Shown: in pieces, positions 1 through 46,523 of the stretch | How the letters are laid out: each line of letters begins with the position of its first letter | Position numbering within the stretch: the stretch's first letter is position 1 | Source of the DNA: a virus | Direction: 5' to 3' (one strand) | Length of the DNA stretch: 46,523 bases | IMG/VR virus record: IMGVR_UViG_3300020156_000041 | Coordinates: 1 to 46,523 of that record | The notes under the pieces: model-generated | Told to the model about the DNA's origin: nothing | What the model saw: only the letters and a program-made list of their open reading frames with translations | The model's database searches: none | Translations under genes and position numbers: made by a program

Positions 1-42
1 GTGCGGAAGGAGGGGCCCTTCCAGACTTTCGACCGCCCCCGG
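1..42. other. Left genome end, putative cos half with hairpin
   Basis: No gene is seen here. Bases 5-10 (GGAAGG) and 17-22 (CCTTCC) form a 6-bp hairpin around a GC-rich loop. Joined to the right end, this lies between the HNH/late-leader genes and the terminase small subunit, the normal place for a cos or pac site. The exact termini cannot be proved from sequence alone. Confidence 0.4.
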
Positions 43-468
43 TCAGTTGAGGTGGGCGCCGACGGCCGGGTTGGCAGCTCGCGCAGCACCATGACGAACC
101 AGGTCGATCTCTCGCTGTGCCTTCCTCAGGTCACGCTGTGCTTCGTCGCGCTCACGAGACACGCGCTCGAACATGTCCTTGAACCACATCGGACGCTGCT
201 GATCGAAGTGCAGGCCATGCCATAGCGCGCACAGTCCCCACTGCCAGCCGCCGTTCGTGTGGTAGGCATGGAATGACAGCAGTGTGCCAAGGCCAGCCCC
301 AAAGCCCACAGTGTTGCGATGTACATATGGCTTGGTCCAAGCCAGTGGATGACGACGCAGGCTCAGACCCCAGCGCCAAGTCAGGCTGTGCGGGGAATGC
401 CAATAGGCAAGGCTGATCGTCTTGCTGTCACTGGTGCGCGACAGCAGGGAAAGTGGACCGATACGCAT
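43..468 (-). CDS. Phage conserved hypothetical protein with C-terminal coiled coil
   Basis: A 141-residue protein. The start is set at 468 because TAGGAG lies eight bases upstream, overlapping the stop of the preceding membrane-protein gene; an upstream in-frame start at 546 lacks this support. The N-terminal and central part is rich in Trp, His and Arg and reads as one compact domain. Residues from about 105 are charged and heptad-like, suggesting a short coiled coil. Similar small proteins are common near the terminase genes of rhizobial phages, but I know no proven function. In the joined genome it is the last leader gene before the terminase small subunit. Confidence 0.75.
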   Translation of the reverse strand: MRIGPLSLLSRTSDSKTISLAYWHSPHSLTWRWGLSLRRHPLAWTKPYVHRNTVGFGAGLGTLLSFHAYHTNGGWQWGLCALWHGLHFDQQRPMWFKDMFERVSRERDEAQRDLRKAQREIDLVRHGAARAANPAVGAHLN

Positions 469-479
469 GTGCTGCGCTC

Positions 480-638
480 CTATGGGATAGCGAACCAGAC
501 GAGGGCCGCAGGCCAGAACAGGGCCATCAACAGGACCGTGAGCCATGCGCGGCCATCAAGCGGCTCAAGGGTGCGCACCAACGCGACAAAGCCCAGCAGA
601 GCGATGGCGAAGTATGCGGCAACAATCCACCAGATCAT
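480..638 (-). CDS. Small two-helix membrane protein
   Basis: A 52-residue protein with two hydrophobic segments, roughly residues 2-20 and 31-49, joined by a short polar loop containing RTLEPLDGR. The start ATG overlaps the TGA stop of the upstream HNH gene (ATGA), and its own stop overlaps the ribosome site of the next gene, so it is tightly coupled in the leftward leader operon. The function is unknown; a holin-like or superinfection-exclusion role is possible but only inferred from size and topology. Confidence 0.7.
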   Translation of the reverse strand: MIWWIVAAYFAIALLGFVALVRTLEPLDGRAWLTVLLMALFWPAALVWFAIP

Positions 639-982
639 GCTCGCTTCTCCTGTGCTTGAGCCTCGCTGTCGTGCCATTCCTTCGACACGGCTTCGAGGTT
701 GTTGATGTCCCAGAATAGCTGCTCATCGCCCTTGTGCGGCACCTTGTGGTGGACGACTGGGCTGGTAGGTGCCGGCGCCTTGCCGGAGAGGATCACGCCA
801 GTGTGCTGGCAGGTGTAGAGGTCGCGCTCTAGCACCGCCTGCCTCAGCTTCTGCCACCTGACAGAGTGATACCAGCCGCGCACTGTTGCGTCTGGGCTGT
901 AGCGCTTGTCTCTGACTTCACGAGGGGTGGCGAGCCTAGGCGGAAGCTTGGTCAGCTTGGGCTTGAGGACCTTCAGCGCCAT
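635..982 (-). CDS. HNH endonuclease next to the packaging end
   Basis: A 115-residue protein. The C-terminal half carries an HNH fold: a Cys-x-His segment after RDLYTCQ (about residue 55), the VVHHK histidine pair (about 76-80), an Asn in WDINNLE and a final WHDSE. In cos phages such as HK97 an HNH protein encoded beside terminase stimulates terminase cutting; here the gene lies just upstream of the terminase small subunit once the genome ends are joined. The role in cos cleavage is inferred from position and family. Confidence 0.85.
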   Translation of the reverse strand: MALKVLKPKLTKLPPRLATPREVRDKRYSPDATVRGWYHSVRWQKLRQAVLERDLYTCQHTGVILSGKAPAPTSPVVHHKVPHKGDEQLFWDINNLEAVSKEWHDSEAQAQEKRA

Positions 983-992
983 GTCTTACCGC

Positions 993-1166
993 CTAATTCA
1001 AATCCCTACCGACCGTTTCATGCACTGCCTTGAGCAGCTCGATCAGGTCATAGAGGCTGTGCCCATGCTCGAAGGCGACCTCTGCGATAGAGGCGAAGAG
1101 ATGGGCTACTTCCTTTGGATCGGTGATGGGTTCCTCATCTTCGTCGTCGGTGATGAGGGTGAGCAT
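993..1166 (-). CDS. Small acidic hypothetical protein
   Basis: A 57-residue protein that is acidic at the N terminus (TDDEDEEP) and then helical. The start at 1166 is five bases after the stop of the upstream gene; a longer in-frame start at 1235 would overlap that gene heavily. No family recognised. It is part of the leftward leader operon ahead of HNH. Confidence 0.55.
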   Translation of the reverse strand: MLTLITDDEDEEPITDPKEVAHLFASIAEVAFEHGHSLYDLIELLKAVHETVGRDLN

Positions 1167-1170
1167 GGCG

Positions 1171-1464
1171 CTATGCCGCGCGCTTGCCGGAGGACTTTGC
1201 CTTGCGCCAGCGGCGATGCGCACGCTCACCAGCACGGCGGTTCTTGTGGGCGGTCGGGACGTGATAGCCGCGCGTGCGATCGGAGCGGCGGCGCTCGACT
1301 GGTGCTACTGCGACGTCCTTGCTGACGGTGGCCTTGGTTGGCGACGGCGCCTGACTGGTGACCTGGGCGCGTGCATCGTGGTGAGGGGTGACACCAATGC
1401 CCGCAAAGGCCAGCGTCGTAGCCAAGGCAAAACCCATCGAGCCGAGAATGACCGATTTGCGCAT
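1171..1464 (-). CDS. Small basic protein with signal peptide
   Basis: A 97-residue protein. The start ATG at 1464 has GGAG six bases upstream; another ATG two codons earlier abuts the GGAG and is less likely. It begins MRKS followed by a hydrophobic stretch (about residues 5-22) and an Ala-rich end, a typical Sec signal peptide. The mature part is rich in Arg and Lys (RRRSDRTR, RRWRKAK). It is probably exported to the periplasm or cell surface. Function unknown; cargo or lysis-related roles are possible. Confidence 0.65.
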   Translation of the reverse strand: MRKSVILGSMGFALATTLAFAGIGVTPHHDARAQVTSQAPSPTKATVSKDVAVAPVERRRSDRTRGYHVPTAHKNRRAGERAHRRWRKAKSSGKRAA

Positions 1465-1486
1465 GCTCATCTCCAATGAAAAGCCC

Positions 1487-1789
1487 TCAAAGGGCGAAAG
1501 GCAGAAGCGCCAGCCAAAGCAGCTTGCACCCAATGTGCAGCGCCTGGTCGAGCGCGAATGACGTCCAACCGCGCACCTTCAACTCGTCGATGACGGTATG
1601 GGCCGCCCATTCGGCGAGGCCCAACCACAATGAGCCGGTGACGAGCGCGACGGCGCCGCCGTGGATGCCGGCGTGCGCAACGAGGTGATAGAGCCGAAGT
1701 GGGCCTTTGACCTTGGCTGAGGCGAGGAAGTCGCCCTGCAGCGGATAATCGCACACCCAATGGGCGGCGAGCAGCATGAGCAAGATCAT
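1487..1789 (-). CDS. DUF3307-type membrane protein
   Basis: A 100-residue, very hydrophobic protein. The opening segment contains AAHWVCDYPLQGDF, the family signature of DUF3307 integral membrane proteins, followed by two further hydrophobic helices with conserved His residues (HLVAHAGIHGG, and a C-terminal DQALHIGCK). GAGG upstream of the ATG supports the start. DUF3307 proteins occur in phages and bacteria and have no established activity. It starts the group of leader genes before the packaging site. Confidence 0.8.
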   Translation of the reverse strand: MILLMLLAAHWVCDYPLQGDFLASAKVKGPLRLYHLVAHAGIHGGAVALVTGSLWLGLAEWAAHTVIDELKVRGWTSFALDQALHIGCKLLWLALLPFAL

Positions 1790-1917
1790 GATTGCCTCGA
1801 TATGGGATTGAGCGGGATCGGCCTAAGAGCTTCAACCGGCGCGGGCGCCTGTGGGTCTTTCGGGGTTACTCGTTTGCCGATCGATACTGGAAACCCTTGT
1901 TCTCGGGCCGCTCAATG

Positions 1918-1945
1918 AAAAACCCCGCTGGGCGAACCAACGGGG
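1918..1945 (-). terminator. Rho-independent terminator downstream of the tRNA
   Basis: Read on the minus strand: CCCCG, a 13-base loop, CGGGG, then five T. It lies just past the 3' end of the tRNA-like gene and would end its transcript. Confidence 0.55.
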
Positions 1946-1953
1946 CGAAAGGG

Positions 1954-2026
1954 CAAGGGCGGCAGGACTCGAACCTGCAACCGGCGGATTTGGAGGCCGC
2001 TGCTCTACCAATTGAGCTACGCCGAT
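1954..2026 (-). tRNA. tRNA-Trp (CCA) like gene, imperfect acceptor stem
   Basis: A 73-base cloverleaf folds on the minus strand. The D stem GCTC/GAGC and T stem GCAGG/CCTGC are perfect and the T loop is TTCGAGT. The anticodon loop CTCCAAA reads CCA (Trp), and the discriminator is G, as in bacterial tRNA-Trp. Oddities are two mismatched acceptor pairs (positions 2-71 T/T and 3-70 C/C) and a C/T pair at 31-39; the encoded 3' end is CCC, not CCA. It could be a decaying tRNA or a functional phage variant. Confidence 0.75.
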
Positions 2027-2245
2027 AGGGTATCAGGGCTCACCGTAGTCGGGCACTCAGGCGGGGTGCTTACGCGGGATTTCCGCACCCACTTATCCGA
2101 CTGGCAGGGCGATCTGGTTGCAGTCTGTCGCCGTGCTCGCTGCAACGCGCAGCCCTGAATGAGAAAAGGCCCGCCGAAGCGAGCCCTTGAATTTCGAACG
2201 CTTTACGCGTCAGCGTAAAAACCATGACTGATTTGTTTTCGCCCG
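2027..2245. other. Gene-free stretch with structured sequence
   Basis: About 220 bases with no convincing gene. It holds a possible hairpin (GGGTGC near 2065 pairing with GCACCC near 2090) and the terminator at 2164-2186. It may carry the promoter of the tRNA and leader genes; no clear -35/-10 pair stands out. Confidence 0.4.
2164..2186 (-). terminator. Terminator after the 2246-2833 gene
   Basis: On the minus strand GGGCTCGC pairs with GCGGGCC around a short TTCG-type loop with one mismatch, followed by TTTT. It would separate the 2246-2833 gene from the tRNA and leader genes. Confidence 0.55.
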
Positions 2246-2833
2246 TCAAGCCACCTTCGCGCGCTCGCCTATGCGATAATGCCGAGCCAGGGCATTGAGA
2301 CCTTCGCGCAGCCAGCCTGTCAGGTGGTGGAACTCGCGATCCTCGATAACGCAATATTGCAGGGCCGCGATCAGCGCGCCGGCACCGCGCAGTTCGTTCT
2401 GACGATCTTGAAGGGCGGCGGTTGCTGCGCGCCAATTCGCCATAGCCATCTGCGATCTGGCTACGTTCTCATGACCAATGGCAGCACCCCGGGTGGCATT
2501 GAGATTGACCGCGCCAGGCTGCTTGGGCGAGGCAACGGCAATGGCCATGTCTTGATAATGCTCAAGATAGACCTTGGCGGCCTCATACTGCTGACTGGTG
2601 ATCTCGCCGCTCATCGCCAGCCGGCCGACAAAGGATCCGGCCTTGGTGTCGCGGCAAAGCTCCGGCTTGATGCCGTGGAGACGGTGCCGGGCCTCAACGC
2701 CTGTGCGTAGCGCTTCCCGCTCGTCCTGATCGAGACTGCCATTGAGGCGAGTGGTAATATCCGGCTTCCTGCGGGACAGGCGCCCGTTCTTTTCGCGATT
2801 GCCGGTGCTCGGCTTTGGTCCGCGCTTGCCCAT
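2246..2833 (-). CDS. Basic phage protein with KRGPKP N-terminal motif
   Basis: A 195-residue protein. The start at 2833 gives an N terminus MGKRGPKP followed by many Arg and Lys residues, resembling an AT-hook-like DNA-binding tail; longer in-frame starts read through non-coding sequence. The middle is helical (about residues 60-95), then Pro-rich, then a long helical C-terminal part. The KRGPKP start also occurs in P27-type terminase small subunits, but this phage has a better terminase small subunit next to the large one. It stands alone between a terminator and a divergent promoter region, so it may be a regulator; this is inference. Confidence 0.65.
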   Translation of the reverse strand: MGKRGPKPSTGNREKNGRLSRRKPDITTRLNGSLDQDEREALRTGVEARHRLHGIKPELCRDTKAGSFVGRLAMSGEITSQQYEAAKVYLEHYQDMAIAVASPKQPGAVNLNATRGAAIGHENVARSQMAMANWRAATAALQDRQNELRGAGALIAALQYCVIEDREFHHLTGWLREGLNALARHYRIGERAKVA

Positions 2834-2978
2834 GTGAATATGGCCTCGTAGTTGATGAACTAGGAGGCTGAACAGAACCAGATAGATCAGCGCCTGAGAT
2901 ATGCGCGCGCCGAGATAGTCAGTGGGGTGAGGGCAATATGGGCTATTCGAGAAAAATGCGCAACTGGTGAAATAGGAC

Positions 2979-3008
2979 TTGCTCTCTCGTACACTCATGG
3001 TGTACACA
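2979..3008 (+). promoter_or_regulatory. Promoter with palindromic operator
   Basis: A perfect inverted repeat GTACAC-N5-GTGTAC lies at 2989-3005. It sits between a TTGCTC -35-like box (2979-2984) and a TACACA -10-like box (3003-3008), spacing 18. The site is placed to control the two plus-strand genes at 3058 and possibly the divergent 2246-2833 gene. It does not match the CI operators found near 12600. Confidence 0.5.
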
Positions 3009-3057
3009 ATAGACAACGCGGACGGATTAGCCGACTGCAAGAGGTGAGAGACCTGAA

Positions 3058-3378
3058 ATGACCAAGACCTTCGCAAGCTACAACGCCCTGACCGACATGA
3101 TCATGGAAGATATCACCGCTCGCGTGGCCGGTTCGCGGGTCGGCATTTCCACACGTTCTGTCAGCCGGTACGTCGAGGCAAGTGATGAGCGCCGCGTTCG
3201 CATTTCCGACCACGACGCAACGGCTTCCTGCGGCGGCAACATCGTTTTCGAGATCGATATCCGCGACTTCGGTTCCGAGGAAATCTACGACGACTTCAAC
3301 GAGTTTGATGGCATCGAAATCTACCATGACTGGAAGATTGAAGAAGCCATCGACGCTGCTGTTAAGGCCCTTTCGTAA
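3058..3378 (+). CDS. Acidic hypothetical protein, first gene of a two-gene unit
   Basis: A 106-residue acidic protein with predicted alternating strands and helices (VFEIDIRDFG, FDGIEIYHDW) and an Ala-rich C-terminal helix. No family recognised. GAGG precedes the ATG by a few bases. Its TAA overlaps the ATG of the next gene by one base, so the two are translationally coupled. The unit has its own promoter with a palindrome and is transcribed opposite to the genes on both sides, which suggests expression independent of the early and late operons. Confidence 0.65.
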   Translation: MTKTFASYNALTDMIMEDITARVAGSRVGISTRSVSRYVEASDERRVRISDHDATASCGGNIVFEIDIRDFGSEEIYDDFNEFDGIEIYHDWKIEEAIDAAVKALS

Positions 3379-3701
3379 TGTTCAAATTTGCCATTGCCGC
3401 TTGCGGCCTATCCCAGTCCGAAGCTGCGGCCTATCTCGACGTCAGCATAGACACGGTCAAGAGCTGGTGCAGCGATCGCCGGCCAGTGCCTAAAGGCGTG
3501 TGGGAGATGCTGGCAGACCTGTTCCAGCGCATTCAGGACGCAGCCGACTTTGCCGCCGACCACATGGCCGAGAACGGTATCGATCCATCTGCATATTCCA
3601 ACCTCGACGCTGATAATGGACAGGACCCTTTGCCTGACAGCGCGGCACGCATGGCCGGTGCCATGGCGCTTCTGATGGCTATCGGCGACAATGCAGAATG
3701 A
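3378..3701 (+). CDS. Helix-turn-helix protein, second gene of the unit
   Basis: A 107-residue protein. Residues about 8-32 (LSQSEAAAYLDVSIDTVKSW) form a helix-turn-helix of the kind in small phage and mobile-element regulators. The rest is helical and acidic. It overlaps the upstream gene by one base. It could bind the palindrome at 2989-3005 and autoregulate, which would make the pair resemble a regulator or toxin-antitoxin style module; this is not shown. Confidence 0.7.
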   Translation: MFKFAIAACGLSQSEAAAYLDVSIDTVKSWCSDRRPVPKGVWEMLADLFQRIQDAADFAADHMAENGIDPSAYSNLDADNGQDPLPDSAARMAGAMALLMAIGDNAE

Positions 3702-3750
3702 AGCCGGTGATTGACTGCCAGGGCTATTCGGGTGGAGAGGGCAAGCCCTG

Positions 3751-3770
3751 CCAACCGTAGGGCTGGTTTT
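3751..3770 (+). terminator. Probable terminator of the 3058-3701 unit
   Basis: CCAACC pairs with GGCTGG with one mismatch, followed by TTTT on the plus strand, 50 bases after the stop at 3701. It lies between convergent genes. Confidence 0.4.
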
Positions 3771-3793
3771 CCCATTAGCCATTCACCCATGTC

Positions 3794-4000
3794 CTATTCC
3801 TCCTTATCGGTGGGGGTGGGGCGACGGTTCCAGGCCGTTAGAGCATCATCCGACCAATCCCCCCAAATAGCCGCGCCACAATTCATGCAGCTTACGGAGG
3901 CTGGGCCGATGACCTCCGATGCGTTTTCGTCGCTATACAGCTCAGGTTCTAGGTGGGCATTCCCTCCACAGAACGGGCACGGCAGCAGTTCTTCGTCCAT
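3794..4000 (-). CDS. Lar-like restriction alleviation zinc-ribbon protein
   Basis: A 68-residue protein with the Lar family pattern: ELLPCPFCGG at residues 4-13, a second Cys pair in SCMNCGA (about 37-43), and the closing TAWNRRP. Lar of prophage Rac moderates type I restriction by favouring modification, and this family is common in phages. It is the last recognisable gene of the leftward early operon. A second Lar-like protein is encoded at 18875. Confidence 0.8.
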   Translation of the reverse strand: MDEELLPCPFCGGNAHLEPELYSDENASEVIGPASVSCMNCGAAIWGDWSDDALTAWNRRPTPTDKEE

Positions 4001-4039
4001 TTCTCTACCCTTTCCTATTTGCCATGAAGGCGGGGGAGG

Positions 4040-4255
4040 TCATGCGAGGAGCCCCAAGCGCTTCAGACGCTTGCGCTCGCGCTTTTCGGCGGCAGCAATG
4101 AAATGCGGGTTGGCCGCGCGGGCAATCGCTGCCTGCTCAATGCGATCCAGGTCAGCAAGTCTGTCCGCGTCGGTCCGCTTTGGCCTCTTACGGAGCAAGC
4201 CGACTGTGCCGAGCGCTAAGCCTAGAAGGCCGATCATGTGATGGTCGTGATGCAT
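4040..4255 (-). CDS. Small hypothetical protein, His-rich N terminus
   Basis: A 71-residue protein. It begins MHHDHHM, then has a short hydrophobic segment (about residues 8-20) and a long basic helical tail. It may be membrane-anchored. No family recognised. It lies in the leftward early operon between the DUF2493 and Lar-like genes. Confidence 0.55.
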   Translation of the reverse strand: MHHDHHMIGLLGLALGTVGLLRKRPKRTDADRLADLDRIEQAAIARAANPHFIAAAEKRERKRLKRLGLLA

Positions 4256-4308
4256 CTAGCTCTGTTCCTTTCTCTGCGCCATGAACCGGCTGGCCATCCC
4301 GCCAGCCA

Positions 4309-4701
4309 CTACGGGTCAATTACGTGCACCGTGACGCCAGCCTCTCGCGCTAACTCGATCATCCCGATGGTACCTCTATTCCCTGCGCCCTTGACCGGAA
4401 ACGCGATGACGAAATCCGGCTTGGCATCGCGCAGCATCTTGGCATTCCTGATCGGGCCTGCGGCGCTGCCAAGGTTCTCCCAATCGGCATAAAACGTCTC
4501 GACCTGAATGCGCCGTTCCTCACCCCAAACTTTTGCAAGATGGTCAGCGCCGTATTCCTCGCCGGTTTCGTAATCTCGGCTCACTTGACCGCCCTGAACG
4601 ATCTCATCGAGGCCAAGTCGATCGACGGCGGCATCAAGCACCTGACGGAGCCTTGCAGCATTGCGATAGTCGCGACTGCCACAGATGAGGCCCTTGGTCA
4701 T
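4309..4701 (-). CDS. DUF2493 (SLOG-like) nucleotide-binding domain protein
   Basis: A 130-residue protein starting MTKGLICGSRDYRN, the typical opening of DUF2493/YspA-like proteins of the SLOG Rossmann superfamily. Later features fit: IVQGG (about residues 34-38), GADHLAKVWG, and the closing beta-alpha pattern around DFVIAFP and GAGNRGT. SLOG proteins bind nucleotides or their derivatives; the role in phages is not established. The start overlaps the stop of the upstream gene by four bases (ATGA). Confidence 0.85.
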   Translation of the reverse strand: MTKGLICGSRDYRNAARLRQVLDAAVDRLGLDEIVQGGQVSRDYETGEEYGADHLAKVWGEERRIQVETFYADWENLGSAAGPIRNAKMLRDAKPDFVIAFPVKGAGNRGTIGMIELAREAGVTVHVIDP

Positions 4702-4877
4702 CGGCCCTGCCCCGGCTTGCGCCGATCGAGCTCGCGGATCGCGGCCCGCACCTCGGCCGTGACCCCAACATGGCCCAGAGCATTGTTCTCGTGCTCGGCG
4801 ATGATCTGGCGGATGCGCTTCTCGAAAGCCTTGCGGGCGCCGCCGGCAGCTTCGGCGTTGTGAGGCGAGTGGGTCAT
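4698..4877 (-). CDS. Small helical hypothetical protein
   Basis: A 59-residue protein starting MTHSPHNAE, with AGGGGAGGG-like purine sequence upstream as ribosome site. The rest is charged and helical (FEKRIRQIIAEHE, VRAAIRELDRR). It overlaps the DUF2493 gene by four bases. No family recognised. Upstream reading in this frame is a shadow of the neighbour. Confidence 0.6.
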   Translation of the reverse strand: MTHSPHNAEAAGGARKAFEKRIRQIIAEHENNALGHVGVTAEVRAAIRELDRRKPGQGR

Positions 4878-4918
4878 GCTGCCCTCCCCTTTCGGGCCTG
4901 CTCGATCCGGGCGATCAT
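4874..4918 (-). CDS. Possible 14-residue coupling peptide
   Basis: ATG at 4918 overlaps the upstream TGA (ATGA), and its own TGA overlaps the next ATG (ATGA). The 14-residue reading may exist only to couple translation between its neighbours. Low support because it is so short. Confidence 0.25.
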   Translation of the reverse strand: MIARIEQARKGRAA

Positions 4919-5313
4919 GCGTCCTGCCCCATCGATTTGAGCCTGACCCCCAGCTGCCGAAGTTGCTGAACCCTGCGCGCACGCATCTCCGGCGTAATCT
5001 CGACAACCGTCTCTTGCTTCGGCGCCTCGATCTGGCGAGCGGCCGCCTTGCGCTGATACTCGAGCATCCCATCCTCGAAACGCACAGCCTTTGCCAGTTC
5101 CGCCGTGGTGGGCACGAACCGCCCGTTGTGCTCTGGGGATTCTCCCCGGATGATCTTACGCACGGCGGTGCGCAGCGCAGGCATCGTGCATCCGTCGATC
5201 GCCATCATGTAGGCTTTCGCCGTCGACTGGCTCGCCCGATCGCTCTGGGCCGGGAATGCCTGGAACAGCATCGATAACAACTCCATCGCTTCCGCGATCT
5301 CTTCCCGATCCAT
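4915..5313 (-). CDS. Putative helicase-loader-like replication protein
   Basis: A 132-residue protein. The start at 5313 is firm: AGGAGG six bases upstream. The first 90 residues contain a helical AYMMAI...LRTAVRKI pattern followed by FVPTTAELAKAV, which resembles the fold of phage helicase-loader proteins such as SPP1 G39P; this match is by pattern only. The C-terminal part is basic and helical. It follows the DUF1376 protein, a common order in phage replication modules. Its 5' 158 bases overlap the end of that gene. Confidence 0.65.
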   Translation of the reverse strand: MDREEIAEAMELLSMLFQAFPAQSDRASQSTAKAYMMAIDGCTMPALRTAVRKIIRGESPEHNGRFVPTTAELAKAVRFEDGMLEYQRKAAARQIEAPKQETVVEITPEMRARRVQQLRQLGVRLKSMGQDA

Positions 5314-6088
5314 TTCGGGCCTCCTGTGCGAATTGCTGGAAAATGTCGCCGCCCTTTGCTTCCGGAGCGGCGGCCGGGGCCAGGCCAGCCTGCTCCGCGC
5401 CGCGACGGCGAGCGGATGCTTCACGGATCGCCTCGACGAAATAGTCCCATGTCCTGGGCTTGCGCCTACTGCGGGCCATGACGCTTTTGATGGTTGGCAG
5501 GATGTCGAGCTGCAAATCGTGCCCAGCTTCGATAAGGCCGATGATCGGGGCGAGAACAAACAGGCCGGCGCCAGGGTCGCGTTCGAGCCCTGCTGCCTTG
5601 CGAAGCTGTTCCTCGAGAAGGTTCAGGTCGACACGCCCATCAGCATCGACAGGATGCTGAGCTTGCGAAGCATCTTCTGGTATATGGTTGTGGTTAGCAT
5701 TGCGGCCGCTTTGCTCCGGCATTGCATCCGCATCGTCTCGCCTTTGATTTTGTTGCTTATTTTTCCATCGCTTGTCGGCGGCGTCGCGCGCCGATGTAGA
5801 TTTTTCACGACGAAATTCCGTCTCTACTCCCACCTTTCGGTTCCAATATCCGCCGTCGATAACTTGGATTTTGTCCTCGTCGATGAGCGTTTCCAGCGTC
5901 GATTTGAGCGCCGCAGGCGTGGTGCCGCACAGACGCGCAAGACGCGTCCGATCATCGCGCAACGGCTCGCCGCGCTCGTACATCATGGCGATGAGCGTGA
6001 TGTATATTCCCGTCTCTGCCGCCGACATGCCGCGCGTGCCGGCGAGCCAGTCAGATGGGAAAAAGCGAATCCACGGGCCTTCGCTCAT
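5156..6088 (-). CDS. DUF1376 (YdaU-like) replication initiation protein
   Basis: A 310-residue protein. Residues 1-85 have the DUF1376 pattern: WIRFFPSDWLAGTRGMS, a winged-helix segment with ETGIYITLIAMMYERG, and LARLCGTTPAALKSTLETL. These proteins act in phage and prophage replication initiation or helicase loading. The middle is low-complexity, and a second helical domain follows (about residues 150-230). From about residue 258 the reading runs 158 bases into the next gene and looks like out-of-frame sequence, so an ancestral stop may have been lost. The start overlaps the upstream stop by four bases. Confidence 0.8.
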   Translation of the reverse strand: MSEGPWIRFFPSDWLAGTRGMSAAETGIYITLIAMMYERGEPLRDDRTRLARLCGTTPAALKSTLETLIDEDKIQVIDGGYWNRKVGVETEFRREKSTSARDAADKRWKNKQQNQRRDDADAMPEQSGRNANHNHIPEDASQAQHPVDADGRVDLNLLEEQLRKAAGLERDPGAGLFVLAPIIGLIEAGHDLQLDILPTIKSVMARSRRKPRTWDYFVEAIREASARRRGAEQAGLAPAAAPEAKGGDIFQQFAQEARNGSGRDRGSDGVVIDAVPGIPGPERSGEPVDGESLHDGDRRMHDACAAHRRA

Positions 6089-6693
6089 TTGATGGCCAGC
6101 TCCAGCGCAAAAGCGATGACGCGATCCGCGTAGTGGATCGGGTCAGCATGAAGCACGGCGCCGCTCACCCGGGCTGTGAGGACCCCCATGCGGTAAAGTT
6201 GGCGATCGCGTTCCCGGTCTCGGCTGGCGTCATGGAAATCGGCGCCGTCGCATTCGATCGCCAGGATGCATGACGGACGCGGGCCGCGGCGGATCAACAA
6301 GGCAAAGTCCAAGCGATACCGCGCGATGGGAAACTGCGGCACCAACACCACCTCGGCATCCGGAAATGGCGCGCCGCTAGCCAGAGAATGAACCGGCAGA
6401 ATGGGTTGATCATTCTGGGGCCAGTGACCCGTCACCAGCGCAGCAAGGAGATGGCGCTCGATAGGGCTTTCGCACAGCCCCTGCGCACGCCAATAGGCCG
6501 CGTGAACGGCCTCCTTGAACATATGAGAATCGGTTGCGCCGTATCTCTGGACGGACTGGTGGGAAAGAACCCGGGCCATACCGTTAGACAGAACATCACG
6601 CGCATAGCCTGGATGACTCGATAGCGCGTTCGGGCCGTGCTCTATCTCATGGCCAACTACGTCCATCAGAGCGCCGATGGTGTACATAGTCAT
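6085..6693 (-). CDS. DUF559/Vsr-like PD-(D/E)XK nuclease
   Basis: A 202-residue protein. The C-terminal half fits a DUF559/Vsr-type endonuclease: an SPIE helix near residue 78, YRLDFAL near residue 125, and ILAIECDGADFHD near residues 143-155 giving the D and ExD/C catalytic pattern, then RDRERDRQL. Such enzymes nick or cut DNA and are found in phage and mobile elements. GAGG lies five bases before the ATG, which overlaps the GcrA-like stop. A role in recombination or host DNA degradation is inferred. Confidence 0.75.
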   Translation of the reverse strand: MTMYTIGALMDVVGHEIEHGPNALSSHPGYARDVLSNGMARVLSHQSVQRYGATDSHMFKEAVHAAYWRAQGLCESPIERHLLAALVTGHWPQNDQPILPVHSLASGAPFPDAEVVLVPQFPIARYRLDFALLIRRGPRPSCILAIECDGADFHDASRDRERDRQLYRMGVLTARVSGAVLHADPIHYADRVIAFALELAIK

Positions 6694-7010
6694 TCTGCCC
6701 TCGATTTCTGATTTCTCATCATTCGTCGAGTGCGTTCCCGATGCACGACGCCGCAGATGCAGTTCCTGGTCACGCCGTATGCACGCGCGATCTCAAGGCG
6801 GCTGTACTGCTGCCGTATCAGGCGAAAGACCTCATCTGTGTCTTGCGGGCTCCACCCATCAGAGGACCGTGACCTAGGCGTCAGAGGGGGCAATTGCGGT
6901 CGATCCTGCCACCAGAGGCGTGGCTTCGGCGCAATCCTGCCTATGAGGCGCAGATACGACTGCATTTCAGGGTCATCGGCAGATCTGGGAGGGACACGAA
7001 TATCGAGCAT
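6690..7010 (-). CDS. GcrA-like regulator
   Basis: A 106-residue protein. The start at 7010 has GGAGG seven bases upstream; an ATG two codons earlier is too close to it. The C-terminal half (about residues 48-95) matches the GcrA pattern: W-S-P-Q-D followed by a helix, EIARAYGVTRN and a GVVHRE segment. GcrA is the alphaproteobacterial cell-cycle regulator that works with sigma70 at promoters containing methylated GANTC. A phage-encoded version could redirect host transcription. The N-terminal half is Pro-rich and unrecognised. It overlaps both neighbours. Confidence 0.7.
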   Translation of the reverse strand: MLDIRVPPRSADDPEMQSYLRLIGRIAPKPRLWWQDRPQLPPLTPRSRSSDGWSPQDTDEVFRLIRQQYSRLEIARAYGVTRNCICGVVHRERTRRMMRNQKSRAE

Positions 7011-7012
7011 CG

Positions 7013-7291
7013 TCATTCCTCCCTGACCCATGCTCGAGCAGCCGTGACCTTGACCGCGAAGTAGATGGCGATTGCCGCCGGCTTGACGCCTTCCTCGGCC
7101 ATGGCGCGGGCGCACATGACACGCAGGTCGGACATTTTGTGCCGGAGCTTGTCGCCGCGCAGATCAGCACCATCGACGCCATGGGGCGCCAGGAAGTGGT
7201 TGGCCACATCGGCCGGTGTTTTGCGCGTTGGAATGCGCACGCGGTCGAAGATCGGCGACGACAGGTTGGGAAAGCTGGCTGAGGTGATCAT
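7013..7291 (-). CDS. Small helix-turn-helix-like protein
   Basis: A 92-residue protein. The C-terminal 45 residues (MSDLRVMCARAMAEEGVKP, then AAIAIYF and TAARAW) look like a DnaA-domain-IV or similar helix-turn-helix. The N terminus contains FDRVRIPTRKTPADVANHF. No exact family can be named. Its start overlaps the upstream stop by four bases, and it lies directly before the GcrA-like gene. Confidence 0.65.
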   Translation of the reverse strand: MITSASFPNLSSPIFDRVRIPTRKTPADVANHFLAPHGVDGADLRGDKLRHKMSDLRVMCARAMAEEGVKPAAIAIYFAVKVTAARAWVREE

Positions 7292-7500
7292 GCCGATTGC
7301 TCCGTAAGCTGGAGCATGCTCAGCAGCTCGTCATAGGTCGGGAAAGGCAGGCCGGCAGCTGCCCGGCGCTCAATCTCGGCATGGATGGCGATGTCGGAAG
7401 GATCACGCTTGCGCCAGACGTCGGCCAGCGAGCGGGTGGTATTCCACACCTTGCCGGGTTTTGCTGCGCGCGGTGCGTCGGAGTTGATGGGGCGCTTCAT
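7288..7500 (-). CDS. Small hypothetical protein
   Basis: A 70-residue protein starting MKRPINSD, with a basic N terminus and a helical C-terminal part ending LLSMLQLTEQSA. The start overlaps the adenine methyltransferase stop by four bases (ATGA). No family recognised. Confidence 0.6.
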   Translation of the reverse strand: MKRPINSDAPRAAKPGKVWNTTRSLADVWRKRDPSDIAIHAEIERRAAAGLPFPTYDELLSMLQLTEQSA

Positions 7501-8183
7501 GCTGCGTCTCCTTCGAATAGTTCGTGCTGGCGGGCGTCTTTGCGGTCGAGCATGCGAAGGATGGTTTCGCCCTCGTGTTTCTTGTCCCAGACGAACCAGC
7601 CGTTGAGCATTGGGGGGGCGCCCTGCCCCGTGAAATCGATCTTCCAGCGCATCAGGTAGACGCGGGCCGGGGGATGCTCGGCCCAAAACGGCGCAAGCCC
7701 ACCAGCGCCAGGCCATGACCAGTTCATCAGCAAGGCCATGTATTCGACATCAAGGACGTCGAGAGCGTGCTTCAGCCAGCGGGCCTTGCCGTTGCCCCAG
7801 CCGCATTCACTGAAAGGCGGGTTGGTGACGATGGCCGGGAATGCAGGGTACCGAAAGGCGTAGAAATCTCGGACAACATCCGCCGATCCACCACGGTCCA
7901 CGAGATCGGATCCGTAGGCATCGAGGCCCATAGCCCGCATCTCGCGCAGCATTGCGCCGTCGCCGCAGCTGGGCTCCCAAATGCCATCGAACTGCCGAAG
8001 CCGATCTATCTCAGCATGAAGAAAGGCGCGCGTGGGCTCCGGCGGAGTCGGATAGAAATCATCCTTCTCGCGCTCGAGCCCCTCGTCGCTCTTTGTGAAT
8101 GATCCATCGAGCATCTGAACAGCAACCGGCTTGGATCTCTTGCCTGTGGCGCGGAACAGGCCGCGTGCCGAAGACGCCGTCAT
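7497..8183 (-). CDS. DNA N6-adenine methyltransferase
   Basis: A 228-residue protein. Motif I (WEPSCGDGAML, about residues 69-79) binds S-adenosylmethionine and motif IV VTNPPFS (about 119-125) is the NPPF catalytic motif of N6-adenine methyltransferases. FYPTPPEPT near residue 43 is common in phage members of this group. It sits next to the cytosine methyltransferase, so both probably protect phage DNA from host restriction. The order of motifs differs from CcrM, so GANTC specificity should not be assumed. A second possible start lies at the internal MLDGS. Confidence 0.85.
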   Translation of the reverse strand: MTASSARGLFRATGKRSKPVAVQMLDGSFTKSDEGLEREKDDFYPTPPEPTRAFLHAEIDRLRQFDGIWEPSCGDGAMLREMRAMGLDAYGSDLVDRGGSADVVRDFYAFRYPAFPAIVTNPPFSECGWGNGKARWLKHALDVLDVEYMALLMNWSWPGAGGLAPFWAEHPPARVYLMRWKIDFTGQGAPPMLNGWFVWDKKHEGETILRMLDRKDARQHELFEGDAA

Positions 8184-10210
8184 TCCGCCGCCTCCTTGGC
8201 GGCAACCGCCAGATCAGCGCAGTTGGCTGCCACCAGCGCCGCCGCGATGGGCGGGCACACGCTGTTGCCGCACATGCGCACCTGGGCCGTGCGCGTCAGC
8301 GAGCGAGTTTCACCGCCATCGAAGACGCCGGTTTCGATCTTGTAGTCGGCGGGGAAGCCCTGGGCCTTGAACAACTCGCGCGGCGTGAGCATCCGCATGC
8401 CGATATCGACGATCTCGTAGTCGACACCCTCGACGGTGACGATGCCGAAGCGGTCGCGCGTTGTGACGGTCGACAGCGGCTCTTCGAGACGAGGATCCTG
8501 GTCGACGCCGTAGTATTTCATCAGGAAGGCGCGGACTTCGGCCTGGTGGGTGCCGTCGGCGGTTACGGTCGGGTTCGGCTCCTCGACGCTGGTCATGCGC
8601 CGGTCGCTGCCCTTCATGTTCATCAGGCCGGCAGAGACGACGGTTTGTTGGCTGCCAGTAGCAGTCACGGCCGAGATCGGCTCTTCAGCATGGTGTCCGG
8701 CATGGATGCCACCGCCGGGCATTGTATTGTGCTGGGCGAGGAAGGCAGCAACGACGGCCGACTTACCGCCACCGCCCGCTGTTGCCGTTCCTGTCGGCTC
8801 GTCAGCGGCATGGCCGACGCTCGCGCCGAACTGGCGCTGCATGTGGACAGCAACAGCAGCGTGCTTGGCGCCACCGGCGACAACGGTTCCCAGAGGGGCG
8901 TCGACGTTGAGCGCGCGAGGCTCCTGCCCTTCACGCTCTCCATAGCCGGTTTGCACCATCGTCGCGGCGATGACCTGGTTTTGATCCTTGGGCGATGCCG
9001 TAATGGTGTGGACTGGCTCATCGGCAGGCCGAACTGAGCCGCCTTGCTGTGCCGCCGAAAGCACCGGTGCGACGATAGACAGGCCAGCGCCGCCGGCAGT
9101 GACCGTATGAGTGGGCTTGTCGGCCTCGTTGTACGGCTTCCCGGCATTGCGCATGGTCATCAGGTGCGGCGTGACCAGCACTGTGTCAGCCTTCGTTGTC
9201 GAGGTTGCTGTCGGCTCATCGGCGGAGCGCGGACGGCTCTGGCCAGCCCTGCCACCGACACCGGCGAGGATGGGAGCAACGATTGCCTTTTCGCCGCGAT
9301 GCGCGCCAGTAATAGTCTGAAATGGCGCATCAGCATCTTCAAGACGCACGCCGTGCGTTAGGTTGACAATGAAGGGCCTGGCGGCATCTAGAACGTACCG
9401 TTTCACACCCTTGGCAATGCGAGCCATCGTATTCTCCGCCAGCGGGCGCACGGCGCGGATGCCGAGCTTGGCCATGATCTCTTCGCTGGTGTCGAAGATC
9501 GACGGGCAGGGGATCGACCAATCGATCACATGGCTGGCAGCAGTGCGGTACGGCAGGCGACCCGAACCATGCGTTGGCACTGGCCAGACGATCGGCTTAC
9601 CGTCACAGCGGGCGATCAGGAAAAGGCGTTTGCGTGTCGTAGGGGCGCCATAGTCGCAGGCTCGCAGTTCCTTCCACTCGACCTTGTAGCCGTGTTTCTT
9701 GAGCGCGCCGATCCATTCCTTGAAGGTTTCGCCCTTCCGGTCAGGGCAAGGAAAAATGCCCTTGGCCGTCTCGACGAGTGGCCCCCATGTCTGGAACTCC
9801 TCGACGTTCTCCAGGATGATGACGCGCGGCTTCACGCGCTCGGCCCACAGTACGACCGTCCAAGCCAGATCGCGGATCTCGCGTTTGACCGGCTTGCCGC
9901 CCTTGGCCTTGGAGAAGTGCTTGCAGTCCGGCGATGCCCAGAGCAGGCCAACCTTGCGCCGGCCAACCACATCCATCGGGTCGACCTTATAGATGTTCTT
10001 GCTGAGGTGGATCGTCTCAGGGTGATTGGCAGCGTGGAGCGCCAAGGCCTCGGGATCGTGGTTGATGGCATAGTCGGGCGAGCGGCCAAGAGCCATCTCG
10101 ATGCCGGTCGATGCACCGCCGCCGCCGGCAAAGCTGTCGATGATCAGCTCGCCATCATCGGGCCGGGCTTGGTCGAGCATCCAGAAGCTGGGGGGGAGGG
10201 TTGCGTTCAT
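8180..10210 (-). CDS. C5-cytosine DNA methyltransferase with repeat-rich middle
   Basis: A 676-residue protein. Motif I is DSFAGGGGASTG (25-36), motif IV SPDCKHFS with catalytic Cys96, motif VI ENV (134-136), motif VIII APTTRKR (189-195), and motifs IX/X LTPRELFKAQGFP (608-620) and CGNSVCPP (647-654). It transfers a methyl group to C5 of cytosine. Between motifs VIII and IX, where the target-recognition domain belongs, residues about 292-592 hold nine imperfect repeats of 32-40 residues built on [AVL][DE][EAK]P-x-x-T-[VIA]-T-A. A typical enzyme of this family is 330-430 residues, so the repeats explain the extra length. It overlaps both neighbours by four bases. Confidence 0.92.
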   Translation of the reverse strand: MNATLPPSFWMLDQARPDDGELIIDSFAGGGGASTGIEMALGRSPDYAINHDPEALALHAANHPETIHLSKNIYKVDPMDVVGRRKVGLLWASPDCKHFSKAKGGKPVKREIRDLAWTVVLWAERVKPRVIILENVEEFQTWGPLVETAKGIFPCPDRKGETFKEWIGALKKHGYKVEWKELRACDYGAPTTRKRLFLIARCDGKPIVWPVPTHGSGRLPYRTAASHVIDWSIPCPSIFDTSEEIMAKLGIRAVRPLAENTMARIAKGVKRYVLDAARPFIVNLTHGVRLEDADAPFQTITGAHRGEKAIVAPILAGVGGRAGQSRPRSADEPTATSTTKADTVLVTPHLMTMRNAGKPYNEADKPTHTVTAGGAGLSIVAPVLSAAQQGGSVRPADEPVHTITASPKDQNQVIAATMVQTGYGEREGQEPRALNVDAPLGTVVAGGAKHAAVAVHMQRQFGASVGHAADEPTGTATAGGGGKSAVVAAFLAQHNTMPGGGIHAGHHAEEPISAVTATGSQQTVVSAGLMNMKGSDRRMTSVEEPNPTVTADGTHQAEVRAFLMKYYGVDQDPRLEEPLSTVTTRDRFGIVTVEGVDYEIVDIGMRMLTPRELFKAQGFPADYKIETGVFDGGETRSLTRTAQVRMCGNSVCPPIAAALVAANCADLAVAAKEAAE

Positions 10211-10437
10211 GCCCCTGCCCTCCCCTTCTTCGCCGCCAGCCGCAGCTTTGCCTTCTGCGAAAGGGCGCGTTTGGGTGGCACATATCGGGTTGCAGCAGCC
10301 CCAGCCTTGGCAGCCTCGCGGCGCTGATGCTCGGTCTTGATGCCGCCGGCCTTCAGTTCCGCCTTGAGCTTGTCGTGCAGCTGCTCGTTGGCCTTGAGAT
10401 AGTCCTTTGAGCTCTTGCTTGGTTCTGTGAATGGCAT
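10207..10437 (-). CDS. Basic helical hypothetical protein
   Basis: A 76-residue protein starting MPFTEPSK, with GGGG about seven bases before the ATG. It is rich in Lys, Ala and Arg (KAKLRLAAKKGRAG near the end) and predicted helical, so it may bind nucleic acid. A GTG four codons earlier is an alternative start. It overlaps the methyltransferase start. Confidence 0.65.
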   Translation of the reverse strand: MPFTEPSKSSKDYLKANEQLHDKLKAELKAGGIKTEHQRREAAKAGAAATRYVPPKRALSQKAKLRLAAKKGRAGA

Positions 10438-10480
10438 AGCAATCCCCACTGCTGCCTCGGGTTGATCGGTCTGGCTGTGT

Positions 10481-10879
10481 TCAGCCGGTTATTTTGGATC
10501 TCGAAAGCGCCGCTCTTTGCGCCGCCACTTTCGAAGCCAGTGCAGCAGCCGCAGCCACCAAATCTTCATCATGAGCATCGCCGCTCACCGCCTCCTCGAT
10601 CGTCATTTCGTGCTGAAGGTTCGCGATCATCGACGCGCACACGTCCAGATATGCAGTCTTGATCCGGGCAAAGAGAGACACGTCGCAGGTCTTGGCCTTG
10701 CGCTTGTAGAGGTGCGTCAATTGCCAGAACCCAAGCCCGTAATTGTTCGCCAGCGCATGCAGCGCCGTCTCTTTGTTGCCGGTTCGGATTTCTTCCAGCG
10801 CCACCATCTGACGCACGTATGAACTTGCTGTTTGGGCACTCACAGGGGGCACCTCATTATCGGTTTTTGGTAACGCCAT
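10481..10879 (-). CDS. Conserved phage protein, probable DNA-binding
   Basis: A 132-residue helical protein. Residues about 28-75 (ALHALANNYGLGFWQLTHLY, then KAKTCDVSLFARIKTAYLD) form a pattern I have seen as a conserved hypothetical in rhizobial phages, with a likely helix-turn-helix. GGAG lies ten bases before the ATG. The C terminus is an Ala-rich helix. No function is known. Confidence 0.7.
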   Translation of the reverse strand: MALPKTDNEVPPVSAQTASSYVRQMVALEEIRTGNKETALHALANNYGLGFWQLTHLYKRKAKTCDVSLFARIKTAYLDVCASMIANLQHEMTIEEAVSGDAHDEDLVAAAAALASKVAAQRAALSRSKITG

Positions 10880-10941
10880 GCTCGATTACTCCGTCCATAA
10901 GGTTGAGGACGGCGCGGGAGCGCGTTACGGGAGTTTTGGAA

Positions 10942-11268
10942 ATGGCTTTCAGATCGCTGGATCAGATCCTGGCCGACGCGATAAGCGATCTTGGAATTGA
11001 CTTGGAAAAAATGGGCCAGCCGAAGCCGGCCCGAGTATGGGAGGGAGACGTAAAACATTCTCGGTTGGCATTGGTCGTGCGCAACGAGAATGACGCCGGC
11101 ACAATTGCCGACGCCCTGCACAGCGGCAGGTGTCCACGCGCCACAGGGACGCGCAGGCATTTGACGCTGGTATGGGACCGCGATGCTCATGATGCGAGCA
11201 CCAGCAAGAATGCAAAGGCAAAGGCGACGATCACACCGCCGCCAAGCGCCGCAAACAAGATTGTGTAG
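10942..11268 (+). CDS. Plus-strand hypothetical protein inside the leftward operon
   Basis: A 108-residue reading on the strand opposite to all its neighbours. GGGAG lies eight bases before the ATG. First codon positions are purine-rich (about 70 percent by hand count) and third positions are G+C-rich (about 66 percent), both typical of coding; the opposite strand does not show this. The protein has a helical acidic start (LDQILADAISDLGIDLEK) and balanced charge. It fills a stretch where the leftward operon otherwise has no convincing gene. Function unknown. It may act as an antisense transcript as well. Confidence 0.5.
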   Translation: MAFRSLDQILADAISDLGIDLEKMGQPKPARVWEGDVKHSRLALVVRNENDAGTIADALHSGRCPRATGTRRHLTLVWDRDAHDASTSKNAKAKATITPPPSAANKIV

Positions 11269-11285
11269 ATGCCATCGGGGATCAT
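11187..11285 (-). CDS. 32-residue single-helix membrane peptide
   Basis: MIPDGIYT followed by an unbroken hydrophobic stretch of about 24 residues to the end. The ATG overlaps the upstream TGA (ATGA). It resembles other tiny membrane peptides in this genome (12236, 14930, 20046). It overlaps the 3' end of the plus-strand reading at 10942-11268. Function unknown. Confidence 0.5.
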   Translation of the reverse strand: MIPDGIYTILFAALGGGVIVAFAFAFLLVLAS

Positions 11286-12046
11286 GCTGCACCGGCTTTG
11301 GCCTCAGCGGCCTTCTTGCACGCATAGCAATGATTGCGGCCGCCGCTGCTCTTGCAGGCCGATGGCTCTTGGCAGTTCGGGCGAAGGCGGAGAATGCCTT
11401 GTTCGCGGGAAAGGACGACGGAATGGGGTTGCCGGTCTGCGATGCACTCCGCACCGGCAAGAGAGTTGGCGGCCTCGACAGCCGGGAGGTTAACGGCAAT
11501 GTCGGTCTGCATCTGCTCTGGCAGCGTTACAGCGCTGTGCTCCAGAGGTTCGAGATGGGTGGGGAGGTCGGCCAACACCGCCTCCCCTGCGGAGGCCCTT
11601 GCGGGTTCCGCGCGCGTTACAGCCGTTCCCGGCTGATTGGTTGCGGGCGCTGCGTTGAGGTTTGGGAGGGGCCCGGATGCAGCGCCCGCGCCGTCGCTGG
11701 AGGTGGCGGCGGGTTCGGTTTCGCCGGTTTCGGCGGGAAATTCTTCAATGTTTTCTACGCGCGTGGCGCGCGGCGCACGAGAGGCCGTGATTTCTAGGAA
11801 GATTTCATCGGCAATAGCGTCCCGATGCTCGACCTCGTCGGAGCCCTTCTTGCCAACAGCGACCTTGCGCCGATAGGCGATCTTGAACGCCTCGACCTCG
11901 GCCTTGATGTTGTCTTTGTCCATACCCATCTCGTCGAGCTGCTGGCGATAGGCTTGCGTGGCCTCGCGCTTGGCGGTCTGGGCAGCCTCAATTATCGCGT
12001 CTTGGTGCTCGTAGGTTTCAGCGAGGGAGCGGCGGGTAATGGCCAT
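11282..12046 (-). CDS. Hypothetical protein with helical N terminus and Cys-rich tail
   Basis: A 254-residue protein. Residues 1-90 are strongly helical and charged (KREATQAYRQQLDEMGMDKD, then IKAEVEAFKIAYRRK) and look like a nucleoid- or DNA-associated coiled segment. The middle (about 110-215) is low-complexity, rich in Ala, Pro and Glu. The tail has four Cys (RPNCQEPSACK and NHCYACK), a possible zinc site. The start follows the upstream stop directly, with GGGGAGGG as ribosome site. No family can be named with confidence. Confidence 0.7.
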   Translation of the reverse strand: MAITRRSLAETYEHQDAIIEAAQTAKREATQAYRQQLDEMGMDKDNIKAEVEAFKIAYRRKVAVGKKGSDEVEHRDAIADEIFLEITASRAPRATRVENIEEFPAETGETEPAATSSDGAGAASGPLPNLNAAPATNQPGTAVTRAEPARASAGEAVLADLPTHLEPLEHSAVTLPEQMQTDIAVNLPAVEAANSLAGAECIADRQPHSVVLSREQGILRLRPNCQEPSACKSSGGRNHCYACKKAAEAKAGAA

Positions 12047-12235
12047 TCAACCCTCCCCGCAGATGGAAGAGGCGCGGATATGATCGACCATCGACTGAAG
12101 CTCATCGCGAGCCTCAACCAGCAAGGCGATATCCTTCTTCCGCCAGAAAAATCCATTCCCGCGCAGGAACCCGATCCGAAACGACAGGCGATAAATCAGG
12201 CCATCGATGTGATCGATGTTGTAGGGCTTCACCAT
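12047..12235 (-). CDS. Small hypothetical protein
   Basis: A 62-residue protein starting MVKPYNIDHIDG, with basic and aromatic residues in the middle (LSFRIGFLRGNGFFWRKK) and an acidic helix at the end. No family recognised. It lies between a membrane peptide and the 254-residue gene in the leftward early operon. Confidence 0.6.
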   Translation of the reverse strand: MVKPYNIDHIDGLIYRLSFRIGFLRGNGFFWRKKDIALLVEARDELQSMVDHIRASSICGEG

Positions 12236-12334
12236 CTACGCCCCCACCGGAAAGTTAGTGGCCAGCCACAGCAGCGCAGCGAAAGAGCACAGGGCTATTG
12301 CAGCCCAGGCAGAGAGGGTGGCGAGGCGGGTCAT
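12236..12334 (-). CDS. 32-residue single-helix membrane peptide
   Basis: MTRLATLSAW followed by a hydrophobic helix ending NFPVGA. The ATG overlaps the TGA of the Cro-like gene (ATGA), and the stop abuts the next ATG. It is the second gene of the leftward early operon. Function unknown; a membrane-signalling or exclusion role would be a guess. Confidence 0.65.
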   Translation of the reverse strand: MTRLATLSAWAAIALCSFAALLWLATNFPVGA

Positions 12335-12585
12335 GCCACTTGCTCCTGCTTGGACGCGCCCCTACGCTGGCGCTCCAGCTTCATCGCGTGCAGGTCGGAG
12401 TGCGTCAGTTTGACGCCCTTTCGCTTGGCCGCTTCGATGAAACCGTCCCAGTGCGCAACGCCTATGGACCCGCGCCTGCGGATCATCTGCGCAGAAACGT
12501 ATGGGATGCTAAGCACTTCGCTCAGTTCTGTTGGGCTGTCCCAAAGCGCGAGCAGTTCTTCAAAGGTGGTTGGTTTGGTAAGCAT
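12331..12585 (-). CDS. Cro-like DNA-binding protein, leaderless
   Basis: An 84-residue protein. Residues about 13-50 read as a helix-turn-helix (SPTELSEVLSIPYVSAQMIR, then RRGSIGVAHW), and it is divergent from the repressor, the position of Cro. The start ATG at 12585 is exactly six bases after the TATTGT -10 box (12592-12597), so the transcript should begin at the ATG and be leaderless. It heads the leftward early operon and should compete with CI for the operators at 12593-12634. Confidence 0.75.
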   Translation of the reverse strand: MLTKPTTFEELLALWDSPTELSEVLSIPYVSAQMIRRRGSIGVAHWDGFIEAAKRKGVKLTHSDLHAMKLERQRRGASKQEQVA

Positions 12586-12591
12586 TCGCCA

Positions 12592-12619
12592 ACAATACAC
12601 GAAGCATCACGCTGCGCAA
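12592..12619 (-). promoter_or_regulatory. Early leftward promoter
   Basis: On the minus strand, TTGCGC (12614-12619) and TATTGT (12592-12597) with 16 bases between them. Both boxes overlap the two operators. The spacing and the -10 box are the same as in the rightward promoter at 13363-13390. Confidence 0.65.
12593..12610. promoter_or_regulatory. CI/Cro operator, left site 1
   Basis: CAATAC-ACGAA-GCATCAC, a partial palindrome. It covers the -10 box of the leftward promoter. Together with 12617-12634, 13348-13365 and 13372-13389 it defines the consensus CAATAC-N5-G(T/C)ATC(A/G)C. Confidence 0.7.
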
Positions 12620-12634
12620 TACCCGTTGTATCAC
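12617..12634. promoter_or_regulatory. CI/Cro operator, left site 2
   Basis: CAATAC-CCGTT-GTATCAC. It starts 24 bases after the first site, and covers the -35 box of the leftward promoter and the region upstream of the cI -10 box. A weaker third match (minus-strand CAATAA) lies at about 12632-12649. Confidence 0.7.
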
Positions 12635-12644
12635 AAATGCTGAT

Positions 12645-12650
12645 TATTGT
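12645..12650 (+). promoter_or_regulatory. cI promoter -10 box, leaderless start
   Basis: TATTGT lies six bases before the cI ATG, the same spacing as in the divergent gene. The -35 region is poor (around 12622-12631), as expected for a promoter that needs activation by repressor bound at 12617-12634. Confidence 0.5.
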
Positions 12651-12656
12651 TGCGCC

Positions 12657-13331
12657 ATGAATCGTACACCCGGCGAACGGTTAATTGAGCTACGTGAAAA
12701 GCGCTTCCGCACTGCGCGGGAGGCGGCGCGTGCTTATGGGTGGAACGAGGTCACATATAGAAGCCATGAAAACGGCACCCGCAACATACCATACGAGGTA
12801 GCCAAGCGGTACGCCTCGGCCTTCGGCTCTACCCCACAATATATTCTAGGCGAAGGCAACGGGAACGGGGGCGGAAACGGCGCCCTCACACCAATAGTTA
12901 ACCATATCGCGACTGTTCGCGTCCTCGGTACTGTCGCAGCGGGAACCTTCCGTTACGATGAGTTTGGGGAGTCGGATACTATGGAAGTGCCAGTAATACC
13001 GCACAAAGGCATTCCTGCTTCGGCGCAGTATGCTGTGCTTGTAGACGGACCAAGCGTTAACCTGCGCATACCTGACGGCATGTACGCTATATGCGCCCTG
13101 TTCGATCACTACCCAGGCGGCCCGCAGCACGGCAACCTGGTGCATGTGGTGCGGGAAACGGCTGGGCTATACGAGCACACCATCAAAGAGCTGCGCTTCA
13201 CCAGCGACGGGCGCGCCCTTTTCCCCACCTCTGACGATCCCCGCTTTCAGGAAGTGGTCAAACTGAGCAACGGGGCCGACTCGCTTGTACGCATTCACGG
13301 CGTCGTTATCGGGCAATACAAGCCCATGTGA
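12657..13331 (+). CDS. CI-like repressor with S24/LexA autoprotease domain
   Basis: A 224-residue repressor. Residues about 5-60 form an XRE-type helix-turn-helix (AREAARAYGWNEVTYRSHEN). A Gly/Asn-rich linker (65-77) leads to an S24 peptidase domain: Ala95-Gly96 is the expected cleavage site, Ser133 in DGPSVN the likely nucleophile, and Lys177 in TIKEL the general base. Domain order and length match LexA and lambda CI, so RecA-stimulated self-cleavage and SOS induction are expected. The usual GDSM around the Ser is GPSV here. No ribosome site precedes the ATG, so leaderless translation is likely. Confidence 0.9.
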   Translation: MNRTPGERLIELREKRFRTAREAARAYGWNEVTYRSHENGTRNIPYEVAKRYASAFGSTPQYILGEGNGNGGGNGALTPIVNHIATVRVLGTVAAGTFRYDEFGESDTMEVPVIPHKGIPASAQYAVLVDGPSVNLRIPDGMYAICALFDHYPGGPQHGNLVHVVRETAGLYEHTIKELRFTSDGRALFPTSDDPRFQEVVKLSNGADSLVRIHGVVIGQYKPM

Positions 13332-13339
13332 TTTTTTTT
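13311..13339 (+). terminator. Weak terminator after cI
   Basis: GGGC and GCCC around a short loop at 13311-13324, then eight T from 13332. The stem is only 4 bp and overlaps the end of the gene. It would separate cI from the operon at 13431. Confidence 0.35.
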
Positions 13340-13347
13340 GTCACATC

Positions 13348-13365
13348 GCGATACAAACGGTATTG
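13348..13365. promoter_or_regulatory. CI/Cro operator, right site 1
   Basis: GCGATAC-AAACG-GTATTG, the reverse complement of the consensus CAATAC-N5-GTATCGC. It overlaps the start of the rightward -35 box. Confidence 0.7.
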
Positions 13366-13390
13366 CTATCCGTGATGCATCGTGTATTGT
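13363..13390 (+). promoter_or_regulatory. Early rightward promoter
   Basis: TTGCTA (13363-13368) and TATTGT (13385-13390) separated by 16 bases, the same geometry as the leftward promoter. Transcription from here should cover the genes from 13431 onward to the integrase. A 40-base leader with GGAGACGAGAG precedes the first ATG. Confidence 0.65.
13372..13389. promoter_or_regulatory. CI/Cro operator, right site 2
   Basis: GTGATGC-ATCGT-GTATTG. It starts 24 bases after the previous site, the same spacing as the left pair, and is nearly identical to left site 1 in reverse orientation. It covers the -10 box. Confidence 0.7.
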
Positions 13391-13430
13391 ACCTCCATCA
13401 ACAGCGACACCCGCTTGATGGAGACGAGAG

Positions 13431-13685
13431 ATGGCGAAGCTTCACGAGATCAAAGCGCAGATTACAGAAATCACTGGTTTGCCTGTGATGGATGAAGATG
13501 CTGGCATTTCCGTTCTTGTTCTGGGTGATCGCCCAGAAATGGTTCCTGTTATCGCTGCCCGCCTCGCCGCTGCCGGTATCGCCTTCGAGAAGGCAAAGAA
13601 CCGCACGTTCAAAGGCGCCAAGTTCACAATCGCCCTTCGCAACGTCGGAACTGCATTTGCCACTAACTGGGAGTTTGCCCAGTGA
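13431..13685 (+). CDS. Small hypothetical protein, first gene of rightward operon
   Basis: An 84-residue protein with alternating helices and strands (VLVLGDRPEMVPVIAARLAA, then FKGAKFTIALRNVG). GGAGACGAGAG precedes the ATG. No family recognised. As first gene behind a CI-controlled promoter it should be among the earliest phage products. Confidence 0.7.
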   Translation: MAKLHEIKAQITEITGLPVMDEDAGISVLVLGDRPEMVPVIAARLAAAGIAFEKAKNRTFKGAKFTIALRNVGTAFATNWEFAQ

Positions 13686-13828
13686 GCGCCGATGATTTCG
13701 CCGTCGATGAGTTCGGCCGCTTCTACCTCTGCGACGAGGAGGGAAACCTCTACAGCGGTCCATACGACACGCTGGAAGAAGCCGAGGCCGCAATGGCCGA
13801 CGCAGAAGCTGCCGAGCAAGAAGAATAA
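13682..13828 (+). CDS. Small acidic protein, GTG start
   Basis: A 48-residue protein that begins at a GTG overlapping the upstream TGA (GTGA). The sequence is natural-looking: DEFGRFYLCDEEGNLYSGPY, then an acidic Ala/Glu helix. No function known; small acidic early proteins often inhibit host enzymes, which is only a guess here. Confidence 0.6.
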   Translation: MSADDFAVDEFGRFYLCDEEGNLYSGPYDTLEEAEAAMADAEAAEQEE

Positions 13829-13856
13829 TCCCTCCTCCAGCCCGAGGAGGCTGACC

Positions 13857-14174
13857 ATGTCCTATAGTTTTGAAGCAGAAATCAAAGACGAACACCTCGA
13901 CATCATCACCCAGTACATCGAGTGCGAGGTTGAGGTTGACGCAACCGTCATTGGCGGCGAGCTGATTACCGAAGTCACCGATGTGCTTAGGGAAGGCAAG
14001 AGCCTGACGCGCGGTGATGAGCTGAGCCGTGCTCTTGCCGCCCGCATCATGAACATGGCCGAGGATGATCTGCGCAACGGCGGTCCCCTCTGGTCCCGAG
14101 TTCGTGAAGCCGAGGGCATCGTGCTTACCGGACACCCGGCAGACCCAGACACACAGTGGAAGCAGGTGGCGTAA
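13857..14174 (+). CDS. Acidic hypothetical protein
   Basis: A 105-residue protein with the start at 13857, preceded by GAGGAGG. It has an acidic N-terminal part (EIKDEHLDIITQYIECEVEV) and a helical C-terminal part. The TAA overlaps the next ATG by one base. No family recognised. Confidence 0.65.
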   Translation: MSYSFEAEIKDEHLDIITQYIECEVEVDATVIGGELITEVTDVLREGKSLTRGDELSRALAARIMNMAEDDLRNGGPLWSRVREAEGIVLTGHPADPDTQWKQVA

Positions 14175-14416
14175 TGGCGACCGTTCGCGAAAACCTGATC
14201 GCCGCAAAGGCGCGGATCACCCGCCATAGCGCCCTGATGATTATCGACGCCCTGCGCGCCGTCGTGGCTGGGGATGCGCTCTTTAGCGCAGAATATAAAG
14301 CCCTCGTTCGGGCGACGGGCGGTGCCGATGGGCTGATGACTTTTGCATCGATGCACACGACCGACGATGTGCTCGCTTTGTTTGACAGGGCGATTGCGCA
14401 GGACGGTGCAGCATGA
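14174..14416 (+). CDS. Small helical hypothetical protein
   Basis: An 80-residue protein starting MATVRENLIAAKARITRH, mostly helical. It is coupled to both neighbours (TAATG upstream, ATGA downstream). No family recognised. Confidence 0.6.
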   Translation: MATVRENLIAAKARITRHSALMIIDALRAVVAGDALFSAEYKALVRATGGADGLMTFASMHTTDDVLALFDRAIAQDGAA

Positions 14417-14586
14417 CCCCCGACATCGAAACCATCATCGCCCAATTCCTCGCCAATCGCGACCGCGAAATCTGGGATGAATTGTCGGACGCCGCACAGC
14501 GCATGTGCCGCAACGACGCAGCCGAAATCATCGCGATTTTCGCCGAGCACCAGCGCGCCGAGCGCAAGCAGAAGGTGGCAGCATGA
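14413..14586 (+). CDS. Small helical hypothetical protein
   Basis: A 57-residue protein (MTPDIETIIAQFLANRDREI at the start, then a helical, charged remainder ending AERKQKVAA). The ATG overlaps the previous TGA and its TGA overlaps the next ATG. No family recognised. Confidence 0.6.
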   Translation: MTPDIETIIAQFLANRDREIWDELSDAAQRMCRNDAAEIIAIFAEHQRAERKQKVAA

Positions 14587-14933
14587 GCACGAGCAAGCGC
14601 ATGATGGTGGGCGGCGACCTGTACGTCTATCGCGACGAAGACAAGAATGCCGTTGCTATCGCCATGAGCGACACCGGGCCAAGGGGTGGATGGGTGGGTA
14701 GGGATATCGCCAAAATGGCAATCCCCCGTCCGGCTGTGCCGCAGGAACAGATCAATAAATTCGCCGATCTGTTTGCCGCCGCTCCTGATCTTCTGGAGGC
14801 GCTGCGCGAACTGAATGGCGCTTTGAATGACGGCCTTTGCAACAGCGGCACGCCTGGCTTCGATAGCGGCCGTCTGGGCCGCGCCCAAGATGCCGCCGTC
14901 GCCGCGATCGCTAGAGCCGAGGGCCAATCATGA
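14583..14933 (+). CDS. Hypothetical protein with C-terminal helical segment
   Basis: A 116-residue protein. The N-terminal part looks like a small beta-rich domain (DLYVYRDEDKNAVAIAMSD), and the C-terminal part carries the FADLFAAAPDLLEALREL pattern common in phage hypothetical proteins. ATGA overlaps join it to both neighbours. Confidence 0.65.
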   Translation: MSTSKRMMVGGDLYVYRDEDKNAVAIAMSDTGPRGGWVGRDIAKMAIPRPAVPQEQINKFADLFAAAPDLLEALRELNGALNDGLCNSGTPGFDSGRLGRAQDAAVAAIARAEGQS

Positions 14934-15025
14934 CCCTCCGCCACATCTTCACCCACCACCCTTCCACCTGCCTGTGGCTGTTGGCTACCGGCTCTCTCTT
15001 TCTCGCATGGAGCATGGGGAAATGA
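14930..15025 (+). CDS. 31-residue single-helix membrane peptide
   Basis: MTLRHIFTHHPS followed by one hydrophobic helix (about residues 13-28). ATGA overlaps join it to both neighbours. It belongs to the set of tiny membrane peptides scattered through both early operons. Confidence 0.6.
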   Translation: MTLRHIFTHHPSTCLWLLATGSLFLAWSMGK

Positions 15026-15768
15026 CCTTGGCACTTTCCGATAGCGGCAATGATCGCATCGCCATGGGCGCAAACATGCCGCCCGAGGAAAAGACGCCGT
15101 TCGACCTGATCGTTGAGCAGATTGACGATCTATACGGCGAGGCCCGCAACTTCGCTTCCGATGGCTTCAAGATCGCCAGCCAGGAGCAGGCCGACGAAAT
15201 CGACAAGCTCGATAAGGCCCTGCTCAAGGCGCAGCAGGACGCCGACGAGTTGCGCGAGGCCGAGAAGAAACCGCACGATGACGCTGCCAAGGCCGTGCAG
15301 GCGAAGTTCAACCCCTATGTCCAGAAAGACAAAGGCAAAACCTATATCGCCCGTGCCAGCCTCAAGGCCCTCCTTACCGCATGGCGCGTCGAACAGCATC
15401 GCATTGCCGATGAAAAGGCCAAGGCTGCCCGCGAAGCTGCCGAGGCAGAACGCAAGGCGGCTGAGGAAGCCCTTCGCGCCTCGTGTGGCGACCTTGTTGC
15501 CCGCGAGCAGGCCGAGCAGATGCTCGACAGCGCTAAGCAGGCGGAGAAAGTCGCCAGCAAGGCCACAAAGGCAGCAACCACGGGCACCGGCCTGAAACCC
15601 AAATGGGTGGCGACGATGACAGATCAGCGCGCCGCTGTCGCCGCTATGTGGAAGCAGAACCCGCAGGCTTTTCTGGATCTGGCGCAGACCCTTGCGGAGC
15701 AGGCAGTTCGTGCCGGCGCCCGAAAGATCGACGGTTTCGAAATCAAGGAAGAAAAGGTCGCTATCTGA
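15022..15768 (+). CDS. Coiled-coil protein upstream of RecT
   Basis: A 248-residue protein. The start at 15022 has GGGGA just upstream. Residues about 30-80 and 125-200 are long charged helices ([37 protein letters not shown]), with a Gly/Thr linker and a small C-terminal domain ending [11 protein letters not shown]. Its TGA overlaps the RecT ATG. Proteins of this type often accompany RecT genes in phages and have no proven role; a partner or nuclease-modulating role is inferred from position. Confidence 0.7.
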
Positions 15769-16703
15769 TGAACGCCATTGCCACCATTGACGCCAAGGCA
15801 AACGCAACTCCGGCCACCGTGTTCAGCGGCGACCAGGTGGATCTGATCAAGCGCACGATCGCCAAAGGCTCGACCGACGACGAACTGCAGTTGTTCCTGC
15901 ACCAGTGCAAGCGCACCGGGCTCGATCCATTTGCCCGCCAGATTTATGCCGTGAAACGCTGGGACGGCCAGCAGAAGCGCGAAGTCATGGCGGTGCAGAC
16001 CAGCATCGACGGCTTCCGCCTGATCGCGGAGCGCAGCGGAAAGTATGCCGGTCAGGTCGGGCCATATTGGTGTGGCGAAGATGGGCGGTGGACCGATGTT
16101 TGGCTTTCCAAAACGCCGCCAGTCGCCGCCAAGGTCGGCGTTCTGCGTGCAGATTTCTCCGAGCCATGTTTTGGCGTCGCACGCTTCGATGGATATGCAC
16201 AGCGCAAGAAGGATGGCTCTCTGACCCATATGTGGGCCGGCATGGGCGACGTCATGATTGCCAAATGCGCCGAGGCATTGGCGCTGCGCAAGGCGTTCCC
16301 GCAGGAGCTTTCCGGCCTCTATACCGGCGATGAGATGGCCCAGGCCAGCAATGGCCAAGATGAGCCGGCGCCCGCTTCCGAACAGCCGAAGGAAATCGAG
16401 CAGAAATCCAAGGCCGACAGTAGGGACGTTTACGAGCGCCTTTCCAAGGCCAATCGGGAGCTTTCCAGCCTCGACGACTTTGACCGCTTCTGGCGCGCCG
16501 GCAATGTCAATGCGGCTTTTCTTTCCATGCCGCGCGACTGGCAGGCAGAGCTTGCTAACGAGCGCGAGGACAAGGCGGCAGAACTAGCCGAGCGCGAAGC
16601 AATGCAGGCAGCCGGCAGCAGTTCTGGTGACGACGATTTCCCCGGCTTTGACAATTCGCAGGCCGGATATGTGCCGCCGAATTTCGACAGCCACGCCGCT
16701 TAG
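15768..16703 (+). CDS. recT: RecT/Bet single-strand annealing protein
   Basis: A 311-residue protein. The core (about residues 25-190) has the Bet/RecT family pattern: [44 protein letters not shown] and [20 protein letters not shown]. It anneals complementary single strands during phage recombination. The C-terminal third is acidic, low-complexity and variable, ending in FPGFDNS and Pro/Asp residues. No lambda exonuclease, RecE or YqaJ-type partner is recognisable nearby, and no SSB. Confidence 0.9.
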
Positions 16704-16766
16704 CCCCATCCTCAACCAGAGAGGCCGGTCGGCCCAACACACTGGAAAGCCGACCGGGATAATTCG

Positions 16767-17138
16767 ATGGACACCATGACGATCGCTGAGTTTCACGCCG
16801 CGCTGAAAGCCCAAGGCGTATCCTCACCCATCCACTGCGCTTGCAAGTGTGTGGTCTGCGGCACTGTCCAATCGGGACATGACTGGATGGCCGCCACCGG
16901 AAAGTCGTTTGACGAGATCAACCCAAAGATCGGGTTCTCGTGTATCGGTCGCGCAACCGGCGCAGGGCCGCACAAAAGGGGTGCAGCACCCGGAAAGGGC
17001 TGCGACTGGACCTTGGGAGGCCTGTTCACGATCCACAAGTTCGAGGTCATCGACGCCGATGGCAAAGCCCATCCGATGTTTGAACTGGCCACGCCGGAAG
17101 AAGCACAGGCACACGAGAATTCGAAGGTGCCAGCATGA
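16767..17138 (+). CDS. Cys-rich conserved phage protein
   Basis: A 123-residue protein with a Cys cluster HCACKCVVCG near residues 23-32, and a C-terminal half with LGGLFTIHKFEVIDADGKAH. It resembles a conserved hypothetical family of alphaproteobacterial phages. Metal binding is likely from the Cys pattern. The ATG follows a 63-base gap after RecT; its stop overlaps the next gene. Confidence 0.65.
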   Translation: MDTMTIAEFHAALKAQGVSSPIHCACKCVVCGTVQSGHDWMAATGKSFDEINPKIGFSCIGRATGAGPHKRGAAPGKGCDWTLGGLFTIHKFEVIDADGKAHPMFELATPEEAQAHENSKVPA

Positions 17139-17341
17139 CCCCCACCGAATTTGTCACCGCAGCCCGAACCGAATGCAAGGCCATCCGCACCGATGCCGAT
17201 TATGACGCTTGGCACGAAAAATGGGCAACGGGCGAAAGCTATATCAACCTGCCCGATGCCCAGGCTGCGGAAATCGACGCGCTGGCCGAGGAAGGCCGGG
17301 ACCGGGTCATGGCCTACACTTTTCCCATAATGGCGGGGTGA
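17135..17341 (+). CDS. Small acidic hypothetical protein
   Basis: A 68-residue acidic helical protein (MTPTEFVTAARTECKAI at the start). The ATG overlaps the previous stop. No family recognised. Confidence 0.6.
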   Translation: MTPTEFVTAARTECKAIRTDADYDAWHEKWATGESYINLPDAQAAEIDALAEEGRDRVMAYTFPIMAG

Positions 17342-17345
17342 AGCG

Positions 17346-17765
17346 ATGGACAAGCAAACCTTCATCCTCGTCACCGACCGGGTCCGCGCCAATGCGCTGC
17401 TCGCCGTCCGCGATGCCGGTGCCGGCTATGTCGTGACCATTAGCGAGCCAAAGCGCAGCACGGACCAGAACGCCCGCATGTGGGCAAGCCTGACCGATAT
17501 TGCCAACGCCCGTCCAGAAGGCCGGCAGTGGACGCCCGAAACATGGAAATGCGCCTTTTTGCATTCTCTCGGGCACCAAGTTCGCTTTGCCGAGGGCTTG
17601 GATGGCAGCGGTCCGTTCCCTATCGGTTTTTCCTCATCGAAGCTGACCGTGCGCCAGATGGCCGACCTTATCACGGTGATCCAGGAATATGGCGACCGTC
17701 ATGGTGTCGAATGGACCGAAGCGCGCAAGGGCGGATGGCTCGACCAGCAGGGAGCGGCGGCATGA
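17346..17765 (+). CDS. ninB: NinB-like recombination protein
   Basis: A 139-residue protein of the NinB (Orf) family. Key features are EPKRSTDQNARMWASLTDIA (about residues 37-56), the WTPETWKCAFLHSLG segment, and FSSSKLTVRQMADLI near residues 97-111. Lambda Orf binds DNA and SSB and helps RecBCD-independent phage recombination. It lies downstream of RecT as in many phages and overlaps the next HNH gene by four bases. Confidence 0.85.
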   Translation: MDKQTFILVTDRVRANALLAVRDAGAGYVVTISEPKRSTDQNARMWASLTDIANARPEGRQWTPETWKCAFLHSLGHQVRFAEGLDGSGPFPIGFSSSKLTVRQMADLITVIQEYGDRHGVEWTEARKGGWLDQQGAAA

Positions 17766-18145
17766 CGCTCGAGTTTATCCCGCCCACCCCACGCCGTAAA
17801 ATGACACGTGCCAGGGCCGCAAAGATATTCTTGCGCGAGCAGGGCTGTTGCTACCTATGCAGCCGAAAACTGCGTGTCGGCGTGGATCAATACCAAATTG
17901 AGCATCCTACTGCGCTGGCGCTTGGTGGGTCGGATGATGACGCCGATCTGCGCGTGGTCTGCATTGACTGCCACAAGCCCAAGACCAAGCAGGACGCGGC
18001 GGCAAAAGCCAAGCGGGACCGCATCGTCACCGCCGGCTGGCAGCGGCCCGTCAAGGCCAAGCGGCCATCGCGTGGCTTCCGCAAACCCGAACCCCAACGC
18101 AGTGCCAGCCGACCGATCGTTCGGCGCGCAGATTTGGAGCAGTAG
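17762..18145 (+). CDS. HNH endonuclease
   Basis: A 127-residue protein. The HNH core runs through residues about 20-70: REQGCCYLCSRKL (zinc Cys pair), QIEHPTALALGGSD (EH of the HNH) and DLRVVCIDCHKPKT (second Cys pair plus His). The C-terminal tail is basic. The gene is coupled to NinB. It may be a recombination nuclease (NinG-like position) rather than a homing enzyme; this is inferred from gene order. Confidence 0.8.
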   Translation: MTLEFIPPTPRRKMTRARAAKIFLREQGCCYLCSRKLRVGVDQYQIEHPTALALGGSDDDADLRVVCIDCHKPKTKQDAAAKAKRDRIVTAGWQRPVKAKRPSRGFRKPEPQRSASRPIVRRADLEQ

Positions 18146-18146
18146 G

Positions 18147-18587
18147 ATGGCCAGCAGGATTTCGACCGGGCTCGGGCAACTCTGGATTGAGACATGCTGC
18201 AACTGCGGCACCGTCTTTGCCATGAGCGATCATGTCCACACCACTGCGCTCAACAGGCGCGAGAAATTCCAGTTCTACTGCCCGAATGGTCATGAGCAGC
18301 ACTATGTTTCGACTGAGAGCGAAGCCGACAAACTTCGCCGCGAGCGAGATCGGCTAAAGCAGGATCGAGCCCGGCTTCAAGACGAAGTTCGCGAGGCGAA
18401 CGAGCGCGCTGACACCGAACGTCGCCGCACCGCTGCGGCCAAGGGCCAAGTCACGAAGCTCAAGCGCCGTGCCGCCGCCGGCATATGCCCATGCTGCAAT
18501 CGCAGCTTCACCAATCTCCAACGCCATATGGCCAACCAGCATCCTGGCTTCGTGTCCGATCCCGATGCCGCTGACCACGTCCATTGA
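18147..18587 (+). CDS. Zinc-finger protein with coiled coil
   Basis: A 146-residue protein. An N-terminal pair CCNCG and FYCPNGH (about residues 12-50) may bind zinc. A long charged coiled coil follows (about 55-105), then a C2H2-type finger CPCCNRSFTNLQRHMANQHP (about 113-132). DNA binding is likely. The ATG comes one base after the previous stop. Confidence 0.7.
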   Translation: MASRISTGLGQLWIETCCNCGTVFAMSDHVHTTALNRREKFQFYCPNGHEQHYVSTESEADKLRRERDRLKQDRARLQDEVREANERADTERRRTAAAKGQVTKLKRRAAAGICPCCNRSFTNLQRHMANQHPGFVSDPDAADHVH

Positions 18588-18596
18588 GGAACAGCC

Positions 18597-18872
18597 ATGA
18601 CCGACCAAACTAACTCTCGCCTGTATGCCGGTGCCGTTTTCCCCGACGAGTGGGATCAAGACGAGGGCATCCCAGATGTCAATTCTGTCGCCATTGCCAT
18701 TCAAGTTTGGTCGATGTTCCAGACAGAGACTTGCACAGTGCGGCAGGCTGCCATCGCCTTCAATGTCGACGATGCCCAGATCCGGCAGGCTGTCGAAGCC
18801 CACTATTGGATGTTCATCGACGGGCCGGACGACGATCCGACCAAGCAGACGATCGAGCTCGAAGGGGAATAG
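18597..18872 (+). CDS. Conserved phage protein with helix-turn-helix-like segment
   Basis: A 91-residue acidic protein. Residues about 44-68 (CTVRQAAIAFNVDDAQIRQA) read as a helix-turn-helix, followed by YWMFIDGPDDD. GAGGAA precedes the ATG. Similar proteins are common in alphaproteobacterial phages without known function. Confidence 0.65.
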   Translation: MTDQTNSRLYAGAVFPDEWDQDEGIPDVNSVAIAIQVWSMFQTETCTVRQAAIAFNVDDAQIRQAVEAHYWMFIDGPDDDPTKQTIELEGE

Positions 18873-18874
18873 CC

Positions 18875-19177
18875 ATGACCGACACCGTACCGACCGACGA
18901 ACTGCTTCCCTGTCCCTTTTGCGGCGGCAGCGCAAAGGCTCCGGTCCACTACAACGGGGCGATGGAAACCGGATGCGCGGGCGACTACAACTGCCCAGGT
19001 ACTGATGTTCTTGTACCGATCGCCGCATGGAACCGCCGCACCCCTCCCGCCAGCGCAAAGAACGAGACGGGGATCGAGCCGGTGGCGTGGGATGCTCCAA
19101 GCGTTCGCGCCGCTTTGGCCGAACACCTCTGCAATGAGTATGATGTTGATTTCTGTCCCATTCCTGGGGCCCACTGA
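18875..19177 (+). CDS. Lar-like protein, probably cut short by an in-frame TGA
   Basis: A 100-residue product. Residues 9-18 (LLPCPFCGGS) and the following Cys pattern ending AAWNRRTP match Lar-family restriction-alleviation proteins. The rest (about 60-100) is a second region ending FCPIPGAH before TGA. Reading straight through the TGA stays open in the same frame and looks like natural protein (PEDENDIGKRAGGYVLIQPE) for another 149 codons. So this is probably the first half of a longer gene split by a nonsense codon, or by a readthrough stop. Confidence 0.65.
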   Translation: MTDTVPTDELLPCPFCGGSAKAPVHYNGAMETGCAGDYNCPGTDVLVPIAAWNRRTPPASAKNETGIEPVAWDAPSVRAALAEHLCNEYDVDFCPIPGAH

Positions 19178-19219
19178 CCAGAGGATGAAAACGACATCGG
19201 GAAGCGAGCGGGCGGTTAT

Positions 19220-19624
19220 GTGCTTATCCAGCCCGAGCCATGGCGGGCGCGAGCGCTTGAGCAGGCTGACCGCATGCTTGCTTTCTTCGCCACCCAGCTT
19301 GCTGAGATCACCCGCCAGCGGGACAAAATACGGGCCAAGTGGGAAGCGGCAGACGGCATGGACGGTGCAGTCGTTCACGCCATCCGCGACATGCTGAACG
19401 CCGCCGATGTTCCAGCCCGACCCTTCATTGACGATCATGTTGCCATGGCTATCGCGCAGCGGGACGAGGCGAGAGCCCGCGTGCAGGTGCTTGAAGCGGT
19501 GCTGCGCGCGGAATTGAAGGACGTCCTAAACGACCTTCGATGGTCTGAGGGAGGCGAAATGGAACGATTGATGGCCCGTCGCCAGAAGATTGAATCCGCT
19601 CTCAATGGAGACGCATCGAAATGA
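19220..19624 (+). CDS. Coiled-coil continuation of the split Lar-type gene
   Basis: A 134-residue reading beginning at GTG in the same frame as 18875-19177. It is mostly charged helix (ITRQRDKIRAKWEAADGMDG; AQRDEARARVQVLEAVLRAE). Its apparent start has no strong ribosome site, and the frame continues upstream to the TGA at 19175. It may be expressed only by readthrough or reinitiation. Its stop overlaps the next ATG. Confidence 0.55.
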   Translation: MLIQPEPWRARALEQADRMLAFFATQLAEITRQRDKIRAKWEAADGMDGAVVHAIRDMLNAADVPARPFIDDHVAMAIAQRDEARARVQVLEAVLRAELKDVLNDLRWSEGGEMERLMARRQKIESALNGDASK

Positions 19625-19842
19625 CCGAGACAATCAGCGACGAACGGTTGGCGGAGATTTCCCGCGCTTTTATGGCGATAGCCCCCGCAAACGCGCATCT
19701 GGGGGTAAATAGCCCATCTGATGCAGTCCTTTCCACTTCCGTGTTGCCTATGGAAGCGGTCGCCATGGCCCGCGAACTCCAGCGCCATCGCGCCGCCCTC
19801 AAGGATCAAAGCCAGGGAGGCTCGAACGATGCCAACTCGTGA
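19621..19842 (+). CDS. Small hypothetical protein
   Basis: A 73-residue protein (MTETISDERLAEISRAFMAI at the start) with a conserved-looking DERLAEI opening seen in many phage hypothetical proteins. Coupled to the upstream gene by ATGA. Function unknown. Confidence 0.6.
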   Translation: MTETISDERLAEISRAFMAIAPANAHLGVNSPSDAVLSTSVLPMEAVAMARELQRHRAALKDQSQGGSNDANS

Positions 19843-20056
19843 TGAAGTGCAGGCGCTGACGAGGACGCAGATACTTTACCTTAAGTCGGCGGCGATCAAC
19901 CCAAGTGGCAGAACCTGCATACCAGGAGGAACGAAAACTCTGCCTGTGTTGATTGAGGCTGGAATGGTTACCCATCATGGGTTCGGAATTGTCTCAATCA
20001 CTGATACTGGTCGGACCAAGCTCTCCCAGATGCAGGAGCCCACCCATGCGGACTAG
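19829..20056 (+). CDS. Small hypothetical protein, winged-helix-like
   Basis: A 75-residue basic protein. It contains LTRTQILYLKSAA followed by a strand-rich segment (GMVTHHGFGIVSITDTGR), which may be a small winged helix. It overlaps both neighbours slightly. No family recognised. Confidence 0.6.
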   Translation: MPTRDEVQALTRTQILYLKSAAINPSGRTCIPGGTKTLPVLIEAGMVTHHGFGIVSITDTGRTKLSQMQEPTHAD

Positions 20057-20180
20057 ACCCTTCCACTGGCCCTCTGCCATCGCATGGTTCATCGCCGGGG
20101 CTATCGTGCTGTTCCTGACCATCTACAACCTGGTGCAGTTCCCGATCAGGGCTGTGCGGTATTGGATGGGGTGGAGCTGA
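20046..20180 (+). CDS. 44-residue single-helix membrane protein
   Basis: MRTRPFHWPS, then a hydrophobic helix (about residues 11-32), then a basic aromatic end (IRAVRYWMGWS). Its TGA overlaps the excisionase ATG by one base. Function unknown. Confidence 0.6.
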   Translation: MRTRPFHWPSAIAWFIAGAIVLFLTIYNLVQFPIRAVRYWMGWS

Positions 20181-20497
20181 TGCAGGACAGACCCATGACA
20201 CCAGATCAGGCAGCTGCGCACTGGGGCTGCTCGGCGAACCACGTTCGCAACCTAATTCACAAGGGAGAACTGAGGGCTTACCGGCTGGGCGAGCGCCTGT
20301 TTAGAATTCCGCCAGGCGCGATCGAGGAATACGAACAATGTCAGATGCAGCAACAGAGCTCCGAATTGGCCGGCTCAATGGGCAGTTTGTCGTCACCTGG
20401 TGGGAAGAAGGAAAGCGACGGCGTTATCGTCTTGAAGCACAGTCAAGAGCGGCAGCCGAGACGGAAGCCCTCGCCCTCTACCAGCGCGAACGGCTGA
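20180..20497 (+). CDS. xis: Excisionase-like helix-turn-helix protein
   Basis: A 105-residue reading. Residues about 6-55 (MTPDQAAAHWGCSANHVRNL, then HKGELRAYRLGERLFRIPP) form the MerR/HTH_17-type winged helix used by excisionases. The last 50 residues overlap the integrase gene by 160 bases and look low-complexity, so they may add little. Xis proteins bind near att sites to favour excision. The position directly before int supports the call. Confidence 0.75.
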   Translation: MQDRPMTPDQAAAHWGCSANHVRNLIHKGELRAYRLGERLFRIPPGAIEEYEQCQMQQQSSELAGSMGSLSSPGGKKESDGVIVLKHSQERQPRRKPSPSTSANG

Positions 20498-21354
20498 GGG
20501 ACGCCGGCACCACGATAGGCACGTTGTGGGAAATGTATCGACAGGAGAAGCAAGGCAGACGGGTAGCCGTCGCCATGCGCTTTGAATGGAAGGCTATGGA
20601 GCCCCATTTCGGAAGCGTGAAGCCCGAAGACCTCTCAATCGATATGTGCCGACGCTATACAGCGGCGCGCCGGAAAGCGAAGAAGCACGACGGCACGATC
20701 TGGACCGAGCTCGGCCACCTGCGCACGGTGTTGACCTGGGCGCATTCGCGGCGCCTGATTGCATTCGCTCCCGCCGTCGAGCGGCCCGCCAAGCCGGCGC
20801 CGAAAGATCGCTGGCTGACGACGGACGAGATTCACAAGCTGCTCGCTGCGCCGAAGGCCCACCATGTTCAACTGGCGATCCTGTTGATGCTGGCGACCGC
20901 CGGCCGCGTGAGCGCAATCCTTGAACTGACATGGGATCGTGTCGACTTCGACCGAGGAACCATCAACCTAAGGACCAGCGAGACCGGCCCCCGTAAGGGC
21001 CGCGCCATAGTGCCGATGAATGATGGCCTGCGCGCGGCGCTCTCCCACGCCGAGAATGCGGCCATGACCGACTATGTGATCGAGTGGGCCGGGGCCAAGG
21101 TGGCGCGCCTTCGCACCGGCTTTGCCGCGGCAGTGCGATCAGCAAAGCTCAAGGGCGTATCACCGCACGTCCTGCGCCACACGGCGGCCGTTCATCTTGT
21201 CGCCGCCGGCGTGCCAATGCAGAAAGTGAGCCAGTACCTGGGCCACTCGAGCATCGCCGTGACCGAGCGCGTCTATGGCCGGTATGCTCCAGATCATCTC
21301 AAGGAGGAGGCGGCAATTCTGGACTTCACGAAGCCGGTGCGCGATGCGAGTTAG
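20338..21354 (+). CDS. int: Tyrosine-type phage integrase
   Basis: A 338-residue tyrosine recombinase. The core-binding domain covers about residues 57-145. The catalytic domain shows Arg190 (ATAGRVSA), a Lys near 220, His277-x-x-Arg280 (HVLRHT), His303 (LGHSSI) and the nucleophile Tyr313 (ERVYGRY). It integrates phage DNA at a tRNA gene. The attP core lies 55 bases downstream, and xis overlaps its start. It ends the rightward early operon, so it shares the CI-controlled promoter unless it has its own. Confidence 0.92.
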   Translation: MSDAATELRIGRLNGQFVVTWWEEGKRRRYRLEAQSRAAAETEALALYQRERLRDAGTTIGTLWEMYRQEKQGRRVAVAMRFEWKAMEPHFGSVKPEDLSIDMCRRYTAARRKAKKHDGTIWTELGHLRTVLTWAHSRRLIAFAPAVERPAKPAPKDRWLTTDEIHKLLAAPKAHHVQLAILLMLATAGRVSAILELTWDRVDFDRGTINLRTSETGPRKGRAIVPMNDGLRAALSHAENAAMTDYVIEWAGAKVARLRTGFAAAVRSAKLKGVSPHVLRHTAAVHLVAAGVPMQKVSQYLGHSSIAVTERVYGRYAPDHLKEEAAILDFTKPVRDAS

Positions 21355-21408
21355 GTTCGCTCGACTTTTGCGCCGTCCGCATAATTTTGCTAAGTGTTTG
21401 AAAGATAA

Positions 21409-21453
21409 TGGTGCGCCCACCAGGACTCGAACCTGGAACCAGACCGTTATGAG
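21409..21453 (-). other. attP: attP core: 3' half of a CAU-anticodon tRNA
   Basis: On the minus strand this reads CTCATAA (anticodon loop, CAU), CGGTC, the variable loop, a perfect T arm (CCAGG TTCGAGT CCTGG), the acceptor 3' strand TGGGCGC, A and CCA. The 5' half of a tRNA is absent. This is the identity segment a phage carries so that integration restores the host tRNA (Met or Ile2, CAU). The host gene should begin with GCGCCCA. Confidence 0.85.
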
Positions 21454-21657
21454 GAGTGGGCGTTTATGCGCACCTAGCGCACTTCCGTGCAAAGTGCCAC
21501 TTTTGCAACGAACCTGCCGAAACAGGTTCACCGTGTGTTCCGATTTTCAGGTTCGGCAAACCTAAGTGCCGTCCGCACGATCAGGGTCTGTTCCATATGC
21601 CCACCTCAGACCAAACCCGCCTCTTGTCGATCGCCTATAGCCTTGGGATGCTGAGGC
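21454..21657. other. attP flank with inverted repeats
   Basis: No convincing gene is seen. Short repeats that could be integrase or Xis arm sites are present: AACCTG...CAGGTT near 21511-21530 and a related CAGGTTCGGCA near 21550, plus GTGCAAAGTGCCAC near 21487. The region also separates the rightward early operon from the leftward late genes. Confidence 0.4.
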
Positions 21658-21921
21658 CTACCAAACCTGCGGCTTACCCGTCCCGCCCAAAGACGATACC
21701 GGCGGCGCGATCCGGACCTCAAGATCAAGGCCGCGACACTTCGGGCAAATGAGTTCGGATTCGATGGGCTTGGTCATGCCGACGATTTTGGTGTCAGCAC
21801 CGAAGCGGTCGATAACTTCCGCCCAGTCAAGATTGAAGAAATGGGTGCACCCGTTGCAGGATGCCCATAGGCGATATTCGTTCTCAGCGAGATAGCCGAG
21901 TGACCAGTGTGGGTGTGCCAT
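21658..21921 (-). CDS. Zinc-ribbon hypothetical protein
   Basis: An 87-residue protein with two Cys pairs (ASCNGC near residue 20 and LICPKCRG near residue 58) that could bind zinc. It starts MAHPHWSLGYLAENEYRLW. Such small Cys proteins are common in Rhizobiales phages. It ends the leftward late transcript, downstream of the lysis genes. Function unknown. Confidence 0.65.
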   Translation of the reverse strand: MAHPHWSLGYLAENEYRLWASCNGCTHFFNLDWAEVIDRFGADTKIVGMTKPIESELICPKCRGLDLEVRIAPPVSSLGGTGKPQVW

Positions 21922-21941
21922 CCGTTAAGGATGGGCCGGAA

Positions 21942-22355
21942 TCACTGGATGCGCAACAGGTGCCGGGCCAGGTTCAGGAACTGTTCGCCCCACCATGCGG
22001 CTGTGAGGCCAAGCGCGCCGCCGGCAACGCCAGTCGCCACAATGACCCCGTGCCCCATGGTTTTGATCTTCTTGAACTCCTCCACAGTGGGCTTTACGTC
22101 CTTGGTGACGGTCGAATCGAGGACATCGATCAGGTTGCGGGTCTGCGCAGTGACCTGGCCCGCAATCTGGATCGTGGTTTCAGCCTTGCCAACCCGGTCG
22201 GTCAGATCATCAATTTTGCGATGAACGTCCTTTCGGCTTTCGTGGGCATGCCCTTTCTCTTCGTCGAAATCGCCGCGGAGTTCGGTGATGTCGCGGCGGA
22301 GCCCGGCCACGCTCTCAATGAGTTGGCCGAGCAGATATTCAGTGGTTTGTGGCAT
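21942..22355 (-). CDS. Coiled-coil membrane protein of the lysis region
   Basis: A 137-residue protein. The first 95 residues are a charged coiled coil (ESVAGLRRDITELRGDFDEE; IDDLTDRVGKAETTI) and a hydrophobic helix follows near the C terminus (GHGVIVATGVAGGALGLTAA). This layout resembles small DUF1515-like lysis-associated proteins. It may be a holin accessory or spanin-like protein; the evidence is topology and position only. Confidence 0.65.
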   Translation of the reverse strand: MPQTTEYLLGQLIESVAGLRRDITELRGDFDEEKGHAHESRKDVHRKIDDLTDRVGKAETTIQIAGQVTAQTRNLIDVLDSTVTKDVKPTVEEFKKIKTMGHGVIVATGVAGGALGLTAAWWGEQFLNLARHLLRIQ

Positions 22356-22387
22356 GCCGCCCCCAGGCGTTTGCGCTGCGGGTTAGA

Positions 22388-22702
22388 TCAGGGCTTTTCC
22401 ACGATCTCTGGGCGCTTGCCGGTCTCGGCCTCGACGGCATCGAGAACCTGATCGCGGGTATAGGTGGGAAGGTTCTTGAGTGGCACGCGCTGGGCGCCGG
22501 CCACCACCTTGTCGGTGACAGAATCGGCGGCACCCCACAGGGCCATGACGATGGTCAATACGCCACCGGCAATAGCCTCCCACTGGCCGGGGTCGAAATT
22601 GTAGTTCGCCGTGAGCCACGCGCCGATGGCAGCAAGGCCATAGCGGACGATGGTGATGACGAAGGGCGCTGTGAAGATGCGGGCGAGAAGAGTGGTGAGC
22701 AT
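22388..22702 (-). CDS. Putative holin
   Basis: A 104-residue protein with two hydrophobic helices (about residues 8-30 and 40-62) and a charged C-terminal tail. The start at 22702 is preceded by AGGAGG about one helical turn upstream. It follows the endolysin gene directly, and its N-terminal pattern is like that of Pam3 gp28-type putative holins of alphaproteobacterial phages. Function is inferred from topology and position. Confidence 0.7.
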   Translation of the reverse strand: MLTTLLARIFTAPFVITIVRYGLAAIGAWLTANYNFDPGQWEAIAGGVLTIVMALWGAADSVTDKVVAGAQRVPLKNLPTYTRDQVLDAVEAETGKRPEIVEKP

Positions 22703-22713
22703 AGGAGGTTCCT

Positions 22714-23370
22714 TTATCGAGTGAGCAGAAAAAAGCCGCCTGCGAGGGCGGCGAGGATGAGGGCGATGATGATGGCGCCGGCGGGAGAGCGTTTCGCCCC
22801 CGGTTTCGTTGTGCCAGGCTCGGGCGGCGCGTAATCGGGCGGCATCGAGGCGGGCGGCGAGGCAACCATCATCGACGCCTCTTGCAGCACGCCGTCGACG
22901 CGGCGTGTCCAGCCTTTGCCGAACGTCTTGAATGTCGGCAGTGCTCGCAGAAACGTCATGCGGGCCTTGCACAAGCGGTCGATAAGGTTGAGCGGGTTGT
23001 GGGCTTTGATGGCGCTCATGGTCAGCGGCCCGATCCGGCCATCCTGCTCGACGCTGAGAATGGCTTGGAGCATCTTGATCGCTCGGCTGGGGCCGCTGTT
23101 CACAGCGAAGTCGAAGGCCGCATAGTCGAGGCCGGCAGGCAGATCATCGCCCCGCACCGCGTCCCAATAGCGACGGCGATATATGGGCGAGACATCCTTG
23201 ACCGTCAGGGCCTTTACATCTGCCTTCGTCGCCGGCCGACCGAACCAGTCGGAGAGGGTGCCAATGGTGACGCCAAGGTTGGTTGCGCCGCCCGGGTCAC
23301 TGGGATGATCGACATAGCCGCCTTCGTGTTTCAGCACGAGCGACAAACTTCTTTCAAAGTTACGGTTCAT
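22714..23370 (-). CDS. Endolysin, glycoside hydrolase family 108, with C-terminal membrane helix
   Basis: A 218-residue protein. HEGGYVDHPSDPGGATN at residues 15-31 is the GH108 (DUF847) signature, with Glu16 as catalytic acid; the peptidoglycan-binding part continues with DGRIGPLTMSAI near 110-121. It should hydrolyse the glycan chain of the host wall. After a Pro-rich linker (about 172-192) a hydrophobic helix (about 197-216) ends the protein. There is no N-terminal signal, so export depends on the holin or on this unusual C-terminal anchor. Confidence 0.9.
   Translation of the reverse strand: MNRNFERSLSLVLKHEGGYVDHPSDPGGATNLGVTIGTLSDWFGRPATKADVKALTVKDVSPIYRRRYWDAVRGDDLPAGLDYAAFDFAVNSGPSRAIKMLQAILSVEQDGRIGPLTMSAIKAHNPLNLIDRLCKARMTFLRALPTFKTFGKGWTRRVDGVLQEASMMVASPPASMPPDYAPPEPGTTKPGAKRSPAGAIIIALILAALAGGFFLLTR
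22729..22752 (-). terminator. Terminator-like hairpin at the end of the endolysin gene
   Basis: On the minus strand GCCGCC and GGCGGC pair around a 6-base loop and are followed by six T. It lies inside the last codons of the endolysin, so it may only attenuate transcription into the holin genes. Confidence 0.35.
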
Positions 23371-23404
23371 GGTGTTATGATCCTTGGAAAATCAGGGGAC
23401 AGTA

Positions 23405-24046
23405 ATGCCGTTCAAGGCGATTGATGCTACGGGCGAAAAACATCACCGACTGACGGCCCTACGGCGCGTCGAGACGAAGGCTCGGCAACCTCGTTGGATG
23501 TTTCGGTGTGACTGCGGAGCTGAGGTCGAGGCAGCTATTGGAGCGGTGCGGGCAGGCAGCATCAAAAGTTGCGGTTGCCTCATAGGCGAGGCGAACAGAA
23601 AGCGTCTGCTAAAGCATGGCTATCGCGGCACCCCGACCTACCTCTCATGGCAGAATGCGAAGGCACGCTGCTTTAACCCCAGGAACAAGAGTTACGCCGA
23701 CTATGGCGGTCGTGGCATAACCATGTGCAGAGAGTGGCTGGAAAGCTTCGAGGCTTTCCTGGCGGACATGGGCGAGAGGCCGGATGGCATGTCCATCGAC
23801 CGTATCGACAATGATGGGAACTACGAGCCGGGGAATTGCCGATGGGCCTCCAAAGGCCAACAGAACGCAAATGTCAGAGGGCGAACGCGGATCGAGTTTG
23901 AGGGGCAGTTTTATTCGATAAAGGAGTTCGCCGCGCTCATGGGAGTTGAGTTCGGCAGTCTATGGTATCGGGTGCGCAAAGCGGGCCAGGACCCACTCCT
24001 AGCCGCCCAAGCGCTACAGTCAGGGAAATGGCGCCGGCTCTCCTAG
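23405..24046 (+). CDS. Free-standing HNH endonuclease, opposite strand
   Basis: A 213-residue protein. A Cys-rich part (FRCDCGAEVE, SCGCL, about residues 34-60) is followed by the common phage HNH region: CFNPRNKSYADYGGRGI, then MSIDRIDNDGNYEPGNCRW (about 130-148). The C terminus looks like a small DNA-binding repeat (YSIKEFAALMGVEFG). It is transcribed against the flanking late genes and sits between endolysin and esterase, as expected for a mobile homing-type nuclease. Confidence 0.8.
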   Translation: MPFKAIDATGEKHHRLTALRRVETKARQPRWMFRCDCGAEVEAAIGAVRAGSIKSCGCLIGEANRKRLLKHGYRGTPTYLSWQNAKARCFNPRNKSYADYGGRGITMCREWLESFEAFLADMGERPDGMSIDRIDNDGNYEPGNCRWASKGQQNANVRGRTRIEFEGQFYSIKEFAALMGVEFGSLWYRVRKAGQDPLLAAQALQSGKWRRLS

Positions 24047-24092
24047 CCGCTCGAAATTGCGGTCCATTGATATTCTCCTGGTGGTGGAAATG

Positions 24093-24114
24093 AAAAAGCC
24101 CCGACAAGCGGGGC
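24093..24114 (-). terminator. Terminator after the esterase gene
   Basis: On the minus strand GCCCCG and CGGGGC pair around a 5-base loop and are followed by five T. It ends the late tail transcript downstream of the stop at 24140. Confidence 0.7.
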
Positions 24115-24139
24115 TATAGGTCACGAAAAGGCACAGGAC

Positions 24140-25225
24140 TCAAAAATAGGTGACGATTTCCTGCACAATGAAATCTCGAACCGTATCAGGTACTGTGTGG
24201 GAGGTCGCGGTTGTGTCGAGAAACAGTGTATAATCACCACCGCCTGATGTTGCCACGGCCGCCTTCACAGCATTTGTGTAATGGCTAGCGTTTGTCCCAG
24301 CAAAACAACAAGGGTCATTGATAAGATGCACGTTTCTGAATTTCCGCCCAGACGAGGCGCCAGCGACATATAGATCCAGATACTCAAATCCGGACGCTGA
24401 AATGAAGGGCTGTTCCCAGTCTCCGGTCGATCCTAGTACCCATGATCGCATGTATGCAGGCATGCTGCCGGAGATTGAATAGGCCATATCGATACGCTCA
24501 TCGAGCGCGGCCATTACCACAGTTGCCCATCCGCCGCCAGACAAGCCCGCCATTGCGATATTGTTGACGCCTTCGCTTTCAAGCGTATCGAGCACGGACA
24601 ATGTCGCCTCAAAAAATGGCGCGAGCGGTCGGTCAATGTAAGCGAATTCTTCATGAGCCGTAGTCAGATACACCCCGCCGCCACGCACGGGCAGCAGAAG
24701 CGCCATTGGGCTCAATCCATTGAATGGCATATCAACTGCTGTGACTTCGCAGCCGGCCTCGATGGTCTTAAGCAAGAGGCTTTGATATGGCGGGTGGCTA
24801 GCATGGTGACCAGCCCCATGATGTCCACCATACAGAATTAGAGCGCACTTCCCGCCCGGCCGATAACTGGTCGGCTTAAACCGCCAGATTGGCGCGTATG
24901 TGCCAATACCTTGAGGCACGCGCCAAATAGATATTTCTGCGAGATTTGCAGCGCTGGCATAGGTGCCGTTTTGCGAGTGGGAGTAAATCGACCGAAATTG
25001 AAGGTCGCCGGGTTCCGCCCGCACTAGTGCTGAAAGCTCAGAGCGAAGGTCCGAAACGTCCTGGGCGGTCGCCACACCAATCAGATTGGCAGGGTTGACG
25101 GCTAAAATATTGGGATGGAATTGAGCGCGGACACCTGACGACATCACGCAGAGCGCCAATGTTAGAACTGTAAGAATGATTTTCATGATAAAGGGCGCTT
25201 TATCAAACGATGCGTTCTCTGTCAT
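24140..25225 (-). CDS. Secreted alpha/beta-hydrolase (esterase-like)
   Basis: A 361-residue protein from the ATG at 25225, which has GGAG eight bases upstream overlapping the tail-fibre stop. A second Met 13 codons on starts a classic signal peptide (MKIILTVLTLALCVMSSG, then VRAQ). The nucleophile elbow is GLSGG (Ser229); Asp in LINDP and His in TSHTVPD are likely partners, and an LILYGGHHGAG segment may form the oxyanion hole. The exact substrate is unknown. Visibly lower G+C than neighbours suggests later acquisition. It could be a tail-associated deacetylase or a lysogenic-conversion enzyme. Confidence 0.75.
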   Translation of the reverse strand: MTENASFDKAPFIMKIILTVLTLALCVMSSGVRAQFHPNILAVNPANLIGVATAQDVSDLRSELSALVRAEPGDLQFRSIYSHSQNGTYASAANLAEISIWRVPQGIGTYAPIWRFKPTSYRPGGKCALILYGGHHGAGHHASHPPYQSLLLKTIEAGCEVTAVDMPFNGLSPMALLLPVRGGGVYLTTAHEEFAYIDRPLAPFFEATLSVLDTLESEGVNNIAMAGLSGGGWATVVMAALDERIDMAYSISGSMPAYMRSWVLGSTGDWEQPFISASGFEYLDLYVAGASSGRKFRNVHLINDPCCFAGTNASHYTNAVKAAVATSGGGDYTLFLDTTATSHTVPDTVRDFIVQEIVTYF

Positions 25226-25229
25226 CTGC

Positions 25230-27089
25230 TCAACTCCAGTAGAGATAAACGCCGTGCAGCTCAACGTTCTTGTTGTTGAGAGTCTTGAATCTCCAGCGCG
25301 GCGCGGCTCCACTTGGCTGGCCCGAAACGTCGGTTGTGGCACCCTCGACGACGCGAAGGTTTTCCGAGCTATAGCGCTCGGTCAGCGACATCGCCGTCCA
25401 TGTCGTGCCCCCGTCGCGGCTGCACTCCAAGGTGTAGTCCGTGCCGGCCACAGCTGCGTCCACCTCGCGAACATTGATGAGAGCTTTCATCTTGGTTGGA
25501 ACGGCCGAAGCCGTGAACGAGGCCGATCGCACGGTCAGGTTGTTTCGAACCGTCGGGCTGTGACCATAGCGAAGCACCCAGACGCTGGCAGTGTCGTCAG
25601 TCATGCCTGAGGCTGGTCCGAGCGGCAGATCACCCGCTTTGAAAGTTCGTGCTCTCGCCGTCGTGATGTTCATCGAAACACCAGACGGATTGGATGCACC
25701 GATGATGAATGTTCCGGAGGCGGGAACCGTATAGGGGCTGCTCAGGATACAATCAGCCCACCCACCGCCTGGGTGCGCGAACGCTTGGTCGACAACGATC
25801 GTGCCGGTCGTGCCATCCAACCGCTGGTATACCTTGACGCGCATATTGCCAGGCGCTGTGGAATAAACGCCGATGCGCACGATAAGCACGCCGTTCGGCA
25901 CAATAGAGGTTCGGTCAATGAGCGTTCCGTTATAGGTGGTGGTGACGCTGCCGTCGGGCGCGCCAATCGTAACAGTTGTTCCCGTCGTACCGTCCATCGT
26001 GGCCCTAAGGACGCCAGCTTGGCTGGTATCGAGGTTCGTCGCCCCAGCAACATCTACAAAAGTCAAAGCATCGAAACTGTCGGCCACCTGATTGCCGTTG
26101 GGCCCAAGAAACAAAGCCATATTGGAATTATCGGCCGCCAGAAGGGCGAGTTGCGAAACAGTGAACTGCAGGTCGTCATAGCCGTCCGGCGCCAGATCGG
26201 CGAGCGTCATTCCGCTATCGGCGAGAAGCTTCCCCGTCGTTCCGGAGAACACCGCTATTCGCTGATCGACGGACGACGCTGGGCCGACGACATCACCGGT
26301 GCCGGTGCCGTCCTGGCCGGCGCGCGCAAGAAGCTCCCACCAGGTGTTACTGGTCGCCGGCGGGTTCGGCGGAGCGTTTCCAGTAGTCGCTACCTTCGCG
26401 CGCCACGAAGAGCCATTGTAGAGTACGCCATCATTGGTGGCGTAGGTGGTGGCCGGCGCATATGTGCCCTGCCAGACGACACCCGGAATTGTAGATGCTG
26501 GACCAACGGGCCCTGTTACATACGCAGGATCGGACCAGTCCGCCGAGGTGGCGCTGTTCTTGGAATAGATCGCAGAACGACCATCACCAACGTCGGACAC
26601 CAGCACCGCATAGCCCGCAGCCTGTCCATCGTAGGCGTCGCGGTCGGCCAAGGCATCGACCTGTACGTCGTAGCGTACGCCGTTGATGAGCTCCGATCTG
26701 TCGATCAGCCCCATTGCACCAGGGCCTGTAAAGGCCAGTACCTTGTTCGCGGCACCGATCAGGCCGGCGAGGGCCTGGACATTGCCATTGCCCAGTTGCT
26801 CGATCAGCTGCCGCGCCGCCGCCGTCATGCGCGAGCCATCCGACATGAAGCGCATGCGATAGCTGACGCCAGCCAGCGTCGGGCCTTCCCACGGCTGGGT
26901 CAAGGTGCCGGTGCCTTCGCCAGTGATCGTCTCGATCACGCCCATGAACTCGGTCGCGCCGGGCACGTCGAAGATGACGTCGCCTTCACGAAAGCCGGCC
27001 GATAGCCAGCCAGTGCCGGTGCCTGTGAAATCGGCCGAGCCGTTGGTGAGCGTGATCGTACCGCTGGTATAGTCAGAAAGTGTAGGCAT
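25230..27089 (-). CDS. Tail fibre / receptor-binding protein
   Basis: A 619-residue protein starting MPTLSDYTSGTITLTNGSAD, a common opening of alphaproteobacterial phage fibres. Residues about 205-262 (VVWQGTYAPATTYATNDGV, GSSWRAK, TWWELL, AGQDG) match a carbohydrate-binding-like module, and a similar module occurs in the neck protein at 39574. The C-terminal half is beta-rich and Gly/Thr-rich, as expected for a receptor-binding head. It is followed directly by the esterase gene. The exact receptor cannot be read from sequence. Confidence 0.8.
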   Translation of the reverse strand: MPTLSDYTSGTITLTNGSADFTGTGTGWLSAGFREGDVIFDVPGATEFMGVIETITGEGTGTLTQPWEGPTLAGVSYRMRFMSDGSRMTAAARQLIEQLGNGNVQALAGLIGAANKVLAFTGPGAMGLIDRSELINGVRYDVQVDALADRDAYDGQAAGYAVLVSDVGDGRSAIYSKNSATSADWSDPAYVTGPVGPASTIPGVVWQGTYAPATTYATNDGVLYNGSSWRAKVATTGNAPPNPPATSNTWWELLARAGQDGTGTGDVVGPASSVDQRIAVFSGTTGKLLADSGMTLADLAPDGYDDLQFTVSQLALLAADNSNMALFLGPNGNQVADSFDALTFVDVAGATNLDTSQAGVLRATMDGTTGTTVTIGAPDGSVTTTYNGTLIDRTSIVPNGVLIVRIGVYSTAPGNMRVKVYQRLDGTTGTIVVDQAFAHPGGGWADCILSSPYTVPASGTFIIGASNPSGVSMNITTARARTFKAGDLPLGPASGMTDDTASVWVLRYGHSPTVRNNLTVRSASFTASAVPTKMKALINVREVDAAVAGTDYTLECSRDGGTTWTAMSLTERYSSENLRVVEGATTDVSGQPSGAAPRWRFKTLNNKNVELHGVYLYWS

Positions 27090-27188
27090 GGAGGCCTCTG
27101 GGATCAGCCAGGTTTAAAGAATCTGGTTTCGTTCAGGATGACAGCGCCCTTGCCGCGCGCTTTGATGCGCCGGGAAAAGGAGCTAGGA

Positions 27189-27455
27189 ATGACGGATAAT
27201 GAGCCGCTGAAAACAGCATTGCTGCACGTCGAGCAACTAACGCTCGAACTCGCTGCCGAAAAGATATTCACCGACCTTGCGTTTCAACTGCTCGTGCAAT
27301 TGTCGGCGCAAGCCCTACCGGCACTTGAGCGCCTTGCTGAAGGACACCTCGACACCCAAGACGCGGACGCTCAGCGTTTGGCCCATCTTGTGCGGGCGCG
27401 CAGCAAACTCATCCTTGCAAATTTGAGCGGTGATCCCCGCGAAGCGTTCAACTAG
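27189..27455 (+). CDS. Small helical protein, reverse orientation
   Basis: An 88-residue helical protein with AGGAG seven bases before the ATG. It lies on the plus strand between the fibre gene and the minus-strand gene at 27315-27500, and its 3' half overlaps that gene by 141 bases in antisense. By hand count the overlap favours the minus-strand reading (G+C at third positions), while the first half of this one also looks protein-like. Function unknown. Confidence 0.45.
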   Translation: MTDNEPLKTALLHVEQLTLELAAEKIFTDLAFQLLVQLSAQALPALERLAEGHLDTQDADAQRLAHLVRARSKLILANLSGDPREAFN

Positions 27456-27500
27456 TTCGTCGCAGGTCGCTTTCAACTCGTCGAGTGATCGGTAATTCAT
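27315..27500 (-). CDS. Small hypothetical protein
   Basis: A 61-residue protein (MNYRSLDELKATCDELVERF at the start) with AGGA five bases before the ATG. Third codon positions in the part overlapping the plus-strand gene are about 78 percent G+C by hand count, favouring this strand. It lies after the terminator at 27518-27539, so it may need its own promoter or readthrough. Function unknown. Confidence 0.5.
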   Translation of the reverse strand: MNYRSLDELKATCDELVERFAGITAQICKDEFAARPHKMGQTLSVRVLGVEVSFSKALKCR

Positions 27501-27517
27501 GTCATCCTCTTGGTAAG

Positions 27518-27539
27518 AAAAAAGCCCGCCGAAGCGGGC
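27518..27539 (-). terminator. Strong terminator inside the tail region
   Basis: On the minus strand GCCCGC and GCGGGC pair around a 4-base loop (TTCG), followed by six T. It follows the gene at 27547-27720 and should stop or reduce transcription from the upstream tail genes into the fibre and esterase genes. Confidence 0.75.
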
Positions 27540-27546
27540 GACAAGG

Positions 27547-27720
27547 TTAGCTGTGGGTTTCGATCGGCGGCGGAGCTCGCAGTGCCTCAAGCTCCTGCTC
27601 AAGCGCCTTGATGCGCTTGGTGGCATCGTCCACCTGCTGGGCGAGGATCAGAATGCGTTGCTGGCGCATTTCGCTTTCGCGCATTGCCTCTCTCAGCATC
27701 ACCTCGATAGAGATTTGCAT
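27547..27720 (-). CDS. Small coiled-coil protein
   Basis: A 57-residue protein, MQISIEVMLREAMRES at the start, then heptad-like helix with RIKALEQELEALRAP near the end. It starts right after the stop of the upstream gene. It may be a fibre chaperone or a small structural protein; unknown. Confidence 0.65.
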   Translation of the reverse strand: MQISIEVMLREAMRESEMRQQRILILAQQVDDATKRIKALEQELEALRAPPPIETHS

Positions 27721-27721
27721 G

Positions 27722-28567
27722 TCAGCTCCTGCGGCCAAAACGGCCGGTAATGTTGACTGAATAGACGGACTGGTAATTGGCGTTCGGGATTGCTGCGCCG
27801 TTTGGCTGGCCATACGAGTAGGTGAACACGGCGGCAGAAGGCGTCGGTTGGCCAGCGGCGTTCGCAGCAATGGTGCCGGACCCCGCGACGACGTAGGGCG
27901 CAGTCGCCGGATTATAGACCGGCAGGCCGTTCCGGGCGGGGTTCGTGGTGCCGGTGCCGGGAAAATTCGGCTGATAGGTACTGGACCAGTTCCATCCACC
28001 ATCACTGTCCTCATTGCTCTTAACGCCGGTTCCGTACGTGCCATAACCGCCGGGCGCCACACTCACCGATTGCTCGATGCGTGCGATCAGAAAGCCGCCC
28101 TGAATGAAAAAGCTCAGGGCACGCGCCATGCCAAAGGCGGCTTCAACGAGCATCGTTCCGGTGAGGGGTATCGAAACTCCCATCGGAACAAGCGGGGCGA
28201 TTGAAACGCCAAGCCAAGTCGTTGCAGGTGCCTGAGTTCTCGTCAGAACAACACTGCCCCAGAAGATGTCCGCACCGGACGGAACGGCGATGATTGGAAC
28301 TTCGACCGTGTATTCCTGCGGCACTGCAGTCGCTGCAGCCTGAGCGAACACCGCCCACCCGTACACCCGATCTGGAATCTGGCGATAGTCGCTCTGGAAC
28401 TCCCAATGATACAGAAAATCGAGGTCGAAGTTCGGGAAGATAATCTGCTGATTGATGGTCGTTTTCTGCGGCAGAAAGTTCACCAGCGTGCCCGACGTAC
28501 TGAGCACCACGCGGTCGTCCTTCCGCACGACCATCTGGCCATTCTCAATGGCAAAAGACCCGCTCAT
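27722..28567 (-). CDS. Tail protein of unknown role
   Basis: A 281-residue protein, beta-rich, starting MSGSFAIENGQMVVRKDDRV. It contains a central hydrophobic segment and a Gly/Ser-rich C terminus. It overlaps the upstream gene by four bases. Position between the tip protein and the fibre suggests a distal tail or fibre-attachment component. No family recognised. Confidence 0.65.
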   Translation of the reverse strand: MSGSFAIENGQMVVRKDDRVVLSTSGTLVNFLPQKTTINQQIIFPNFDLDFLYHWEFQSDYRQIPDRVYGWAVFAQAAATAVPQEYTVEVPIIAVPSGADIFWGSVVLTRTQAPATTWLGVSIAPLVPMGVSIPLTGTMLVEAAFGMARALSFFIQGGFLIARIEQSVSVAPGGYGTYGTGVKSNEDSDGGWNWSSTYQPNFPGTGTTNPARNGLPVYNPATAPYVVAGSGTIAANAAGQPTPSAAVFTYSYGQPNGAAIPNANYQSVYSVNITGRFGRRS

Positions 28568-29382
28568 GGCGCCTTCACCTGAATGACTGGGCCGCCAGCA
28601 AAGCCGCCATTGTAGGACATGCTGGCTCCAAAGCCGGAGCTCGAGGGAGGCACAATCCGATAGGCCAAGCCAGACAGGACGGGATCGAATACGTTACCGA
28701 CAGCATCGACAATGCGCATGGCGCCATTGCTGAGGTCTGCCGTCCGCCCCATCGGGAAGAAGTACGGCGTGCCACCTGCAACGACTTGAAGGTATCGCTT
28801 CGAGCTATCGAACTTGCCGCGCCCCATTTTTATGGCTTCAGTGTCGGGGTTCCAGTCCATCAGGTGGGTGCTAACCGCCTGCGGCTCGTCACGGAAGATT
28901 AGGTAGTCATAAGTGACGCTTTGCCCGCCGGCCGCCCCGGACCGCAGCGCGTCCTCATGCAAAAGCAATTGGCTCGCCGTGCAATAGGCTGTCACGAACC
29001 GCCACGAATTGCTGCCGGCATAGATCGGATAGCCAGGCGTGATGACGTTGCTGCCGAAAGACACCATCGCCATCGGCACAAAACCGAGATTGTGGTTGGC
29101 CAGCACATGCGTCGTCTGCGCGCCGCCGAAAACCACATTGGCGTTCGCCCCGGCCGTACTGCCTGCTGAAATAGCCGGATGCCCGATCGTGATCGAGCCG
29201 GACAGCGCCACCTCGCCATAGAGGAAATCCGAGTGGAAGTAGATTTTGTCGAGGTGCTGGGTCGGGTTGTTTAGCGGCGCATTGCGCACAGAGTTCGGGT
29301 CTGCTGGATCGCCAATGGCGCCGTTCTCATCATACAGTGCGCACCGCCCGGTGTCCGGATCGGTCATAAAAACAATGGCCAT
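28564..29382 (-). CDS. Tail protein of unknown role
   Basis: A 272-residue protein, beta-rich with Gly-rich segments, starting MAIVFMTDPDTGRC. The ATG at 29382 overlaps the tip-protein stop (TGATG); an upstream TTG codon is less likely. The middle part (HVLANHNLGFVPMAMVSFGS) resembles small phage tail proteins. It should be a minor tail or fibre-base protein by position. Confidence 0.65.
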   Translation of the reverse strand: MAIVFMTDPDTGRCALYDENGAIGDPADPNSVRNAPLNNPTQHLDKIYFHSDFLYGEVALSGSITIGHPAISAGSTAGANANVVFGGAQTTHVLANHNLGFVPMAMVSFGSNVITPGYPIYAGSNSWRFVTAYCTASQLLLHEDALRSGAAGGQSVTYDYLIFRDEPQAVSTHLMDWNPDTEAIKMGRGKFDSSKRYLQVVAGGTPYFFPMGRTADLSNGAMRIVDAVGNVFDPVLSGLAYRIVPPSSSGFGASMSYNGGFAGGPVIQVKAP

Positions 29383-31913
29383 CAAGTCGAAATCCGAAAA
29401 GCGCCGGTGTCGAGGTTCCAGTAACTCAGCCCGTCACCGCTCTGGATCAGAGCCGAGTAGATCGTGCCGAACCGGCCGACGTTCACGCGCAAGCCACCGC
29501 TATCGACGATGAAAGGCTGTTCTGGGTTCCCGTCTGCCAAGACGATCATCTGGTTGGCGTTGATGAGGAACCGGGTTGGTTCGTCCGGATCGGACGGCGT
29601 ATCGAGATACCAAGCCGCCCCACGCCAATCTTCGCCATCGTCGGTTTCGAAACGTGTCTCCGCCCCAATACGGGCGTAGCCGGTGGGCCCGGACATCGCC
29701 GTCATGCGGAACCGCGCCGTGGCCAAGTCGGCGCCCTCGCCCGCCGACAGTGCAGTGATCGCATCTGCGATCGCCACAAGCCTGCCATTGAGCGGCACAA
29801 TCGCCGTGGTGATAACCTCGCTGAAAGTGGCCGATAGAGCCCCGACAGACGAGCTAATCTCTCGGCGGATTTCTCCAAAGGTGATGGCATTGGCCAGTTC
29901 CTGATCGCCGGTCGCAAGCGCTTGCGCCTGGGCCTGTTCGATCAGTTCTCGCGTAACCTGGCCCATATACTCTTGATATTTCTTGAGCCCCGGCCCGATG
30001 GTGTCGAAGTCGACGACGCCTTCGAATGGGTCGAAGTCAACGCCAGGCAACAGCTTTACATCTGGCGTCCGGACATCAAGCCAGGCCGACCATTCGGCCG
30101 GAGCGCCGCTCGGGCGCACGAAGATGCCGCGAACCTCATAAGCCGTGTCGCTTGAAAACTGACCGGCCAGCACAACAGCCCAAGGATCGCCATACGGCAC
30201 CTCGCCATCAAAAATCACGTCCTCTGTGCCATCGACACGAACCTGCACACGCACCGACTGAACATCAGACAGTCCGGTCGCATAGCGGACCTCGATCGAA
30301 GGCTTGCGGTTGCGGCCGAGCTCGTCACGGATGAACGCCGGGAATACCTGCCAACCCGTCATGGGCATAGGCGTCGGGCCGATCAGTTGCAGCGGGCCGT
30401 CGATCACCGGGCGATAGTCGGTCTCCTGGTTCCAGTCATAATCGGCCGGGTCGACTTCTGTCAGATCAACGATGACGTCGAGATTGGCCTTGTAAACCAC
30501 GCCGTCAACGCGAAAGAGCTTGTCGACATAGCCATTCCGCGCGCTCGACCAGCGGACGATATCGCCCGGCTCTAGCACTCGAAACTCTGGGCCAAGCACG
30601 AATGTGTGCCGGCGCGCGCGCAGCGATTCCAGCAGCGCCGACTTCATCAACCGCTGCACCTGGCCGGGATACGGGACCATGTCCAACGACACAGAAGCCA
30701 TTAGCCGCCGGCCGCCGTCCTTTGCCTCAAGGTCCGGTCGCAGCAGCGGCGGGGCCGTCTTGCTGTTCCAGCCTTCAGTCGGGTTCGGATAGGTCGCCGA
30801 GACACCGTTGATGGTATCGGCGAGGCCGTAGAACGGCGTGAAGCTCTGTTCCTCTGTCGACAGGATATCGCCATCGGTGAAGGCCATTACCGGCGCGCCA
30901 GGCTCACCGACGTTCAGCTTGTAGAAGCCGCCGATCTCGGACAGCCGCCCTTGGCAGGCGGTCAGAAGGGCCTCGACGGCCAGATTGATTGGCGCTCCGA
31001 CTTGGATTTCGCCGCCAGAACGATATGTCGGCTCGGCCCCGGCGGGGCCAGCAATGCCGAAGCGCGCCTTGTTGATCTGCTCGATCCAGTTGGCGGCCGG
31101 CAATCGAGTTGCTGGCAAATCCTGCAGGCCATAAAGCCATTGGCCGCCATAACGGATGCCGCGCAGAAGGTTATAAAGCTGCACCGGCGCCAGGAAATCG
31201 CCGTCGCCACCCCATGTGGCCGGGTTATCCCAGCGCTGCGAACCACTGCCACCGGCGGAACTGTCTCGGCTGATATCGTAGAACCGGACGCCGTAGAGCG
31301 CGAATTTGTATTCGGGGAACCCTTGGAACAGCGGCTTTTCTTCGCCGTCGACGCGCTCCGGAGCCCGGCTTGTCGCTATGACATAGGGAACGCCGCGGCC
31401 GATGCGATTTGCTGCATAAGGCCGATCGGACGAACTGACCGACCCGACGAGGAATCCGTCTGCCGCCGTCTGCGTCCCGTCATAGAACTTGATCCAGAGA
31501 TGATCGACGCCGCCCTTGCGATATTGAGCGACGGGCGCGCCCATAGAACCGGCCTCGCCGGTCAATAGCGTGACCTGCACCCCGTCGACCCATACCTCGC
31601 GCAATTCTCGCACCGGCATATCGCCCAAGGCGATGACGCGCGTGCTGTAGGTGCCGCCAGTGCCCCATTCGTTCTGATAGACCTTGGAGCCGGCCGTCAT
31701 GTGCCAGCCGAAACCGAAGGAGCGCGGAACGTCGTCGCCGCCCTGGATTTGTCCTTGAACGGAGAAGCGGGCCTGCTGTGGTTCGCCCGCCGTCGACTTG
31801 GCGATATTGCTGACGATGACGCCGGCGGCGATCTGCAACCCGGCAGCCGTGACGCCGGCCAAAAATGTACCCGCGCCGAACACAGCGGCGCCGATCGCGG
31901 TAAAGACGGTCAT
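29382..31913 (-). CDS. Tail tip attachment protein, J-like
   Basis: An 843-residue protein. An N-terminal hydrophobic helix (about residues 5-35) precedes conserved tail-tip blocks: DVPRSFGFGWHMTAG near 60, VRELREVWVDGVQ near 101, an internal QLYNLLRGIRYGG segment and a C-terminal DTGAFRIST. The length and order fit the gpJ-type central fibre protein that contacts the host surface and forms the tail tip. It is encoded downstream of the distal tail and GNAT genes, as usual for a tip protein. Confidence 0.85.
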   Translation of the reverse strand: MTVFTAIGAAVFGAGTFLAGVTAAGLQIAAGVIVSNIAKSTAGEPQQARFSVQGQIQGGDDVPRSFGFGWHMTAGSKVYQNEWGTGGTYSTRVIALGDMPVRELREVWVDGVQVTLLTGEAGSMGAPVAQYRKGGVDHLWIKFYDGTQTAADGFLVGSVSSSDRPYAANRIGRGVPYVIATSRAPERVDGEEKPLFQGFPEYKFALYGVRFYDISRDSSAGGSGSQRWDNPATWGGDGDFLAPVQLYNLLRGIRYGGQWLYGLQDLPATRLPAANWIEQINKARFGIAGPAGAEPTYRSGGEIQVGAPINLAVEALLTACQGRLSEIGGFYKLNVGEPGAPVMAFTDGDILSTEEQSFTPFYGLADTINGVSATYPNPTEGWNSKTAPPLLRPDLEAKDGGRRLMASVSLDMVPYPGQVQRLMKSALLESLRARRHTFVLGPEFRVLEPGDIVRWSSARNGYVDKLFRVDGVVYKANLDVIVDLTEVDPADYDWNQETDYRPVIDGPLQLIGPTPMPMTGWQVFPAFIRDELGRNRKPSIEVRYATGLSDVQSVRVQVRVDGTEDVIFDGEVPYGDPWAVVLAGQFSSDTAYEVRGIFVRPSGAPAEWSAWLDVRTPDVKLLPGVDFDPFEGVVDFDTIGPGLKKYQEYMGQVTRELIEQAQAQALATGDQELANAITFGEIRREISSSVGALSATFSEVITTAIVPLNGRLVAIADAITALSAGEGADLATARFRMTAMSGPTGYARIGAETRFETDDGEDWRGAAWYLDTPSDPDEPTRFLINANQMIVLADGNPEQPFIVDSGGLRVNVGRFGTIYSALIQSGDGLSYWNLDTGAFRIST

Positions 31914-31924
31914 GGATTGCCCTG

Positions 31925-32371
31925 CTACTCGGCCGCCAGCGGCTTCAGGAAATGCGTTTCGGTTTCGCGGTAGCCACGCCGCCGATAGATGACCCCGGCG
32001 CGCGGGAACGAGGCCAGTGCGGCCAATCCGGCAAAGAGACAGCCGCGCTCGGCCGCCCAGGCTTCATAGGCTTCAAGCATCGCCCCAGCGCCCTGCCCCC
32101 GCGCGCTGGGATCGATCCACCACACAGTCTCGAAAGCGTAGCGCACGGCCGCGAATGGATGCTCCTGCGCCGATGCGAGGAGAATGCCGACCGGACCCGC
32201 CCCATCGCTCATGATGAGGCCAAGACGGTCTGGATCGATCATGTGCTTGTCGACCAGCGCCATGGCGTGCGGCGCGCTGAAGCGGAACGGTAGCCCGCCG
32301 GCGGCATGGGCATCGCGCAAAAGGCGAACACAGGCGAACCGTTCGGCCGGCAACGGCGGGCGGACCTCCAT
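31925..32371 (-). CDS. GNAT-type acetyltransferase in the tail module
   Basis: A 148-residue protein. The start at 32371 overlaps the previous stop (TGATG). Motif A, WWIDPSARGQGAGAMLEAYE (about residues 84-103), binds acetyl-CoA, and the closing YRRRGYRETETHF is the typical last strand. GNAT enzymes transfer acetyl groups to amines. In this position, between distal tail genes and the tip protein, it may modify a tail protein or host target; the family is known in tail regions of other phages but its role is not. Confidence 0.85.
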   Translation of the reverse strand: MEVRPPLPAERFACVRLLRDAHAAGGLPFRFSAPHAMALVDKHMIDPDRLGLIMSDGAGPVGILLASAQEHPFAAVRYAFETVWWIDPSARGQGAGAMLEAYEAWAAERGCLFAGLAALASFPRAGVIYRRRGYRETETHFLKPLAAE

Positions 32372-33048
32372 CAAAGAAACCCCAAAAAGCCGCCCCAGCC
32401 GAACAGCCCCTTCTTCTTCGGTGCCGTTTGTCCCTGCGCCTGCCCCCAATGGTGGATCCAGTCACCCGTCACGGCGGCATCCACGAAAAAGAAGTCGCCC
32501 GCATCGCGCAGCTTCTGGTCCTCATGCGAGCGTGTCGCCGGGTTGGACCGGGCCAGTTCCTGAGTGTGGCTGACGCAGGTAAGCGTCACCCCGCCATCTT
32601 CATTCTCGGGCGGCGTGATGATGTTCACGCCATCGATAAAGCCAACGAAGATCGGCTCGGCCGGCGCTACCAGCTTGCGGCTGTCCGGATCGAGCAACCC
32701 GTTGAAAATCTCGACGCGCGCCTGCTTGATGTCATAGAGGCGAACGGCCGCCTCGACCTGTTCGTCCAGCTGCGACATGGTGATGGTCACGCGCTGCACG
32801 GTCACAGTCGAAATCGCTGGAATGTCGCTGATCTGGATCAGGCCGCCAGCACCGTAGAACGGGCGCAGAACCGAAACGCCAGTGTCCGGATCGAGCACCA
32901 GCGCCGTGACACTGGCGATGTCAGACCAGAACCCGACGCTCACCGGATCGCCGCTCGCCCGGTCGCGCGCCACGATCCAAAGGAAGTCGCGGGGCAACAG
33001 ACGGCGGGCCGCAAGCGCAGCCTGATTTTCTGGCGAGAGCGTCCGCAT
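32371..33048 (-). CDS. Distal tail protein, DUF2163-like
   Basis: A 225-residue protein starting MRTLSPENQAALAARRLLPR. It has beta-rich blocks (ISTVTVQRVTITMSQLDEQV; VEIFNGLLDPDSRKL; NEDGGVTLTCVSHTQELARS) like DUF2163-type distal tail proteins, and ends with SHEDQKLRDAGDFFFVDAAV and a Lys/Gly/Phe-rich tail. It should be part of the tail hub together with the neighbouring gene. Confidence 0.75.
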   Translation of the reverse strand: MRTLSPENQAALAARRLLPRDFLWIVARDRASGDPVSVGFWSDIASVTALVLDPDTGVSVLRPFYGAGGLIQISDIPAISTVTVQRVTITMSQLDEQVEAAVRLYDIKQARVEIFNGLLDPDSRKLVAPAEPIFVGFIDGVNIITPPENEDGGVTLTCVSHTQELARSNPATRSHEDQKLRDAGDFFFVDAAVTGDWIHHWGQAQGQTAPKKKGLFGWGGFLGFL

Positions 33049-33049
33049 A

Positions 33050-33664
33050 TCAGCCTCGTGCCTCGATGGCCCGGAAAGAGATTGTGCCGCGCCCGGTCGC
33101 CACATCGGCCGACGCCGAAACCGACCCGGGCACAATGGTCATGAGGCAAGCGGGCCGGGATATCGCCACATTGTCGCCCACGACAGTTTCAGGCCATAGG
33201 TGCGGCTCAATGGTAAAAAGCGGCGTCAATCCCGACGACGCCACGGCCGGCTCAACGGCCCGGTGCAGATTATCACCGATCTGGACCATGTCGCCGATCG
33301 ACAAGCTGATACCGGGCAAGCCGTCGACCCTGACCGTCTTGTTGTCATCGCCGATCGTGTGCAGTTCTCCAGTCGGCAAAACGCTCGATCCCGGGTGATT
33401 GATCGGACGGCAGCGGGAGAGCGCAAAGCCCCAGAATGTCATCTGGCTTTTCTCGGCGAATGACAGGCGGGCCCGCCATTCATCTAGCTCGTTCGGCCGT
33501 AGGCGCTTGCTCGACCATGAACCCTGCCAGATCGGCGAACCAAAGTCCTTAACCCTTGTGCGGCCGCTGGCGTGCCGGCTTTGCTCCTGGCGGGCCATCA
33601 GGTCAAAGTCAGTCGTCCAGCCGGGAAAGCCGGCCAGCAAATCGATGGGCTCGGTGATCGCCAT
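33050..33664 (-). CDS. Distal tail protein
   Basis: A 204-residue protein starting MAITEPIDLLAGFPGWTTDF. The segment RPNELDEWRARLSFAEKSQM near residues 57-76 and the following FALSRC are typical of phage distal tail proteins that join the tube to the hub. It lies directly after the tape measure gene. Confidence 0.75.
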   Translation of the reverse strand: MAITEPIDLLAGFPGWTTDFDLMARQEQSRHASGRTRVKDFGSPIWQGSWSSKRLRPNELDEWRARLSFAEKSQMTFWGFALSRCRPINHPGSSVLPTGELHTIGDDNKTVRVDGLPGISLSIGDMVQIGDNLHRAVEPAVASSGLTPLFTIEPHLWPETVVGDNVAISRPACLMTIVPGSVSASADVATGRGTISFRAIEARG

Positions 33665-35890
33665 TTACCAGAGGTTCTTTCCACGATTTGCGACAATCTG
33701 GCGGACGCGTGGTTCAAACTCCGCCCGCTCGCGTGCAAGGATCTGGCCCAACTTCTCGACGGCCGCAGTATCGGCACCACGTGCATCGATCACCGGCGCA
33801 AAGGTGAATTGCGGCGCGCCACCGGCCGTCGAGCTTGGCAATGACGGCAATCGCAAGTCCACCGGCACCTTGCCGCCCGCCGGCAGCGGAATGACGGCCT
33901 CTTGCCCATGCACCACGCCGCGCGGCTCTCCGCGCCGTCCGCCAGTATTGGCCGTGCCCGTGGCAAAACCAAACAGCTTGCCGATTACCCCAAAGGGGTT
34001 CGATCCACTGCCAGTACCAAAGAGGCCGGCCAGCCCCAGGTCGAGCAACTTGCTGCCGATGGCCTGAAAGGCGTTTCCGAGCGCGTCCGCCGCGCTTTTT
34101 GCATCGCCCAGATCGTCGATGAACCCCCGCGCGATATCCCGGCCGCTGGAGAACCAATCTTCCATCGTGTCGCGGGCGCTTTGCTGGGCCTCTGCCAGCC
34201 TGGCCGCCTCTACAGTGGCCGTTGCATAGCCTTCGGCCAGTTCGTTGATTGCGTTCACGCGGTCGGGCGTGAGGTCGAGCCCCGCCCTTGTGGCCTCGTT
34301 CTCAAGATCCTGCTGCATACGCAGCTTTTCGATGGCATAGCCGTAATCGTCGATTAGCGGGCTCAGGGTGGAGATTAGCGACGTTTCTTCTTGCAGGTTC
34401 GCAAGGCGCTGCCGCTCGGCATCAAGCCGATCATTAAAGCGATCACCTGCGCTTTTGCCCCGACCGCCGCCCGCCCCGCCGCCGCCAGTTGGCGCGTCAT
34501 AGTCGGCGATACTGACGGTCTTGACCGTCGCAGGCGCCTTAGGGGCTGGAGCGCTCTCCTGGCCGGCGTAAGACATAGCATTGCCAGAAACGTCGACTCG
34601 GGTCGCTGCAGCACTTGCACGGCGCAGCTCGTAGATGCGTGCGACAACTCCGCTGATTTTGTTCAACAAGGGCGCAAAGTCGGGGTCCGCCTCACCAAGG
34701 GCCTCGAGTGCGATCGCGGTCGATTCCGCTGTGCCACGGCCTTTAAGAATTTGTCCGAACAGGTCTTGGGCAGCATCCCCGATTTCGCCGAACTTCCCCT
34801 TAGTATTGAGCGCGAATGTCGCCAGCGCCTGCTCGTTTTGCGCCAGTTCAAGTGTCGCATCCGAGATGGAAGATCCGTAGCGGTCAAGCCCTTGCTGCAC
34901 CTGATCTACGACGGCCTCAATCGCGTTCCCGAGATCTTCGAATTCCTGGATCGTTTTGCCAAGGCTGTCGAAATTCGCATCTTCCATGTGGTTATTGAGG
35001 TCAGTCAACCACCGCACCAATTGGCTGTCAGAAAGCCTCTCAACTGCAGTGGCGAGAGTGTCGATGTCGCGGGCGAAACTTGCACTGAACTTCGTAGCGT
35101 CGTCAAACTTGCCAGCTGTGTCGACGAGCACGTTCTGCAGGCGAACGAATGACTGAGAGACCGTGAGTTCGGACCCGGCAACCTTCTCTTCCAGGATCAC
35201 CGATCCAGCCTCGAACGCGCGGAAGAATGCCTCAGACGAGACTTTTCCCTCGACCACAAGACCGCGCAGTTTGGCGACCGATCCACCAGCCTCATCTAGA
35301 CCGGCGGCCACCGCCTGGGCAATCGGGAGAGCGCCTTCGAGGATGGAGTTGAATTCTTCCGCTCGCACCGTGCCCGCACCAAGGGCCTGCGAAAGCTGCA
35401 GCAATGAGCCCGATGCCGTTTGTGCATCAGTTCCTGCCACTCGAAGGGCCAGGGCGACATTGTCCGTGAAACCCAAAAGCTCCTCAGTCGAAACCCCAAG
35501 TTCCTTCTGCACTATGGCGGCCCGTCCATAGAGCGTAACAAGGCTTTCAAGGGGTGCTGCATTGCGTTGCGCAGACTGGAACAGACTGTTGTAGACAGCT
35601 TCAAGATCTTCACCGGCAAGACCCGCAACCTTCAGCGCATTTTCGATCCGTGTCGACGTATCGATCAGTTGTTGTGCGCCGCGCAGAGCAGCAGCGGTCG
35701 CGAAGGCGCCGGCAATACCCCGGCCAATGCCAGCCACACCAGCCGATACATGCTTACTAAGTGCGTCAAACCGGCTCTCAATCTGCCGTGCGGTTTTATT
35801 GGTGATCCCGTTGGCTCGATTCATTGCGTTTTGATATTGCTTGATGTCGGCGCTAAGCTGGACAACAAGTCTTTCTAGATCAGTGGCCAT
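33665..35890 (-). CDS. Tape measure protein
   Basis: A 741-residue protein. The N terminus (MATDLERLVVQLSADIKQYQ, NAMNRANGITNKT) and a TP901/lambda-type tape-measure block (QLIDTSTRIENALKVAGLAG, GSLLQLSQALGAGTVRAEEF) are recognisable, with hydrophobic helices and Gly-rich end. At about 1.5 angstroms per residue it predicts a tail of roughly 110 nm. It sets tail length and is ejected with the DNA. Transcribed from the tail chaperone side. Confidence 0.9.
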   Translation of the reverse strand: MATDLERLVVQLSADIKQYQNAMNRANGITNKTARQIESRFDALSKHVSAGVAGIGRGIAGAFATAAALRGAQQLIDTSTRIENALKVAGLAGEDLEAVYNSLFQSAQRNAAPLESLVTLYGRAAIVQKELGVSTEELLGFTDNVALALRVAGTDAQTASGSLLQLSQALGAGTVRAEEFNSILEGALPIAQAVAAGLDEAGGSVAKLRGLVVEGKVSSEAFFRAFEAGSVILEEKVAGSELTVSQSFVRLQNVLVDTAGKFDDATKFSASFARDIDTLATAVERLSDSQLVRWLTDLNNHMEDANFDSLGKTIQEFEDLGNAIEAVVDQVQQGLDRYGSSISDATLELAQNEQALATFALNTKGKFGEIGDAAQDLFGQILKGRGTAESTAIALEALGEADPDFAPLLNKISGVVARIYELRRASAAATRVDVSGNAMSYAGQESAPAPKAPATVKTVSIADYDAPTGGGGAGGGRGKSAGDRFNDRLDAERQRLANLQEETSLISTLSPLIDDYGYAIEKLRMQQDLENEATRAGLDLTPDRVNAINELAEGYATATVEAARLAEAQQSARDTMEDWFSSGRDIARGFIDDLGDAKSAADALGNAFQAIGSKLLDLGLAGLFGTGSGSNPFGVIGKLFGFATGTANTGGRRGEPRGVVHGQEAVIPLPAGGKVPVDLRLPSLPSSTAGGAPQFTFAPVIDARGADTAAVEKLGQILARERAEFEPRVRQIVANRGKNLW

Positions 35891-35907
35891 GGAATGGAAC
35901 CTTATAG

Positions 35908-36246
35908 ATGCGCAAGAAAAAAATCCTAACCCTGCTATGTCTTACTGCTGCATCAGCGGGATTGCCGATGACGGCAAAGGCGTCCGAAATTGACATTCAG
36001 GTGGACAATTTCACCGCCCAACGCGGAATTTCGGAGCTGGTCTTGCGCATCACCAACAACACCGGCCGAGACGTCAAAAACGTCTTCATTGATTGTGTCT
36101 TCATGACTGATGATGAAAAAGCGATCGACATAGGGAAAGCTCTGATCCCGTCCATAAAAGCCGGGGCAACAAAGTTCGACAAAGCCGCAATACCAACTAC
36201 CGATGGCGTGGCAAAAGCAGCGTGCGAAGTGGAGAGGTTCAAGTGA
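35908..36246 (+). CDS. Secreted protein, cargo cassette gene 1
   Basis: A 112-residue protein on the opposite strand to the tail genes. MRKKKILTLLCLTAASAG followed by MTAKAS is a Sec signal peptide (cleavage near residue 25). The mature part is a small beta domain (LVLRITNNTGRDVKNVFIDC). Visibly lower G+C than the flanks. Together with the next gene it forms a cassette between the tape measure and the tail chaperone genes, a typical site for lysogenic-conversion cargo. Function unknown. Confidence 0.75.
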   Translation: MRKKKILTLLCLTAASAGLPMTAKASEIDIQVDNFTAQRGISELVLRITNNTGRDVKNVFIDCVFMTDDEKAIDIGKALIPSIKAGATKFDKAAIPTTDGVAKAACEVERFK

Positions 36247-36527
36247 CTGAATTCATTGCGCTCATCGAGAGCATGGACGAAATGGCCAAGGATTTTTCTA
36301 AGGCTGTCCCCTTGGCTTTATCAGACGCGGAAACCGACAACGGAGTGCTCCATCGCCTTCGTGACATGACTGGAGAGATGGCGGACAAGGCAGAACGTCT
36401 TATTGATGTCCTTGAAGATGAAGGCGCTGACGATAACTACATTGAGGCCGTTGAGGCTCTTCAGGACATTTTCCTAGAGCTTCACACGGCTGTAGGAACA
36501 CGGCTTGCCGAGCGTCGAGCCCTTTAG
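36243..36527 (+). CDS. Acidic helical protein, cargo cassette gene 2
   Basis: A 94-residue protein beginning at GTG, which overlaps the TGA of the first cassette gene and has GGAGAGG upstream. It is acidic and helical throughout (MDEMAKDFSKAVPLALSDAE; DMTGEMADKAERLIDVLEDE). No family recognised. Coupling suggests it works with the secreted protein, perhaps as a cytoplasmic partner or an immunity protein; this is inference. Confidence 0.7.
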   Translation: MTEFIALIESMDEMAKDFSKAVPLALSDAETDNGVLHRLRDMTGEMADKAERLIDVLEDEGADDNYIEAVEALQDIFLELHTAVGTRLAERRAL

Positions 36528-36559
36528 CTGGGAGCAGATAAGTGCCACGCCGAAGCGGC

Positions 36560-37218
36560 TTACGCCTCGAACGAAACCATACCGGCCGGCACCAAGCGGG
36601 CGCCGTCCAACCGATAGGTCTGGGTGGAGAGGATCATGGATGACGGGGCATCGAGCCGCTCCATCCAGTCCCAAAGTTCGTCCTTGTCTTCGTCGGAGAG
36701 CTTATTGCCTTCCTTTGGTGACTTCGCCTGGACGTAGCCTTCGAGCGCGGCGAAGAATTCCCAGACGGATGCCCGCTTCACATCGTGGACTGTCCAGCCC
36801 ATCGCGGCGCCCATGCCGTAAATCAGGCCGAACCGCCATTTTCCGTTGGGGAGGTCGTCGAGCCTTTGGCCTTCGCCCTCCCCCGAGCTTTTTTTAACGG
36901 CTCGTCGGGCGCCCCCTTCACACCAGCAGCGCAGATGGCGAAGGCCAGCATTGAGTTTTCGAGGGGCGGGCGTTTCTCGACATAGGTTTCGACCAGCGAA
37001 AGAGCCTTTGCAGGCTCCAGCCCGCCGCCGATTAGGCCCAGGCGGATCGTGTGGCTGATGTCTTGAATGCGCCAGGTGCGACCGCCAAGCCGGTCGAGAA
37101 GAACCATCGGCCCGCAGTCGGTCGCCTCCTGCAAAAGGGCCAGTTCCGACCAACCCAGCCGAAACGTATACTTGGCGTCTGCCCAAGAGATCGGGCCGAT
37201 CGAAGCGTCGCGGCTCAT
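36560..37218 (-). CDS. Tail assembly chaperone G-T fusion by -1 frameshift
   Basis: The first part is the G product (36823-37218). At A7 (36889-36895), codons AAA AAA can slip back one base into the frame that continues as KKSSGEGEGQ and then the T domain (WRFGLIYGMGAAMGWTVHDV; FFAALEGYVQAK), ending at 36560. G and G-T bind the tape measure protein before the tube polymerises, and the frameshift sets their ratio. The T frame has no good start of its own near the slip site. The reading matches the classic lambda arrangement. Confidence 0.8.
36823..37218 (-). CDS. Tail assembly chaperone G, GTA-gp10-like
   Basis: A 131-residue protein. The block YTFRLGWSELALLQEATDCG, LLDRLGGRTWRIQDISHTI, then IRLGLIGGGLEPAKALSLVE resembles GTA_gp10/DUF3356 tail chaperones of alphaproteobacterial phages and gene transfer agents. 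The ATG is coupled to the tail tube stop. It is the abundant short product; a fraction of ribosomes frameshift near its end to make G-T. Confidence 0.8.
   Translation of the reverse strand: MSRDASIGPISWADAKYTFRLGWSELALLQEATDCGPMVLLDRLGGRTWRIQDISHTIRLGLIGGGLEPAKALSLVETYVEKRPPLENSMLAFAICAAGVKGAPDEPLKKARGRAKAKGSTTSPTENGGSA
36848..36895 (-). promoter_or_regulatory. Programmed -1 frameshift site with downstream hairpin
   Basis: The slippery heptamer A-AAA-AAA lies at 36889-36895 in frame after TTA. Four bases later GGGGAGG (36877-36883) can pair with CCTCCCC (36848-36854), a 7-bp hairpin of the kind that stimulates -1 frameshifting. Confidence 0.75.
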
Positions 37219-37667
37219 CAGGCGGTAGCCGCCGATGTGCGGACCATTTCGCCGTCTGACTGCATCGATACGTTCTGCGTCACACGCCTGCCGTTAGGTG
37301 CGCCTTGTTCGAGACTTTCAACGTGCATGCGGCCGGTATAGGTATAGGTCGTCGCCGGAAACTCATATTCGATCTTGACCGGCAGGCTTTCAATGCTCTC
37401 CCAGGCATCAAACCATGTGACGACGGATTCCGACGCCAGAACACCTTCGCCGCTGATCGAGATTGAGAGCGAAACCGTATCGCGGCCGATCCAGTCGACC
37501 TTGTCAGGATCCAGACAGTCGGGCACGACAACTTCTTCCAGGCCCTTGGTGAAAGTGATCGACTTCGACGTGAAGCCGCAGGGGGCGGAATAGACGATGG
37601 GATCGGCATCATCGCCGATGAGGACGCGGACTTTCGATCCGCCCTTGATGGTGGTTGCTACGGCCAT
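37218..37667 (-). CDS. Major tail tube protein
   Basis: A 149-residue protein. Beta-rich sequence with GGSKVRVLIGDDADPIV, FTKGLEEVVVPDCLDPDKVD and DTVSLSISISGEGVL fits phage tail tube proteins, and the length is typical. It lies directly upstream of the tail chaperones. It forms the tube around the tape measure. Confidence 0.85.
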   Translation of the reverse strand: MAVATTIKGGSKVRVLIGDDADPIVYSAPCGFTSKSITFTKGLEEVVVPDCLDPDKVDWIGRDTVSLSISISGEGVLASESVVTWFDAWESIESLPVKIEYEFPATTYTYTGRMHVESLEQGAPNGRRVTQNVSMQSDGEMVRTSAATA

Positions 37668-37686
37668 TTGGCCCTCCTGTTGAATG

Positions 37687-38127
37687 TCAGTGGGTTTCGA
37701 TCACGGCCGTGAACTGGATCACGCCGTGATTGGTCTGCCCGTCGCTGTCGCGAAGGATGCGGGTAAGTTCATGCTGGATCGACACCAGCGCGTTGACGGT
37801 GAGAGGCAGATCGACGTCATGAAGCGCCTTGCGCACCTCGCCGGCCGCTTGGCTGGCCTGAGCCGAGCTATAGGCAAGCCCTGCACCCCATGACCAAACG
37901 TCGACCTGGAATGTAACCTCGAGACCGTCGATGCAATCCGCGTCGTCGCTGATCGCCGTTGCCGGTCCCAGGCTGATATAAGGGCTGGTCACGTCCGCGA
38001 CCGTCTGCCCGTTCACCTGCTTTTCTGGCACGAGGTCGTAGATTTTCGTGCCGACGATCGCGGTAAGCGCCGCCGTCTGCCGGAGCTTGTTCAGCGCCGC
38101 CAGCCGCAGTTCGTAGATCGGTTCCAT
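37687..38127 (-). CDS. Tail terminator, DUF3168-like
   Basis: A 146-residue protein. LAALNKLRQTAALTAIVGTK and IYDLVPEKQ with VTSPYISLGPATAISD are the DUF3168 pattern of tail terminator (completion) proteins that cap the tube and join it to the head. It lies between the gp10-like gene and the tail tube. Confidence 0.85.
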   Translation of the reverse strand: MEPIYELRLAALNKLRQTAALTAIVGTKIYDLVPEKQVNGQTVADVTSPYISLGPATAISDDADCIDGLEVTFQVDVWSWGAGLAYSSAQASQAAGEVRKALHDVDLPLTVNALVSIQHELTRILRDSDGQTNHGVIQFTAVIETH

Positions 38128-38128
38128 G

Positions 38129-38647
38129 TCAGCCCCCGGCTGCTACTTTCTTGGCGGCCCGGTTGATGGCGCGGGTCACTTTGGCCTTCACACGCTTCTT
38201 GTGGGCCCGATACCCAGGGTAGAAAAATGGCTGCGCGGCTGTACCCGGATGGCTTGTACCGGCGAATTTTCCACCATTGGTGTGCGGCGCCGTGCCGAAT
38301 TCCACCATATGGGCGTAGCGCACGATGTCGTTGCCGGCCGTAATCGTGACGGAAAGATCAGGGTCCTTCGCCTGGATGCGCCGTTTCGATCCGCGCCTCT
38401 TTTGCCGGAACGCGGCGTATTTGGGGACTTCACCATCACCGAACGTGGCGACGATAGAATCCTGCAACATCCCCGGAGGCCAGCCGTGAGATCCGGTCGC
38501 ACTGACTGGGGCGAGGCTCTTCATCGTGGCAACCATATCGTCGGCGCTCTCTGCGAGAGCCTGTTTGATGGCCGAACGCGCCTCCTGCGGGATTTTCTTC
38601 ATCTTGGCCTGAAGGCTCTGAAGGCCGATGATCCTCCCACGGGCCAT
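38129..38647 (-). CDS. HK97 gp10-like head-tail joining protein
   Basis: A 172-residue basic protein. It has the gp10 features: SLQAKMKKIPQEARSAIKQA near the start, a DMVATMKSLAPVSATGSHGW segment, and RYAHMVEFGTAPHTNGG with a C-terminal FFYPGYRAHKKRVK. These proteins act in head-tail joining. The ATG overlaps the previous stop. Confidence 0.85.
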   Translation of the reverse strand: MARGRIIGLQSLQAKMKKIPQEARSAIKQALAESADDMVATMKSLAPVSATGSHGWPPGMLQDSIVATFGDGEVPKYAAFRQKRRGSKRRIQAKDPDLSVTITAGNDIVRYAHMVEFGTAPHTNGGKFAGTSHPGTAAQPFFYPGYRAHKKRVKAKVTRAINRAAKKVAAGG

Positions 38648-39018
38648 CAGGAACTTGCCCCCTCAACAGCCAAAAACTCCAACCACTGGTTCTTCCCATC
38701 AGGATCAGCCAAAGGCGAAATGATGCTGAGCACCCTGCCCTCTTTGCGTGCATCCAGAAGTTGCCAGGCAGGGGTTACTTCGGCCATCTGCTCCGAATAG
38801 CGGACTGTCATCACGAACGGCTGCCGGCCACCAAGGCGAGCTGCGTCAACAGCCTCGCCGCCCACACGAGGGCGCAGTCCAGCAGAGGCCGTAAAAACCG
38901 TGGCAAATTCGCCGGTGCCCGGTTGAGGCGGCCCGCCCATGCCGTCGTCGCCATCACCGCGACGCTGAAAATGCATCCGCTCCCGCAGCGCGCCGGGGCG
39001 GCGGAAGTTATCAGGCAT
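38647..39018 (-). CDS. Head closure / head-tail adaptor protein
   Basis: A 123-residue protein. RRPGALRERMHFQRRGDGDD near the start, EAVDAARLGGRQPFVMTVRY in the middle and the closing beta strands fit SPP1 gp16-like head closure proteins. It seals the portal after packaging. It overlaps both neighbours by a few bases. Confidence 0.8.
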   Translation of the reverse strand: MPDNFRRPGALRERMHFQRRGDGDDGMGGPPQPGTGEFATVFTASAGLRPRVGGEAVDAARLGGRQPFVMTVRYSEQMAEVTPAWQLLDARKEGRVLSIISPLADPDGKNQWLEFLAVEGASS

Positions 39019-39220
39019 CGGACTTGGTCGGCTTAGCCTGGGCGCCGATCTTCTCGCCCTTTTTCGCCTTCAGGGCAGCTTCGACCACAGCATTGGTGAT
39101 CTTGCCGGAAATGGCAGCACCGGTGACGATGTCGCCTTCATGGCCCTTACGGAAAGCCACCGTAACCTGGCCGGTGGGTTTAAAGTCAAAGTCGTCAGTG
39201 AAGCGGAAACGCTCGGCCAT
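39011..39220 (-). CDS. Small structural-region protein
   Basis: A 69-residue protein, MAERFRFTDDFDFKPTGQVT at the start, then KGHEGDIVTGAAI and a Lys-rich helix. The segment on values such as GHEGDIVTG is typical of small phage proteins next to head-closure genes. No function is known. Overlaps the next gene by eight bases. Confidence 0.65.
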   Translation of the reverse strand: MAERFRFTDDFDFKPTGQVTVAFRKGHEGDIVTGAAISGKITNAVVEAALKAKKGEKIGAQAKPTKSDA

Positions 39221-39229
39221 GGTGGCCTC

Positions 39230-39574
39230 CTATGCCAATGTTGGGGTGCGCAGACGGCGCAGCAGTCCCACGATGGGGCTCTGTGCGTTCGGGTCGCCAC
39301 CGGCCAGCGCCGAAAGTGCTTCATTGCCGGCGTCGGTTTCGTCCATGAGGTAACTGACCGCCAGGATGATCGCGGCGGATACGCGGCCGGGCACATCATC
39401 AGTCGTCCATGCCGGGTCGGGCTTGGGCTGAATGAAGTCGAGAACTATGTCCTCGGCCTGCCTGATTTTCAGCTCGACGTCGGGCGTGCGCTCATCGGCC
39501 GAAAAACCCGGCGCATCGCCTTGAAGATCGAGCCGGAGGGCGGAGTTGACCTGAGCAACAGTGACCAAAGCCAT
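39230..39574 (-). CDS. Head-tail connector protein, gp6-like
   Basis: A 114-residue protein. MALVTVAQVNSALRLDLQGD, then ELKIRQAEDIVLDFIQPKP and AAIILAVSYLMDETDAG are the helical pattern of HK97 gp6-like connectors that attach to the portal. Its stop lies near the next gene; its ATG overlaps the previous stop. Confidence 0.85.
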   Translation of the reverse strand: MALVTVAQVNSALRLDLQGDAPGFSADERTPDVELKIRQAEDIVLDFIQPKPDPAWTTDDVPGRVSAAIILAVSYLMDETDAGNEALSALAGGDPNAQSPIVGLLRRLRTPTLA

Positions 39575-40437
39575 CAGGGCACCTTCACCGGCTGATGAAC
39601 CTTGAGTTCGCCGTCCTTACCGGGCTTCCCGTCGCGGCCGCGCTTCACTGCAAGCCGCCAGCTGTCGCCGCCATCCGGCTTGTCGACGGCGCCGCTTTTT
39701 TGCGCGATCCAGAGCGATCCGCCCCATGTCACTGCATCGCCGGCTGCGTATTCCTTGCCCTCAACCCAAACGCCACGGTCAATGACCACCGGCATTGTGA
39801 AGGCGAATTCCTTGACCTGCTCGCCGCGGACGAAGCGCAAGACAATGCCACGCTCGCCATCGTATTCGGCCGTCATATCGTCAAAACCCATGCCATCAAC
39901 GCCATCGCGCGCCGGCGGGATGGCATCAACCAATTGCTTGATCCTGCTTTCGACAGCCGTCTCGTCAACGTCCCGGCCCACCACGACGCCAAGCTCCTTC
40001 GTGCCGCCATCGGTCAGGGTGACAACCAGTTGGCCCGCCCTGTCGATGACAGCACCAGCGAGACCAACGCCGTCTTTCGCCACTGGTAGCGCCGCAACAG
40101 CCTTCTCGACATATTCGGCAATGATTGGCTGCACATCCTCGATCGTGACGCTCTTGCCGTGCTCTGGCTTTGGCAGTGCGTCGAACATGGGCTGCATCAG
40201 CGCGCGGAGCTCATCGTCGGTCGGGCGCCAAGGCTCGGCAGGCGCGGTCGGCGCCGGAAGCTCGGCTATCGCCTTGGTGACAGCATCGGCAATCATCTGG
40301 CGTGCAGCATCTTCGCTGACGCCGACCGACCGGCCTTCAAGGTCATCCAGTCGCTTTAGGAGCGGAGACAAGGCACGATCGACATAGCCGCGAACGATGC
40401 CGACCATTTCTTTGCCGAAGGCTGCACCATCGAACAT
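39574..40437 (-). CDS. Neck-region protein with carbohydrate-binding-like module
   Basis: A 287-residue protein. Residues 1-120 are helical and acidic. Residues about 223-275 (VWVEGKEYAAGDAVTWGG, SLWIAQ, SWRLAVKRG, GRDGKPGKDGE) resemble a CBM5/12-type chitin-binding fold with a collagen-like GxP tail. A similar module occurs in the tail fibre at residues 205-262 of the protein encoded at 25230. It lies between portal and connector genes, so it may be displayed on the head or neck. Its role is unknown. Confidence 0.75.
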   Translation of the reverse strand: MFDGAAFGKEMVGIVRGYVDRALSPLLKRLDDLEGRSVGVSEDAARQMIADAVTKAIAELPAPTAPAEPWRPTDDELRALMQPMFDALPKPEHGKSVTIEDVQPIIAEYVEKAVAALPVAKDGVGLAGAVIDRAGQLVVTLTDGGTKELGVVVGRDVDETAVESRIKQLVDAIPPARDGVDGMGFDDMTAEYDGERGIVLRFVRGEQVKEFAFTMPVVIDRGVWVEGKEYAAGDAVTWGGSLWIAQKSGAVDKPDGGDSWRLAVKRGRDGKPGKDGELKVHQPVKVP

Positions 40438-41777
40438 CAGGCAAGCCCCTTCATCATTTCAATGATCGCCTTGCTCGCCTGGGCTTTCGCTTCGGCTTCG
40501 GCATTGTCGTTTGCTGGCGGCGCGGGCGGTTCAGCAGGTGCAGGAGGATCGATCGGCATGGCGTCACGCCGCGACAGCCATTCGAGGCTGTGATCCTGCT
40601 CCTGCATATAGACGGTATCGCCGCCGGCCTTTGGCCCAAGGTTGAGCCGCTTGCGCTGCTCGTTCGGGGTCATCTTACCCTTCGATTTCTCGAGCACGTC
40701 CATCATGGTGGCGCTGTCCATGCGAAGCAGCTGATCCAGATCGAATTCCGTGCCAAGCGTCTCGCCGGTGCCCAAGCCCTCATCGAGGCAAAGCTCAATG
40801 CTCTCCAACAGGATCTGGAGGCACTGGGTATAGTACTGCGCATTGAGCGCTTCGATGTTGTTGTAGGCGGGGGCCTGCCCTACCCCAACCATATAGCTGG
40901 GAACATGGTAGGTGGAACACACCACTTCGGCGCTCCACTTCAGCTGCTCGATCAGTTGCGAATCTGTGGCCTTGGCTGCCATAACTTCGAACTTCAGGCC
41001 GTCGCCAAGGACTGCAACTTTGCCGCGATTCTTGCCGGTATAGCTGGCATCCCAATGTGCCTTCAGGCGCTCCGCCGTATCTTGCTCGATGTGCCCTGGC
41101 GCAGTCAGCACGCCACCGGGCTGGCTGCCGTTGGCAAAGAACATGGTGGAGCTGTCCTGAATGGACAGGCCTTGCATGGAGCTCAGGCCGTTGGCGAAGA
41201 TAGGAGAGAGCCCGACCAGCGGATGGAAGAAGCAGTTGAACCGGTCGTGGATGATCTCACGCGCCGGAACGATAATGCGGTCATTGACGCCCGCCAGCTT
41301 GTCATTCAACAGCTCGTAGAACACCGCGCCATCGTCCGCGACCAGCGGAGTGACCAGCGTCGGATCGAGCACGTAGAGCCGAACAACAACTCCCCGGCCG
41401 TCGCGCTCTTTAAGCACGTAGGCATTGCCGCGCTGCAGCTTTGACAAAACCCAATTCTCAAAGAACTGGATCCGGGTCTGGTAGCGGTTAGGCTTGCGCA
41501 GGACAGGTGAATAAGCCGGGTTTTTCGTCTCCGACCAAATACCGTCGTCGTCCTGCTGCACGAGCTTCATGCGCAGCTTGGCAATGTCCGAGGCAATCAG
41601 TGTTTGACAGGCGAACACAGCATGGAAAGACAGGACGCTTTCCTGCTTGATTTCAACATTTTGCTGCCATGCGCCCGTGAACGATTCCTTGATGGTCTGC
41701 CACCATGTCCCGCGAGTATCGGGGCGCTGATAGCCGGCCGCCTTTTCGCGGGTGATGTTGAGACCAAAGAGCTTCAT
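40437..41777 (-). CDS. HK97-family portal protein
   Basis: A 446-residue protein. The portal core is clear: SVLSFHAVFACQTLIASDIA, NPAYSPVLRKPNRYQTRIQF, then FFENWVLSKLQRGNAYVLKE, LSPIFANGLSSMQGLSIQDS, the FEVMAAKATDSQLIEQ block, and STYHVPSYMVGVGQAPAYNN. The C-terminal tail is Pro/Ala-rich. It forms the dodecameric channel for DNA packaging and joins the tail. Confidence 0.95.
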   Translation of the reverse strand: MKLFGLNITREKAAGYQRPDTRGTWWQTIKESFTGAWQQNVEIKQESVLSFHAVFACQTLIASDIAKLRMKLVQQDDDGIWSETKNPAYSPVLRKPNRYQTRIQFFENWVLSKLQRGNAYVLKERDGRGVVVRLYVLDPTLVTPLVADDGAVFYELLNDKLAGVNDRIIVPAREIIHDRFNCFFHPLVGLSPIFANGLSSMQGLSIQDSSTMFFANGSQPGGVLTAPGHIEQDTAERLKAHWDASYTGKNRGKVAVLGDGLKFEVMAAKATDSQLIEQLKWSAEVVCSTYHVPSYMVGVGQAPAYNNIEALNAQYYTQCLQILLESIELCLDEGLGTGETLGTEFDLDQLLRMDSATMMDVLEKSKGKMTPNEQRKRLNLGPKAGGDTVYMQEQDHSLEWLSRRDAMPIDPPAPAEPPAPPANDNAEAEAKAQASKAIIEMMKGLA

Positions 41778-42046
41778 CAGTCGACTGCCTTGCCGCGGCG
41801 TTCGATCTCCATTTCGACAGCCGCAACGGCGTCGTCTTTGGTCTTGATCGTCTCGTCACTCACGGCTGCGGCAAGCGACTTGAGCGCAGGCCATGACAGG
41901 TCGCGCCAGCCTTCGGGAATGGGGTGCAGATCAATGCCGGGCTCGGAGCGAAGAGCGGCGACATCATAGCCTAGCTTGCCGAAAATTCGGGCATAGCGAC
42001 GGTCGGACGATTTCAGCGCCCGATTCAGATAGCCTTGATGCTTCAT
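41777..42046 (-). CDS. Small hypothetical protein between portal and capsid
   Basis: An 89-residue basic and helical protein (MKHQGYLNRALKSSDRRYAR at the start). It follows the capsid gene. No family recognised; small proteins here are often minor head proteins or completion factors. Confidence 0.65.
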   Translation of the reverse strand: MKHQGYLNRALKSSDRRYARIFGKLGYDVAALRSEPGIDLHPIPEGWRDLSWPALKSLAAAVSDETIKTKDDAVAAVEMEIERRGKAVD

Positions 42047-42110
42047 GGCTCAATTCCTCATAAGAGAGCCAGCCGCGCCAAAGCGCGACTGGTTAAATTG
42101 GGTCGACGGA

Positions 42111-44117
42111 TCAGCCGTTGGTGTAGTTGGCGCTGTCGATGTACTGGACGGCGCCGGGGCGGCGCTTGGTCCAGTTGATGAAGCGTTCGGCACGGATGCC
42201 GACCAGGTTCATTTGCCAGAGGCTGACCATGACGGTGGTGGCCACCGGAGGATTGGTCGGAGCGCTGTCCATCTGGAGCGAAGCCTGGTTGCTCGCGTCG
42301 AGCAGGGTTTCGCCGTCGTCTGCCAGCATGATTTCCGAGGCCTTCGCCAGGATGATGCGAGCGCCCATACCAGCAAGAGGATCGCCAGCGCCGGGGTTTG
42401 CCGGGATATTCTCCGACAGAACCACTGGCAGACCGAAGAAACGGCCGCCGCTGTCGCCATTGATCTGGATGTCAGGGAATTCACGCTGACCAAGAGGATT
42501 GAGCATCAGCGCGAGCGCCAGTGCCTGCATCTCGGTCATAATGAATACCGCACCAGCCAAGGACAGATTGGCAGTGACGAACTTGCCCATCAGGGCCTGG
42601 ACGTCCTTGCGCACGGCATCAGCGTCGGTGCCGCTGGCAGTCACGGGAGTGACGCCGCTGGTGATCGAAGCGGGCTTCACACCAGCCGAACCAGCGTTGG
42701 CCGGATCAACAAAGTCACGGTCCATAGTCTGGACGATGGTGTCGATCAGGTCTTGGCGCACGATCGATTCAGCCGATGGGTTGGAGAAGCGAACCAGCTC
42801 ATCGGTCATCACGACGATGCCGGCCAGCTTGGTGACGCCAAGGCTGATCTGGTCAAAAGCCAGTGCCGAGACCGGCTTGGGCGCGCCCTCACCAACCCAC
42901 GAAGCGGACGATCCGCCCGTCTGGCGCGGCACCTTGATGTTGAACGGCACGTTGCGCAGGCCTGGGATGCGGCCGATGATCGTCTGAGGGCGCAGCAGCT
43001 CGGCGAATTCAGATGCCATGTTCTGGTATTCAACCAGCGGCTTTGCCCAGGCGGCATCGGTCGTGGTGCCAGCGGCAACGGCGGCCTTCAGCACGGTCGA
43101 AACTTCCGGCGTCTGGTCATCCCAGCGCTTGGAAATCTCGGCGGCCTGCATCAGGTTGCCCTTGGACGCCATAAGCGCCATGGCATAGCGCGTGAACGCC
43201 GTGCCTTTGGCAACATTGGCCTTGACCTCGATCCGGCCCACGGTGCGGACTTCGGCGGCGTTCGCCTGGGTCTGGACCTGCGTCGCATTGACCGGCTTGG
43301 CAGCAGCAGCGTTCATCTTTTCCATGGCGCGCAGTCGCTTCAGGTCGCCGTCGAGGGCGTTGATTTCCTGCTCGAGCGTGTCGAATTCTTCCTGCTCGGC
43401 AATGTCGGTAGAACGCCCTTCGTCCATGCTCTTCTGCATGACTTCATTGAGGCGGTTCGCCTTTTCGAGGCGGGTCTTTTCGAGAGCTTCAATCTGCTCT
43501 GCAACGGTCTTCATGGCAGTGGCCTCCTTGGGCCTCAGGTTCACATTGGTGGTTTTCCCCGAGGCGCCGGGGGCGGCTTTCGTGGGACGCTCGATTTCGC
43601 CGGTCGCGGCCGGAGCGTTCGTGTCGAAAGATTTCAGGACAGCCATCGTGGCGGTGTCCATCGATTTGCCAACACTGGTGATGAGCGCGCTTGCATTTGC
43701 TGGCACTGACACCGTGGACAGTTCGAAAATTTCTACTTCTTGGAAGTCGATGCCGCCGTCTTCTTTGAAGGCGTGCTTCACAGATCGGAAGCCGATCGAC
43801 ACGGCGCGAACGAGGCCAGCCTTTATCTCGCCCCAAGCAGTATCGACCCGATCCTTGAGAGGCCCAGCCTCTTTCACTACGGGAATTTCCGCTTCGAACT
43901 CGATGCCAGAGGATGTCGGCTTCTTGAACTTGACGGTGCCAATTGGCCGGTCGCTATCGTGCTGGTGCAGCAACACAAGCGGATTGCGGAATTTGGCTCC
44001 GAGCGGGTTGATAGTGTCATTCACACGATCAACATCAGGCGTCGTTGCCCATCCACGGAAAACACGTTTGCTCTCATCGAGGCTTTTAACCTCGATCAGT
44101 GAATACGCACGGTTCAT
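42111..44117 (-). CDS. Fused prohead protease and HK97-fold major capsid protein
   Basis: A 668-residue protein. Residues 1-155 are an HK97-type prohead protease (GWATTPDVDRVNDTI; HQHDSDRPIG with catalytic His; VRAVSIGFR with Ser107; EVEIFELSTVSVPAN). Residues about 202-300 are a helical scaffold delta-domain (IEALEKTRLEKANRLNE; QEEFDTLEQEINALDGDL), and 300-668 the HK97 capsid fold ending FINWTKRRPG. The protease would cleave its own scaffold during head maturation. An internal ATG at 43514 has AAGGAGG eight bases upstream, so a separate capsid protein of 467 residues may also be made. Confidence 0.9.
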   Translation of the reverse strand: MNRAYSLIEVKSLDESKRVFRGWATTPDVDRVNDTINPLGAKFRNPLVLLHQHDSDRPIGTVKFKKPTSSGIEFEAEIPVVKEAGPLKDRVDTAWGEIKAGLVRAVSIGFRSVKHAFKEDGGIDFQEVEIFELSTVSVPANASALITSVGKSMDTATMAVLKSFDTNAPAATGEIERPTKAAPGASGKTTNVNLRPKEATAMKTVAEQIEALEKTRLEKANRLNEVMQKSMDEGRSTDIAEQEEFDTLEQEINALDGDLKRLRAMEKMNAAAAKPVNATQVQTQANAAEVRTVGRIEVKANVAKGTAFTRYAMALMASKGNLMQAAEISKRWDDQTPEVSTVLKAAVAAGTTTDAAWAKPLVEYQNMASEFAELLRPQTIIGRIPGLRNVPFNIKVPRQTGGSSASWVGEGAPKPVSALAFDQISLGVTKLAGIVVMTDELVRFSNPSAESIVRQDLIDTIVQTMDRDFVDPANAGSAGVKPASITSGVTPVTASGTDADAVRKDVQALMGKFVTANLSLAGAVFIMTEMQALALALMLNPLGQREFPDIQINGDSGGRFFGLPVVLSENIPANPGAGDPLAGMGARIILAKASEIMLADDGETLLDASNQASLQMDSAPTNPPVATTVMVSLWQMNLVGIRAERFINWTKRRPGAVQYIDSANYTNG
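43514..43529 (-). promoter_or_regulatory. Internal ribosome binding site and capsid start
   Basis: AAGGAGG at 43523-43529 precedes an in-frame ATG (43512-43514, residue 202, MKTVAEQIEALE) by eight bases. It is the strongest Shine-Dalgarno sequence I see inside a structural gene here and suggests separate expression of the capsid protein. Confidence 0.65.
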
Positions 44118-44135
44118 CTCGGGTATCCTTTGGGG

Positions 44136-45899
44136 TCAGCCCACAAAGAGCATTTGATACTCGGCCGATTTCTTCGCGACCGGGTTGCGTGACATCAGGG
44201 TCACGGCATTGAACATCGCCATTGCAGGGTCGATCTTGGCGTCACCGGCGGTTTGCTTCGTCGCCCGGATGCCGGTTGCGGTCGGTTCGATCTTCAAATT
44301 CGGCACACACCAGTTCATCAGCGGGCCGCCGCAGTGCTTGAGCAAACCGGAAGCCAGCCGACGCTCGGCGCCCTTGATGCTGCTCATCATCCACCCGCCT
44401 TGCGGCGCGGCAACCAACAGGCCGGCTTCCTGGGTGACCTCGATTTCGTCGAGGGCGTCTTCCATTTCGCCCAGGCCGGAGGCATCGACCGCAACACCGC
44501 CGAGCAGGCCCATGTCCTTGATGCGCGTGATGTGCTCGATGATAGTTGCAACGTCGCCGAGCGGATCATCAAGCACGGTCAGTTCCCGCGCCGCCTGCAG
44601 TGTTTCCAGCCGGGTGACCAGTTTCGGTCGCAACTTGAACAGCCCTTTGTGACACCAAGCATGCGACCACGAGAGCCACCGCTTCATGCGCCGCTTCGAC
44701 TTGACACCGTCGATCTCGAACTCGACCTCGATCTCTGCCGGCTCGCGCCCAAGAACCGACAGGCCAAAAAGATCATCGAGGCCACCGCCGTCTATTCCAA
44801 CGACAGCTACCTCACAGCGCTCCAACAGCCGGTCTAGTGCCTCATAGTGAGACAGCGCGCCGAGTTCAGCATCCTTCGCAGCGTCCCAATGGTCGGCGCC
44901 AGGCCAGCGGTTCGCCCGCAGGTTGATGCCGATCTCAACGTTGAGATGTTTGGCAAGAAAGGTCTGAAGGCCACTGCCCTCGCCGCCCTTCTCCTTGATG
45001 AATTCGCGTTCCAGCCATTGCTGGCTGACTGACCGACCCAAATTTGGATTGGTCACATAGAAGTTTTCCGGCTCCTCGTAGGCCTTGGCCTTTAGCATCG
45101 CCTCCGGAAACTCGTAGAGCACCGGCAGGAACTGCGGGTCGATCACTTCGCCGTCGCGCACTTGGCGCGCATAATCCAGTTTCGACTTGAACACGCCTGC
45201 CGGCGGCTCGTCGCTCTGCGTCGAGGCATAAATCACGAAGCCTTCGGGCCTGGACACCAGACCGCCAGTTGCCTCGCGCAACATGGCATCGGCATTCGCC
45301 CGCTTCCCGAACACCCAAAGCTCATCAATGAAGATGCGCCCCGCCTTCTTGCCGGAAACCGTGTCCGTATCGGCCGCCACAACCTTGAGCGCGGCCTTGT
45401 TGCTCAGATGGGTGATCGTCCGAAGATGATCCTGCACATGCAAGAAGCCGTTTTCACCGGCATTGGCATCAAGCTCGGGATCGGCACGCACCATCGCAGC
45501 GGCCGGCTTATATGCGTTCTGGGCCACTTCAATCGTTGGCGCCAGAATGAGAATTTCTTCGTTCTCGCGCCAGTTGACGATTAGCGCCGTGAGCATGATC
45601 GCCGCTGCGATCGTGGACTTCGTGTTCTTCTTGCTGATCAGGAGAAAGAACTCAGTGATGAGCTGCTTCCCCGTCTCTGGGTCGTTCGCCCCGAAGATGG
45701 CAGCGACAAAGTCAAACACCCACTGGTCACTGACCTCGCCAAAGGTAGGCTTGCCAGGCAAGTCCACCACCCGGAGCGATTTGAATACCTCCAACGCATG
45801 TTCGGCTTCGCTCTGGAAAAGCGGAGCCATCGGGATCAGCGATTGCCGATCGACAATGCGGGCCTCCCAGTCTGGGCAAGCCGTACTCCACTTTGGCAT
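44136..45899 (-). CDS. terL: Terminase large subunit
   Basis: A 587-residue protein. ATPase: Walker A-like LLISKKNTKST (86-96) and Walker B GRIFIDELWVFG with Asp192-Glu193. Nuclease: Asp370 (GIDGGG), Asp472 (VAVDASG) and Asp557 (KIDPAM) fit the RNase H-type site. It pumps DNA into the head and cuts it. The gene overlaps the small subunit by one base. The ATPase form resembles HK97-type terminases. Confidence 0.95.
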   Translation of the reverse strand: MPKWSTACPDWEARIVDRQSLIPMAPLFQSEAEHALEVFKSLRVVDLPGKPTFGEVSDQWVFDFVAAIFGANDPETGKQLITEFFLLISKKNTKSTIAAAIMLTALIVNWRENEEILILAPTIEVAQNAYKPAAAMVRADPELDANAGENGFLHVQDHLRTITHLSNKAALKVVAADTDTVSGKKAGRIFIDELWVFGKRANADAMLREATGGLVSRPEGFVIYASTQSDEPPAGVFKSKLDYARQVRDGEVIDPQFLPVLYEFPEAMLKAKAYEEPENFYVTNPNLGRSVSQQWLEREFIKEKGGEGSGLQTFLAKHLNVEIGINLRANRWPGADHWDAAKDAELGALSHYEALDRLLERCEVAVVGIDGGGLDDLFGLSVLGREPAEIEVEFEIDGVKSKRRMKRWLSWSHAWCHKGLFKLRPKLVTRLETLQAARELTVLDDPLGDVATIIEHITRIKDMGLLGGVAVDASGLGEMEDALDEIEVTQEAGLLVAAPQGGWMMSSIKGAERRLASGLLKHCGGPLMNWCVPNLKIEPTATGIRATKQTAGDAKIDPAMAMFNAVTLMSRNPVAKKSAEYQMLFVG

Positions 45900-46459
45900 T
45901 AGGTGTTATCCGCGACCAGCCGCGGCGCCGGCCGGGGTGCGAAGCGATTGCCCGCCGCTGTCGCAGCATCCGCGTTCGCCTGCCGCGCGGCCTTCTTGCC
46001 TTTGGCCGTATCAACTGCCGTCTCGCCCATGGTCTTGAGTGCCAGTGCCAGCGTCTGCAATGTCTTTGCCCGTACCGGGAGCGACACAGCCTGCCGCAAA
46101 GCCTGAAGCCGCGCCGGGTCTACCTCATTCATCTGGATGATGACTTCCATCTCACCCTTGTGGAGCGTTTCGGCGTCGAGTTCGTCCATGAGGCGTTCGA
46201 TCAGGTTGCGCCCTCGACCGATCACATCTTCGACGCGCGGCGGGTCTTTCGGCACCTCGACAGCAGGCGGGTTCGCGGCGGTTTGCACCTGCGAACCATC
46301 CGATTTTGCGGGCCTTTCCCAGCCTTCAGCCCTGGCGCGCTTGCGAATGGCCGTGTCCGAAATCTGGAACCATCCAGCAATCTCCCGAATACTGCGGCTG
46401 GTCTCAGTATAGTCGCGCTTGATCGCCGCCCAATCGACGGGCGTCTTTTCGTCGGTCAT
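45899..46459 (-). CDS. terS: Terminase small subunit
   Basis: A 186-residue protein. An N-terminal helix-turn-helix (RSIREIAGWFQISDTAIRKR, about residues 22-41) should bind the packaging site, followed by a linker and a long helical oligomerisation region (about 80-150). The C-terminal tail is Ala/Arg-rich. It is the first gene from the right end and begins 64 bases from the window end. Confidence 0.85.
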   Translation of the reverse strand: MTDEKTPVDWAAIKRDYTETSRSIREIAGWFQISDTAIRKRARAEGWERPAKSDGSQVQTAANPPAVEVPKDPPRVEDVIGRGRNLIERLMDELDAETLHKGEMEVIIQMNEVDPARLQALRQAVSLPVRAKTLQTLALALKTMGETAVDTAKGKKAARQANADAATAAGNRFAPRPAPRLVADNT

Positions 46460-46523
46460 GGGTGAAAATCAGCCTTGGTTCGCACTGCAAAATTTGAGCA
46501 GAGGAAAAAATCTCTGCGTGAGA
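46460..46523. other. Right genome end, putative cos half with hairpin
   Basis: No gene. Bases near the end show GCAGAG and CTCTGC (about 46498-46517) forming a 6-bp hairpin around an A-rich loop. Joined to base 1, this would be the terminase recognition region just upstream of the terminase small subunit. Termini cannot be proved here. Confidence 0.4.

Follow-up and report, generated by a model that had tools for sequence, protein, structure and literature searches.

In phage lambda, cI lies between the operator clusters OL and OR, about 2.3 kb apart, each of which covers an early promoter and holds three 17-bp operators spaced by about 24 bp. The cro gene is divergent from cI, the cI mRNA is leaderless, and replication genes lie on the cro side while recombination and integration genes occupy the other. 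Bound at OR2, which lies near position -42 relative to the cI start, lambda CI activates its own gene. In HK022 and phiKO2/N15, OL and OR also lie on either side of the repressor gene, 630-700 bp apart, and repressor looping between them in vivo was demonstrated for HK022 (about 700 bp) and phiKO2 (about 630 bp); moreover, a lambda CI octamer can join two two-operator sites (PMC8053113). Experiments on PY54 revealed that both cI and cro are expressed from leaderless mRNA (PMC4488713). CP-933P encodes the repressor PaaR2 divergently from a small YdaS Cro analogue, its repressor mRNA is leaderless, and the -35 and -10 boxes of PL are identical to those of PR (PMC8630535). In the alphaproteobacterial Rhizobium phage 16-3, the C repressor governs both PL and PR (PMC3694467). 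Here we describe a locus in a viral record of 46,523 bases, analysed over its whole length (hereafter the window), that we take with considerable confidence to be a temperate-phage immunity region following the lambda plan in mirror image, with CI acting on both of its operator pairs.

Predicted operator pairs and early promoters in the window

The features of the region are the following (positions count from the first base of the window).
12331..12585, minus strand: cro-like gene encoding 84 aa, opening the left early operon on the replication side (ORF; 27 sequences aligned)
12592..12597, minus strand: leftward promoter, predicted -10 box TATTGT, within the O1 arm (TATYGT conserved at the arm)
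12593..12609, no strand: predicted operator O1 (OR1-like), palindrome with a degenerate outer arm (pattern and matrix)
12614..12619, minus strand: leftward promoter, predicted -35 box TTGCGC, beginning in the O2 arm (TTG in 35/35 loci)
12617..12633, no strand: predicted operator O2 (OR2-like), centred 32 bp ahead of the cI ATG (pattern and matrix)
12645..12650, plus strand: putative cI promoter -10 box TATTGT, 6 nt before the cI ATG (family pattern)
12657..13331, plus strand: cI repressor gene, 224 aa (phrog_4, E=1.4e-18; HTH_3 and Peptidase_S24)
13349..13365, no strand: predicted operator R1 (OL-like), right pair, distal (pattern and matrix)
13363..13368, plus strand: rightward promoter, predicted -35 box TTGCTA (TTG at the arm in 32/33 loci)
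13373..13389, no strand: predicted operator R2 (OL-like), right pair, proximal (pattern and matrix)
13385..13390, plus strand: predicted -10 box TATTGT of the rightward promoter (sequence; conserved)
13431..13685, plus strand: gene of 84 aa that opens the right early operon (ORF)
15768-16703: RecT, downstream of the gene at 13431..13685
20338-21354: integrase, downstream of the same gene

A first-pass annotation had placed CAATACN5GYATCRC sites at 12593 and 12617 and, inverted, at 13348 and 13372, with an equal 24-bp offset in both pairs and a promoter with a 16-bp spacer and a TATTGT box under each, and had proposed a scan of the whole genome for the consensus. The exact-match scan of all 46,523 bases returned precisely these four positions, the left two on the plus and the right two on the minus strand, and no further exact match elsewhere in the record, i.e. 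no wide chance occurrence. The site coordinates confirmed the 24-bp offset on both sides, and spacer and boxes were borne out by the sequence, the boxes being conserved across related loci as well. The pair centres are 756 bp apart, and the 41-bp arms at 12592-12632 and 13350-13390 form an inverted repeat (83%). The rarity of the consensus is by itself weak evidence because it was defined post hoc, with these same four sites as its source, and with three mismatches allowed the window contains 35 matches vs 30, which is chance level. Independent loci remove the post hoc objection by providing a matrix built without the window, under which the four sites are among the five best 17-mers (scores 22.3, 19.9, 13.1, and 13.1). 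The predicted operator unit is the 17-bp palindrome CRATAC-N5-GTATYG, which refines the original consensus. The outer arms of O1 and R2 are degenerate in the window (GCATCA and TGATGC), so the affinity of these two sites is uncertain. The remaining high-scoring 17-mer, a single site with one mismatch at 34507-34523 (score 14.3), lies inside a tape-measure gene and was rejected as an operator, since 2 of 20 random sequences score higher. The best candidate for a third operator in the window reached only -5 in the matrix scan, which is not significant.

Both predicted promoters point away from cI and combine TTG at -35, a 16-bp spacer, and TATTGT at -10. The leftward one would serve an operon of methyltransferases and a primosomal protein. 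A sigma-70 scanner with the E. coli consensus as its standard found no promoter in the window, as the predicted boxes are non-consensus by that standard, and we inferred the promoters from comparative data instead. Two further elements were seen near the rightward promoter. The leader of the right operon (13393-13423) holds a 9-bp inverted repeat, CTCCATCAA...TTGATGGAG, the 3' arm of which takes in the Shine-Dalgarno GGAG of the operon's first gene; inverted repeats of at least 7 bp occur at this place in 11 of 32 loci vs 2.8% of shuffles and could represent an RNA hairpin or a site for another protein. Right after the cI stop there is a run of 7-8 T (13333-13340 in the window, about 3144-3150 in the contig L009, a near relative), located some 50-60 bp ahead of the start site predicted for the right operon, which could be a UP-like element or part of cI termination.

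Conservation across phage loci

The exact pair pattern is present in one other IMG/VR contig, L009, where the pairs flank a cI homologue (60% identical to the window CI) and a divergent cro-like gene (43%). CRATAC-N5-GTATYG repeated at 24 bp occurs in 12 viral and five bacterial contigs, the latter from Zavarzinia aquatilis, Sphingobium lactosutens, a Rhodospirillales MAG, a Sphingomonadales MAG, and a MAG titled only Proteobacteria. This tandem palindrome has 20 fixed and four two-fold positions, and by our own estimate a chance match in 10^11 bases is improbable (<0.01). A looser pattern yielded 61 viral stretches. A protein search of viral contigs with the window CI alone found nothing, and it was the DNA pattern that proved the productive route to these loci. 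Only one of 399 genomes from the family of the Sphingobium host was positive, so there is no rich set of hosts.

A CI-type HTH ORF accompanies the pattern in 45 of 67 loci (window included), and 42 of these 45 also have a cro-like ORF. The other 22 gave no CI match in the sequence examined; some of them carry a cro-like gene or share a contig with another locus having one. About 16 tandem-palindrome loci have neither gene detected (L030, L031, L037-L039, L041, L043, L046, L049, L055, L062, L064, L068, L070-L072), and some of these may represent other regulators or chance. Among 37 distinct loci (window included), the left pair is present in 35, the right pair in 33, and both flank a cI homologue in 31. 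Operator offsets range from 24 to 26 bp, and in most loci the O2 centre precedes the cI ATG by 29-35 bp. The operator consensus is a perfect palindrome, CGATAC-N5-GTATCG, its exact conservation being partly due to selection as the loci were chosen for these sites. Pairwise identity of the repressors sharing this layout goes down to 17%. In L058 and L060, the cI ORFs beside the pairs encode only 112 and 107 aa, with an HTH and no S24 domain.

The promoter arms carry a constraint of their own. The predicted -35 arm reads TTG in 67 of 68 cases (left 35/35, right 32/33, distinct loci), whereas outer arms have the C type at the same Y position in about 80-97%, and the search pattern permitted both bases there. 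The TTG is followed by AC, giving TTGAC, in 46 of 68 (left 19/35, right 27/33), and the arm of the proximal operator reads TAT(C/T)GT, i.e. a -10 box. This constraint gives the promoter positions and directions evolutionary support beyond inspection by eye. Since each operator carries one promoter element, a spacer of 16-18 bp would fix the offset at 24-25 bp; the equal 24-bp offset thus follows from promoter spacing and does not in itself indicate cooperativity.

Leaderless transcripts appear to be another common trait. The window cro-like ATG lies 6 nt past the -10 hexamer, and cro-like ORFs start 6-8 nt after it in 32 of 35 loci, at the point where a transcript would be expected to begin. 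Motifs resembling a Shine-Dalgarno sequence precede 1 of 33 cro-like and 2 of 35 cI starts, compared with 14% at random positions. Given this short distance and the missing Shine-Dalgarno sequence, the cro-like mRNA is probably leaderless, and the cI mRNA is a putative second case. A degenerate third site was found on the left in 21 of 35 relatives, mostly 15, 24, or 35 bp from O2, and the matrix scan detected none on the right. These distances correspond to steps of about one helical turn, and third sites between O2 and cI occur in L011, L013, L015, L017, L018, L019, L026, L045, L053, L065, and others.

The repressor and the proposed switch

The window CI combines an HTH (about residues 5-64, recognition helix about 31-38) with an S24 domain containing Ala95-Gly96, Ser133, and Lys177; Ser133, Lys177, and Gly96 are kept in 93-97% of 30 relatives. 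The best match of its AF2 model is the cleavable C-terminal fragment of lambda repressor (2hnf). In a set selected by CI protein sequence, the left operator pair was present in 23 of 25 loci with the recognition-helix motif YRxHENxTR vs 3 of 16 without it (Fisher p=2.7e-6, a value that overstates independence as the members are related), and the set is not wholly unbiased because the selecting peptide pattern contained part of the motif. Two of the three non-motif repressors with operators are near-motif (YRSHENGIR and YRSHENGVR), and in the AF2 model the motif sits in and just after the third helix. This co-variation of helix and operator is the best available evidence that CI would be the binder. 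By eye, related cI genes with other recognition helices have different palindromes and a leftward TTGAC box upstream of cI, seemingly at the same place (L080, L094, L096, L100, L101, L104, L112, L118).

It might be argued that the sites primarily serve the Cro-like protein while CI uses other DNA, given that the cro-like gene is conserved beside the pairs and that Cro proteins often share CI operators. We consider this improbable, as operator presence tracks the recognition helix of CI and no other repeated palindrome of note was found in the region. Still less probable, to the point that we give it hardly any weight, is that the repeats are nothing more than conserved promoters, with a palindromic form that arose by chance and no repressor function. 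One arm of every site is indeed a promoter element, but CGATAC is also conserved in the outer arms, where it plays no part in a promoter, resulting in near-perfect palindromes, and the degenerate third sites at set distances from O2 also speak against it. The Cro-like protein itself is distinct. Its AF2 model has five helices (pLDDT 89), the fold search with this model gave only weak HTH matches (E around 1), and homology to lambda Cro was not found by it. The carph-isopro domain (NF046037) matches the window protein with 21.2 bits (E=2.5e-4; cut-off 38) and relatives with 34.3 and 40.4 bits, and YdaS_toxin weakly matches one relative.

CI binding at both pairs thus remains our preferred reading. 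That one repressor controls both early operons, with cI between the pairs, had already been suggested in the first-pass annotation, and as a prediction of binding it is strongly supported by the 31 conserved loci, the promoter-specific T in the -35 arms, and the co-variation of CI helix and operator. In the proposed switch, whose binding, cleavage, Cro action, autoregulation, and looping are predicted from sequence, CI dimers would bind 17-bp palindromes with CGATAC-N5-GTATCG as the ideal. The left pair (O1 and O2), between the divergent cI and cro-like genes, would cover the leftward promoter of the cro-like, methyltransferase, and replication genes, and the right pair (R1 and R2) the rightward promoter of the recT and integrase genes. 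As the inner arms of each pair would form the -35 box (distal operator) and the -10 box (proximal operator), a bound pair of dimers would hide the whole promoter. In a lysogen, CI would silence both early operons. Upon DNA damage it would probably cleave itself (Ala-Gly site, Ser/Lys dyad), both operons would start together, and the Cro-like protein, translated from a probably leaderless mRNA, would then probably repress cI. CI probably represses rather than activates its own gene, given that O2, centred at -32 relative to the predicted cI start, covers a poorly matching cI -35 region. This distance is about -31 in most relatives and -42, one helical turn further, in five, and lambda-like activation of cI seems plausible in the -42 class and less so in the window.

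CI bound at both pairs might additionally loop the approx. 756 bp between them in an octamer-type complex, leading to stronger repression and cI tuning. The looping repressors of HK022 and phiKO2, the ability of the lambda octamer to join two two-operator sites, and the retention of both pairs in 31 loci are in favour. Against this, distances between the pairs vary from 705 to 2,660 bp (404 bp in L058 with its truncated cI), they are not helically phased at any period of 10-11.5 bp (all p>0.08), and the silencing of two operons would call for two pairs in any case. Helical phasing is not required for loops of this length. Altogether, we regard looping as a serious possibility that falls slightly short of being favoured.

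Comparison with described immunity regions

The window very probably contains a lambda-style on/off switch of a little-studied phage group. No description of the operator type of this group or of the carph-isopro domain was found in the literature searched. For phages whose operators we did not find described, the locus supplies all parts of a lambda-type switch in testable form, with a repressor-operator code and promoter positions that are both predicted and with a Cro whose mRNA is probably leaderless. Nature also provides in it a way to test for mutual constraint between operator and promoter sequences, and alphaproteobacterial genetics would gain a pair of promoters that is compact and can be tightly repressed. 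A further reading, which we think doubtful, is that the diverged repressors (<30% identity) of a large group of alphaproteobacterial phages keep one operator specificity and all their Cro mRNAs are leaderless. Here, the half-site doubling as -35 or -10 hexamer would lock the CI helix to the promoter. Such phages would be cross-immune, contrary to the rapid diversification of immunity specificity that is the rule among lambdoid phages.

With HK022 and phiKO2/N15, the window shares operator regions that flank the repressor gene at a similar distance, yet these phages are enterobacterial and have other operators and repressors. PY54 resembles it in the leaderless cI and cro mRNAs (predicted in the window), but its Cro binds a single OR3 site and no matched operator pairs on promoter boxes are described. 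CP-933P shares the divergent repressor and small Cro-type gene, the matching PL and PR boxes, and the leaderless repressor mRNA (putative in the window); however, PaaR2 is much smaller (approx. 15 kDa tagged) and part of a toxin-antitoxin operon, there are three operators at PL, and the operators differ. Rhizobium phage 16-3 is alike in having PL and PR under one repressor, as predicted for the window. Compared with lambda, the window has two instead of three operators per region and a different operator sequence, the regions are 756 bp rather than about 2.3 kb apart, O2 is centred at -32 instead of about -42, and the Cro-like protein, whose mRNA is probably leaderless, is not recognisable as lambda Cro. 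On the other hand, cI would likewise be flanked by operator clusters overlapping two opposite early promoters, with 17-bp operators about 24 bp apart and a predicted leaderless cI mRNA. A small divergent HTH gene of Cro type lies beside cI, the repressor joins an N-terminal HTH to a C-terminal S24 self-cleavage domain, and replication genes are found on the cro-like side with recombination and integration genes on the other, just as in lambda.
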